Part shown: positions 1 to 64,000 of the stretch, piece by piece
Position numbering within the stretch: position 1 is the stretch's first letter
Layout of the letters: every line of letters starts with the position of its first letter
NCBI GenBank assembly: GCA_964058805.1
Contig: CAXKVV010000043.1
Span: 310,001-374,000, forward strand
Reading direction: 5' to 3'
DNA length: 64,000 nucleotides
DNA from: Schoenoplectus triqueter
Taxonomy: Eukaryota > Streptophyta > Magnoliopsida > Poales > Cyperaceae
Translations under genes and position numbers: made by a program
The notes under the pieces: generated by a model
What the model was told of the DNA's origin: nothing
The model's database searches: none
What the model saw: the letters and a program-made list of their open reading frames with translations, nothing else

Positions 1-1592
1 AATCATTAATTAACATGATTAATTTAATTAATTAATTATTAAATAATTAATTGATGCTTAGTCAATGGATAAAATTAAAAATAAAATTATCATAAAATTG
101 GTATGATTTGTGAGATTTTTATCAAATTTTGGTAAATTTTGAGCAAAAAAATCTTTTAAGAAAAATTCAAAATAAGAATTCTGAAGGAAATATAAAAAAA
201 AAACAACAACAAAGGGATTCATTTAATTCATGGACCAAACATGGGTGAGATCCACATGTCAGCAAAACTATTCTCCTGGCTTGTATTAAACCCCTGTCAT
301 CGACTTGGTTCACTGTGAACTAAGCTCACTCAACGCAAACACAACCTTTCTCCCCTTTAATCTCTCTCTTGCTCCACAATAGAAACCTCTCCCAATTCTT
401 CTTTGTTCTTCCTCTTGTTTGTTCGACAACCAAATAAAAGAGAGATTGAGAGACTAAACTGATCGATAAAAAATATAAATTTCCAACCAAATTCACAACT
501 AAGAACTCAATTTCACTAGATATCGGGGTCAATTTTAAGAAAATCAGAGGAATTTGGGAGGATCTAAAAAACTCGGATAAAACTCATCTCATCACCGACC
601 GATTTCGATTTGCAAACCGTAGCGAAAAGCTCTAGGATTAGGTTGTACGAAATGATGATAATGAATAGACCTCAGTCGTTCCCATGCTTTTTCTAGAATT
701 TTCGGTTCATTATTTTTTTTCATTTTCGTGGCAGACGCCATCTTTCTTACTTCTCGTCTCGCCATTAATATTTGCTCCAAGCTGCTCAACTCTCACCTCT
801 CTTTTTCTCTATCGATTTATGTTCTGATTTGGCTTCTGGCATCTAACTCAGAAATAATATCCACTATATGATCTTAATTTCTCTTTTTCTTAGTTTGTTT
901 TCTTGCATGTAATCAGGTAAGTATGATTTATTACTTCAATTTGTCATCTGAAAGCCTGAAAAGGAGTGCATGCAAGATGATTTCAAATTCGCTATAAGCA
1001 ACACCAGAGAACAGAGAAGAGAAGGGGAAAAAGAAAATTGCATCGTCGGAATTTGAAATCGCTTTAAACTAAATCGATCAAGCGATCTTACATATCTATG
1101 ACTATGAGCGGTCTTCCCGCACCGGACTCCGACTAGCCATAGAAGGAACCCCGCCAACTTCTTTCATTCAGCATGCTAAACTTATTTTACACAAAACTTA
1201 ATTCCATTTTCTCTTGTTACTTGTCAAAAAGTTGAACATCATACAAATATGAGCCCAAATATAGTGCCCGTCCATATCAGCTATAAGCCCATGAAATTAT
1301 AGCAAGTCAAATTTTACTATGATGAGAAATTCAATGTCCAGCCTCATTCCGTGCTCGTGCTTTTATTAGGAAAAAAAACGTGTAAACCTTGGTTAGACAT
1401 CTTATTTCTTCTTTTTACTCTTTAAGGCACCAATTCGGTTGGAAATATGTAATTTTTAGACTTTTTCTATGATTGTACTAGCCATCTAAAGGACATATTC
1501 CTTCAAATTTTCTACATACCGTCTAGCTTCTCTGAGTATTAAAGTTTGTTGTTCTTGATATAGTTCATTTTTAGATAAATATAGAGATTTAT
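1..1592. other. Intergenic AT-rich sequence, no gene recognised
   Basis: Only short open frames occur here (at most about 70 codons), none with a recognisable domain or convincing splice structure. A run of TTAATTAA-like words opens the window. No transposon end was identified. Confidence 0.5.
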
Positions 1593-2654
1593 TGTCACAC
1601 CCTAAAATAATTAAAACGGATTAGGGATGATTAATCCCGCCACGTACGTACGACGACGTGCGTACGGAAGGCTCAATAAATAAAATATAATAAACACACA
1701 ATAAACAAAACAATAATAATACAAAATAAGCGCAGTCCAAAATAATCAGTACGGTACAACACCTGACATCGGCGGTGACTGACTCCATCGAAATGGGCAG
1801 CAAAATCAATCAAATAAATACCTAAAAGAAAGAAATAAATCTGATAATCCCCAGGAGACCTAAACCAAAACTACACATCTCACATGTAGATGCGGCGAAG
1901 TACGTCTGTCATCACGCAGGACTGCTCTTAGCACTCTCTCCATGAAAATTCCGTACCTAAAAACTTAGATCCCACAACCACAGTGGAAATGTGAGTAATT
2001 TAAAATCACTCAGTATGAATTTAGATCCAGCCTTAAAATTTGATCTTCATTCTTAGACTGGACCCAAATACCAGCACTGATGTTTTAAAAATACATATTT
2101 GTAAAAGTTTGTGTATGGATACATAAATATAATTATTTATTATAAACCTTATACATTTATGTAATCTTAAAAAAATAATGTGCAATATGTAAATTATCTA
2201 CATGCAATGACATGAGATGATAAGGAATTTCCGAAATAGAAAATATATGAAAATAGTATAAGATATATATAATACGAGATGAAAGCATCCATAATAAAAC
2301 TCCGGTTTATAAATTACTAGGTCCATCCTCAAGCGGGCGCCATCAGTGTCCCAACTTACGAACTTGAGACTTACCTAAGCGGACGCCACCAGCGACCCAA
2401 CTTATGAAATTAGATTTTTTTGTTTATGTGGGCACCAATACCCAACCTAAACGAGAATAAATTCGATCTCCCGGGGTGATATCTCCCTAGGAGAGTGGAC
2501 GGCTAGAAAGCACGTACTCTAGTATACTGAACCTGATAATCTACCTCACAATAATAAGCAAATGAAAAAATGTACGACCTCAGTTGCCATATTGAAGTAA
2601 GGATATAACTATCCGTAAAAGAGAAAGGGATATATAAATAAAATGGGAGACTCG

Positions 2655-2766
2655 TTGTACCAATCAGGGACCAAAAGAGAGCTCCCGACTTTCTTTGTAC
2701 CAATCAGGGGCCAAAAGAGAGCTCCCTACATTCTCTGTACCAACCAGAGGCCAAAGAAGAAAGTCC
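2655..2766. repeat. 40-bp tandem repeat, about 2.8 copies
   Basis: The word TGTACCAATCAGGG recurs at 2656, 2696 and (diverged) 2736, an exact 40-bp spacing, each copy followed by CCAAAAGAGAGCTCCC or a variant. It lies inside the putative LTR and is the kind of internal repeat often seen in LTR U3 regions. Confidence 0.8.
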
Positions 2767-2905
2767 TTCGGACATATCGAGATCTCTAATAAGCTAGCTA
2801 AATAATAATATAATAAAGCGAAATAGAATCCAAAACTTAATATGACCCGCACACACTAAATACTAAAGGCCGAATCCTAATCATTTAATTCAATTTGAGA
2901 AAGTA

Positions 2906-2906
2906 A

Positions 2907-2955
<49 letters not shown>
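2906..2955. repeat. (ATA)n microsatellite
   Basis: About sixteen uninterrupted ATA/AAT units within the putative LTR. A similar but shorter ATT tract lies near 4206-4235. Confidence 0.9.
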
Positions 2956-4533
2956 TTGATCAAAATAAAAAACTCTTGTGGCACCGCCGAACTCATCAAG
3001 TGATGAGACCTGATGAATAATCGACAGGTTGAGGTACTCAGATACACTCAGACCAAGAGGTCCCACAGATGAAACCAACACCGTATGCAACCCGTTGGTC
3101 TAGTTATATAAAATAATCTCAAACTGAGATCACCCGGCCCGTCTCTCAACACTCTCATATAATATTATACATATTTATCTATATATTTTACTTAATTATT
3201 TAATATTTATAATAATAATATTTTAATCCTAATAAATATAATCTATTAGTTTATTTATATCTTAACCTAAACCTAACCCGAGACTAATTCTCGAGTCCTA
3301 ATCCTATTCCTATCGACGTGTAAAATGACATGAGATGACATACGGATGCGGTTGGCCCAAAATTATGGTTAAAATACTGAATGCAAATGACAAGTCAAAT
3401 ATGGGTCTCTAAAATTGTATTTGGACTAAAAATACCGTAATTTGATTTATTTTTGAAAATAGAACAGTTTGGGTTTTGAGTTCCTAATTCTGAAGAGAGA
3501 AAATTAAATCCTAGGAATCCATATTTGGGAGTGCTGGTGAGGATCACGAAGCTGCTCTACTCCGGAGGCAGGTCGCCCATCTCGAGATCGCTCGTCTCGG
3601 GGTTGGGATCGGCCTCGTACTTCGTGAGTGGATCCGAGTCAACTATATCACCTATTATCAATTTAATTAAGTATTTATTAGTTTAACGTAAATTATTTTA
3701 TAATTTATACTTAATTTATAAATGAAGTCTCGATTAACGTTCATTTCAATTTAGTGTCTTTTTCCATAAAATTTGACAGCATCTCTGCTGAAATTATAAG
3801 GTGTCAGAATTTTTATTTATTATATTTTTATCAATTTTATTAGGTTTATCGTTTAATCCTTTTATACATATTTTCTTGAGTTTTGACAAGAAACCGTCAT
3901 TTAATTAATCATTATTTTCAGTGTGCGTTGGGAGTCGAGAAGTCTGATATTGTTCGTTCGGTAAGTGATCAGTGGCAAAATTACATACACAGATTTAATC
4001 AAGACACATAATTACAAACAACATTTAAGAATCCATTTTATTCATTTTAAACCGGTTACATTTATAATTATAACAGAATAAAGAAATTAAAATTAATTTT
4101 AAACAAATGGAGAAATTGATTAATATATGCATATGATATTTATTAATATTGTTCAATTATTTAAATAGAGAAATTGATTAATATATATTTATAATATTTT
4201 TTATAGTTATTATTATTATTATTATTATTATTATTGTATTATTAAAAATAAATAAATTGATTAATATATATATTATAATATTTATTATTATTATTTTTAT
4301 TATTTAAGAATAGAGAAATTAATTAATATATATTTTATAATATAAATTATTATTATATTTTAATTATTATTTTATAAATCTTAATTATTTATATTATATT
4401 CTTTAATTATATTTTATTTTATATATTAATATTATTTTATAAATTAAAAACTATGTTATATGAAACTATGTTATATTCTTTAAGTTTACGTATTAGTTCA
4501 TGGATACCGCCTAACGTTTCGGGGCGGCTTCCA

Positions 4534-5733
4534 ATTATTTAATCATATTTTTAGATTAGTCATCTTTAATATCTTGGGACTTTTAATTTATTGGACCTTA
4601 CTTAATTATTTCTGATCCTAATTAAATTTTAGTTATTTACAAACCATTAGTCGGCCCAATCAGATTTCTAATTATTCTTAAGTCCATATTATTTAGTTTC
4701 GGCCTAATTCTCTTCTCACTATAATTTAATCCAAATTCCTTAATATTTAACTTAGGCCCAATTAGTCACAACCCAACCGGCCACATTACAAAAGCCCAAT
4801 TACAGAAATAATTCTCACAAGGCAACAAGCACAATAAGACAATAAAAATCGAGCAACAGAGGGATAAGGCCACAGACACAAGCAAGCAAGTACCAGATTA
4901 CACAACTAAGGCAACAATGGGGCACAGATCAAACCAGTGCCAACAACAACACAACAACCCAACAAGCCATCACAATACAAACAATATGGGAGAAGGCTGG
5001 TACCAGCACGTGCGATACCAGCAGTAGCACAAGGGCAACCGACCATCCTAATGCACAGGGACAGAGCAACAGGGTCAGACAAGCACATAAAACAACCTCA
5101 TATATTGGCAAAACAACCATAGGTCTGACTGGTACCAGTCGTCCAGTACCAGCAGCACAAATAAACTAGCAAAGCAAGCAAACCAGCAACACGAACCGAG
5201 CTAGAATTTTTTTACCAGCAAAGAAACCAAGACAGACACAAGCACAAAGCAAATCAAGCAAACTAGTAACATATAAACCATTAACAGATAAACTAGCACA
5301 GACAACACAAAGCAAATCAAACAAGCAACCGAGCTAGCAAAACCCATTCACAGCACATTCATACAAGCAACAAGCATCTCACAAGAGGGAAAAATAAACT
5401 AGGGTTTACCAGTTTAGAGAGAAATCAGGTCAGCGAGCAAGAAAATCAAGGCTAGCATGAGCAAAGCGTAGGCCTCCTCTCTTGATTTTGGCCACCACCT
5501 CTTTCCTCCCCTTTGAATCTCTTTTTGTTCTTATCCGTTTTTATCGGTTCAATTTTTAGATTTTTAAATTTCAGCACATGAGAGCAGCAAATGGGGAGAG
5601 AAGAGGAGCACACACAAACTTTATAGAGGTGACAAAGGCAGTATGTGAGGGAGAAAGGTGTGCAATGGTCATGGGATATGACCGATTAGGGTTGACGGGA
5701 GAGAGGGGTTGTCAGGGGGGGAAGGGTCAAGTG
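4534..5733. other. Strand-asymmetric CA-rich block, no gene recognised
   Basis: From about 4780 to 5420 the plus strand is dominated by C and A and is full of short recurring words (ACCAGC, AAGCAA, CAACAC). The short frames it opens on both strands are low-complexity and have no domain. From 5460 to 5570 the strand turns pyrimidine-rich, and 5578-5730 is purine-rich. It may be the leader or LTR of a decayed retroelement read on the minus strand, but no terminal repeats or TSD were found. Confidence 0.4.
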
Positions 5734-6880
5734 GTAGTCAGTAGTGTATTAAAATCGGGACGGGTCGGGATGGGTTATGGCGGGTCGGCGGGTTTTGGCA
5801 GGACGGGTCGGGACGGGTTAACGGGTTTTCACGGGATAAGTTAGGACAGGTCCATTTTGGGGGGTTTGGCCGCGATCCGTCCTATACCAGTTGGGTCGGA
5901 TGGATCAGCGGGTCGGGACGGGTCGAGTCCAAGGGCGGGGCGGGTCGGGTCGGCGGGTCTAATTTTTTTTTCTAAAATTTCAAAAATTTCAAAAATTCTA
6001 AAAATTTCGAAAAATTAAAAAATAATTATTAAAAATATTTAAAATATATAACAACTTATATTCTTGACCAAAAAAATATTTTATTTTTTTATCATTTTTG
6101 TTCAAAGTTAAAAAAATAATCAAAAAATTCAAATAAATTCTAAAAAAATGTAAAAATCTGAAAATATTTATTTAAAAATTAAATATAATCTTAAATGATA
6201 TGACTTAAAATAAATTTAAATACAAATTTTAAATGAAATAATTTAAGTAAAAAATTAAATAAAATCTTAAAGAATTGGAATAAAATGATAGAATTTTAAA
6301 AAAAGTGAGGAAAAAAAATTTAAATATCATAAAAATTAAAATAAATGAGTTAAAAATAAAGTTACCCTCCTCTTTTATTCCGCGTTTAGCACCGGCTATG
6401 TAATACATAGGCGAAGTTCTAACTTTTTTTTTTGGTTAGTAAAGTTTATTAAAAAAAATCAAATAAGGATTGTAAATGCTAGAAAAATAATAAAAATGGG
6501 AAAAAATAAAGAATATAAGTGTTTAAAAATATCATCTAAAAATTCAAGTTCATATACCATAGATTATTTTCTGGCATACCATCTGAGTCTCCATCCGCTT
6601 CTGTCATAAATTCACCGGATGATTATTCTACGGGTGCATGTTGATTACGTTGTTCTACATCAAACCAATCTTTCAAGCATACGAGTCGTTCGAATGTCTT
6701 TGCACCCAATCTGCTACGTTTATCTGTTAGTATCCTATTTGCTGAACTAAAACAGGATTCAGAAGGGACAGTTGACACGGACACGACAAATATATCATGT
6801 GCCATCATGGCGAGAGTTGGGTATGCAACTTCATGGCGACAGTTGACCCGGTCGAGTTTTTTTAAAACTCTAGTAGTCAG
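5734..6880 (-). mobile_element. Deleted hAT transposon with perfect 8-bp TSD
   Basis: The element proper is 5742-6872 (1131 bp). It starts TAGTGTATTAAAA and ends TTTTAAAACTCTA, an imperfect terminal inverted repeat of hAT type. Both sides carry the same 8 bp, GTAGTCAG (5734-5741 and 6873-6880), the hAT TSD length. The left subterminal region is packed with GGGTCGGG/GGGACGGG repeats, as in the larger relative at 45513-48460. Only the C-terminal end of a transposase remains, on the minus strand, so it is an internal-deletion derivative that would need a transposase supplied in trans. Confidence 0.9.
6623..6808 (-). pseudogene. hAT transposase C-terminal dimerisation fragment
   Basis: The minus strand encodes about 60 residues with the hATC signature: SESCFSSANRILTD followed by RSRLGAKTFERLVCLKDW. 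This is the RICESLEEPER/DAYSLEEPER-like dimerisation region. Everything upstream (BED finger, RNase-H-like catalytic core) is missing, replaced within tens of bases by the right end of the element. It cannot be functional. The same region in the larger copy at 46168-46722 is very similar. Confidence 0.9.
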
Positions 6881-8033
6881 TAGGGAAAATCAGAAGAAAA
6901 ATCCCCTCGAAGGAGAGAGGCAGCGAGATCTATCGCCGAGAGAGAGAGAGAGAGAGAACGAGATAGTCGACAGGCTCGAGGGAAAAAGAAAAGAGTGAAA
7001 GGTGAGGGCACGGGAGAGTGACAGAGAGAGGGTGAGAGAGAGATTTAATGAAGAGTGAGAGAGAGATTTACTGAAGAGTGAGATGGACTGATGGTGAGAG
7101 AGAAAAATTGAGATTTGTTGTGGCCGAAGATTTATGGTTTTCGGTGTGGTAATCAAAATTTTGGGTTATAATTATCATTTGTTTTAATCATTAAAATTTG
7201 ATTTAAATTTTTATATTAACATTAAACTGTCATCAATTGCCCTCCTATTCAAGGATATTCGAGTTTTATTTTATTAATAAAAATATTTAATTTAAATATA
7301 TTTAGTAGAAGTTTGATTTATATATAACAGTTTTTTTATTTAATTTATATATATATAATATATTATTTAGATATTTTTATTTAAATCGTCAATAATTAGT
7401 AAAGTTAATTATTTATTGTTAGCTTTATTTATTTATTTATATATATTTTTTCTTAATTGTTGGTTTAAATAATTGATAATTGTGTTAATTAGTTTTAATT
7501 ATTATCTTAATTATTATTATTACTTCGTTAAATTTCGTAGTTTAACACTTATGTTTTATGTTAAGTGTATAATAAGTAAAATCTGATAAATTTCAGGTCT
7601 CCTCTGTAATTTGTGTATTTTGACATTTCAACAGCGTACTTGTGAAAAAAAAAATGAATTATGTGGAAGTTGTTGGGGGCAATTTTTGCTGGCTAGATTA
7701 TGTTTCTTCTGTTTTGTAATTTTAGTAGCGTTCTCTATGTTGTAATAGTTTCAGTATCACATTTGGTACTCGAACAGAGTGTTGGAAACGAAGTAGATAA
7801 TTCAATTAGGATGCTAATAAAAACAAAATTTGCAACTAGGCTGATCATTTTTTCCTTTTATGTTTGATCTAGGCTCGCATATGGGTCCGTCAAACTTGGA
7901 TTTGGTGTGAAAGAAAATAATTGAACTCAACTAATACTTGATTCTAGAATTTTTTTTTGCTTATTTGTGAAAACCAGTGATATCAGTTAATATTTAATTA
8001 TAGAAAGAAATTCTTTTATTTTTTTACTGTATG
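6881..8033. other. GA-rich then AT-rich intergenic sequence
   Basis: 6881-7110 is purine-rich with GA runs (GAGAGAGAGAGA near 6941-6957 and several AGAGTGAGAGAGAGATTTA copies). 7130-8030 is AT-rich with short poly-T and TTATTA tracts. No gene or element end was recognised. Confidence 0.5.
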
Positions 8034-8330
8034 ATTATTTATAGAGGTGGCAGAACCCGACCCGACCAGAGAAACCCGCCTGACCCGCTCGGACCCGAAC
8101 CCGACCCAACCTAATTTTTAAAGAAAGTCAAATTGACCCGACCCGATCCGAACCCGACCCAACCCGACCCGACCCTAGATCAAATGGCTTTTAATCCAAT
8201 CGAAATCTATCAACGATATGAAAAAACACAACATATAAATTGACCCGACCCGGCCCGACCCTGACCTGACCCGGCCCGACCCGAACCCGAACCCGACCCG
8301 ACCCGCCCGATTGCCACCTCTAATTATTTA
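8034..8330. mobile_element. 281-bp hAT MITE made of CCCGACC repeats, perfect TSD
   Basis: The element is 8042-8322. It starts TAGAGGTGGCA and ends TGCCACCTCTA, an exact 11-bp terminal inverted repeat. The flanking 8-mers are identical, ATTATTTA (8034-8041 and 8323-8330). Almost all of the interior is CCCGACCCG/CCCGACCC repeats around a short AT-rich centre, so it amounts to the subterminal repeats of a hAT element without a gene. Its terminal sequence differs from the hAT at 5742-6872. Confidence 0.92.
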
Positions 8331-9661
8331 TTTGTTGGCATAGTTGTTTGTCATGATTTATTCAACTGACATGAATTTTGAGTGGTTGAATTTCTCAATA
8401 AAATATATCATTTAGTTATATTAAAGTTAGGAACATATAATTATTTTTAGAAATAAAATTGTCTTGCACAATTATTTTCAAAAATAAAAAAGTCCTGCAC
8501 AATGGACGGGTTCGCTACTAGTTTGTATCAAAGTATATGTATGTTATAGCTAGGCATGTATAGGCATTTAAATTTGTTTGTTAGTAAGAAAATTTGTGAG
8601 CTACTCGATGAACTTTATAAGTTCGATAACTTTGTTAGATACACTTCGCATTTGCAATGGCAAATATAATAGCATGGAACAAGGTACGCCAAATATGTTA
8701 TCAGAACTGGGCCAACTGGCAACGCATGCAGCAATTAACGCCATGCGTACCGTACAGAAACCACCACCTTATCAACAAATTTGTACGTTCACTGAACCTG
8801 GACGGGTGTGGATATTCTCATTCTGCTTGTGTTGTGTGTTAATAACTTATATGATGACACATGCTTCAATGAACTTGGACGTTATTTTTCCCCATTTGAG
8901 CTTTAATGTATTTGGACGCTTTAACGATATTTCTGTATAAAATTTATTTTGAAACTTAACTTTTTCTTTCAAAACATTAATTTTCTTTATTCTTTATTTT
9001 TATAAGGCTAATTCTGCGATGAATAGAAAGAAATACCGTAAATTTATTAATTGATGGCAATGATTTTTACTCATCAACCTCTCTTCTTTAATCACACTCA
9101 ATTTTTTTTTATCTTAACCATCAAATACTAAAAAATTATACCGATTCATAGCAGAACTCCCTTTTTATAATCAGATTTAAGAAAAAATATAATATTTCTA
9201 AAAAAGGAGGGTTCACTTGGACAGTGGTTATTTTGATAATTTTAACATTTTTTTCTTAAATAAACTGCATAAAAAAATAAAAGGGCATTTCTAAATGGGA
9301 GTTGATATACATAAGCATTCATTGATATTGTCATCAATGCAATCTTAATTAAGAATATTATATGAGTTATACATCTTAATGAATTCATTATACTGCTCAT
9401 TTTTTTATCGTACTTTCATTATCCATATTAAGTAAGTTATTATATATTAACGATATCAACTAAGTACTATACAAAATGAATGGTATAATAAAATTATTAA
9501 CATGCATAATAACTTTATATCATTTGCATAATAACCTATAGAGTTTCGATGACTGTATATATCAACAAGGGTAACACTGTAATATATATATTTTTAATTT
9601 ATAGTTTGTTGGGATTAAAATTTCAAGTAATTTAAGTGTTATTCAAAATTATATATATATA
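8331..9661. other. Intergenic, one unexplained 120-codon frame
   Basis: A plus-strand open frame at 8578-8940 (120 codons) has no recognisable domain, and its base composition is slightly less AT-rich than its surroundings. Other frames there also read without obvious homology. The rest is AT-rich with TTAAT-type words. I do not call a gene. Confidence 0.35.
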
Positions 9662-10014
9662 AGTAAAGATACTGTGAGTTTAACTCAAAAAGTATATCAA
9701 ATTATCTTCAAATTTTAATTTATCATGCTCATTAAATTCTTTATATGAAAATCTTATGGGATGCAAAAATTTGGAGTGTTTTGAGATTTTTCAGTCATAA
9801 TTTTTAATTTTTGAAAATTAGCTCTAAAAAAATAATAAAATATTTAATATTGAACATCATTTTAAAAAATGAAAAATGATGACTTAAAAAGGTCAAAACA
9901 CTCCATTTTTTTTGCATCCCACAAGATTTTCATATAAACATTTTAATGAGTATGATAAATTAAAATTTAAAGATGATTTGATATACTTTTTGAGTTAAAT
10001 TCACGGTATCTTTA

Positions 10015-10016
<2 letters not shown>
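9662..10016. mobile_element. Foldback MITE, type I copy 1
   Basis: The left arm beginning AGTAAAGATACTGTGAG is the near reverse complement of the right arm ending CACGGTATCTTTACT. Complementarity runs about 150 bp inward on each side, with words such as TTTATATGAAAATCTT matching AAGATTTTCATATAAA. The element would fold into one long hairpin. It is flanked on both sides by TATATA microsatellites (about 9650 and 10017-10047). No open frame. Confidence 0.85.
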
Positions 10017-10048
<32 letters not shown>

Positions 10049-10051
<3 letters not shown>

Positions 10052-10463
10052 AGACTTTACGGTGCTTCACGAAGCAAAGAAGCGTTTTGCTTCAGTTTTA
10101 AATCTCATATACCGAAAGCTCAAAATATCAATCTAATTAATCTACAATAATCTAGATATTGAAAACTTATTGAATACCAAATTTTAATATTTTGGAGCTT
10201 TATAACTATTTTTTTATTTTTAAAAGATGACAATTTTGTAGGTGCACCTATCATTATTTTATTATTATTTTTGGAATATTTTAAAAATCCAAAAAAAATA
10301 GTTAGAAAGCTCCAAATGTAATCAAATTTGGTATTCAATAATATTTGAATATGTAGTTCATGTTGGGTGAATTAGATTTATAATTTGAACTTTGATTTTG
10401 TGAGATTTTTTAGGCCAAAACAAAACGTCTCTTTGTTTCGAGAAGCACCATAAGAGGTTTCTT
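10049..10463. mobile_element. Foldback MITE, type II
   Basis: The left end has TTACGGTGCTTCACGAAGC and the right end GAGAAGCACCATAAGAG, with further inverted matches inward (ATTGAATACCAAATTT against AAATTTGGTATTCAAT). It follows directly on a TA microsatellite. Its ends resemble the neighbouring foldback elements, which all carry a GGTGCTTY-nnn-AAGCACC motif. Confidence 0.75.
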
Positions 10464-10487
10464 TAGATGTGTGTGTGTCTGTGTGTG

Positions 10488-10912
10488 TGTGTATAGTTTG
10501 ACTATGGTACTACACGTAGCATGGATGATCCATGTGCTATGAATTGGTTCTTTAGAAAGTAAAAAATGATTATTGCTTTGGTAAGAGGTTTCATATCCTG
10601 ACAACTCAAACGGTTAATCTAAGTTTCTCAATAATTTCTTTATATCAAAATCTTACGGGATATTAAATTTCAAGATTTTTTTCAGATTTGTAACTATTTT
10701 TTAAATTATTTTTAAAAATAATTTAAAATAGCTAGAAAGCTCAAAACTCATGAAATTCAATATCCCACAAGATATTGATATAAAAAAATATTGAACAATT
10801 TAGATTGACCATTGAGCCGCTGGGATATAAAATTTCTTGCTGAAATAATAAGCATTTTTTTCTTTGTAATAGAAACACAAGAGGTTTTGTGCTTCGCGTA
10901 GCACCGCAACAT
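10488..10912. mobile_element. Foldback MITE, mosaic
   Basis: The left end (ACTATGGTACTACACGTAGC) matches the 11835-12220 type, while the interior arms (ATCTTACGGGATATTAAATT against GAAATTCAATATCCCACAAG) match the 10920-11333 type, and the right end has GTGCTTCGCGTAGCACCG. It looks like a recombinant or nested pair. A TG microsatellite abuts its left end. Confidence 0.6.
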
Positions 10913-10919
10913 CACTATA

Positions 10920-11333
10920 TATAGGGGTATGTTACGGTGCTTTACAAAGTAAAGATCCATTTTTACTTTGCATTGAGATTTTATATCCCGACGGCTCAAA
11001 TGGTCAATCTAAGTTGTTTAATAATTTTTTATGTTAAAATTTTATGGGATATGAAATTTCATTATTTTTTGAGCTTTCTAGCTATTTTTAAATTATTTTA
11101 AAATACAGCCCTAAAATAGACCATTTTTTATGTTAAACAAGACTATTTTTAAAAATAATTTAAAAAATAGCTAGAAAGTTAAAAAAAATCATGAAATTTA
11201 ATATCCCATAAGATTTTAATATAAAAAAATTATTGAGTAAGTTAGATTGACCATTTGACTGTCGATATATGAAATCTCAATGCAAAGTAAAAGCAGATTT
11301 TTACTTTACAAAGCACCATAACCTACCCCTATA
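10920..11333. mobile_element. Foldback MITE, type III copy 1
   Basis: It starts TATAGGGGTATGTTACGGTG and ends AGCACCATAACCTACCCCTA, with arms complementary for more than 120 bp (TTGCATTGAGATTTTATATC against ATATGAAATCTCAATGCAAA). A second copy lies at 13104-13521. It sits in TATATA tracts on both sides. Confidence 0.85.
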
Positions 11334-11360
11334 TATACACACACACATACATACATATAT

Positions 11361-11770
11361 GGAATTAGGTTATGATATTTTATAAAGCACAAGAGCGTTG
11401 TGTGTTTTGCGCTATATTATTAATTTTAAATAAAAAATAACCGATCCAAACTGCTCAATCTAATCTTCATATCAAAATATATTAGTAAACCAAATTTTAT
11501 ATTTTTTTGGAATTCATTTGCTATTTTTTTTTTGAATAGGGGGAAAACCATCATTTTTGGATGAACCAGAATTCTTAGATCAAGTCATTTTCTCCTCATC
11601 AGAAAAAATAGCAAAAAAGTTTTAAAAAAATATAAAATTTGATTTACTAATAGATTTTGATATGAAAATTAGATTGAACAGTTCAGATCGATTATTTCTG
11701 ACATAAAATTAAAAATAGAGCGCAAATCACACAAAGCCTTTGTGCTTTGCAAAGCACCATAGTCAGACTC
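11361..11770. mobile_element. Foldback MITE, type IV copy 1
   Basis: The ends are GGTTATGATATTTTATAAAG on the left and GCTTTGCAAAGCACCATAGT on the right. The internal arms include ATCAAAATATATTAGTAAAC against GATTTACTAATAGATTTTGA. A close copy lies 28 kb away at 39139-39535. A CATA microsatellite (11773-11808) follows the right end. Confidence 0.8.
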
Positions 11771-11772
11771 TA

Positions 11773-11778
11773 CATACA

Positions 11779-11815
<37 letters not shown>

Positions 11816-11832
11816 AGAGAGAGAAAGAAAGA
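11773..11832. repeat. (CATA)n then GA-rich microsatellite
   Basis: About nine CATA units followed by TATATATA and a GAGAGAAAGAAAGAGAG tract. It separates two foldback elements. Confidence 0.85.
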
Positions 11833-11834
11833 GA

Positions 11835-12220
11835 GTTGGGCTATGGTGCTACACGTAGCACGAATAGCCCCTATGCTACGGATCATTTCTTCATTTTTAA
11901 GTTCAAATTGTTGATCCAACTGCTCAAAATAATTTTCATATGAAAATCTAGTTGTAGATCAAATTTTATATTTGTTAGAATTTTTTATTATTTGTTTAGA
12001 TAGTTAGAAAATTATTTCTTTTGAATGACCCATAATAATTAAATCAGATAATTTTCTAACTAACTAAAAAAATTATAAAAGAATATAAATTTTTGTTTAT
12101 AACTAGATTTTCATATGAAAGTCATTTTGAGCGGTCAGATCGACCGTTTGAACTTTGAGAATGAAAAACCAGTCCGTGGTGCACGGATCATCCGTGCTAC
12201 ACTTAGCACTGTAGCCAAAC
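11835..12220. mobile_element. Foldback MITE, type V
   Basis: The left end is GTTGGGCTATGGTGCTACAC and the right end is TGCTACACTTAGCACTGTAG followed by CCAAAC. The arms are inverted copies (TCATATGAAAATCTAGTTGT against ATAACTAGATTTTCATATGA). It lies directly beside the next element at 12223. Confidence 0.8.
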
Positions 12221-12222
12221 TA

Positions 12223-12600
12223 TATAGCTATGGTGCTTCAAGAAGCACAAAACCTCCCATGCTTCGTGTCCATATCTCGAATTTGAAAATTCGAACGGCC
12301 GATCCAAACCGTTGAACATCATCTTCATATTGAAATGTCTTTGGAGATCAAATTTTTTGTTATTTTTTAAATGGATACAAAGTTTGCTGATCTAATGATT
12401 TATGTATCATCCAAAACTAGTGATTTTGTACTCATCTAAAAAATAGTATAAAAATTGAAAAAAATATAAATTTTGATCTTCAATGATAGTTCAATATTAA
12501 GATCAAGTTCAACAGTTTGGATCAGCCATTTGAACTTTTAATTCGAGATACGGATGCGAAACAAGAGAAATTTTGTCCTTCGCGAAATACCATAGCCCCC
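12223..12600. mobile_element. Foldback MITE, type VI
   Basis: The left end is AGCTATGGTGCTTCAAGAAG and the right end CCTTCGCGAAATACCATAGC, with inverted internal arms around GTTGAACATCATCTTCATAT. A CT/TA/GA microsatellite follows at 12601-12640. Confidence 0.75.
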
Positions 12601-12638
12601 GTATCTCTCTCTCTCTATATATATATAGAGAGAGAGAG

Positions 12639-13046
12639 AGTAAATATACTGTGAGTTTAACCTCATAGAGGTTTTCCGTGAGTTTAACTCAAAAAGCACA
12701 TCAAATCATCTTCAAATTTTAATTTATCATCCTCATTAAATTTTTTGTATGAAAATCTTATGGGATGGAAAAATTTGGAGTGTTTTGAGATTTTTAAGTC
12801 AACGTTTTTAATTTTTAAAAATAATGTTCAAGTATTGAATATATTATTATTATTTTTAGAGCTGATTTTAAAAAATTAAAGACCATAACTTAAAAAACTC
12901 AAAACACTCTAAATTGTTTCATTCCATAAGATTTTCATATAAAGAATTTAATGAGTATGATAAATTAAAATTTGAAGACAATTTGATATGCTTTTTGAAT
13001 TAATCTCATAGAAAGCTTCCGTAAGCTTAAGCTTACGGTATCTTTA

Positions 13047-13048
<2 letters not shown>
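12639..13048. mobile_element. Foldback MITE, type I copy 2
   Basis: It has the same arms as 9662-10016: AGTAAATATACTGTGAG on the left and TACGGTATCTTTACT on the right. An extra repeat near the left end (the GAGTTTAAC word occurs twice) accounts for its greater length. It is flanked by a GA tract on the left and by (CT)n(TA)n on the right (13049-13103). Confidence 0.85.
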
Positions 13049-13103
<55 letters not shown>

Positions 13104-13110
<7 letters not shown>

Positions 13111-13521
13111 GTAGGTTACGGTGCTTTGCAAAGTGAAAATTTATTTTTTACTTTGCATTGAGATTTCATATCCCGACGGTTCAAATGGTCAATCGAAATT
13201 AGTCAAAAAAAAATTATGTTAAAATCTTGTGGGATATTAAATTTCATGATTTTTTTTTAGGTTTCTAACTATTTTTTAAATTATTTTTAAAAGCAGCCCT
13301 GAAATATATCATTTTCTTATGTTAAATAAGACTGTTTTTAAAAATAATTTAGAAAATAGCTAGAAAACTCAAAAAATCATGAAATTTAATATCCCATAAT
13401 ATTTTAACATAAAGAAATTATTAAGCAACTTAGATTGACTATTTAAACCGTTGGGATATAAAATCTCAATGCAAAGTAAAAACAGATCTTTACTTTGTAA
13501 AGCACCGTAACCTACCCCTAT
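13104..13521. mobile_element. Foldback MITE, type III copy 2
   Basis: TATAGGGGTAGGTTACGGTG on the left and CACCGTAACCTACCCCTA on the right form an almost exact inverted repeat. The interior is collinear with 10920-11333. A TA tract lies on each side. Confidence 0.85.
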
Positions 13522-14286
13522 TATATATATATATATATATATATGAAGAACTAAATATAATAAACGATACATACACGAAATTCACGCTATGCATGAAATA
13601 ATTCTCTCATATTAGTCATGGAAATATCACAACCCTACATTCATCTCAATGTTCAAACAAATTAATTAATTATGATCGTAAAAACAATAGAAGTTGATAG
13701 AACAATCATGGTAATAAATTGCGAGAGATAAAAAAAACTTGTGAGAGATGTACAAATTATTCTCATATAATTGAGAGAATTTTTGATTAAAAATTGCCTA
13801 ACTTCTGAATGCACGTATTAAATTATAACATGCAAATTAAGTCGACATGCATTCGGACTAAGAGTAAAAGAAAAAAAAAATACAATACATTTTAGACCAG
13901 AATTTTATTATAATTTTTAATTAAGGAAAGACAGATAAATAATAATTCAACTAAATTCGATCTTTTAATTGGATGGACCAGATGTTAAAGGCCTCCAGTT
14001 TATGAAGAACTGTGGAGGATAAAATACGATTCAAAGGTCTTTTTCATGATAGAGCCAACGACGTACGCTATGACACGACACCGCTTGAGAGTTGAGAACT
14101 TGAGATGCATGATTTGTTGTTTTTCTTTTATATTATTTGAGTAAATAGTTTAAGCAAATGCAGAGGACCAATAAGTCTGGAGACAAATTACCCAGTGGGT
14201 TTAAGAAGTAAAATATCATAAACATAAGCTGCGTGCATTGTTTCTGCGCTGAATTTTATCCTCTTCAAATACACTAATTAATTCAG
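13522..14286. other. Upstream region of asparagine synthetase
   Basis: AT-rich sequence after the last foldback element of the cluster. No gene recognised. It presumably holds distal promoter sequence of the downstream gene, but no specific regulatory motif could be assigned with confidence. Confidence 0.4.
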
Positions 14287-14432
14287 TCTCGCTGTAGGGG
14301 CGGATCTACGTGTATCCAGCGCATCTACGTGTACCACATATATAACAAGTTAATGAATTTGAACCCGATAAATTATTACAATCCGATAATTATCCCTCTG
14401 ATCAAAATTCTGCATCCGCCCCTGTCTCGCTG
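14287..14432. mobile_element. 130-bp hAT MITE in the asparagine synthetase promoter
   Basis: The element is 14295-14424. It starts TAGGGGCGGAT and ends ATCCGCCCCTG, an inverted repeat with one terminal mismatch. The flanking 8-mers are identical, TCTCGCTG (14287-14294 and 14425-14432), a hAT-type TSD. The right end lies 20 bp upstream of the putative TATA box at 14445, so the insertion separated the core promoter from the sequence that used to adjoin it. Confidence 0.92.
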
Positions 14433-14444
14433 GCTCCTAACGCC

Positions 14445-14452
14445 TATAAATA
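14445..14452 (+). promoter_or_regulatory. Putative TATA box of asparagine synthetase
   Basis: TATAAATA lies in a GC-richer context (GCC before, GAGAG after), 117 bp before the first nucleotide of the start codon. A start of transcription near 14475-14485 would give a 5' leader of about 90 nt. Inferred from motif and spacing only. Confidence 0.65.
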
Positions 14453-14568
14453 GAGAGCAAGCAATGAAGCAAATTAAAAACAAAGAACTACCAACACAAA
14501 ACCTCTCCTCTTAGCCCCTCTTTTGTTTCTCTTTCAGAGCTCTGTGGTTGAATTAGGAGTAGTTAAGT

Positions 14569-17500
14569 ATGTGTGGAATCCTTGCAGTGTTGGGCTGTGC
14601 CGACGATTCTCAGGCGAAGCGGGTCCGAGTCCTCGAGCTCTCTCGCAGGCAAACTTTCTGTGATTTATTTAATCTCTCTCTCTCTCTTTTTTTTTTTTTG
14701 CTTCACTCTATTTTTAGTTCATTTTTTCCCGTTAATCTTCATCCTTAATTTCTAAGTTCTAACCTCATTGGCAAAGCATGCTTAGATGCTACATTCATCA
14801 CTACGACGCCAAATAAATTAAATTGCGCGCTACACCTTATATATGTAACAAAATTGGACCAGAAAAATGGGAAAACCATTTAATATTTTGCCCTTATGAA
14901 CAATCTGAGCTAAAAAGTACCAATGTTTATTACTACATGCCCAACAAGTAGCAGTAATTTAGTAAATATTATGTTGATATTGAAATGTATATGTTTTTTC
15001 CCCAAAGAAGCTCATTAGTTAGTCTATTATTTAATATTAAGTATATAAAAGTACAAATATATATCATAAGTAGGTTGAAGCACAGGGGACCAGACTGGAG
15101 TGGGTTGTGCCAATATGGGGACAATTTTTTGTCACACCAGAGACTTGCCATCATTGATCCTGCCTCAGGAGATCAACCTCTCTATAATGAAGACAAATCT
15201 ATCATTGTCACGGTACAATTTGTTTTGCTTCATTAAATTGTTTTGTTTATGTACTAATTTCTTAATATTTTTGTTGGGTTTCTCACATATATACTATTTT
15301 TCTAGTAAAGACACCAACTTTTACTCCATGCATAAAACTATCATGTTCATTAAATTCTTCATATAAAAATTTAGTGTGTTTCGAGTTTTTTTGAAGTCAC
15401 TGTTTTTAATTTTTTAAAAATAAGTTCTAAAAATAATAATAAATATTCAATGTTTGTATATTTTTTTAAAAATTAAAAATAATGAGTTAGAACACTCAAA
15501 ACACCTTAAATTTTTGTATCCCATAAGGTTTTCATATGAAGAATTTAATAAGCATGATAAATTAAAATTTGGAGATGATTTGATGCGTGTGTATATATAT
15601 AATGTTTAATCTCTGGCTGGTTGGATACTTGGATTTACAATAGCGTTACCCATCTCAAATTGAACTTCAATGTTTCACCTGAGAATTAATACAAAAAATT
15701 TCCTCATATATAATTACCGTAATAAATATATGAAATTTAGGAGTCACTTTCAAATTGTGACAAAACGTACACTTTGTAAATTGTGACAAGATCACACTTT
15801 GCAAAATGTGACAAAACATACTTTAGCTTTAACATTACTGATTAGGATTAGTTAGGATTATGTTTTCTTGCAACGATTTCGAAAGAGTTCAGAAAGCAAG
15901 CATGCTGTTGGATCATTTTACACACTATGCTTTTTGGTCACATAAATTCAGCAAACAAAATCATAATAAAATTTAGTTAAAACTTTTTTCCTGCTTATGT
16001 ATTGTTGAAATATAAACTTAATTTTAGTATTAAAGTTAAATAAATTAGGAAATAAAGGGAGACTCTTTGGCTTCAGCACTTTGGCAGAATTTTAAGGCTG
16101 ATTAATGATAGCATTTGAAGGGGCAAATTGACGTGGAATTTAGTGTATGACTTATAGATGGAAAGCTCTTGAAGTCTAGTTTCTAATGGTTCAAATTCCA
16201 AATCGTTTGGAGTTCCCTACGGAGAGTTATGGCGATTTTAGTGGACAGTGGTCAGCTGAAAGGGTGCTGTTTAGAATTCTGTTTTTATTATATGTTTTTA
16301 TTACGAATTTTAAGAGTCATGTTTAAGGCTATAAATAGACTTGTATTCTGTTGTAAGCAGGTAAGAGAGAAGAAAATAGTGTAAGAGAAATAGAAGATAT
16401 AGTTTGAATAGAAAGAAATTTCAGAATTGTTCTCTCTTTTCTCCACCGAGATATATCATATTATAACATGTATGTTTATATATGCATTGTACCTTGTAGG
16501 CATAAGTGCATAAAAATTGGAAATGAACAAAATTCTAAACTTGCAGGTAAATGGAGAGATATACAACCATGAAGAGTTGAGAAAAAAGCTGCCTAACCAC
16601 AAATTTCGCACTGGCAGCGACTGTGAGGTCATTGCACATCTGGTAAGAGATTATGTCATTGCCAAGAAACAAAATCCACTTGAATTATTTATTAACTTAA
16701 GATATATAATTAATTTTATAAGATTGAACTAACATTAAGAATCAAAAAAATATATATATTTCCTTAGTACGAGGAGCATGGTGAAGGATTTGTTGACATG
16801 TTAGACGGCGTCTTTTCATTTGTTTTGCTTGATACTCGTGATCATAGTTTTCTTGCTGCTCGTGATGCAATCGGAGTTACGCCCCTCTATATCGGTTGGG
16901 GCCTTGATGGTAACTAATTTCCAAAACATTTACCTCTGCATTTTACGTTTGTAGCTTTTTTTTTTTCCTTTTTGGATAAGCTTTTACATTCACAATTTTA
17001 GAAATTAAAACAGTATATATATATATGAAATATGATCTACCACTGTATGCTATCAAAGATATATATTACTCAAATTACCACATAATGTAACTGTATAACA
17101 CATCAATGACTGTTTTAATTAGTTTAAGGAACAGTGATTCCTCTACCAGTGTTGTTTATGTCCCAGTAATGCAATTAATAGCACCAGTGGGTAACATACT
17201 AACAGTAGATAGCAAATCCATCAACTTTTTGTGGCCAAACTAAGAAAATACCGTTGGTTTACCAGGAAAATTCATAATATTATAGTAATGAAGTTTAAAA
17301 AAATAAGGTTTACTTTATTGTAATTTTTGCTTCGTCTTTTTATCATTTTAGGGTCCGTGTGGATTTCATCAGAAATGAAGGGGCTAAATGATGATTGTGA
17401 GCATTTTGAGATATTTCCACCTGGACATCTTTTTTCCAGCAAAAAAGCCGCTTTCAAGAGATGGTACAACCCATCATGGCACACTGAGTCCATCCCATCT

Positions 17501-20005
17501 ACAACCTATGATCCTCTAACCCTTCGAGAAGCTTTTGAGAAGGTAAGAGTAAACTCTAATACTTATTTTTTTCACAATTTAATTATGTTATCAGGTTCCC
17601 AGAAATTATATCAACAGCTCAGAACAAAGTACAATTTATTTCGTATACAAGTAATATAACTTCATAAAGAGCTTTCATTCTTGCAAAAGGAACTAAATAC
17701 CAAAAAATAGATATGAATTCACTAATTGTTCTCTTTTTTCTTTTAAGGCTGTGATAAAGAGGCTTATGACTGATGTACCATTTGGTGTGCTCTTATCTGG
17801 TGGCCTGGACTCATCATTGGTTGCAGCTGTGACAATCCGCCACTTGGCAGAAACCAATGTTGCAAAACAGTGGGGCACCAAGCTTCATTCTTTCTGTGTT
17901 GGATTGGAGGTTTGCATTTAGCCCCTTGATTGTTTTCTTTTCTGGCATATTTTCCATAACTGATGTTACTATTGGTATTGTACCTCTTTCATTTTGTAGG
18001 GTTCCCCAGATTTGAAGGCAGCAAAGGAGGTGGCTGATTACCTAGGAACAGTGCACCATGAATTCAACTTCACAGTTCAGGTACCGCCAGTTTTAGGTTG
18101 TACCAGGAATATGGTAGAAGCATTGGCTCAGATCAAACCTGATCTAAATTTTAATTCATTTACAAATTTAGTCTCAAATGTAAAACACACAATAGATTAA
18201 CAAATTGGTTTTATCTGTATCAGTCAAAGAAATTCTTAACATACCAGTACTAAATTTTCCTTCTATGTATTCTAATATTACTCTATTTTCCTTTAACGTT
18301 GGATTGTAATTTATTAGGATGGAATAGACGCAATAGAGGATGTTATATACCACACTGAAACATATGATGTAACAACCATTCGTGCAAGCACACCTATGTT
18401 TCTGATGTCACGAAAAATAAAGGCACTAGGTGTTAAAATGGTAATTTCTGGTGAAGGTTCAGATGAGATCTTTGGAGGGTACTTGTACTTTCACAAGGCA
18501 CCTAACAAGGAAGAGTTTCACCATGAGACTTGCCGCAAGGTTCGATCTTGAATCCTGAAAATTTGAATTAATATGATCCTATGCAGTAAAAGTTGCAATC
18601 AAAATTTATTGTTATTTTTTATGACCAGCAATCCAGTACCTTTGTTGCTTTTACTGTGATGAACGGTACTATATGATGAAGCACATTAGTACCATACCAG
18701 ATAATTTTTGCACCTTGGTATAATACCTAATAATTCACCGATGTATAGCACACCCAAATTATTTAGGCTTATTCCATGCAAACTATCCCCACTTAAAAAA
18801 TAAATGCAACATGTTGGACTCCTGAGACAGTTCCAATTAATTAGAAAACATATCCAATATCACCGTACTGACAGTCTGGCACCATGCAAGCCAACATCTA
18901 CACTGGTATGAGTAACCCACGTTTAATATCTTTGTAATTTTTTTTCCATGTACAGATAAAGGCATTGCACCAGTATGACTGTCTTAGAGCTAACAAAGCC
19001 ACATCAGCATGGGGTCTTGAGGCACGCATACCATTTCTCGACAAAGAGTTCATCAATGTAGCAATGAGTATTGATCCCGAGTCAAAGATGGTTCGTACCT
19101 ACATGTTTCAATTTTGTCCCCAACTTTTATTTGTTTTTGCATGAATTCTGAAGCTAACTATCTGTGCCTTGTTAAATTTAAACAGATCCAACGGGATATT
19201 GGAAGGATCGAGAAATGGGTTCTGAGAAAGGCCTTTGATGATGAAAAAAGCCCCTATCTTCCAAGGGTTTGTTTATTTAGATCTCTGCCTTTTTAACATT
19301 GAATTTTCTAATGTCAGATAAATTTAAACAATTATTCTCGTTTTTTTTTGGTTTTGGAATTTTCAGCATATTTTATATAGGCAAAAGGAGCAGTTTAGCG
19401 ATGGAGTTGGCTACAGTTGGATTGATGGGCTCAAGGCCCATGCTGAAGCACATGTAAGTTCATTAATGTTTCTTTAAGTTTGCACCTTTAAACAAATTAA
19501 ATACATTTATGTCCTTGAATCAATCAGTAATTAGAAAATGATAATTTGATATGCAGGTAACTGATAGGATGATGCTAAATGCAAAAAAAATATACCCGCA
19601 CAACACGCCTACGACCAAAGAAGCCTATTATTATAGAATGATTTTTGAGAGGTTCTTTCCTCAGGTAATTCTGAATCTTCTATTTTTCCCCAATATATAT
19701 AGAGAAAATTTATATAGACAAAAATTTCATCAAAGATTTTCTGTATGGTGGTATAGAATTACTCAGCAAGGTTGACAGTACCTGGTGGGCCCAGTGTGGC
19801 ATGCAGCACAGCAAATGCCATAGAGTGGGATGCACAGTGGTCTGGCAACCTTGATCCGTCAGGCAGAGCGGCACTGGGAGTGCATGAATCAGCATATGAC
19901 CCACAGCCACAGAAGATCCCTGCCTCGATATTGACCGGTGCTGCCACCAGCAGCAAACAAAGAATTATAGAAATGGCAGCTCCTGGTGTTACTATTCAGA
20001 GCTGA
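14569..20005 (+). CDS. ASN: Glutamine-dependent asparagine synthetase, 13 exons
   Basis: Cytosolic enzyme that makes asparagine from aspartate, ATP and glutamine amide nitrogen, central to nitrogen transport and storage. Exons: 14569-14648, 15074-15212, 16547-16642, 16768-16909, 17352-17542, 17748-17909, 18000-18080, 18318-18539, 18956-19090, 19186-19266, 19367-19453, 19557-19664, 19757-20005. All joins keep frame and give 590 aa, the usual plant length. The protein starts MCGILAVLG, where Cys2 is the glutaminase nucleophile once Met is removed. [17 protein letters not shown] and GSDCEV of the glutaminase domain are present, and SGGLDSS (residues 233-239) is the ATP-pyrophosphate loop of the synthetase domain. 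SGEGSDE and the LEARIPFLD stretch are intact. Intron 1 begins GC rather than GT. Intron 2 holds a solo LTR and a foldback MITE. Nothing suggests a pseudogene. Which plant ASN class it belongs to cannot be settled here. Confidence 0.97.
15304..15586. mobile_element. Foldback MITE, type I copy 3 (worn), in ASN intron 2
   Basis: Arms ATGTTCATTAAATTCTTCAT and ATGAAGAATTTAATAAGCAT are inverted and match the 9662-10016 element. The outer ends have decayed, but a TAGTAAAGACACC remnant is visible at 15303. A TATATATA tract follows the right end. It lies wholly within intron 2. Confidence 0.7.
15998..16473 (+). mobile_element. Solo LTR in ASN intron 2, perfect 5-bp TSD
   Basis: The LTR is 16003-16468 (466 bp). 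It starts TGTTGAAATATAA and ends TATAACA, with the same 5-mer TGTAT on both sides (15998-16002 and 16469-16473). A promoter-like TATAAATA at 16330-16337 lies in the same orientation as the host gene. The start sequence is Copia-like. No internal retroelement sequence remains, so the element was reduced by LTR-LTR recombination. The right end lies 78 bp before exon 3. Confidence 0.9.
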
Positions 20006-20455
20006 TTGCTTCTCTGGAGAATGTACTATTGCCTTTCTCCTCATAATGCAGTGTTTAAATAGTTTCTTTAGAATAAAGCATAAGGCTTTTATGTGCAGTT
20101 TCTGTGTTATGCATGTATTAGTGATTTACCAGTTCATTTCTCTGGTTGTATTTCTGCATGGTTGCGTGGTAGCACCAAAGTAATGTATAATTATTCTTGT
20201 TAAGATGTGCTCATCGTTGTATGGATCTAAAAGCATTTTCGATGTTTTTATGTATGTTTGGTATTGCAGAGCTGTAATTTTCCCTCTATAACTTCACACA
20301 CGCACTTTACAAACCGATAATCGTCAAGTTAATGACAGACTTCTATTACAACATAATTCCGCATTCATTTGTTTCTTATTCGGACTTTGACACCAATTAG
20401 AGATTACAAGTCTGATGTAAATGCATAATTCAGGGTAAAACTAGTCCATACAGAT
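20006..20455 (+). other. 3' flank of asparagine synthetase
   Basis: The presumed 3' UTR follows the TGA at 20003-20005. AATAAA-like words occur (for example GAATAAAGC near 20071), and the region is T-rich. The MULE insertion begins at 20465, about 460 bp after the stop codon. No other gene seen. Confidence 0.55.
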
Positions 20456-20464
20456 CAAATTAAG

Positions 20465-20517
20465 CAGTTTTTAATAATAATAATTATTATTAAATTAATA
20501 TTATTAAAAATAAGAGT
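20465..20517 (+). repeat. MULE left terminal inverted repeat
   Basis: 53 bp matching the reverse complement of 27932-27984 without a mismatch. Beyond it the two ends diverge but regain similarity around the word AAATATACGAATAGAA. Confidence 0.93.
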
Positions 20518-20550
20518 AAGAAACTAGGAATTTCAAATATACGAATAGAA

Positions 20551-20634
20551 GCGCGCCACTGTCAGTGGCGTCTTTACCAAACGCGTCACTGGCAGTGGCG
20601 CGTTTTCTTAGAACGCGTCACTGCCAGTGGCGTC
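20551..20634. repeat. Left subterminal palindrome array of the MULE
   Basis: Three palindromes of the form CGyCACTGnCAGTGGCG at 20551-20571, 20581-20602 and 20613-20633. The spacer bases are T, G and C in turn, so the two half-sites CACTG/CAGTG are kept while the centre varies. Such arrays are candidate transposase-binding sites, by inference. Confidence 0.85.
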
Positions 20635-20807
20635 TTTGTTTGCTATAAATACCAACCCCGCTCATTCAATTCTCACAAACACAAATACAACAAACATCCA
20701 ACTTTTTCAAAATGCTACCATATTTAAATTATAATCCCGATGAAGAAAATTATACTGCAGAACAACCGAGCGGCAGTAATTTTATGACGGGAATATTTTA
20801 AAACCAC

Positions 20808-20985
20808 AATCAAACCAATTCCTATCAAACCTACGATCAAATCAATTCCTATCAAACCTACGATCAAACCAATTCCTATCAAATTTATGATCAAACCAAT
20901 TCCTATCCAACCTATGATCAAACTAATTCCTATCAAACCTACGATCAAACTAATTCCTATCCAACCTATGATCAAACCAATTTTT
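20808..20985 (+). repeat. 27-bp tandem repeat encoding an NSYQTYDQT-type motif
   Basis: About 6.5 units of 27 bp, each encoding nine residues close to NSYQTYDQT, with codon-level variation (CAAACC/CCAACC, TACGAT/TATGAT). The result is a polar Asn/Gln/Tyr/Thr-rich segment near the transposase N-terminus, resembling low-complexity prion-like sequence. Confidence 0.88.
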
Positions 20986-23477
20986 ATCTGTATCCAGCTA
21001 TTTACAGTAACAATATAATTTATCAACAACCGAACCCAACGATGCCACTATATAATTTTTTTGACGGTAGTAGTAGTACTACGTCTGGTTGTAAATTAGC
21101 TGATAATATTGGTAGTACCGAAGAGCAAAATAATATTGATGGCAGAAGTAGTGTTGATCTAACGATAATGGAATTAAGTGATGATCACGATGATCAGGAT
21201 GAGCAAGATGATGGTGGTCCGTATTATTCAAATGAAGAAAAAACAGGAGATGATTACACTGAGCAGTCAGATTTTTCGATCGATGAATCTGAAGATGAGG
21301 AAATTCAGAGATGCGATACCACATTGTTAGTTACCAGACGAACTGAGAGACATCATCCCGTAGAAGCGTTAAATAATTTTGAGATGTTTAACCGTTTAGG
21401 CGCGAATGAATCTCTCTTAGGACTCGATGATGAGTTAGCTGAAAATAAAATATTTGCTTCTAAATCAGCTTTAAATTGGGTAATTTGTGATTGGAGTGTT
21501 AGGGAAAAACGTTCAATGTTGGGTACAAAAAAGTTGTAAAACATGACTTATTATGAAATGCAATGAAAGAGTTGTCCTTAAAGATTATACGCTAGACCTG
21601 AAGAGGGCTCGACCACATGGAGGATCATCATAAATAAAAACCCCCACAACTGTAAAAGACCATCAGGAGACCGCAAACACTTACAACTCACATCTAATTT
21701 GATTGCAGGATGTGTTCGACAACATTTAAAGAATGATCTCTCTCTAACAGTTCAACAAATCAGTATGATTATAGAAACAAAATATCCCGGTGTGGCACCA
21801 ACGTACGGTAAACTTTGGCGTGGTCGAGAAAGAGCAATTGAACAATTATTTGGCACTTGGGAATGATCATATACATTCCTTCCATAAATATTGGAGGCGA
21901 TTGCTCGGACTACTTCATGTACAAAATTTAAAATATCGACGTGTAATACTTCGGATAATAATGTAAAAATAATTAAATCCATAGTTTGGGCTTATGGACC
22001 GTGTATTGCAGCGTTTAAACATTTAAGGCCTATTATAACCATTGACGTTGGATTCTTATCGGGCCGTTATAAGTGTAGATTATTGATGGTGTGTGGATAC
22101 GATGTAGAGAATAAAGTTATTCCTCTAGCATTTGAAATCGTGAATGAAGAGAATGTGGACAATTGGGGTTGGTTCATGCGATAGGTCTGTAATGAAGTGA
22201 TCAAATCTAATATGAAAATATGTGTTATATCCGACCATCATAGGGGAATAAAGGGAGTTTTTGAGCGACCGCATTTGGGATGGTCTGTACAACATGGAGA
22301 GGCGGTACACCGGTATTGCATGCAACACGCCGCAGAGAATTTATATAAGAAAGCCGGAAATTTTGGAAAGAAAGAAGATAATATAAGAGATGATTTCCGA
22401 AAAAGACTAGCGACCAAAAAGAAACCGTGTCGTTTTATAGAGAGATGACGAATTTTGAGGAAATCAAATAAAAAAACTTATGATTTTTTTAAAAAAAAGT
22501 CGGCAGGAGATTAGAAAATGATGATAAATAACCTCCTAATTTTGCTTCGTGGGCGGCACAAACTTATGATGGAGGACATCGATGGAGTATAATGACAAGC
22601 AATAGTTCGGAAGCTCTGAATAGTGTCTTCAGAGTTGAACGAACTTTACCGGTTGCAGTAATTATGGAGGGAACATGGTATAAATATGCTAAATGGTTCG
22701 ATAAGAGGGAAATGGAAGCATTGAACCTGCATAGAGCATGCAAGCAATGGTCCAAAAAAATTGATGACATCTTTGCAAAACGTGACGACAAAGCAGGTTC
22801 GTGTTGATATTATTTTACTATATTTTATAAAATTTTGAACATATCGTGATACCTTTTGTATTTTTTTCAATAATTACAGCTCGTATGAACGTAATTCCGC
22901 TCAGAACTGCTCGAGGAGAATATGAGGTTCATGTGCTTGGTGAGAGGATCGAGAGTGGAGGGTATGGACCGTTCAAGTACACTGTTACAATTCCGATGAA
23001 CGACGCACTCGAGATGACCCACAATTGTCGGAACCGCATTGCACGTGTGATTGTCAAAAACCTCAACTGACTAGGATACCCTGCTCTCATGTGATTGTTG
23101 TATGCCAACATAGAAACTTTGGTGTGTACGGTTTTATAGTTGAGCGATACAATACAGCTCACCTACTGAATACTTGGTCTGGTCAATTTCATTGTTACAG
23201 TGATCAATAAGTTTGGTCGCCATATCTTGGAGAAACTATAATACCAGATAAAGAACTTATAAAAATTGGTCGGCGTGTGAAGGTTAGACGTCGAATGGTA
23301 ATGGATGAGATGGAGGGAAGGATACGGGGTCAAGGTAGATTGAGAAATATACAGTCTTCTGAAGGTGGGTCATCTCAAAGAGATGAAATTAGTCGTGACC
23401 CACTTCTAATGGATACATTACAATCAGGACGACATAGGAGTAGGCCTTCAAGTCCCACAACAAACAGAAGAACCCAA

Positions 23478-23702
23478 ACTTCTCGAAATACTTTGCAATC
23501 ATCGAGACACTTAACTAGTTATGATCCAAGAGATAACCACAAAATAATTCGAACTTCTCGAGATGCCTTACAATCAGCGAGATTCTCAACTAGTTATGAT
23601 CAAAAAGATAATAACAAAATAACACAAACTTCTCGAGATGCCTTGCAATCAACAAGATTCTCAACTAGTCATGATCCAAGAGACAACAACAGAAGCACCG
23701 AA
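23478..23702 (+). repeat. Three 75-bp tandem repeats in the MULE transposase C-terminus
   Basis: Copies at 23478-23552, 23553-23627 and 23628-23702, each encoding about 25 residues of the kind TSRDALQSARFSTSYDQ. All three stay in frame with one another, so the repeats expanded while the frame was selected or very recently. Confidence 0.9.
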
Positions 23703-24024
23703 GGTCGTCAGAATCAAGAAAGACAAGTTGTCATTGCTTCAACTAGGGGTGCTGGAGGAAATAATTTTGGAGGCAGAATCTTAATTTTTTTCGCACGGAA
23801 GAAAAAAAATGATGTATGTTGTATTTAAACAGAAAATATATGAATTGATTTGCCATGATATAGAAACTCCATAGAAACTCCATAAAAAAATATAACAACA
23901 ATAAAAAAATAACATAGAAACTCCATAATAAAATAATACAATAATAAAAAAATAATGTTCATAATAAAATAATACATAAATAAAAAAAATAATATATAAA
24001 CTACTCCTGACGATGCCTAACATA

Positions 24025-26864
24025 TCAACGTGCTCTCGGACGTGTCTGCAAAAATAAAGACGGTATATCAGTGAGCTAATTTTATTTTTTTTAATAATTA
24101 ATATTGACTAAGTTGTAGAACAAACAACTAACCACGCTAGGTATATCAGTGAGCTAATTTTATTTTATTTTTTAATAATTAATATTGACTAAGTTGTAGA
24201 ACAAACAACTAACCACGCTAGGTGTATATCGAGGTGGTGGATGAACGTCACGCTGCTCCCGACCATGAGCAAGTGGAGTGAAATCTCTTGTCTGTGCAGG
24301 CTCTACAGCATCATCCTGAATATGCGATGACTCTCCAGGCCCGGAAGAAAAACCATACTGGGTCGGATCGTACTGCTGACCGTATTGCGGATCCCACTGC
24401 TGGCCATACTGCGGTACATGATCCATCGGTATTTGCTGGGTCTGTAAGAAATGCTGAGTCCTGAATGGATCTGAGAACAGTGTACCCGACGGATTGGGAA
24501 TATCAACAGACAACCTAGTAATAACTTTGTTCCAATTGTAGTTCTCTGACAGCTGTTAATACAGTTCAAATCATTAAAATTACGCTGTTAATATAGTTCA
24601 AATCATTAAATCAAGGTATACAGTACTTACGTTGTTGAGGATAGATGTGAAGTCAGCATTCTCATTGGGGAAATGTGGGGGATGAGGAGTGGATGGAGTC
24701 GGTGCAGTCTCATAATCACCCATCGAATCCGGAATAGCATCAATATCCGTGGGTAATCCCGCCGCAGTAAGAAGCTCGTCCATCTTATGAGACATGCCTG
24801 CATCCTCAAAATGTCCCTTGCAAACCGTCTTCATCCCCTGGTGACCGCCCATCGGACCGTCTTCAGTGCAGTCTTTGTAACTCTAGCGATCTATTATACA
24901 TTGATTATATATATATATATATATATTATTTATTACCGATTAGTGCATATAGATATATAAATTTTAAAAATTTTAATATACTGTGAGATGTCTGTGAGGT
25001 ACGTGAGGAATGTAGCCGATGTTAGGGATCTCCGCTGCCGATGGTATAGGAGGTACCAAATCACTCGACTCAAGTGGAGCGCTAGCGGCTCCATAGACTT
25101 CAAACCACCATCAATACCTCCTTCATCCGGGTCTCGTGGAGGCAGCTCATCCCATCTGTCCACATACGCCTGATTATGTTGTCTCCAGTTCATTTTTTTT
25201 TTCTTGAATCCAAGCGCAGATAATTTCTGATACTTCTCCACAAATGTCTGTAAAATTAGTTAGTATAAATGTGAAAATAGTTAGTATAAGAAATAATAAA
25301 TATAAAAATTATATATTTTTAGTATATATGGTAGAATATCTCGGGAAGCGGAGGCGGTACTGACTGAAGTAAGCTGAACTATCGCCTCACTCGATCCGGA
25401 TAGTACCACTCCACTACCGGAAAGTAAATAAGTGGAAGCCGACAAGTATACGAGTCCACACAGTTGTCTACTCATGTCGGCAATAAGTGACGAACCGACT
25501 CGTACGGCCTCCAATTAACATGCGTGTGCGGCAACATAATTAGGTGTTCCCTCACGTACTTCACACCGACGTATGACGGATTGAGATATATTTTCTTATC
25601 AAGCGTCAATTTCTTATTATCAGTTCAAATTAAGATTAGTGATTACACATATATATTCATCGATTGATTGATTTTATTTTATAATTAATTTTTTACCTGC
25701 CAAAAGGCGCACAGCTATCACGGTCCGGTGTACCCCAGTCACTGAAAATGAATGTCTCTGAGGTAGGTAATGGACGAGCGGGGGGCAAACGCGTCCAGCT
25801 CCACAACAATAATAAAAACCACGGACCACCAATACTTCTCGTCAATCCTTGGCATGCCACATCAAGACGCCGATATAAATAACCAAGTACCGCAGTGCCC
25901 CAATTTCTTTTTCTACTGAATTGTAAATCTTCCTGTAAATTAAATATTAGTACTAAAATTATATAATTATGAAAGATAAATTATTTTAAAATCCTTACCG
26001 TCAAAATCGGCAGAAGAAACGCCGGTACAGAGTCTCCACTGTTGTCGGGGAACATGATACACCCCGCCAACTCCAAAGCAAAATCGATCGCATATCGATC
26101 GCATATCGATCAAGACCCTGATGATCGTCTGCCTCTGGAGCGTGATCAAAGTGGGACCGTAACTCTCGAAAGGAAAGAGAACGTCTGCCAAATTTTATAT
26201 TTAGCTTAATCACAATTTGTGAACAAACAAAAAAACTGAAATTCATGTAGAGTTTAATCAATTACCTCTCATCCTTACAGAATGCTGATATATCATTCTG
26301 CCCAAATAACTGACAAATGTATGCCGAAAAATCTTCATCAGTATATCCAGTCACCGGCTCACCAATGGTGGATAAACCCCACAGACATGCGACGTCCTAA
26401 AAAAAATTGTATTATTATACCATCTTTTTAATATTGTAATTAAATTAATAATATTTTAGTAATTACCTCTAGAGTCACGGTAATCTCGCCAAAATTTAAG
26501 TGAAATGTGTGAGTTTCTGGCCTTCAAAACTCTATTAACGTGCTCAATAAACCCGTATCAATATTTAAGTTACAGGCCTCCGCTTCTTGCACATAAATCT
26601 CACGCAGCCTGGCGAGATGAAGAAATCTCATAACTCGCAACCTACTCTGAATGTGCGAGATGTATGGTATCGTCGGACGGTGAGTGCGCAAACGAATGAC
26701 ATTGTTATCTCTCTGTAATTTTCATTTCATAATTAGTTTCTCATATATATGTATTTTATTATTATTTTTAAAATATAATGTGCCTCTGCCTGACTATAAT
26801 GTGTCTGATATTTGTCTTCAGGGAGATAAATTATGACATTTTCATTTCGTTGCTTGCCTGCCAT
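24025..26864 (-). pseudogene. Plant mobile domain (PMD) gene carried by the MULE
   Basis: Read on the minus strand from ATG at 26864: an opening exon, then exons near 26473-26710, 26275-26395, 25990-26195, 25695-25935, 25280-25615, 24985-25250, 24640-24880, 24215-24555 and a last short exon ending at 24025. The protein resembles the PMD family (annotated elsewhere as PP7 long form or MAIN-like), with a RPETHTFHL stretch, DVACLWGL, GEPVTGYTDEDF, then GPWFLLLLWSWTRLPPARP and SDWGTPDRDSC. The C-terminal part is Gln/Tyr/Pro-rich. PMD genes are known in MULE and Gypsy elements and in domesticated MAIL/MAIN genes. A TGA at 26524-26526 stands where Trp is expected before RPETH, and an 11-bp tandem duplication at 26090-26111 shifts the frame, so this copy is dead. 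Exon ends are approximate. Confidence 0.85.
24061..24223. repeat. 82-bp tandem duplication in the PMD gene's last intron
   Basis: TATATCAGTGAGCTAATTTT through AACCACGCTAGG occurs twice in direct succession with only a few differences in a T-rich tract. It duplicates the acceptor side and part of the last coding region, giving two possible splice boundaries. Confidence 0.85.
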
Positions 26865-26879
26865 TATCTAGTACAAAAA

Positions 26880-27600
26880 TCATTTCATAATTAATTTATA
26901 ATTATTTTATAATTAATTTATAATTATTTTCTAAATATTTTATAATTATTTCATATTTAATTTAAAACTAATTTATAGTTAATTTATACTTCATTTTTAA
27001 TCTATCTATTCTATAATTAAATAATAAATAAATTCTATAATTAAAAACTAATCTACAATTAAAAGTCTAATTAAATATATATTATTCTATAATTAAATAT
27101 ATATTATTCTATAATTAAATATATATTGTTCTATAATTATCCTATAATTAAAATCTAATTAAAAACTTTTATTCTACAATTAAAGCCTAATTAAATATTT
27201 ATTATTCTACAATTAAATCAATAATTAATCTACAATTAAATAATAAATTAATTAATTCTACACAAATAATTAATAAATAATCTAAAATTATAATTACACA
27301 ATTCTACAATTCTACAATTTAATCTATAATTAAATACTTTTATAATTAAATAGACAATTAAATCTACAATTAATGGATAATTAAATCTATAATTAAATAA
27401 TTTCACATTTAAACCTACAATTAATCTTCAATTAAATTATAATTAATAAATTTTACAATTAAATCTTTAATTAAACTACAACTAAATTATATTTAAATAA
27501 TTATAATTTAATCTACACAATTATTTTTTTAATTAATATATAATTTATATTTCAATGCTAATTATTTAGATAAATAAAATTTACATTTAATTACAATATC
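26880..27600. repeat. AT-rich AATTAAAT-type satellite zone inside the MULE
   Basis: Over 700 bp built from irregular repeats of TAATTAAAT, CTATAATTAAAT and CTACAATTAAAT. There is no coding potential. It lies between the PMD promoter side and the pyrimidine tract near the right terminus. Confidence 0.75.
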
Positions 27601-27846
27601 CAATAATATACCGCACTCGTACGTTTCTTTTTTCTCCTCTTCTCGTCATCTCTCTTCTCTTCCTCTCTCTTCCTCTCTCTTCAAATCTCTCTCTTCCTCT
27701 TTCTCTCTCTTTTTTTCCACACTCTTCTCTTTCTTTTCTTTTTCTTTCTCTTTTTTCCCTTTCTTGCGCATTCTTTTTCTTTCTCTTTTTTCCCTTTCTT
27801 CCACAATGCGCAGATGTATTTACGCGTTTGGTATATATAAGAGGCA

Positions 27847-27898
27847 AACGCGCCACTGTCAGTGGCGCGTTTGAAACGTGCTATTGACAGTGACGCGT
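27847..27898. repeat. Right subterminal palindromes of the MULE
   Basis: CGCGCCACTGTCAGTGGCGC at 27848-27868 is a full palindrome. A second, worn copy (CGTGCTATTGACAGTGACGC) follows at 27877-27897. They mirror the three copies at the left end. Confidence 0.85.
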
Positions 27899-28142
27899 TT
27901 CTATTCGTATATTTCAAATGTTACCATTATCACTCTTATTTTTAATAATATTAATTTAATAATAATTATTATTATTAAAAACTGCAAATTAAGTAGTCCC
28001 AATTTTAGGTTTTAATTGGACGGGCTGCCAATGCATCAGCAAAGCACGGGGATTTAAATATTTTTTTCTTTTCATATTTCTGGTCAAGAAAATCAACTAA
28101 AAAAAGTCAAATTAAGAAAAGATGATCTAACCACCACTAAAC

Positions 28143-29859
28143 CTACACCTTAACCTCCCGACCAAAAACCCAACTGAAAGGGACGGTGTTCGGACCGTCT
28201 GAAGCTCCGCTCTTTCGGGCCCTGTCTTCAAACTTCTCTTGCATCCTTCTCATCCTCTCAGGAAGCCCACAGACGAAATCCCGGGCCTGCCTCCCCTCGC
28301 TACTTAGCCCGTCTTGCAAGTACTCCAACCTCCATCTCTTCACCAAATGCTCCACAATATCTGCGTAGTCTTTCACTGTGTATACACCAAGCCGTTGCGC
28401 CACCAATGAGTAATGCTCAAATAGCTTTGGGTTCCTTCCATCCTATTATCCAAATAAACAATAATTATTATTAAGTGATAGTGTTGTTTTCAGTTATATC
28501 TTAATTAAGTGATATTTGATTTCATATAAATTTCTTAAAAATCTGTTGGTACCTGCATGAGATGTGCAGGCATGGTGATCTTCTTACGCATCATGTCAGC
28601 AATGGCAATCATGGCAGTGTTGGTATCAAGGTACAACAGTTGTTCTATAATAGCTTGGTAGGCACGCTCATGCCGTTTCTCATCTGCAGCAATTGTACCG
28701 CAAACACGGGCAAGAATTAGATCACCAGCTTCAACTGCCATCCTGGCAGTGTTGCCATGAGAAACTGCAGTAGCGCGCTCCTGGAATGATGTGTAAACAA
28801 AACCCAGATATGGGTTGTTCTCAGTACCAGGATCCTGGTTAAGAAAATGAAAATGCATCATTAATAACAACAAATGAAATTATTGTTTAAACTTCCAAAT
28901 ACATGAACTCGAGAATTAAGAACAACATAGTACTATTAATTAATGAGGTACATACCATTCCAGATCCAATAAGGTACTGCACAGTCTTTTCTACCATCCG
29001 CATGTCTACCCGACCTGACAAGTATAGGTACTTGCCAAGCAAGTCTCCGTGCCGGTTTTCTTCAGCAGTCCATGTCCTGGTCCACATGGCCCATGGGCTT
29101 GAACTGGCCCCGGTCTCATCCCTGACCCCGTCAAGTGTGTTGATCATGGTTTGATATGTGGGCAATGCTTCCTCAGTTATCATGTCCCCCACAAGCACCA
29201 CAAAGTACTCATCTGGCAATTCATCTGTCCTTTCCCGCAATGCTCGCACCTACAAATTAATTGCATTACCATACCATAAGAATTGAGATCACATAATACC
29301 TTCCCCAAAAATAATCAATAAAATTATTCCTTCAAAAAAAAATCAATAAAATTAAAGAAATCTATAATTACAACCAGGAATTCCTCTGCATTGGTGTAAG
29401 CCTGCATGAACGGCCTGGTAAAAATTCAAACCACCAGGACAGCTTATAATTGAAAAATTAAAATTCATCAAATCAAGCTGTCAAGACTCAACACAACATA
29501 CATTGCATAGATATTTAATGCTCATTACGCTTTAAGATATATTGAACTGCATTTCCACTTTAGACATGATACATTACCTCCTCCTGGAATTCATCAGTGG
29601 GTTTGCTTGAATCAGGCAGGAAATCAGTCGGTTGCCAGCAATCCTCAACCGGCTTCAAAAGAGGCAGCAGCGAATCCTGAGCCCATCCCTCCAGTGATTT
29701 GAACACCTCTGCCTTCTCTGGCGGAAGCGAATGCATCACACTGCGGCGAAGTGGTGGCGCCGTGAGCACTGCTGCCACACGGCATTGTCTCTTCTGTGGA
29801 GCCATCCTGACCGCAGGGTTCGCCACATGGCGGCTGATGAAGGTGTTGCAAGCTTGCAT
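28143..29859 (-). CDS. Stearoyl-ACP 9-desaturase, plastid, 4 exons
   Basis: Soluble stromal di-iron enzyme that introduces the first double bond into stearoyl-ACP (oleate synthesis), using ferredoxin and O2. Exons in gene order: 29859-29578, 29249-28956, 28834-28553, 28442-28143, all phase 0, giving 385 aa (family about 390-400). The ATG at 29859 begins a Ser/Thr/Arg/Ala-rich, acid-poor leader typical of a chloroplast transit peptide, ending before about residue 45. Both iron-binding motifs are present: EENRHG (157-162) and DEKRHE (243-248). [42 protein letters not shown] and the C-terminal [12 protein letters not shown] are as expected. TTG codons upstream of the ATG are in frame but are not needed as starts. 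The gene lies head-on to the MULE end, 149 bp from its TSD. The N-terminal region differs from the main FAB2-type form, so it may be a minor isoform. Confidence 0.96.
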
Positions 29860-29939
29860 TGCTGGTGAAACACTTGAACTGTTATTCAAGTTGACAATGG
29901 ACCCTCAAACGGAGACTTGCATTACATATCGGTATATTG

Positions 29940-29947
29940 TATTTATA
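29940..29947 (-). promoter_or_regulatory. Putative TATA box of the desaturase gene
   Basis: TATAAATA on the minus strand, 81 bp upstream of the start codon. It would place transcription start about 50 nt before the ATG. A second TATATAAT-like word lies near 30470-30480. Inferred from motif and spacing. Confidence 0.45.
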
Positions 29948-31457
29948 ATAAAATTGTATGAAAATAGAAATGCCCTTGTTTATTGGCAAAGTTAAAGGGA
30001 GGATCTGAATGGTTTCCGGAAGATGGGGGGTTTTGGGTAGGGGCGAAATAGTAATTTGAGACATGCAGCGCGGCAAGAAAAGTGCCCCTTTGTAAAACGC
30101 TGGGTGCTGTGGTTTGGATTTCTGTGGGCGGAGTTTATTGTTTGTATGCAGCCAAGTGGAAGCAGTTGGCAGTTGGCACCAACTTTTCTTTTGTTTCGAG
30201 ATTAAGTTGGTACCAAGTTTAGAAATTAGAAAGGGAAAGAAAATGTAAAAGAGAGAGATGAAAGACCTCAATCAGACAAAAACTAATGGAGATAAAAACT
30301 GATAATTAAGTAAAGTAGAAAAATGTAAATGAGGGGTGGATATATAAAAAACAATCACCTCACCTGGGGTTGGGGGTCTGGGAGCGGAGAGGGATGGATG
30401 GACAAGGGAATTAACACTTCCACAAAAGAACAGAGTGCGAGTCAGATTGTCGCAGGTCGCTATATAATATAATATGAGAGAGAGACAGAGAGAGACAGAG
30501 AGAGACCTGGCCTGAGCGCCCACAAATACTAAAATGGAATTTCAAAACCACCCACAGAATCACCAAATTCAAACCAAACCGCCTTTGCAAACCACTGCAC
30601 CCACTGGTTAAAACCACAGAAACATACATCAAAATATCCGGCCCATTTCTGCTTCTCAGCTCAGGCACCCCAAAAACAAAATATGGGCCGGATCCTAAGT
30701 GTTGTTTGGTTGTATTTAATATTTAAAGGTTCTTTCTTTAGTTCATCAATTACAATTTGGGCTTCCATATATAATTTGCTCCGAAACTTGGCAATTTTGA
30801 TTTGCAAGTTAAAATCAAATTAACCTAACGTCAAGAAAACAAAAAAAAAAAACTGATCCCGATCATCCATGTATCTGTCTTAGTATTTATGTATTCCCCC
30901 ATTCCAATTTGTTTCATCCTTTTCATTCCCAAGATAAAACACAATATGAAGTATGAATTGTTGCGCTTCTCTCTTCGAACTGATACAATATTACAATGTA
31001 AAGACCTCAATATGCATTTCTCTTCGCGTAATTCAGAGGCAACTCCTAACATTGTGCAGTGTAAAAATGCATGACAGGATTCAGCACTATAACATTCCAC
31101 AATCACAGAATATGGTGTTATGATATAATTTTCTACCTGAAACATAGAGAATAGGAAAAATGAAACTGAGCAAAATAACTTGAAGCAACAAATGTTAATG
31201 ATTCAATCAGAAAAATAATAAACAAAGAGAAAATAATGTATATATTGATTAGCACAGAACTACCCCTAGTACTCATTCTACCATTCCATTACATAAAGCT
31301 GCTAAAAGGAAAAACAGAAGGTAGAAGGGAGGTTCCAGATGTAACAAGAACCATGAAAGATACAGATAATGGTACATCTCTTACAAAGCATGAACTCTAC
31401 CAAATTATAGATCAGCTAAAAATCCAACAAAACTTATCTCACAAGAAGATAAAATGC
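29948..31457. other. Intergenic: desaturase promoter side and MTP1 3' side
   Basis: Contains a GA/CA microsatellite (GAGAGAGAGACAGAGAGAG, about 30475-30507), AT-rich sequence and the presumed 3' UTR of MTP1 up to 31457. The short frames here (up to 129 codons) have no domain, and their composition follows the noncoding sequence. No transposon ends recognised. Confidence 0.45.
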
Positions 31458-32597
31458 CTACTGTCTCTCTATTTGAATCGTGACATGGCTGATATTGAAC
31501 TCCCGTTTAATGTAGCCAATCACCTTATCAAGCACCACATCTTGATTTGCATCCTTAGTAACTGTAACATGACATGCAAGCAACACTTTACCTACTGTAA
31601 TTGCCCATATATGCAACTCGTGCACAGCAACTACACCTTCCAATTTGCATAACCCCTCTTCAAGCTTGGTCGCATCTATCTCTCTTGGGGTGTTTTCCAT
31701 TAACACCTCCAAAATATCCCTTAGCATCTTGATTGTGGTGATTAGCACAATTATTGAGAAAATCAGCGTGCAAACAAGGTCGATAATTTTCCACTTGGGC
31801 TTGTACCAAATGATAGCCCCGCCTACCATGACACCCACGCTTTGTATTGAATCCCCTAGCACATGCAAATAGGCGCTGTGCACATTTATATCCCTCTTCT
31901 TTTTCTCTCTTGTCTTTTTCAGCAATGGCTTGTTCACATCCTTCTGTGAATGGTTATGACCATGATGATGGCTGTGAACCTCATGGTCATGTTCATCCAG
32001 ACTCTCATGGTCATTGTCATGCTTGTGACCATGATCATGGCCGTGACTATAGCTGTGTCCATGATCATGACCTAATAAAAATGCCATGATAATATTGACA
32101 ATTAAACCAAAAGCAGAAACAGCAAACATGAGCATACCTTTAACCTCTCCACTTTCATAAAGAAACCTTTTCACCGCCTTGTAAATTAAAATACCAGTTA
32201 AAAGCCATATGATCTGGATAGAAACCAATGCACCAAGAATTTCTATCCTGAAAAAACCATAGGACTGGCGCGGGGTGGCCTCCCAGCCAGAGGCCCAGAG
32301 AGAGAACAAGGAGATAGCGAAGGCAGCCACATCAGTCAATAAGTGGGCAGCATCTGTCAGAATAGCCAGACTGTTGGCCTGTATTCCACCAACCACCTCA
32401 ACAGCCATAAAGAGTATGCATAGGATTATTGCCAGTGCTAGTTTTCTCATAGAGGTGTCTCTCTCCGGAGCAGCCAAGGTGGAATTAGAGAGGTCGCATG
32501 TCGCGCCGGCACATATTTTGGTGTTTTCAGGCATGTTGGAATTTTCTGCAACAGTGATGTCTATGGTATGAGATTGCTGGGACTTCTGTCCTTCCAT
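31458..32597 (-). CDS. MTP1: Vacuolar zinc transporter, cation diffusion facilitator (MTP1 type)
   Basis: Single-exon CDS of 379 aa that moves Zn2+ into the vacuole in exchange for protons, giving zinc storage and tolerance. The ATG at 32597 (MEGQK) is chosen; the two codons before it are TTG and CTG. Six membrane segments fit about residues 52-70, 76-101, 118-140, 153-176, 246-264 and 272-291. Zinc-site motifs are intact: TDAAHLLTD (81-89) in segment 2 and HVLGDS (245-250) in segment 5. Between segments 4 and 5 is the long His-rich cytosolic loop (about 177-216) that marks plant MTP1/MTP3. The N-terminal Cys pair (ICAGATC, residues 28-34) is present. The C-terminal domain ends HVTIQIERQ, matching MTP1 closely. 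Intronless structure is normal for this group. The His loop is shorter than in Arabidopsis MTP1. Confidence 0.96.
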
Positions 32598-33511
32598 CAG
32601 CAAAGATCACTGAAATAAGTGAACATTTGCAAGCATATAAACTTCACTTTGGTTTTGATCAGAGCAGAGCATTAATTAAGGAAGCCAGCGTGAGAGCCTG
32701 AAATTTGCCTTTAAATGTCAATGAAATTCAGAAAATTAAAAGGCGTATGGCCTGAGACATCCAAGAAATGTCGAAAATTGAGATATTGCAGGAGAGAAAT
32801 AATTGTGCTTGGCGGGGCTTCCTTTTGACGGACTGAATTGGGGCAAAATTAGGAGACCAAAGGGGAACTCTAGATAATGATGAAAGCGAAGTTGTATGAA
32901 GCAAATCAGACAAAACCAGGTGAAATTTGAAAGTACCTATGGCTATGGCTACGTATGATCGGGAATCCAGGATATACAAATACAATCCAGAGGCACCGCG
33001 ATTTGAGATCAAGCCATTATTATTATTATTATTATCTTTAAAATAGTGGGAAATTTATATATTTATATTTTATCCTTAAACCTGAATAGAATAAGTAATT
33101 TGAATTTGAGGAAAGAAAATAGCAAATACTTAAACGGCTGCGCTCCGAGTCTGACAGGGACGTGCTTATTAAAATTTGCACATAGTGTTCGTTTGGAATT
33201 TAAGAAATAGTTTCCAAAGGTGATACTTTTGGAAAAGGATACAATAGTTTTATTTTGAAATAATTATATTTTTAACTATTTAGAAGAACGAAAATCATTT
33301 GATAGTAAAATAGTTAAAATATAAATAATTATGATACTAACAATGATGATGATAATATTAATAGTAGTAATAATAATAAAATAATCATAATCATAATATA
33401 ATAATATAGTACAATATAATCAAATAATAATAAAATAATCATAATAATAAATAATAATAATAATAATCATAGTCATAGTCATAATTATTGGGAGTAGTAA
33501 ACTTCAAGTTC
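32598..33511. other. Upstream region of MTP1
   Basis: The MTP1 5' side (32598-33010) is of mixed composition. 33013-33036 is an ATT microsatellite. 33320-33480 is dense in ATA/ATAATC repeats. A GTTCGTTTGGAATTTAAG word near 33188 looks like the end of a hAT-type element, but no partner end was found. Confidence 0.4.
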
Positions 33512-34012
33512 TGATCCTGAAAGACCAAGAGCTCGGGACCCGACCACCTCGAGAAACCCTATGACGAGCCCGAAGAAGCAACGACACCAAGGACGAGCAA
33601 ATGCCAAAGGCAAAGCTCGAGATGAATCAGATTCTCATAACTCGAGAACATCAGGGAGCTCGAGATGAAGCTCTTGCCTCGATGATGAACATGACACTTT
33701 TGACATCTGCCGTATGTATCAGAGACAACTGATGGAAACAGTAGTGTAATTGATAGAAGTGTGGCTAGATAATTAATGTCACTGTGTAGCTATGATAACT
33801 AGGATTAGATTGATTGTATATGTTTACAGGTGTATTAATGGCATCGAGCACTATAAATAGAGTAGTAGTGTAGTGTAGAAATAAGAGAGAAAAGAAAGAG
33901 AAAATGATTTGTAAACACAGTTGAGTTATAAAGAAAATTGCTTTCAGAACACTCTCTCCTTCTTTTAGATCCAGTAACTTATTTTATTCTCATTTTAATT
34001 TAGTTCATCGCA
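33512..34012 (+). mobile_element. Possible solo LTR or TRIM, low confidence
   Basis: The segment TGATCC...CGCA has the base composition and order of a plant LTR: a GC-rich first part with CTCGAG/GAGCTCG words, then a TATAAATA at 33852-33859, then AAAGAGAAAATG and a T-rich tail. Flanking 5-mers AGTTC and TGTTC match at four positions. No primer-binding site or gag sequence can be assigned, so the borders are tentative. Confidence 0.35.
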
Positions 34013-34281
34013 TGTTCTTGAGCTGTAGTGAAATCAGAGGTGACAATGTTATTCAGAAAAAGATATCAACGAAATTAAGGAGATTGTTATAAATTATATT
34101 GCATCTCATCTTTTATTTCAGAACTTCTATTGGTATTTATAAATATTTTATAATATATGTTTTTAATTACTATTTATTATTAACTATTTTGTTATTATTC
34201 GTTATGTGTAAATATTTTATTATTGATGTGTTATTGTTGTTATTGATTGCAAATATATATTGGGCTAGCAAAATGATTGAC

Positions 34282-34786
34282 CACTGAAAATAATCTGAAT
34301 GTCAAAAAAATATATTTAGAGCTGAATTTATCTTAAAATTGCTTCTAGAGAAAATGAATTAAAACAAAACTGGTTCTAGAATTTAAAGAGAATTGAGTTT
34401 AAAGCCGATTTTTTTTTAAAAAAAAAGGTTCTAATTAATTTAGAACTGATTTTTTTAAAAAAGAGGTTTTAATTGGACAATTTATTAGAGCCATTTTTTT
34501 TTTTTGAAAAAAGAGGGTCTAAGTTAGAGCTGATTTTTTAGAAAAAAGAGTTTCTAAAGCTTTAATCTTTAGAGCCGGTTGTTTCTAATAACCGACTCTA
34601 ATTAAATGAATTCTTTTAGGACCGGTCATTGGCAAATAACCGACTCTAAAGGTTGAAACTAACATATATTTTTAGCGTCGGTTTCTATAAATTTTAGCAC
34701 ATCATAGATTTAGAATCGGTTATATAATTAGTACTAAATTTTTTATATAACCGATTCAAAAAGGACTTTTTTTTTTTCTGATAATG
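34282..34786. mobile_element. CACTA-like non-autonomous element
   Basis: It begins CACTGAAAATAATCTGA and ends TTTTTTTTCTGATAATG, so the ends resemble the CACTA-type CACTA-n-CAGAAAA termini with substitutions. The interior has repeated subterminal words AGAGCTGATTTTTT, TAACCGACTCTAA and AGAGCCGGTT in both orientations, a usual feature of CACTA (En/Spm) derivatives. No 3-bp TSD could be confirmed and there is no gene inside. Confidence 0.45.
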
Positions 34787-35247
34787 AGTCAAATATGGGT
34801 CACATTTCTGTTTACCTTCCATTTTTATTTATAAGCTGGCATGCTGTTGCTCCAAGTGTTTTACAAGTCTGGGACTTTTGCACGACGTTTCCTTGTTGGT
34901 TAATTGCCACCTTTGGGATGCATTTCATACCTGGATTGAGGAGCAAGAGCATTTCATTGAAGAACGATGTCTGGGTGGCCCAACCACATGGTATGTATAG
35001 GTTGTTATGGCTTGTCAAACCTCAAGTGCTTATTTATGTTTGCTTCATGTTTGAAGCATATGGGCTTTTATACCTCTTCCCCACATGATGCTAAAACGGG
35101 CCAGAATTAATGCTTGAATGGCCCAAACTTTGACCCGATCCGACCCGGAATGGAACTTATCCTCCACCATCTCATTCTTCCCTCTGACTCTCTCCTCCTC
35201 CTCTTCTCTTCTCGAGGAAGCACTGCCCAGAACACAAGCACACAGCC

Positions 35248-37156
35248 ATGGCAGCTTCAGCTCGAATCTCCCACTTCGACCCCTTCATCTCCCCTCCTCT
35301 CGCCTCTCGGAAACCCCACCTCTCTATCTCTATCTCTCGCTTCTCGCCTTCTCTCAGCTCCCTCTCTCTCTCTCTTCCTTCTCTCTCTCTCCCCCCATCC
35401 AGCACCTCAATTAAACCCAACTACCGACATCGCGTACACGCTTTCATTAGAAATATATCAGAATCGGAATCTGTACCCATCGCCAAGGAGCCCGAGGAGC
35501 TGGATGCGAGCATTCCTACTGGACCTGGGGTTTATGGTGTTTACGACGCTAATGGAGAGCTCCAGTTCATTGGCATCTCTCGCAATATCTACTCCAGTGT
35601 AGACAAGCACAGGAAGTCTGTTCCCGAGCTCTGCTCCTCTGTTAAGGTCATCATCTTTTCTATTGCATATTGCGAATTGCATTCTGCCTTCCTAGTTTTG
35701 ATGAGCATTAAAGACATCGGATGCTATGTTTAATGCTATTTCTTGGATCATGTGCGTACCTCTATGGTTTTCTATACTCTATGAAATAGATTCATAATTT
35801 TAGGAGTTTTGGGAAGAAAAACAAATAATTTGCTTTCCTTTTTTAATTTAGCTAATATATATCAAGTTGCTCTTTGGGTCCCAAAAGTTTCAAGCTTCTG
35901 TTTTGATCTTCAATGGATTTAATCTGTGCCACTTCGGGGGATGTTTTATTTATCTAATTTGGTGAAATTTCTCGAAATTGCATTGGCCCAATGATAGTTA
36001 CTTCCTAACGTCGCCAGCTAAATTCAGAAAAGCACAGTTTCTTTCAGTTTTTTCCTCCAAATTATGAAGGTTCCTTAAAATTAAAATCTTTTGCAATTTC
36101 TCACCATGGATTAGAATTGTTCCATCAGAATCTCACTGCAGACCTAATGATTTGTTAGCTTTATGTTACTAAGGCGGTGAAGTCAGTCATTGACAAGTGT
36201 TCCATGAGAGAGAGAGAGACCATGGAAAGTTCCACTAGTCAGCCAAGGATATATTTTTCTGAAGAATAAACTAAAGAAATCTCAGCCCTTGGGCAGATTT
36301 GAGGGTGAAGATAAAAACTATGGCACACTACTCCAACTACGGCAGGAGCTCTGGACTTGCTCCTACTTTAGTCCATGCTGTCATTTTTAGTAAAAGAAAA
36401 TGATTTAATGTTTGAATTAAAAACATTTGTACCGACCTGCATTTTTGGAAGAGCATAAAGCAGCAACAACAATAGCAGCTTAGCAGCTAAGGTTATGACG
36501 GCTAAATACAGTTAGACTCTATTGGGACCAAATTGGTAGTTAGTATATATCTGAATAATTTAAGTTGAAGCTTGACTGCTCTGTGGGTGTCCATGTTGCT
36601 ACATATTTTCTGAATACATGCTATTTTTCTAATGCATGATTAAAAATGGGACATGCAGGTAGGACCTGCGGACACTGCCACACCAGATCGAACGGTCCTG
36701 CAATCCGCATGGAAATCCTGGATTGAAGAGCACATAACAGTGACCGGAAACCCCCCTCCGGGCAACGTACAGGGCAACTACACCTGGATTGGCGCACCAC
36801 CAGACCTCCGTTTGACTCCAGGCCGCCATGTCAGCCTGAATGTCCCATTAGAAAAACTAATTGACCGGCTTGTTAAAGATCACAAAGTGGTGGCTTTCAT
36901 CAAGGGATCAAGGCGGGCACCACAGTGTGGCTTCTCTCAAAAGGTTGTCGGCATCTTGGAGTCACATGGGGTCGACTTTGTGTCAGTAGATGTACTGGAT
37001 GAAGAACATAATTATGGACTGAGAGAGAAATTGAAGAGTTACAGCAATTGGCCAACCTTCCCACAAGTGTTTGTAGGAGGTGAGTTGGTTGGGGGGTGTG
37101 ATATCCTTTCTGATTTGGCTCAGAAAGGAGAGCTTAAGGCAGTTTTTCAGAAATAA
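35248..37156 (+). CDS. GRXS16: Plastid CGFS monothiol glutaredoxin with GIY-YIG-like domain
   Basis: Two exons, 35248-35646 and 36659-37156, joined in phase 0, giving 298 aa (Arabidopsis GRXS16 is 293 aa). Such glutaredoxins handle Fe-S clusters and redox control in the stroma. Residues 1-66 are Ser/Leu/Pro-rich with no acidic residue besides Asp11, as in a transit peptide. Residues 93-112 carry the GIY-YIG-like signature (GVYGVYD, then QFIGIS), a domain fused to glutaredoxin only in this plant subfamily. The C-terminal domain has APQCGFSQ with the active Cys at 223, then [19 protein letters not shown], which forms the glutathione and cluster-binding side. The ATG at 35248 is the first in frame after the promoter and begins MAASA, a common plastid start. 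A pure C18 tract lies 66 bp after the stop. Confidence 0.96.
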
Positions 37157-37222
37157 TTTATTTTTATTCAAAATAGGGGAAAAAATGTTTTGTACCAGGA
37201 ACAGGAAATATGGAAAAAATGA

Positions 37223-37240
37223 CCCCCCCCCCCCCCCCCC
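37223..37240 (+). repeat. Poly-C tract (18 C) in the presumed GRXS16 3' UTR
   Basis: Eighteen consecutive C between GA and TTTAG, 67 bp after the stop codon. Homopolymer C of this length is uncommon in an AT-rich plant genome and is also a place where sequencing errors gather. Confidence 0.9.
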
Positions 37241-38169
37241 TTTAGTGCTCTTTGGGTGAGGTTATGTGTGATCTCAGTCGTTTTGAATAACAATTAATTG
37301 ATTTGTTTTCGTTAGTATTATATGAACTTATAATCTGGAATTAGGGTGATTAGTGATTGGCATTTGATGTTTATATATGTCTATCATGTAGCCATCCAAA
37401 ATGATATTAATATTAATATAATGTTTAATTATATGATTAATGAGATAGTAGAAAGTTATGTTATCTTAACTATATTTTATTTCTTATATATGTCTATCAT
37501 TTAGCCGAGGAAGAGAATCAGAGGGAATTGTCCATCCCTATTAATTAATTAGGTCCCTTTCATGTATTATAATTATCTGTTAAATAAAAATGTCTATAAC
37601 CTTTTTGTCAAAAAATTATACGCATGTGGCACTATATTCTTGATCCTTAAAGTTTAAAATTATTTCTTTCAGTTTTTTATTAAAAGTATTACTCAGTCAC
37701 CATTTAATTCTTAAAGTTCCAGAGTATCATTTCATTGTTTAAAAGTTTAAATTTGAATCAAAGTGATCATAGATTTAACATCCGTTGAAAGAAAAAAAAA
37801 ATGAAAATTTACCTGTCATAACGCTCCTCTTAATGTTTCTGTTAAAGCTTAATGTAAATGCAATCATCAAACAATGCAAATAGTATAAAAATATATATAA
37901 TTATTTGAACTGAATCTTTCAACTCATAATATTTCACAAATTCAATTTGACTTAGTTTATATTTTCATAAGCTAAACTTAAGCTAAATCCAATCGACACA
38001 CCACTTCAGCATCAAGATTAAAATGTTCATTTTAATAGTTAAGAGGACATCAGCTCATGATTCTATTCCGTTTTTATATTCTTCTTCTTTCTAGAATAGC
38101 TCATAAACATAGTTGTCCATTACATTTTTTGTCTGTATAAATTCTTTTTTCTTTTTTCTTTTGCTGATA
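37241..38169. other. Intergenic AT-rich sequence downstream of GRXS16
   Basis: No gene or bounded element recognised. The first part probably contains the GRXS16 polyadenylation region; the rest is AT-rich and featureless. Confidence 0.45.
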
Positions 38170-38657
38170 ATTGGCAGAGGGTGTAAATTTATGCGGGTAA
38201 TATCCGTTTATATTTTATCAGTATCTGAAAATTTATATACGGACTTTCGAATATCTGAATAAAAAAAATACGGATACGATTTTTTATTTTAATTATTCAT
38301 ACTCGAATACTAGATATATAATATATTATTTTAAATATATTATAATATTATAATTGGGTAGATATTATAAATTTTAATATTTAAAATTAGTAATATACTT
38401 TTAAATAAATAATAGTATTGAATTTTATTGTATATTTTAATAGATTTTATAAATAATAAGTGAATTTTATGTTTATCTTTGATAATATAAGTTTTTAAAT
38501 AATATATATGTATTATCCGTATTTGTATCTAAAATTATCTATATTTATATTTGTATCGATGAATGTTTATATTCATATTAGAAAATTAAAACTGATATGG
38601 ATACAGTTTTTACCACAATTTGACCGTATCTGATCTGTTTGCATCCTTGATTGGCAG
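38170..38657. mobile_element. 472-bp hAT-type MITE, perfect 8-bp TSD
   Basis: The element is 38178-38649, between identical 8-mers ATTGGCAG (38170-38177 and 38650-38657). The ends AGGGTGTAAAT and TTTGCATCCTT form a weak inverted repeat. Near both ends are ATACGGATA/GATACAG words in opposite orientation. The related element at 52911-53268 has the same layout (GGGTGT end, then ATACGGAT words). No open frame. Confidence 0.8.
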
Positions 38658-39138
38658 TATAGTCTTTAATAGTTAAATCTTGATCAACTTATTATTTCAG
38701 AGGAGGGATGACTTGACCGTGTTTATATTAGTAATATTAATAATGATATTTCAATTAAATTAGATTCATTAAAAATAATAAGTATATTTATACAAAATAC
38801 TGTTGAATTTATAAATTAGTTATGTTTCAAATTTCATGCAATTTAATACAATTCCGTAACCTACTTAACAATATTAAATTGGACCCTCTAAAATTGCATA
38901 AAGAAAATTTAATGTTTATTATGGCTATCAATCAAGACTTAAATTATATGAAATTTCAAATACTATCAATCTTGATGTTCACTAATATATCTATAAATTT
39001 TTGAATTTTTTTTTTTAATTTATTTGAAATCTCATTCTTAGTATTGTTAAGTTAAGCATTGCCAATTGTCCTTCTTAGCTATTTTATTCTATGCAATTTT
39101 GGTTAGCTAAAATTTAATTAATAGAAGTATATATATAT
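38658..39138. other. AT-rich spacer, nothing recognised
   Basis: A 60-codon frame at 38822-39004 is AT-rich and has no domain. No element ends seen. Confidence 0.4.
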
Positions 39139-39535
39139 AGTGCGACTATGGTGCTTTGTAAAGCACAGAGACGTTATGTATTTTATGTTTTATTATTAAT
39201 TTCAAGTCAGAAATAATTGATCTGAATCGTTCAATTTAATTTTCATATCAAAATCTACTAGTAAACCAAATTTTATATTTTATAAAATTTTTTTGCTATT
39301 TTTTCTGATGAGGAGAAAATAACTTGATCTGAGAATGTTGGTTCATCCAAAAATGACGGTTTTTCTCCTATCAAAAAAATAGCAAATAAATTCCAAAAAA
39401 TATAAAATTTGGTTTACTAATAAATTTTGATATGGAGATTAGATTGAGCGGTTTGGATCGATCATTTCTGACTTAAAATTAATAATAGAACGTAAAGCAC
39501 ACAACGCTCTTGTGCTTTGTAAAGCACCATATCCT
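39139..39535. mobile_element. Foldback MITE, type IV copy 2
   Basis: The left end GACTATGGTGCTTTGTAAAG and right end GCTTTGTAAAGCACCATA are inverted copies. The interior is collinear with 11361-11770 but partly in the opposite orientation, as expected for a foldback. It stands inside a TA microsatellite: TATATATATA to the left, a 71-bp TA run to the right. Confidence 0.85.
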
Positions 39536-39540
39536 AATTT

Positions 39541-41403
<1,863 letters not shown>

Positions 41404-44400
41404 TCAGTTTATAATAATCTTACAAGGCAACAATGGCGAACCAGCCAAGCTTTCTCCTTCCCTTAAAGGTTCCTTTTCACAAGCTACCAGCCTAAAAACA
41501 CCCGACCCCAAAAGCCGAGTACATCTTTGCTTCAACTCTCCGAAACTAGCTCTTAAAACCGTCTCCACCCACTTGTGTATTGTTCTTCTCTCTTCTACAG
41601 CCAGAATTTGCTCCATAACATCCATTTCAATCTCCAACTGGCAACTCCATGGACCAAACTTTTCACAAAATATCCCATTCACATTCCATAACACCTCGTC
41701 AGCCAGGGCATTATAGTTAAAGGCACTAAATTCAACCTTTTGGTCTAGTTTCTCAAATAGTTCCTCAACCCAAGTATCGAAATCATCTTCTGATGCAGAA
41801 TCGTTCTCTGGTTCATCTTTTGATTCCTCAATAGACAGGTTCAAGTCAAGCCCCAGGTGAGGCCTTTTCGGGGATCCGTAACATGTACCGCTCTTGCGTT
41901 TAGCTGAGTCACATCTCCGAGTTAACACAACCCTTCCACTTGAGGAATTCCCAATCAATGCATTAGCTGAGTCCATTACAATCTTCATTTTTCGGCTTTG
42001 TGCTGAAAGAATATTCGCCTCGGCAAAATTGGAATATTTTTTGGAAGGAGACAGTATGGTTTTTCTTCCAGCAGATAAAAGGAATATTCTACCACCTATA
42101 CCTATCTCTCTATTGGATGAATCCAGAAGCTTACCATTGTTTACTGCATTGTTCAAACTCTTTTGCTCCAAGAAATCAGCCTTATCTACATTTTCAATAT
42201 AAACAACAGCAGAGGGCTTTCTCGCAATTTCACTTGCTATGTAATCAATGCTTGTCATCCCATGATGTCTCGCATTGAAGCACATGCTCAGATCGCTCTT
42301 GCTCAAGTCGACAGAAACCAAGTTATCTATTCTGCCAGATACCATTTCTGCAAGTGCAGCTGCAACTCTCTTTTGTGCAACTTGATCACCACCTTGAAAC
42401 CCTAGCCAGATACCCCGTCGACTCAGACCTGGGACAATGCTAGGATTAACCCTAGAGCTAATCACAGAACTAATATGTTTCAGTGCCTCCTCCTGACGAC
42501 CAACCCGTTTGTACAGATCGGCCAAAAATGACTTGTAACTATTTACATCAGGAATACACAAATCCCGACTTGTGGTAACTGGATTCGCATTGAGGTTAAG
42601 CTGGGAAGGCGACCTGGCTTTTGGGCTCTCGGTTTTATTGGGTGGAGGTCCCTGAGGAGTTGCCAGGGCCAGATCAGTTGTGACGGAAGTCGCTGATGAA
42701 GGAGATGCATGACCTTCAGATCCATCCAAGTGGAGTTGCTCGCTTTTGGAGTTCCTTGGTTGGAGCTTTGAGATCAAATCTTCATCTCCAAGATTGGTGC
42801 TTGAAGGAAGTGAGATGCTCTGAATGGGACGATTTGGTTTAGGCAGGGTGACCATAGCAGGGCTTTGGGTTACAGGTGCAATGCCAGGGATCAAGGAATA
42901 GTTATTCTCTGATGCAACTATTCTTGGGGAATAACTAGTGTGGAGGCGGTGGCAGTAGTCGTTCCATTTCTTTTGCAGGTTTGCAATTTTGCCATTCAAC
43001 ACCAACTTATTATCATCTGAGGTCTGCACTACATGAAATAGAAAAACATGATTTTTTACCAAAAGCAAGAATAGTTCAAAAATCTGCATTTTTTTTCATG
43101 CTCCTGAAACTTTTTGAAATTGACGTGTGTAACAGCTCACAAGGAAAACTTGACTGAACTCAGAGCTTTTCCAGCTTAACAGTTAAGGTTTTATCGATAC
43201 TGTCATTCTAGTAAACCAGACCTTCTGGCTTTCTGGCAATAATTAACTGCTGAAATTACCAAACCCTCAACTAAAAGTATAAACCAAAAGGCACTTTACC
43301 TTTGCAGTATCCCCTAATCCATTGGCAACAGCACCTGAGTTAGATTTTGACATCCAAGAAGGCAAATTTGAATGGACTTGGTCAACAGCCTCCATTGAAC
43401 TTGCCTTTAGAATTGCCATGGCCTCATGCTCATAATTATAGTTGCAGCTTTGACACCTTGCACCAGGCTCATACTGGTATGGGCTGTTCACCACTCCCAC
43501 TGGCTCAAATGTTTCAGGAAAGAAACCCTGAAATGGAACAAAACTGTACCAGAAAAAAAAAATAGAAAGCATAAGTTATCCCATATGTAAATTGAAAATT
43601 GAGTAACTAATGTAGATTGAACTTCATTAGTACAATAATAATAATTTAGCATAATATCACTTTCCAACAAACAAAGAAGATATACATACCTAGTCAATTA
43701 ATTTATCATTTATATGTTTTCAACGATTTATATAGATTAAAAGACAGGTAGCAAGACAAACCAGTGTTGACTTTTGCCGTAGCAAGCAGCTACTAAAAGA
43801 AAAAAAAAATAAAGATACACTACTATAAACAAATCAATAACTAAATTAATATATTTGGAATAAAGCAAGAACAAACAAACAAATGGATACTTGGACAAGA
43901 ATTTGTTAAAAGACAGGTAGCAAGACAAACCTATGAGCTTTGTTAAAGCAGCCAGTTGCAGTTCCATTAGTCCTTGCAGGAGTAATGGGCAATATTCGGA
44001 GCTCCCAATCCTTATCCACCAATGGATACTTGGACAAGAATTTCAAGTAGGTCTCATAGTTCTTCGACCATCCCATAACCCAAACCCGGCCCCGCTCCAA
44101 AACCCGTGAGACCTCCGAAACAGCACGACCTGCCTTCTCCCCTTCAAGCAGCTCATTCAAATCCCCAACACTCAAAACCACCCCGGGGCCAGGCACATCA
44201 AGAAACCTGTTAACTGTATCCTCAATCCGATCAGCTACATCCAAATCCACGTCAAAAATTTGAATTCCCTCGAGTTCTGGTGGGAACAAAGACCAGTTAC
44301 GCCGATTAATGGTTCCAGAGAAATCCCTTGCAGCATCAGCAGCACCTCCTCCAACAAGCATGGGGTTATGGCCATTGCCTGAATCCCGGAACAATATTTC

Positions 44401-45084
44401 CCCAATTTTGCGACAGTGTTCATCCCCTGAGCTCGCAACAGACCCAATAAGCTCATCAGACCCATTGGAGAAGCTACAGAGAAACAGAGGAGGGCACCTG
44501 CGCGGAAACCTAAGGATGGGCGGTGGAGTAGGTCGCAAAACAGCGAGCTTTATATCAGAGCTTCTAAACCCAGCTTCTGCAAAAACCCTGCTGACAACGG
44601 GGTCATCCAGAATAGCCAGAATCAATTGCTGCAACTCGACTTTCACTCCAGGGAAGGAGGAGGAGGAGGTAGCACAAGTCTGGCTGTGGTGCTGATAGAG
44701 ATGGAAGGTATCAGGATTTCGCCTCTGGTTGGCCTGAGAACGCTTGATGGCGGCCATGAGGGAGTTGGAGACGGGAGGTTCGTCGAGTGGTGGTGCAGGT
44801 GAAGAGGAAGAGGAAGAGGAAGGAGAGGAGCAGGAGGGGAGGCGATCCAAGGCGACGCTGAAGCATAGTTCGAGAGCTTTGAACTGGAGGCGGGGGGAGT
44901 AGGCGGCGCTTCGGGAGCGGGAGAGAGCATCGCGGAGGAGGGGAGAGGAGAGGAGACTGGAGATGAAATGGAGAGAGGTGGTCTGGGCGTGGGAGCGGCG
45001 GCGAGCGGTGGATAGGGCGGCGTCGAGAGCGGTGGAGGCCTCGGGCGTGAGACAGGCGCGCGCTGCGGTCACCGGAGTAGGCAT
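41404..45084 (-). CDS. SMXL6/7/8 (D53-like) strigolactone-pathway repressor
   Basis: Clp-ATPase-like nuclear repressor. In its clade, strigolactone-bound D14 and the F-box protein MAX2 trigger its destruction, releasing genes that control branching. Exons in gene order: 45084-43931, 43543-43300, 43023-41404, giving 1005 aa (Arabidopsis SMXL7 is 1002). Residues 1-180 are the double Clp-N domain, starting MPTPVTAARACLTPEA with RRRSHAQTTSLH and PPVSNSLMAAIKRSQANQRR, very close to SMXL6/7. Then come CPPLFLCSF, the first ATPase-like region to about 375, SFVPFQGFF at the exon 1/2 join, the middle region, and the second ATPase-like region. The EAR motif LDLNL (858-862; 41836-41850) recruits TOPLESS. 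Oddities: HGMT (720-723) where RGKT is expected, and no usable P-loop upstream (GGDQVAQK in place of a G-x4-GK pattern). The clade call rests on the N-terminus and middle region. Confidence 0.95.
43738..44046. repeat. Split direct duplication across the SMXL exon 1/intron 1 border
   Basis: Two words occur in the same order twice: TAAAAGACAGGTAGCAAGAC (about 43739 and 43910) and AATGGATACTTGGACAAGAA (about 43883 and 44022). On the gene strand the first contains the intron 1 donor, GTTTGTCTTGC, and the second is exon 1 coding sequence. The middle parts have diverged in the intronic copy. Intron 1 therefore carries a second copy of its own donor. Confidence 0.75.
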
Positions 45085-45398
45085 GGGGAAGGAGCAGAGG
45101 GCATGTAAATATGTAATAAAAAAGGGAAAGGGGGAGAGAGAGATATTTTATTGTTTTTTCAGGGGGGTGAATGAATAAAAAAAGGGGGATGGAGATTGGA
45201 GGAGGAGGAGGAGGAGGAGGCCAGGACCCAGGAGATTTGGGAGAAGAAGAGAATGGGGGATTAAAAAAGAGGGGAAAATGGAAATATCACTGCTCTGCTC
45301 TTTTTTGTTGTGTATGATTTGATCAGCATAGCAATGAGTAGTGAGTAGTGAATTAGCACTGATGCTTGATTGTGTGACGTGTCTCATTTTTCATCACT

Positions 45399-45442
45399 GC
45401 CACTTGTCACTTGTCACGTGCCACTTGTCACTTGCCACTTGG
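45399..45442. promoter_or_regulatory. G-box inside a CACTTGTCA repeat cluster, upstream of SMXL
   Basis: GCCACTTGTCACTTGTCACG is followed by TGCCACTTGTCACTTGCCAC, about four ACTTGTC/ACTTGCC units with one palindromic G-box CACGTG (45415-45420) in the middle. It lies about 330 bp upstream of the SMXL start codon. G-boxes bind bHLH and bZIP factors; use at this gene is inference. Confidence 0.5.
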
Positions 45443-45504
45443 CGGTGGCGGCAGGCCCCTCCTTGAGATTTGAGAATGACTGAGTCAATGAGCATGAGAT
45501 GGTG

Positions 45505-48468
45505 CTATGCTCTAGTGTTTTAAAATCGGGTCAGGTAGGGACGGGTTAGAACATGTTCATTTTGGGAGTTAGGTCGTGACCCGTCCTAGACTCATCGGGT
45601 CGGACGAGTCGGGTCCAAGGGTGAGGTGAGTCGGGTCGGGTGGGACGGTTCGGCGGGTCAATTTTTTTTTTAATTTCAAAAAATTTAAAAATTAACAAAT
45701 AAATTCTTAAAATTTCTAAAATTTCTCAAAAATTTTGAAAAATTAAAAAATAATTATTTAAAATATATAACAACTTATATTCTTGACGAAAAAAATTATT
45801 TTATTTTTTTGTCATTTTTGTTCAAAGTTCAAAAATAATAAAAAAATTCAAATAAAATCTAAAAAATTATAAAAATCCGAAAATATTTATTTAAAAATCA
45901 AATATAATCTTCAATGATATGACTTAAAATAAATTGAAATAAAATTTTAAATAAAATAATTTAAGTAAAAAAATAAATAAAATCTTAAAGAATTATAAAA
46001 TGATAGAATTTTAAAAAAGTGAGGAAAAAATTTAAATATCATAAAAATTAAAATAAATGGGTTAAAAATAAATTTACCCTCCTCCTTTATTTCGGGTTTG
46101 GGACCGGCTATGTAATACCTAGGCGAAGTTCTAACTTTTTTTTATTAGTAAAGTTTATTGAAAAAAATCAAATAAGCATTGTAAATGCTAGAAAAATAAT
46201 AAAAATGGGAAAAAAATAAAGAATATAAGTGTTTAAAAATACCATCTCAAAATTCGAGTTCATATACCATAGATTATTTTTTGGCATACCATATGAGTCT
46301 CCATCCGCTTCTGTCATAAATTCACCGGATGATTGTTCTATGGGTGCATGTTGATTATGTTGTTCTGCATCAAACCAATCTTTCAAGCATACAAGTCGTT
46401 CGAATGTCTTTGCACCCAATCTGCTGTATTTATCTGTTAGTATCATGTTTGCTGAACTAAAACAGGATTCGAAAGGGACGGTTGACACGGGCACGAAAAA
46501 TATATCACGTGCTATCATGGCAAGAGTTGGATATGCAGTTTCATTCCTCTTCCAATAACCGAGGATGTCAATATCGTCGGGTTTCATATTTCCTAAGCAA
46601 TAACTAACTAATTCATTCATATTTATTTGCATTTGTGAATCGTCATCTTCCTCCAAGTCTCGCAATAATGTAGACCGACTATTGCTCCTGACATATTTCA
46701 AAAAATAAAAAAATAGTCTCACGATATTATAATAATATAACGACTTCGAATATTGTAAATATGTTAGATTTTAGTACCTAATATTATGAGGATTTGAAGA
46801 AAATGGTTGATCGTTTAGTTTGCATGAAGTTGGATGTTGTATAGATTGAACATGTCTTCCAATGCGGATGTCACACATTGTTCCTCCCCGATATGTGATA
46901 AATTTAGATTATTCTTATATCGTTCAAGCAATCTTATATTATACTTCTTCTTGAATGAAGGATGAAGATAATTGACAATAATTGTAATGAGAGGAACTTC
47001 GTCCTAATATTTTAGGAATTTTTTTCTCATGATTTCTATAATCGGTGACAGAGGCGAGTCACCGTGCACATCCTCCGCGATTCGATGAAGATCTATATTC
47101 TCAAAATCATGGTACAACTTGAAAAATAAAATAAATTAGTAATGAAATAATTTAAAATTTATAATGAAATAAATACAAGACGAAAAAAACAAACCTTGGA
47201 TATCAAATAGAGATGTTGAGGCAATTGATGCGCGGATGGTATGTACGAGCATGATAGTTGGACGGTTGCGTTGAAGAAAACTTCTAAAAATGTGTGAAGT
47301 TGTTCAAGGTGGTTCCATTCTTCCGTGGAGCATAATAAGGGTAATCTCGGGTGAGTTACGTAGGATCTCACTTATAGCATGTTTTATGGAAGAACACGGT
47401 GTAGCATTCTATATGTTGAATTATAACGTGTATATATGTCCCATAGTACTCTTAATTTGCTCAAATTTAATCGTCTACACAAGACATGAAAATCTTATTT
47501 TCTTATATTGTTAGAATAAATATGATGAAGACCATCTTTAAATTTATAAATTAAATTATTGACGGAAGTTGTCTTCAAACCCGCCTTACACAGTTAAACT
47601 AAGAATATGACATGCACATTTTTGGTGAAACATTCAACCATCCATAATTGGGTTTAGTGCACGTGTAAAATAATCAATAGATTTAATATTGTTGCTTGAA
47701 TTATCAAAAGAAATTGAAAATATTTTGTTCTCTAAATCTCTTTTCAAATTATACTCATGCAATACATTTATAATGGATTGATAAATAATTTGTGCGGTAT
47801 GCGAATAACTCAAATTTCTTTTATTGCTATATTCTTGTGAGAATTGAATTGATTTAAATTGTATTCTGCTGTCATTACACTTGAACATTAAGCCTCAAAT
47901 TAATTTATACATTTCTACCTTAGGTTCTTTACATTCTTGCACTATTTTGACATTTCAATACCACCATCCTAGAGCTTTCAAAAGTCTATCACTAACGATT
48001 AACGAATTAACGAGGGAGAGTTTGGTTTGGCGAATTGAGAAGAGAGAGAGTGAAGTTGTTTGTGTGAGGATATGAGATGAAATGGTGTGGTATTTATGGG
48101 GAAAAATTTTGAATTATGATTATTTATTTTTTTATTTTTTTATTTTTTTCGATTTTTTTTATTTTTTTGAATTACAGCGGGTTTGGGACGGGTTAGATTC
48201 TCGAGTTTCCCGGGTCGGGTCGGGCATGGGTTATGACGGGTCGGGTCAGGTCTAAAACGGGTCAGGTGTAGCACGGGTTTTTCTCAATTTTTTTTGCCCG
48301 CGCTCGTGCTAGACCCGCCGGTTCTAACGGATCACGGATCTGACGGATTTGAGCATGAATCGAGTCGGGACGGATCGCGACCACGGATCTGATCGGAACA
48401 GATCGGACGGATCGTGGCCACAGATCGGGCCTGACCTGTTGGTTTTTTTTTAAAACACTACTCTGCCC
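45505..48468 (-). mobile_element. 2.95-kb hAT transposon with ruined transposase
   Basis: The element is 45513-48460. It starts TAGTGTTTTAAAA and ends TTTTAAAACACTA, a perfect 13-bp inverted repeat. The flanking 8-mers CTATGCTC and CTCTGCCC match at six positions, so the TSD has aged. Both ends carry GGGTCGGG/GACGGGTC subterminal repeats. Its first 1.1 kb is closely similar to the deleted element at 5742-6872. The transposase is on the minus strand and broken. Confidence 0.88.
46168..48080 (-). pseudogene. hAT transposase (RICESLEEPER-like), disrupted
   Basis: Fragments in order on the minus strand: 47888-47634 (the SFDNSSNNIKSIDYF region of the RNase-H-like domain), 47371-47159 (STEEWNHLEQLHTFL, DUF4413-like), and 46722-46168 with a KRNETAYPTLAMIARDIF segment and the hATC dimerisation motif (ESCFSSANMILTD, RLGAKTFERLVCLKDWF). 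Stops and frameshifts separate them, and the N-terminal BED finger is not recognisable. These copies usually encode about 600-700 residues. Not functional. Confidence 0.85.
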
Positions 48469-49022
48469 GGTGCTCCTCTCCTCAAGGCTCAAAGGCTCAA
48501 GCCCTCCTCCCTCTGGATCGCCTGCAACTGCGTCTCATATTCTCATTGCTCATTCATTGCCTAATCTGCCTCTCTCGCTTGTCGCCCTTCTCTTTCTTTA
48601 TAATTATTACGTTTTCATGCTACGAACCCGAAATCAATTTCAATAAATTTACACCTAAATTTATATAATTACTCCTTACTTGCGTCCGAAAATTAAAAAT
48701 TAAAAATAAAATAACTCGCTCCTTCTTTTTATTGAACTTTTAACGAAAATAAATCGTCTATATTATTATAATAACTTACAACTCGTCATACAATACTTGC
48801 ATCAAATAGAAATCTAAAAAATGGTCATAGTTTTTTTTTTTTTTTACTTTGCTTATTCAAAGGCTCTAATGATGATTAGTGGATCATTTAGTAATGCCAT
48901 ATCATGTTGGAAAGTTAAAATGAAAAACAGAATAGTTTTCTAAAGTTACATGCAACTATCGAACCCATGATCCGGCAATTACGTATTAAGATGTTATCAT
49001 TTTTACTGCCATATTCATACTT

Positions 49023-49074
<52 letters not shown>

Positions 49075-49924
49075 ATCCCCATAGTTTTATGAAATAAATT
49101 TCATTATTGACCCCATTTAATTTACAAAAGGTATACGAGATAATTATGATTTTACATATAATAGATATTATATCCATATCACTTTAACAAAACTTGCAAT
49201 CGCATCATTTTTTCAGTTTTTAGTTTTCTCTCTCTTCTTTTTCAAAGCTCATTTTCTATTATTTATCTTCTTTGGACATCACAGCACTTGACGTCGTATT
49301 TATGTATGATTTTATATTATATTTTTTATCTTTCATTTTATTTTATCACTTATGAAATCAGATATTTTCTCTTAAATCAATTTATCAACCTATTTGTTGG
49401 TTTTCAATTATGTGAAATTTAATAAGTCTAATGTGAATAAGACTGAGCTAATTGATAAGATAATAATGATAATAACTGTTATTATAACACAATTACTAAT
49501 ATCAAAATAATAATCATAATTACTATTGTTAATATTATTATTTTTATTATCATCATTATTATATTATTATATTAAAAATAATATTATATTGAGAAGACTT
49601 TGACCCCTATCATAGAAAATCCTACTTTTGTCCCTGATTGTACATGAAATGCGCAAAAAAAAAGCTCTTTTATGTATATATTTTTTTACTATGAACAATT
49701 TTGTATGATTTCTAATTAATATAGTAACAAATTTGTAATTTGATGATAGCGACGGATAAAAAGATTGTATTTTTTTAACTAGAGTTGTAAGTCGGGTTTC
49801 GCCCTAATAATATATTCCTCAAATAAATAATTAATTATATAAAATTTTAAATATATTTAATAAAATTTTACATTAAAGAAAATTTAGATATGATATTTTT
49901 AAATGCTAAGTAACAATGATAATT

Positions 49925-49955
<31 letters not shown>

Positions 49956-50091
49956 TATAATAATTTATAAATTATCATATAAAAAATTAGATCATTTTAA
50001 GAGTTAAGTTTCATTTTAAGTATATTATACAATTGATATGGGTTGTTTCCGATCACCGAGAGAGGAGTTTGACGGGTTTTTACTTTTTCTT
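48469..50091. other. Intergenic AT-rich sequence with TA microsatellite
   Basis: Contains a (TA)n tract at 49027-49069, ATAATA tracts near 49490-49580 and 49926-49960, and poly-T runs. No gene and no bounded element recognised. Confidence 0.5.
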
Positions 50092-50452
50092 ATAGATTGT
50101 CTAGTGTGTGCGTATGTAGTGAATTTGTGTTCAAAATATCATCCCCAGTATATCGGGGATAGGTCTTATATAGGCTCCATATCGCACCATATGACTGTTA
50201 GACCGTTTTAACCGCTGCCTTCGGGACGATAGTCATGGCACTTAATGTCGTACATGTGCATTTATTGCATATTGTGCATGAGCATTCATGGCGCTTAATG
50301 TCGCGTCTGAGCATTTAAGGCACCTTATTTCGAGATTGAACTTTCATGACGGATAAAAGAAATTATGGGCTTATAGAAGCTCCCGAGTTCAGTCTGTGGG
50401 CCTACTCGAGCCCATTAGGCGGTATCTAGTAGGAGACCCTACCAACAATAGA
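50092..50452 (-). mobile_element. Probable 350-bp solo LTR
   Basis: On the minus strand it runs from TGTTGGTAGGG (50447) to CTAGACA (50098), so TG...CA bounds are present. A promoter-like TATATAAG lies at 50172-50165. The 5-mer ATAGA occurs at 50092-50096 and 50448-50452, with one extra T between the left copy and the LTR. Recurrent CTTAATGTCG words lie inside. No internal retroelement sequence is left. Confidence 0.6.
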
Positions 50453-51142
50453 AAATTAATAGGAAAAGGTTGAAAGTTTAATCATTTTTATGTATTAATA
50501 ATTTTACAATAGAAATAAATAATATGAGATATTCAAAGACTTATGTATTAATAATTTTACAATAGAAATAACTTTATCGGTACATCAGTGGTATGGTATC
50601 GCCTTCTTGATCGAATATACAATTTGATAAAAGTTATTGAGTTTGATAACAATTTAAATTAGAGAGAATTCAGTAAATGGTTACAACTTGCAGCAGGATA
50701 CAGGATAAGTAAGGTGGACGTTTCATGCTCCGGTTTTAGGAAGTGGTTGGATGGCATGTCAGCCTTCTAACACTTTTGTTCCAACATTTGATCACATTCT
50801 CTTCTCTTGAATTCCGGTCCTTACTCCTATGAATTATCTATATCTGATCAGAACATGTCATACCAAAGTAACTCAGCCCCACCCACATGGCCTCATTCTC
50901 TCTTGAATTCTCTATATATGAGAATGAGAGTACGGAAAAGACCAAGATCAGGTGTGCGGAAATAATTATGGATGAGGATGAGGATGAAGATGAGGATGAG
51001 GATGAGGGAATTTGATGAAGGGGTCTTGCCTCTGCCATGGTGGAGGACTGGAGGTGGACTCTTAATCGGAAAAACTTTTGCAATTCGTCGCTCTCTCATT
51101 GGTTAATTTGACGATTGGGTGGGTGCTTGACTGCTTGGAGTA
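50453..51142. other. Intergenic, nothing recognised
   Basis: Includes a GATGAG/GATGAA hexamer run (about 50971-51006), which makes Ser-rich open frames on the minus strand. No gene called. Confidence 0.45.
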
Positions 51143-51314
51143 ATACTTTTGGAGATTCACATCTGCTGCCATAAAACTGATGATAGGGCTCTGCCATTGA
51201 CTCAATGGCAGGTGGGCCCCACCCTCTCTTATTTTGTGGGTCCCACCTGTCATTGAGTTAATGGCAGGACCCTGCCATCAGTTTTATGGCAGCAGATGCG
51301 AACTCATACTTTTG
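51143..51314. mobile_element. 154-bp palindromic Mutator-type MITE, perfect 9-bp TSD
   Basis: The element is 51152-51305. It starts GAGATTCACATCTGCTGCC and ends GGCAGCAGATGCGAACTC. The arms pair for about 65 bp with few mismatches around a short ACCCTCTCTTATTTTG centre. The flanking 9-mers are identical, ATACTTTTG (51143-51151 and 51306-51314). As RNA it would form a long hairpin. The inner arms carry GGTGGGCCCCACC and GTGGGTCCCACC, which resemble TCP-factor sites. Confidence 0.92.
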
Positions 51315-52031
51315 ATGCCCATCAATATCATTCGTACTCCTGCCCCTGCCCCTGCCTGCGCTTGGCCTATAATTTAATATAACACTTGGACAAATCTATA
51401 TATTTGTTTCATCTCACAAAGTACGCTAGCTAGCATTCAAAATTGTACAATCTGGTATATTAACTAGTGTCTATTTCAAGATGCATATATAGAATCCACG
51501 AGGAGGATCCATATACAAAAGATGAATCTTCATATCTTCTAAAATAATTATGTGAACTGTATATATATATATTTTTTTTCCTTTTCCCTCCTCACGTGAC
51601 CACAAAAAAAGGGTATCTAAAGAAGGAAACGTGTCTCAGTAGAAAATGTAGCATATATATATATATATGTCTCTCGAGATTTTAAACATGCAACACTATA
51701 TAGATTAACTAGTTGGTTGGTTTGGTTTGGTTTGGTTTGAACTTGACAAAGTAAGGTGAGGTCAGGTGCATGCTCACCGCCTGGTAGCACAGGGTAGAGG
51801 CCACATATGATCCGGAGAGGAAATGGAGGGAAGAAAAGAATAGAAACCTCCACTTTGAGTCTCTGAGTCACACCAAGTCCACAAGCATCTCTTTCCACTT
51901 TCCAGACTTGAGAATCTAAAAGGCAGTCCAGTGGGACGTGTGGGTCCCGCCACAGCACCACCCTCCCATCTTTACCTTCTCTTCTGGCTCTCCAAGTTGC
52001 ACCCCCTCTGCACTGCAGTAACAAATACAGC
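51315..52031. other. Intergenic, GC-richer segment of unknown nature
   Basis: 51780-52020 is notably GC-richer than its surroundings. A 135-codon minus-strand frame (51617-52024) crosses it, but ends in low-complexity YIYIY and has no domain. It could be a gene promoter or leader remnant. TTTGG repeats lie near 51717-51738. Confidence 0.35.
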
Positions 52032-52429
52032 CAGTTTTTTTTTATATATAATAATTATATTATTAATAATAAGAGTGATAAAAGCGCAATTTGAAATCTA
52101 TAAATGACAGCGCACCACTGTCAGTGGCGTCTTTATAAATGCGTCACTGCCAGTGGCGTCTTTATAAACACGTCACTGCCAGTAGCGTCTTTGGTGGTTG
52201 ATCAGCAGTAGTAATGTTGTTCCAACGGTAATGGATCGTGATCAAGATGAGCAAGAGCAAACACGCCACTGCCAGTGACACGTTTACACTGTTTTATATA
52301 AAGACGCCACTGATAGTGGCGCGTTTGCTCCGCGCCACTGCCAGTGACGCGCTGCCATTCGTAGATTTTAAATTTTACTTTTATCACTCTTATTATTAAT
52401 AATATAATTATTATATACAAAAAAAACTA
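52032..52429. mobile_element. MITE related to the 7.5-kb MULE
   Basis: The ends CAGTTTTTTTTTATATATAA and complement form an inverted repeat of about 55 bp containing ATTAATAATAAGAGTGATA, the same word found in the MULE terminus at 20465. The interior is a series of CACTG-n-CAGTG palindromes (near 52116, 52143, 52172, 52265, 52306 and 52335), as in the MULE. There is no gene, and no matching TSD was found, so it may be old or rearranged. Confidence 0.85.
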
Positions 52430-52452
52430 GAGAATCGAGCAACCTCTTTGAA

Positions 52453-52786
52453 GGGTGTGTTTGGATCGTGCAAATAATAGTATAAGAATAGAGGAATTGA
52501 GAATAGCAAATGAGGATAGTGAAAAAATAGTGATTTTTCGGTTAGTGCGAGGATAGTAAAAATATGATGCTATTCCGGATGGTAGAAATATTATTTGGAT
52601 TGTTTGTTGGGAATAGTAATGGAGAGTTGAGAAGAACAACAACTATTCCATCCTCGCCACAGAATAGTAGAATAGTAGCTATTCTCACTGTTCCGGAATA
52701 ATAAATTTACATTTGGATACACAACTGTTATTGCTATTCTGAGAACAACAGCTATTCTGCTATTCCTGACCTATCCAAACATACCC
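52453..52786. mobile_element. Foldback-type MITE with GTTTGGAT ends
   Basis: It starts GGGTGTGTTTGGAT and ends ATCCAAACATACCC, a 14-bp inverted repeat with one mismatch. Internal GAATAG/CTATTC words are spread in both orientations. Flanking bases GAA on each side could be a 3-bp TSD, but this is not conclusive. The superfamily is not certain (hAT- or Harbinger-like). Confidence 0.7.
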
Positions 52787-52902
52787 GAAATGTCTTGATA
52801 TTCCATGATAACTACATAGTTCACCAAAGAAAAAAAAAAGTACAATTAAAATTCAGTATTCCTCCAGAAAAACAAATTATAATTACTTATTGAACAAATA
52901 AA

Positions 52903-53276
52903 ATGGAAATTAGGGGTGTTAATGAATACGATACGGATCGGATAAAAATATTTTCATTATCATACCCATTTGAAATTATTTTTACTCATACCTTATCCTT
53001 ACCTTACCTTGAGACAATAAACATAAGGAATAAATATTACATGAGATAATTATGTTGAATATAATAATTTATTATTTTTAACAATTTACCTCATATAAGA
53101 AAACTGGGTAAAAATGATATTTACCCATATTTGTATCCATTAATTTAACGAAAAAAATTCTTATCCTTATTCATATCAAGTAAGTTAGCAATTTTTTTAT
53201 TTATACTCATCTTATCAGATACGATACGGATTGTATAAATAAGTAAAAGAATATCATTGACACCCTTAGTGGAAAT
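52903..53276. mobile_element. 358-bp hAT-type MITE, 7 of 8 bp TSD
   Basis: The element is 52911-53268. It starts TAGGGGTGTTAATGA and ends TCATTGACACCCTTA, an imperfect inverted repeat. The flanking 8-mers ATGGAAAT and GTGGAAAT differ at one position. ATACGATACGGAT occurs near both ends in inverted order. It resembles the element at 38178-38649 in its GGGTGT terminus and ATACGGAT words. Confidence 0.85.
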
Positions 53277-53426
53277 GGAAAATAACGAAAATAATGATGA
53301 TTTTTTTATGGGTGAAAAATAAAATATATCCCGAGTTAACTAGTTACATAGCTTAATGGGCTTTTAAATCTTTTCCTTGTTAGATCTTTAGGTCTAGACA
53401 TAAAACGTTAATACTATGAAAACACA

Positions 53427-56400
53427 GTTGTACATAGAGTTTTGAAATGGACCGGACGGTCCAACTAGTTCCGGACCGGTCCGTGGACCGTCCCGTGTTC
53501 TATCACGGTCCGGTCCAACGGTGGGTCGGTCTTCCTTTCACCCGAAAATGGACTGTGCTGCCCCGCCCCATGCGGACCCATGAACTGGATAGTGGACCAG
53601 ACCCCTCCCCCCCGCCGCATGCCCCCATCCCATCCAAACCCTTTTATTTAAATAAAAAGTGCTAGGCCCCCCAAAGATATCCCCAACTGTAAAAAAAAAA
53701 ACACTTTTTTTACCTTTGCAGAAAAATTCGAAAAAAAATAAAAAAAATTTCAAAAAATCTGAATTGTTCCCTCCCAAAAATATTTATAAATATCATCCCC
53801 ATTTACATCTCAAAACACATCAAAATCTCATTCTTCCTCTCTTATCAAACTATCACATTCTCAAATTTTCATTTAATCTCAAATTCTCAAATTTAATTTT
53901 CTTATTCCAAAAAACAAAAAATATTTTAGATTTATTAATTTATTGTTAGTCCGTTAAAAAATTGTAAAGTTTTTTATAGATATTCTAAGGTAAACGGTCT
54001 AAGTGCGTTTAAAAAGCATGCTGATAAACATGTGGCCAAGAATGAGGAACCATAAGATCAACCAGACACTCGTTTATTCTAAAGCGTTATAAACACGGAT
54101 GGTAGTAGAACTCACCAAAGATACGATGAAAAAAGAATGTTGAGTGAGTTTGCCCGGTATATTTCCCCAAAAGAACAACCAATAAGTATGGGTAATTGTT
54201 TAAGTTTTGACCGGTTGGTTATCCAGGGTTGTGGCCAACCATTATATAAGAGATTTCACTATAAAAAATGATAGCCGAGATTAAAAGACAATATAACGAA
54301 CGTAAAAATGATTTATTAGCAACGTTTGGATATGCCAACTATAAGGTTTCAATTACCTCTGATATTTGGACGGCCGGTAAACACGATCTTGATTACTCTT
54401 GTGTTACTACTCATTATATTGATGAACATTGGATTTTATAAAAAAAAAATTTAAGTTTTTGTATCATGGAATTTCCGGATACTGCACAGATTATTTATCA
54501 ATCTATTATTAGTGTTTTACAAGAATTTAATTTAAAAAGAGATTTAAAAAATAAAAAAAAAATTTGATTTCATTCGATAATGCTAGTAATATTATAAAGT
54601 CAATTGATTATTTTACTCGATCACTAAACCTTATCATGGACGACAAGATATTTCATAAAAAATGTGTTTGTCATATTCTTCACCTTACCATTAAGACGGG
54701 TATTAAAACACAAGATATTAATGCATTAATTGTGAAATTTAAAAATAGTCTTCACCATAATTTTTCAAATAATATAAGAAAACAAGAATTTTACGCCTTG
54801 TGTGGCCGGTTGGCTTTGGGCAAGTTAAGAGTACCATGAGATGTAGATACCCGTTGGAACTCTACCTATATGATGTTTCATCGTTGTTTTCCTTACAAGC
54901 ATGCTATAACCGAAACCTTGAATAACTCAACCGAGGAGATTCATTTGTTTATCTCTGAGGGAGAATGGGACCAACTTGAGATGTTAAAATCCTTCATCGG
55001 TGTCTTCTTCACGATAACTATCAAACTATTATGCTCGTATACACCGTCTATACATGAGTTATTTCATCATCTTTATCGCATATCTAAGGTGAATTATTTT
55101 TTTTTAATTTGATTCATTTTAAATTTCATCTTTTTTTTCTATCTCATTTTTTCTATATTATTTTTTCTATCTCATCTTTTTCTTATATTTTTTTCTCAAA
55201 AGGTTTATTATGAGATGGAAAATATAGAAAGTTTCGACTATTCTCTTTCTCCAATCGTAGAAGCAATGAAAGAAAATTTCTCAAATATTGGGAGGAAGTA
55301 CCCGCCGTGACAATTATCGCAAATTATTTTCATCCACCATTCAAGAAAAAATACACCATAAAGTTTCTTCAAAGGTACAAATAAAATCTACATCTACGCA
55401 CTAATGAGGAAGATAACCGCGTAAATAACTTATTGGAGGAGATGTTTAATATTTATAACTCCCGACGAAATATTAATAATCCTTCTACTACCGATCGCAA
55501 CATTATGTATGAATTTTAATCATCATTTTTTCTATTACATAATTTATTCACTTATATTGTGTTCATTTTTAATCGTATAGAAGTAATAGTTCATCTGGAT
55601 TGCTAAATGAGTTGCGAGATGATAATTGTTTTGAAGATCAACAAATAAATAATAACGAATTACTGAGTTATTATTTGGGAAGCATGGAAGATGATCAAAT
55701 TAATATCCTGGAGTACTGGAAGAGGAATGCAACTGTCTATCCAACATTGACGATGATGACGCATGACGTATTTGCAGTGCCTGTATCAACCGTTCATTCT
55801 GAATCATGTTTTAGTTCGGCAAACAAGATTCTAACAGATAAGCGTACTAAATTGGGTTCAAAACTTTTCAAGCAACTTGTGTGCAATAAAGATTTGATTG
55901 ATGCTGAACGTCGAATGCAACATGATACCACATTTGAGACAACAACATCCGTCATAGAAACTCAAGAAAGCGGTACCAATATCCCCGATATCCCTCTAAA
56001 AGATGATTCTGACGACCCATACGACATTCAAGACAACGACTTATGATATATGCACAACGACTTTTAGGAGTTTGATATTTCTTACCATATCAATATTTTT
56101 ATGTATTTTTAAATATTTCAATTATTTTTTTTAAATTTCTTTTTTTAAAGAACATTACTAATAAAAAAAGTTATAACTCCGTCTATGTTCTTTTACATAG
56201 CCGGTCCCAAGCCCGGGTTAAATGAGGAGGGTAACTCAAAATATTATCCAAATTTTATTTTATAATTTTTTATAATTTTTGGTATTTTTATATTTTTTTA
56301 GTATTATTTAATTTTTAAATTATTAAAAAATATGTAATTAATTCGATGAAAATTATTATTTAAAAATTAATAAATTTATTTTTGAACATTTATTATTTTT

Positions 56401-56737
56401 TATAATTTTCTGAAATTTTATTTTTTTTGGAATTTTTTAAATTTTTTAGTATTATTAGATTTTTAAATAATTCGAATTAGTTAAAAATTATTATTTTTCT
56501 CAATTCATAAAAAAAATCGGACCGGACCGTGCCCGTCCCGTCTTGTACCGTGCCCGTCCCGTCTCGTACCGTGGGGGTCCGGCCCCCGGGGGATAACGGT
56601 AGGACGAATTCGATTTTTTCGAATTTGGACCGCTTAAGACCGGCCCGTATAGACCGTGGACCGTGTAGGTCCGTGAACCGTCCGAATTTGAACCGGACCG
56701 GTCCGGACCAGACCGTTTTCAAATGACTAGTTGTACC
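53427..56737 (+). mobile_element. 3.3-kb hAT transposon, 7 of 8 bp TSD
   Basis: The element is 53435-56729. It starts TAGAGTTTTGAAATGG and ends CCGTTTTCAAATGACTA. The flanking 8-mers GTTGTACA and GTTGTACC differ in the last base. Subterminal repeats are of a different type (GGACCGGACCGG, GTCCCGTC). The sequence after the transposase (ACATAGCCGGTCCCAAGC) matches the same place in the elements at 5742 and 45513, so all three are relatives that have changed their subterminal repeats. Confidence 0.9.
53990..56045 (+). pseudogene. hAT transposase (RICESLEEPER-like), near-complete but disrupted
   Basis: Successive pieces on the plus strand: remnants of the region after the BED finger (about 54000-54250), the SITSDIWTAGKHDLDYSCV catalytic segment (54350-54430), NASNIIKSIDYFTRSLN and HKKCVCHILHLTIKTGI (54564-54839), DVDTRWNSTYMMFHR (from 54840), the DUF4413-like part to 55112, YWEEVPAVTIIANYF (about 55290), and the hATC end 55600-56045 with ESCFSSANKILTDKRT. 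A TGA at 54837-54839, indels near 54445 and 54555, and frameshifts near 55280 break it. The piece at 55200 follows a T-rich intron-like gap. An intact relative would be about 650-700 residues. Confidence 0.88.
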
Positions 56738-57535
56738 AGCAAGAGCGAGAAAAGTCATAATAACTGGGACTAATAAATAATGAGAAATGGCCCACAAATG
56801 GCAATGTCCCCTTCGTACCCTTCAATCATTGTTCATTGTTCATTGTTGAGTACATAGTGCTTTTGGCTGATAATGAAAGTCTATTCAAACCGAAAGGGTT
56901 GAAATAATAAAACTGTAGGACCCAATGCTACTTCATTTTTCACTGTTTGACCATTCTAATTTACTGCAAAATGCACCGGGTATGAACAATCACCTTTTGT
57001 TAAACGACCGATTGTCCCTCATCAACCTACCCGCCCCATTACAGCTACGAAATCACCTATTCCTATCACATCCACCACTACACCTGCTCCGACTCATGGC
57101 CATGGGCGTACAGAAGAAAGGGATCATATATCACCTGTTATCGCTGTGGAGAAGGAAATCACAAATCTCAAACTCAAGTCCAATGATGTTAATAGGACAT
57201 TCCAGGAACTGATTTCACGCAGCGTACGTACGTTGTCATCCATGATGATCAAAGAATGGGTGCTATTTATATTCAAGCTCATTTGGAGAAACGCTTTCCC
57301 ATCCAAGGCTTTTCAATGGGAAGAACTGGACCTACGAGGTATCCGTTTTAAAGTGGAAGCTTACAACAAACACAAACATGATCAGAGGTCAGAGGGGACA
57401 TCCTCCAGTTCCCTTATGCTTTTCAAGCCTCAAGAACAACGACGCTTAGCTGATGATTTAGGTGGTGGAATCCTGCTGGATCTCAGCTTATCATTTAGAT
57501 TTCACTTACCTCAGAATGAAGATAGGTATATGTGA
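56738..57535 (+). pseudogene. Degenerate retroelement leader or gag-like fragment, uncertain
   Basis: A Pro/Thr-rich reading (about 57000-57110) is followed in a shifted frame by CYRCGEGNHKS, the first part of a CCHC zinc knuckle, with the last Cys changed. Open frames run on to 57535 without a domain I recognise. Position just before the LINE suggests an ORF1 relic, but a separate gag fragment is possible. Confidence 0.35.
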
Positions 57536-57539
57536 CACG

Positions 57540-60500
57540 GATGTTATACCTAAATATCGAAAAACCAAATTTACTGATGAAAATGGAGATGTAAATTTAA
57601 TTCATTTATAAATACTCATAATCTTTTTGATCTTAAAGCAACAAATAGAAAATTTACATGGTCAAATTTAAAGAATCCTACCGGATGTGGACAAATAGAC
57701 AGATTTTTATGTGCAACTTCATGAGAATTGGAATTTCTTCATTGTAGTAATAAATCTTTGTCAAGATATCAATCTGATCATAATGCACTTATTTTAATTA
57801 CAGACCCAACATTATAACCACATTGTAATCAATTTATTAAATTTGATCCAAATTGGGTATCACAAGAAGGATTTAGTGAATTAATTATAGCATGGTGGCT
57901 ATCTTATCCTTTAGACACAAATAATATAGGACTTAGTTGGAAGATTAAAATGTAAATACTTAGAAGAAAATTCAGAGGTTGGAATATAAATCATAAAGGT
58001 AAAATTAAAAAAGAAAAGACTAAACTCTTAAGTTCAATAATTGATTTTGAATTAATTCATGAGTCTAGAGATCTAAATGATTTAGAATTCAAAACTTGGG
58101 AAGATTATAAACTTAAATTAGATAGTATATACAGTGAGGAAGATGCTTATTGGAAACAAAGGATATCTCTTCAATGGTTACTGGAAGGTGACCTTAATAC
58201 AAAATTCTTCCACTCAGTAGCAAATAATAGAAAATGAAAAATCTTTATTTTTTCATTAGAAATCAACAATGAAACTGTTTTTGAACAAAGAATAATAAAA
58301 GAATTCATTTTTTCTTACTATAAAGTTTTATTAGGTACATCAAAGAACAGACTCATCACTTTAAACTTAAATTTGTGGCCTATTAATGAAAAATTAACAT
58401 CAAAAATGCAATTAGCTTTAGAACAATCTTTTACCTTAGAAAAAAAATTAAAGTAGCAATATTTGATGCAAAATGGTATATCTTTTGCTTTTTATCAAAC
58501 TTATTGGGACATTATAAAAGATGATATTTTTCATTTGGTATAGTCTTTTACTAATAATTCATTAGATTTATCAAAGGTTAACCATACCTCAATAGTTTTA
58601 ATACCAAAAACTTCTGACTCTAATACTGTTACACTTAACATCTTTTTTGGTTTGTCGATTTGCAAAACAATCTTGAATTTTATAATTTGCCTTATTTAAG
58701 TTTTGTACAGGAATTAACATGTAAATGGATTAGTGCACAAGAACCAAGACTAATGATGGAACATAAGAGCTAAATCAAGACTGCATCTGGGTTGAATTGG
58801 TCAAGATAAATTGAGCTTAAACAACAGAGTAAAATATTTCTGCCCAGTGAATCATTATAACGGTTGATCTCAATACTAAAAAATATTTTAAGGCAGAAAA
58901 TTCTCAAAGAAACTAGATTGTAAAATAATTTCTAAAATTTTGTCAAATAGATTAGCAATCATAATGAATTATCTAATAGATTATTCTCAGACAGCTTTCA
59001 TAAAAGGTAGAAGTATATTTGATAATATTATTAGTGCACAAGAAATCTTTTCCAAGTAAGACAAAATAAAATAAAAGGGATACTTTTAAAATTAGATTTT
59101 GAAAAAGTTTTTGATAGAGTTAATTGAGATTTTCTTATAGAAATTTTAAAAGCTAGATGCTTTAGGGACATATGGATTTCATGGATACAAAATTTGCTTA
59201 GCAATGGACAAACATGTGTAAATATAAATGGTGTTATAACACCATACTTTAAATGTAAGAAGGGGTTAAAATAAGGAGATCCTATATCTCTTTTTCTCTT
59301 CAACTTAGTAGCTGATTTATTAACCAAAATCTTATCTAAAGCCAAAGTGTTAGGCTATTTAGAGGGGCTAGGAAATTTTAATGGAACTAATATAATTAAT
59401 TTAAATTTTGCTGATGATACACTCATTTTTTTAAAGCAGACCTCAAAATGATAGAAGCTTTTAAACTACTTATACAAGGCTTTGAAAACATATCAGGACT
59501 CAAAATTAATTATACCAAAAGTGAGCTTATTCCACTTAATATAACTAATCAAGAAGGCACTCAATTAGCAAATATATTAGATTGTAAATTATGATCTTTT
59601 CCAATCACATATTTAGGCACCCTTTACATTGGAAAAAACTCAAGCTGCATGATTGAGATTTTTTAATTAATAAAGTTGAAAAAAAAATAATTGGAAAGAA
59701 AAACTGTTGTCTTTAGGAGGGAGATTAACTCTAATTAAATCTGTGTTAGGGGCAATTCCAATATATTGGATGTCAATATATAGATTACCATCCAAAATAA
59801 GATTAAGATTAGAACAATTAAGTTAGAAGATTTCTTTAGTTTGGAGGAAATTCAGTTAGGAAAAAAGAAATTTATTTAGTTTCATGGAAAGTCATATGTA
59901 CTAATATAGAGCAAGGAGGTTTAGGTGTCCTTAACCTAAAATCAATGAACAAAGTTCTTCTTTGTAAGTGGCTTTGGAGATACTATAATCCAGATGAACA
60001 TGGGTTGTGGAAATATATAATTCAGTCAAGATACCACAAACAGAAGATCTCTTTCAAATTATCACCCTTATGGAAAGAAATTAATAAAGAATCTCCTATT
60101 TTTAATATAAGTATTAATAAAAAAATAGATAATGGTAATAATACTTTATTTTGAAAGGATAGATGGTTATCAGAATGTTCATTAAAAACACAATAGCTTT
60201 TGTTATATGATTTAGCTTCCAATAAGGATATTAAAGTTTCACATGCCATTGGATATAATAGATTTTATCTTTCATTTAATAGAACATTAGATTTAACACT
60301 CAGTTCTCAATTATATGCATTGTATCAATCTATAGCTGAGATAACATTAAATCATCATCAGGACCAGTTATTTTGGAGATGGAATTTTGTAGGGTTATTT
60401 ACAACAAAAAGTTGTTATGATTTTTTAGAATATAGATGTGTTTCTGAATTCACATTTGAAAAGACATGGTCAGCCAAATTACCTCTAAAAATATTTTTTT

Positions 60501-61899
60501 TATGTTTAGTTCAAAAAAATAAAATTTTAATTAAAGATAATTTAGTTAAAAATGGATGAACTGGGAATAAAAAATATATATTTTGTAATTTAGATGAATC
60601 AATTGAATATCTTTTCATACATTGCTTGGTGGCATCATGTATATGGCATTGGATTGCAAATTATAATAATTTTAATTTTTCTACTCACCACACTTCATTG
60701 ATAGAATTATGACATTTGGATAATTATATTCCTTGTAAAGATACCATTATCTGTGAAATGATGAGGGGAGCTGTATTATGGGTTTTATGGAATGAGAGAA
60801 ATAAATTGATTTTTGAAGGAGGTAATATTAAAAGTGTAAGAACATTAGGAGGTGATATTATTTCCCTTATCAAATATTGGAGTCAACTCAACTATAAAGA
60901 TAAATTAGATACAATTCACTTCATTATACCTCTTAATGTAAGTTCACTACCAATGCAGCTCACTCAAGGAACTTTAAGTTTAGTGCTAATAGAGAAAGAG
61001 ATTGGGTCTGGAGGCGACTGAACTAAATATTTTTAGATCATCTTCTTCTCATTATGGATATCTTTATTTTTATGTGGTTATTTTGTGTTTTTTCAGCTGG
61101 ATATGAGAAGTTGGAAATACAGAGAAATATTCATCTGAGTTTGAAGAGGAGACTAAATAGTATTAAGTACCGGAAGTAGTTTAATCTTTAGATATATGAA
61201 ACTGTTAGTTTAAGTAGTTAATATGAGGTTTGCTGGTAGCAAGGAATGATGATTTTTGTGGTAGCTCTGATGATTTCTATTGCAAGGTTTTGTATAACTT
61301 TTTGAAGTTTATAGCGATAGATACTTTCCTTTAAACTAGCTATATACCCGCGCGTTGCAGCAGACTTTTTTATTTAAACATTAAAATATTATAAGATAAA
61401 AAAATTCACATTTATCTAATATTAAATTATAAATTCACCAAATTATAGAGAGAACTTATAATAAAGACTATATTTAATCTTGATGAGATTTTTGCACAAT
61501 ATGAGTTAATGATTCATGATTTTTGTGGCAAGAAAAGTAAATTATTCTAACATATATTATCACCATTAATTTCTTACCAAATATGCACAAAGTTGCTAAA
61601 TAAAAAAAATAATATTATGGAAATAATAATATATAAGGGAAATAAATGGAGAGAAAGAGTGGATCAATGGACGCGATCACATACGTTCGATCAACCAAAA
61701 ATAAATATTATCCGTCTAATTGAGGGATAAAATGGGTATAATAAAAAATTACCATGATAAAAAATGGACCCTCCAATTCTTAGATGCTTTATATAATAGT
61801 ATAGATATTACCCTATGGTACTAGAGTATGGTATCTAAACCTTAAACTTTAGTTTCATTAATGAAACTGGTGGTTTAACCATTTTTTCAAAAAAAAAAA
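57540..61899 (+). pseudogene. L1-type LINE, decayed ORF2, with 3' tail
   Basis: Plus strand in order: endonuclease C-terminal part (about 57620-57820, with SDHNALI), linker, reverse transcriptase (about 58870-59640) with SQTAFIKGRSIFDNI, LKLDFEKVFDRVN and the catalytic FADD box (59407-59418), then the zf-RVT region (about 59940-60700; KSMNKVLLCKWLWRY, WNERNKLIFEGG). Stop codons and frameshifts are frequent. A poly-A run at 61889-61899 after a GGTGGTTTAACC stretch is taken as the 3' end. A Helitron (61336-61805) interrupts the 3' tail. No TSD was established because the 5' end is not clear. Confidence 0.88.
61336..61805 (-). mobile_element. 470-bp non-autonomous Helitron
   Basis: On the minus strand it starts TCTATACTATTATATAAAG (61805) and ends in a GC-rich CAACGCGCGGG stretch followed by TATATAGCTAG (61336). 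5' TC, 3' CTAG, the GC-rich block close to the 3' end and insertion between A and T (A before, T after) fit the Helitron pattern. The ends resemble ATREP-type plant Helitrons. There is no TSD or terminal inverted repeat, as expected. The 3' hairpin is imperfect. Confidence 0.75.
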
Positions 61900-62169
61900 C
61901 AATAAAGGAGTCAGGACTCGGTAGTGCATTTTCGTTATCTAACTTGCATTCACATTGAGGTATTTGACTTAAAAGCAACTACTTTTTTTCAGTAAAAATA
62001 GAGTTCATATTTGGCGTGGAAGAATGTTCGACTTCTTTGTGAGTTTTCTATTTATTTATTTTTGGTGTGTATGGTGAAAGAGTATATTGAGCAGCTTAAT
62101 TAAGAGAAGGAAAAAAAAACGATCAAAACTATAATATAACATAGCATTTTTAGATTTACGGAATTTTTT
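61900..62169. other. Intergenic, nothing recognised
   Basis: AT-rich spacer between the LINE tail and the next element. No gene or repeat unit seen. Confidence 0.4.
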
Positions 62170-63692
62170 TGGGAGTGTTTGGCACTCAATGGAATAGCAA
62201 AAAGTTAGAATAGAATAGCTATTCCGACGAATTAATTTGTCAAACGAATTTTAGACTAAGTAGAAGAGTGCATAATAGTGCTAATCCGGTATACCAACTT
62301 ATAGGTTGAATACCGGATTAGCTCTCGTCGGAATAGCGATTATTGTTTGATTATATTATATTATATTATTATATTATGATTATGATTAAGATTTAGTATT
62401 ATTATATTATTATATTATATTTATGATTATAATTTATTATTATATTAATATTATTATTATTATTTATTATTATTATTATCATTAAATTATTATTATTAAA
62501 TTATTATTATCATTATTGTTATTATATTATCGTTACCATTAGTATTATTATATTATTTATTATTATTATAAATATAATTTAAATATTATATTATTATATT
62601 ATGAATATAAATATAATTATTTATTATTATATTATTATGATCAAGATTATTTTTATTATATTATTATATTATGATGATTATGATTATGATTATTATTAAT
62701 TATTATTATTTTATTATGTTGTATTATATTATTATATGTTGATTATAGTGATGATTAATTTATTATTATATTATTATAATTATTTATAATTATTTTTATG
62801 ATTATGATTATATTTTTATTATTATATTATTATGATTATGATAATGGTTATATTATTATGATTATGACTATAATTCTTATTCTCATGATTATGATGATGA
62901 TTATTATATTATGATTATATTATTAAAATTATGATTACTTATTATTATTATATTATTATAATTATGATTGTAATTATATTTTTTTATTATTATATTACTA
63001 TATTATGAATATGTTTATATTTTTATTATATTACTATTATAATATTATTATTTATTATGATTATTTTTTATTACTTTATTATTATTTTATTATGTTGTAT
63101 TATATTATTATATGTTGATTATAGTTATGATTAATTTATTATTATATTATTATAATTATAATTATTTATAATTATTTTTATGATTATGATTATATTTTTA
63201 TTATTATATTATTATGATTATGATTATGATTATATTATTATGATTATGACTATAATTATTATTATCATGATTATGATTATGATTATATTATTAAAATTAT
63301 GATTACTTATTATTATATTATTATAATTATGATTGTAATTATAATTATTTATTATTATATTACTATATTATAATTATGTTTATATTTTTATTATATTACT
63401 ATTATAATATTATTATTTATTATGTTTATTTTTTATTACTTTATTATTATTATTATTATTATTATCTTACTATTATGATTATTATTTTACTATTATTATT
63501 ATCATAATCATTATTAGTATCATAATTATTCATATTTTAACTATTCTGAGTAACAACTGCCAAACGATATTTTCGCTCTTCCGAATAGTCAAGAATATCA
63601 CTCTTCTACCACTCTTCCAAAAAAAATACTATTCTATCACTCTTCCAAAATTACCACTTTTACAAAGCTATTCTTTGATTTGCCAAACGGAC
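62170..63692. mobile_element. 1.5-kb element with GTTTGGCA ends and satellite core
   Basis: The left end is GGGAGTGTTTGGCACTCAAT, with GGAATAGC following, and the right end is GCTATTCTTTGATTTGCCAA followed by ACGGACC, so the two ends form an imperfect inverted repeat. The CTATTC/GAATAG words extend inward on both sides. The middle (62340-63560) is nearly pure ATT/ATG/ATA repeat. No coding frame. The TSD is unclear (T-rich on both sides). Confidence 0.65.
62700..63462. repeat. ATT/ATG satellite with 376-bp tandem duplication
   Basis: The word TTATTATGTTGTATT occurs at 62711 and 63087 and the following 370 bp are collinear with few changes (same order of GACTATAATT, GATTACTTATTA, TGTTTATATTTTT). 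So a low-complexity block has been duplicated once as a 376-bp unit. Shorter microsatellite repeats continue on either side. Confidence 0.8.
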
Positions 63693-64000
63693 CTTTGATT
63701 TTTTGTTCGAACAACGCTCTATCCTTAAAAGAGTACTTAGAGAATGCGACTTCATGCATGGTAAGACCGTTTTAAATTAACGGAGACCGAGGAGTGAAGA
63801 GAGGCAACACAGATTTGGTCTATATCCTTTATAATATTAATTAATTAATTCTATGCGTGAAATGACAATTTGAAGTTAATATGATCATTAGTTTTGGACC
63901 ACAAACATGACAATTATAATTTATAATGGTACCTTTTAGATTTATAAGGCAAACACTACACTGCTCTTCAAAGAATACAAATTCATACAGAGTACAATCT
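63693..64000. other. Window end, nothing recognised
   Basis: Ordinary AT-rich sequence after the satellite element. No gene or element end seen. Confidence 0.4.

Follow-up and report, generated by a model that had tools for sequence, protein, structure and literature searches.

Two key residues of the RGKT degron are lost in a sedge D53 that may escape strigolactone-triggered degradation

Two key residues of the RGKT degron, the arginine and the lysine, are genuinely lost from D53 in the three sedge proteins sampled. In Schoenoplectus triqueter the motif reads HGMT (42253..42264, minus strand), both R and K being changed, as the original prediction had it and as an alignment of the best 120 of 702 homologues confirms. 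Efforts to alter crop architecture target the D14-MAX2-D53 module, which is regarded as conserved across flowering plants. We think it probable that the sedge D53 escapes D14-MAX2 degradation in its usual form and is still a working repressor; stability of the protein, insensitivity to the hormone and a plant that tolerates or has abandoned this branch of signalling are what the sequence and a predicted fold would lead us to expect. The titles and opening parts of abstracts in the literature searched contained no report of sedge SMXL proteins or of a missing degron in sedge D53.

Gene structure and orthology

The D53 gene lies in the window, by which we mean the whole stretch of 64,000 nucleotides analyzed, located on contig C42 of the S. 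triqueter assembly that was searched (82 Mb, 2086 contigs). It has three exons on the minus strand of 41404-45084 which, once spliced, encode a protein of 1005 amino acids without internal stops; the exon junctions are GT/AG and the frame is open across all three exons. Its features are as follows.

43931..45084, minus strand: exon 1, encoding the double Clp-N (N) domain, D1 and the start of M, and beginning MPTPVTAARACL (open reading frame, splice site, homologue alignment)
43300..43543, minus strand: exon 2, encoding a segment of M (GT/AG junctions, by which both the reading frame and the SFVPF stretch are restored)
41404..43023, minus strand: exon 3, encoding the rest of M, D2a, the EAR motif, D2b and the stop codon (open reading frame, alignment, AlphaFold model of exon 3)
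42373..42375, minus strand: Q683, in place of the lysine of a Walker A-like stretch in D2 (alignment columns)
42253..42264, minus strand: HGMT (residues 720-723), aligned with the RGKT degron (sequence, motif scan, alignment)
41836..41850, minus strand: EAR motif LDLNL, residues 858-862, retained (motif scan and alignment)

The D53-like repressor with a canonical N-terminus and EAR motif that had been proposed for this locus is borne out by the intact 1005-residue frame and by LDLNL at 858-862, a motif in which the D, the second L and the N are invariant in alignment A1. The N domain shares 131 of 168 residues with Typha D53, and the D1-M-D2 layout and conserved N domain are present in the alignment of the best 120 of 702 homologues. 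Elsewhere in the window, 39140-39540 holds two inverted copies around GGTGCTTTGTAAAGCAC, about 360 bp apart and with a (TA)n(TG)n run after them, an arrangement that by eye looks like a MITE. The neighbouring open reading frames include some at 35188-37156 that resemble a GRXS16-like chloroplast glutaredoxin, one of 382 amino acids at 31458-32606 (minus strand) that resembles a cation-diffusion (zinc) transporter bearing a histidine-rich loop, and, upstream of the D53 gene at 46168-46770 (minus strand), a fragment similar to the C-terminus of a hAT-type transposase.

The 702 matches came from 7989 scored candidates. The closest two among the matches listed, P0001 and P0002, are 79% and 78% identical over their full length; P0002 is labelled Rhynchospora tenuis, and P0001, whose label is legible only as 'Rh', was taken as Rhynchospora, itself a sedge genus (Cyperaceae). 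Typha (44% identity) and then other monocots follow within the best 120 of 702, where no further row is labelled as a sedge, some rows being unnamed.

In a 52-row tree, built by a quick method with SH-aLRT support only and with SMXL3/4/5 rows left out, the S. triqueter protein groups with P0001 and P0002 (support 100) as sister to grass D53 (99), and Typha branches outside this pair of groups. The D53 half separates from the SMAX1 half with support of 100, and the sedge sequences are nested in monocot D53. The expected SMXL6/7/8-clade membership is upheld by this tree; the suggestion that the gene is a paralogue is not, since the position of the sedge sequences beside grass D53 makes them orthologues. 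A search of the S. triqueter assembly for a second SMXL6/7/8 gene that keeps RGKT returned only an exon-1 relic of about 150 bp (G000:C826:7763-7919, 74% DNA identity, frame broken), which is either a dead second D53 copy or a fragment; because this assembly is incomplete, a second copy could have been overlooked.

The degron columns

On the minus strand, CATGGGATGACA (42264 to 42253) codes for HGMT, in the sequence context ...MCFNARHHGMTSIDYIASEIARKPS, and a motif scan of all 1005 residues found no RGKT elsewhere in the protein. The feature that identifies a strigolactone-degradable D53-type protein, an RGKT degron in D2a, is replaced here by HGMT. The relatives P0001 and P0002 read HRMT and HRMP, so that H and M are common to all three sedge rows and neither the ancestral R nor the ancestral K is found in any of them (0/3 each). 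A sequencing error is unlikely, as both closest relatives carry the same H and M.

In the other 118 rows of the best 120 of 702, a few of which lack an organism name and were treated as non-sedge, R is present in 118/118, G in 113, K in 113 and T in 84. The motif does tolerate change, given that its last residue varies outside the sedges (RGKM in 13/118) and that five rows depart at G and five at K; the arginine is invariant there. The loop ahead of the motif had been described as a few residues longer, which holds against the 28 rows taken as grasses (13 residues here, 10 in theirs) and fails against the 77 of 118 rows with 24-26 residues. It is 8 residues long in P0001 and P0002, and a short loop was dropped as a sedge-specific trait, grass rows being short as well.

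Expected consequences of the change

In other plants, RGKT is reported to sit at the interface of D2, MAX2 and the receptor, and its deletion to nearly abolish MAX2 binding while leaving receptor binding of the full proteins unaffected; in models from the same 2026 paper, R719 contacts D14 D167 and K721 contacts MAX2 D610, and loss of RGKT is described as making rice d53 insensitive to strigolactone (PMC13233607). The two residues changed in sedges are thus those with predicted contacts to D14 (R) and MAX2 (K) in that report (PMC13233607). Deletion of RGKT is also reported to stabilize D53, SMXL6, SMXL7 and SMAX1 (PMC10858650), and SMXL3/4/5, which do not have the motif, to remain undegraded after rac-GR24 (PMC9133912). 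In SMXL7-delta-RGKT plants, a GR24 response is reported to have remained in one background (PMC12184505).

In the sedge lineage, the face of D2a that meets D14 (in its ligand-activated state) and MAX2 has lost its key R and K (R to H, K to M). With both residues gone, the grip of D14-SCF(MAX2) on the sedge D53 should be too unstable for ubiquitination, and strigolactone should leave the protein intact, as it does the delta-RGKT forms and rice d53. Retention of the N domain and of the EAR co-repressor motif suggests that it probably still represses its targets.

Structural prediction is consistent with a change at the contact surface of an otherwise folded domain. An AlphaFold model of exon 3, computed with a 68-row alignment, has pLDDT >90 for 253 of 539 residues, mostly in D2, and places HGMT at model residues 254-257, directly before a helix at 258-268 (block mean 83). 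The top Foldseek matches of this model are bacterial ClpC. SMAX1 takes fourth and fifth place, from 9kld and 9klv, two structures of the ASK1-MAX2-HTL7-SMAX1 assembly induced by strigolactone (rmsd 2.5, 158-160 columns). D2a is predicted to keep a SMAX1-like fold while the contact residues are lost.

Divergence along the protein

The N domain is strongly conserved and the remainder of the sedge D53 has evolved faster. For each domain, with the borders set in this analysis, we compared identity to P0001; the columns with conservation of 90% or more across 90 rows from neither sedges nor grasses that are changed in all three sedge rows or in >90% of the 28 grass rows; the corresponding 95% columns; and the sedge/grass stem ratio on a fixed 30-row tree, followed by its median and 5-95% interval from 40 column bootstraps.

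N (1-180): identity 0.94; 90% columns, sedges 1/89, grasses 0; 95% columns, sedges 0/66, grasses 0; stem ratio 0.30, median 0.28 (0.06-0.73)
D1 (181-375): identity 0.84; 90% columns, sedges 7/42, grasses 6; 95% columns, sedges 2/27, grasses 2; stem ratio 0.91, median 1.00 (0.60-1.43)
M (376-625): identity 0.78; 90% columns, sedges 3/22, grasses 0; 95% columns, sedges 0/6, grasses 0; stem ratio 1.39, median 1.31 (1.09-1.85)
D2a (626-790): identity 0.69; 90% columns, sedges 8/44, grasses 3; 95% columns, sedges 3/23, grasses 1; stem ratio 2.00, median 2.05 (1.41-3.03)
D2b (791-1005): identity 0.73; 90% columns, sedges 6/35, grasses 5; 95% columns, sedges 1/22, grasses 3; stem ratio 1.64, median 1.53 (1.09-2.57)

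Sedge changes at 90% columns are fewer in N than in D2a (1/89 vs 8/44, Fisher p = 0.0006) and than in everything outside N (1/89 vs 24/143, p = 0.00005). The idea that such changes single out D2a was dropped, as D1, M and D2b have similar rates and N alone is spared. Among the eight D2a changes are R720H, K722M and K683Q, the last in the Walker A-like stretch, where 28/28 grass rows have K and 3/3 sedge rows have Q. The D2a stem ratio is the highest of the five domains, with a bootstrap interval that overlaps those of M and D2b. Unlike the sedge pair, the Typha-palm pair P0003-P0005 has D2a (0.64) better preserved than M (0.55). Controls with matched pairs are mixed: non-sedge pairs matched on M divergence reach the sedge D2a distance in 5/88, 2/88 and 0/16 cases, and pairs matched on D1 in 16/195, 1/184 and 28/57, the last being for P0001-P0002. 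The Pfam AAA_2 domain, matched in Typha and barley D53, is unmatched in the S. triqueter protein and in P0001; in the precomputed list it is also missing from three non-sedge rows of the best 120 (P0037, P0040, P0090).

Faster evolution outside N bears on two alternatives to escape from degradation. A gene that is degenerating toward a non-functional protein might be expected to have sedge stems exceeding grass stems in M, D2a and D2b, as they do, and the decayed partial exon-1 copy on C826 would fit the same picture. We nonetheless consider this very improbable, given the open three-exon frame with GT/AG junctions, an N domain that matches those of P0001 and P0002 at 94% and 91% identity and in which 1/89 conserved columns is changed in all three sedges, the retained EAR motif, and a D2 much of which is predicted with high confidence.

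The main rival holds that the degron has co-evolved with its partners: sedge D14 and/or MAX2 would have changed near D14 D167 and MAX2 D610, preserving both the docking of the altered motif and degradation in response to strigolactone. That H and M recur in every one of the three sedge rows, without scatter, could reflect such a retained, altered interface. Yet the three proteins differ at the second position (G, R, R) and at the fourth (T, T, P), and the sedge-to-grass stem ratio peaks in D2a, a combination that suggests a loosening of constraint more than an interface fixed anew. We regard a co-evolved degron as quite unlikely, although further evidence on both sides comes from the sister repressor and from the rest of the pathway.

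The SMAX1-like sister repressor

S. triqueter also carries a diverged SMAX1-like gene (G000:C79, 4583-8391, minus strand) that retains RGKT, and the two repressors of this species therefore differ, RGKT in one against HGMT in the other. The two closest relatives of this gene's product among the matches listed, P0241 (labelled 'Rh') and P0242 (R. tenuis), have CGRT, for which reason a uniformly kept RGKT in sedge SMAX1-like proteins was dropped; together with HRMT and HRMP in D53, these leave both sampled Rhynchospora repressors without the arginine. That P0241 and P0242 have lost it too is a further point against a co-evolved D53 degron. Across the 121 rows of the SMAX1-like alignment, R is present in 115 and RGRT is common (25). 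The N-terminus of a canonical-looking SMAX1 occupies G000:C947:1-200, where the contig edge ends it before the motif.

The third protein for the C79 gene among the matches listed, with RGKT and 732 bits, is the SMAX1-like protein of the rush Juncus effusus. No Juncus-labelled D53 occurs in the best 120 of 702 homologues (weakest 544 bits), and no Carex-labelled row among the matches listed for D53 or for the SMAX1-like protein. This hints either that rushes are without a comparable D53 or at gaps in annotation.

The rest of the strigolactone pathway in sedges

Within the S. triqueter assembly, MAX2 was not found in a search that had no positive control of its own in a very incomplete assembly, and a single KAI2/D14-family gene was detected (G000:C1118, ~5562-5909 and 9064-9534; two exons, 43% and 35% identical to KAI2). 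From its GHSMAG motif, with the later D and H retained by eye, we take it to be a DLK2-type alpha/beta hydrolase. Completeness controls, for which only the best candidates were scored, recovered a single MCM locus against an expected 8 genes, and 3 chaperonin loci against an expectation of at least 11. At this level of completeness the missing KAI2, D14 and MAX2 carry no weight, and a loss of MAX2 and D14 read from this genome was rejected.

A CCD8-like gene of strigolactone biosynthesis (G000:C1040:592-2892) is 57-79% identical, in five pieces, to Arabidopsis CCD8; one Pfam match there contains six stop codons, read as an intron inside the match. It adjoins a ClpB-like chaperone gene. Three further carotenoid-dioxygenase open reading frames in the assembly are presumably NCED-like. 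Outside S. triqueter, a Carex littledalei MAX2 (KAF3341515.1) is given in a figure legend (PMC12785265). This printed Carex MAX2 and the retained CCD8-like gene lend some support to a co-evolved degron, and with the RGKT-bearing SMAX1-like gene and the DLK2-type hydrolase they indicate that the wider pathway is not obviously gone.

A broader alternative is that the strigolactone branch is decaying in sedges and rushes, with D14 lost or disabled, the degron gone as well and D53 kept for hormone-independent work. We regard this as possible, if on the whole unlikely. No sedge-labelled D14 is found in the best 120 of 2191 rows for rice D14 (weakest 456 bits, ~75% identity; some rows unnamed), even though the database includes Rhynchospora proteins, and in a tree of those 120 rows, with a bootstrap that had not settled, no candidate for a hidden sedge D14 stood out. 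The third-ranked Juncus SMAX1-like protein (732 bits), set beside the missing Juncus D53 in the best 120 of 702, points the same way, as does the report that most mycorrhiza genes are missing from sedges and rushes (PMC12529035). The latter offers a setting for relaxed strigolactone signalling and is no test of it. Against decay of the branch, the absences in the S. triqueter assembly are weightless, and the D14 search covers the best 120 of 2191 family matches, some unnamed, below which a faster-evolving sedge D14 could fall. Loss or decay of D14 would also be compatible with a D53 that escapes degradation, and could be its cause; the likelihoods that we attach to escape, branch decay and a co-evolved degron overlap and are not meant to sum to one.

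Implications and comparison with known systems

More tentatively, sedges, possibly with rushes, may have uncoupled D53 from strigolactone altogether, with the degron gone family-wide, D14 perhaps gone too, and a constitutively stable D53 controlling branching. If so, we know of no earlier case of a plant family in which natural insensitivity to strigolactone arises at the repressor itself. A natural lineage with a degron-less D53 would parallel the rice d53 mutant. In it one could ask if branching can be freed from strigolactone, what then takes the hormone's place, and whether there is any tie to the loss of mycorrhiza genes in sedges.

The S. triqueter protein shares its clade, and the H and M of the motif, with the two Rhynchospora proteins, and differs from them in HGMT against HRMT or HRMP and in a loop of 13 rather than 8 residues. 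With rice D53 and Arabidopsis SMXL6/7/8 it has in common the clade, the double Clp-N domain, the D1-M-D2 layout and the EAR motif; it differs in having HGMT for RGKT, Q for the Walker A-like lysine and an unmatched AAA_2 domain. SMXL3/4/5 (the aSMXL4 and SMXL3/9 clades) likewise lack the motif naturally and are reported to be undegraded after rac-GR24, but they belong to another clade and have other roles, whereas in sedges it is a D53 orthologue, as placed by a tree without SMXL3/4/5, that has lost it. In the rice d53 gain-of-function allele and the SMXL7 delta-RGKT constructs, RGKT residues are likewise lost from an otherwise intact protein; the sedge loss differs from these in being natural, in occurring in three proteins, and in having come about by substitution, not deletion.
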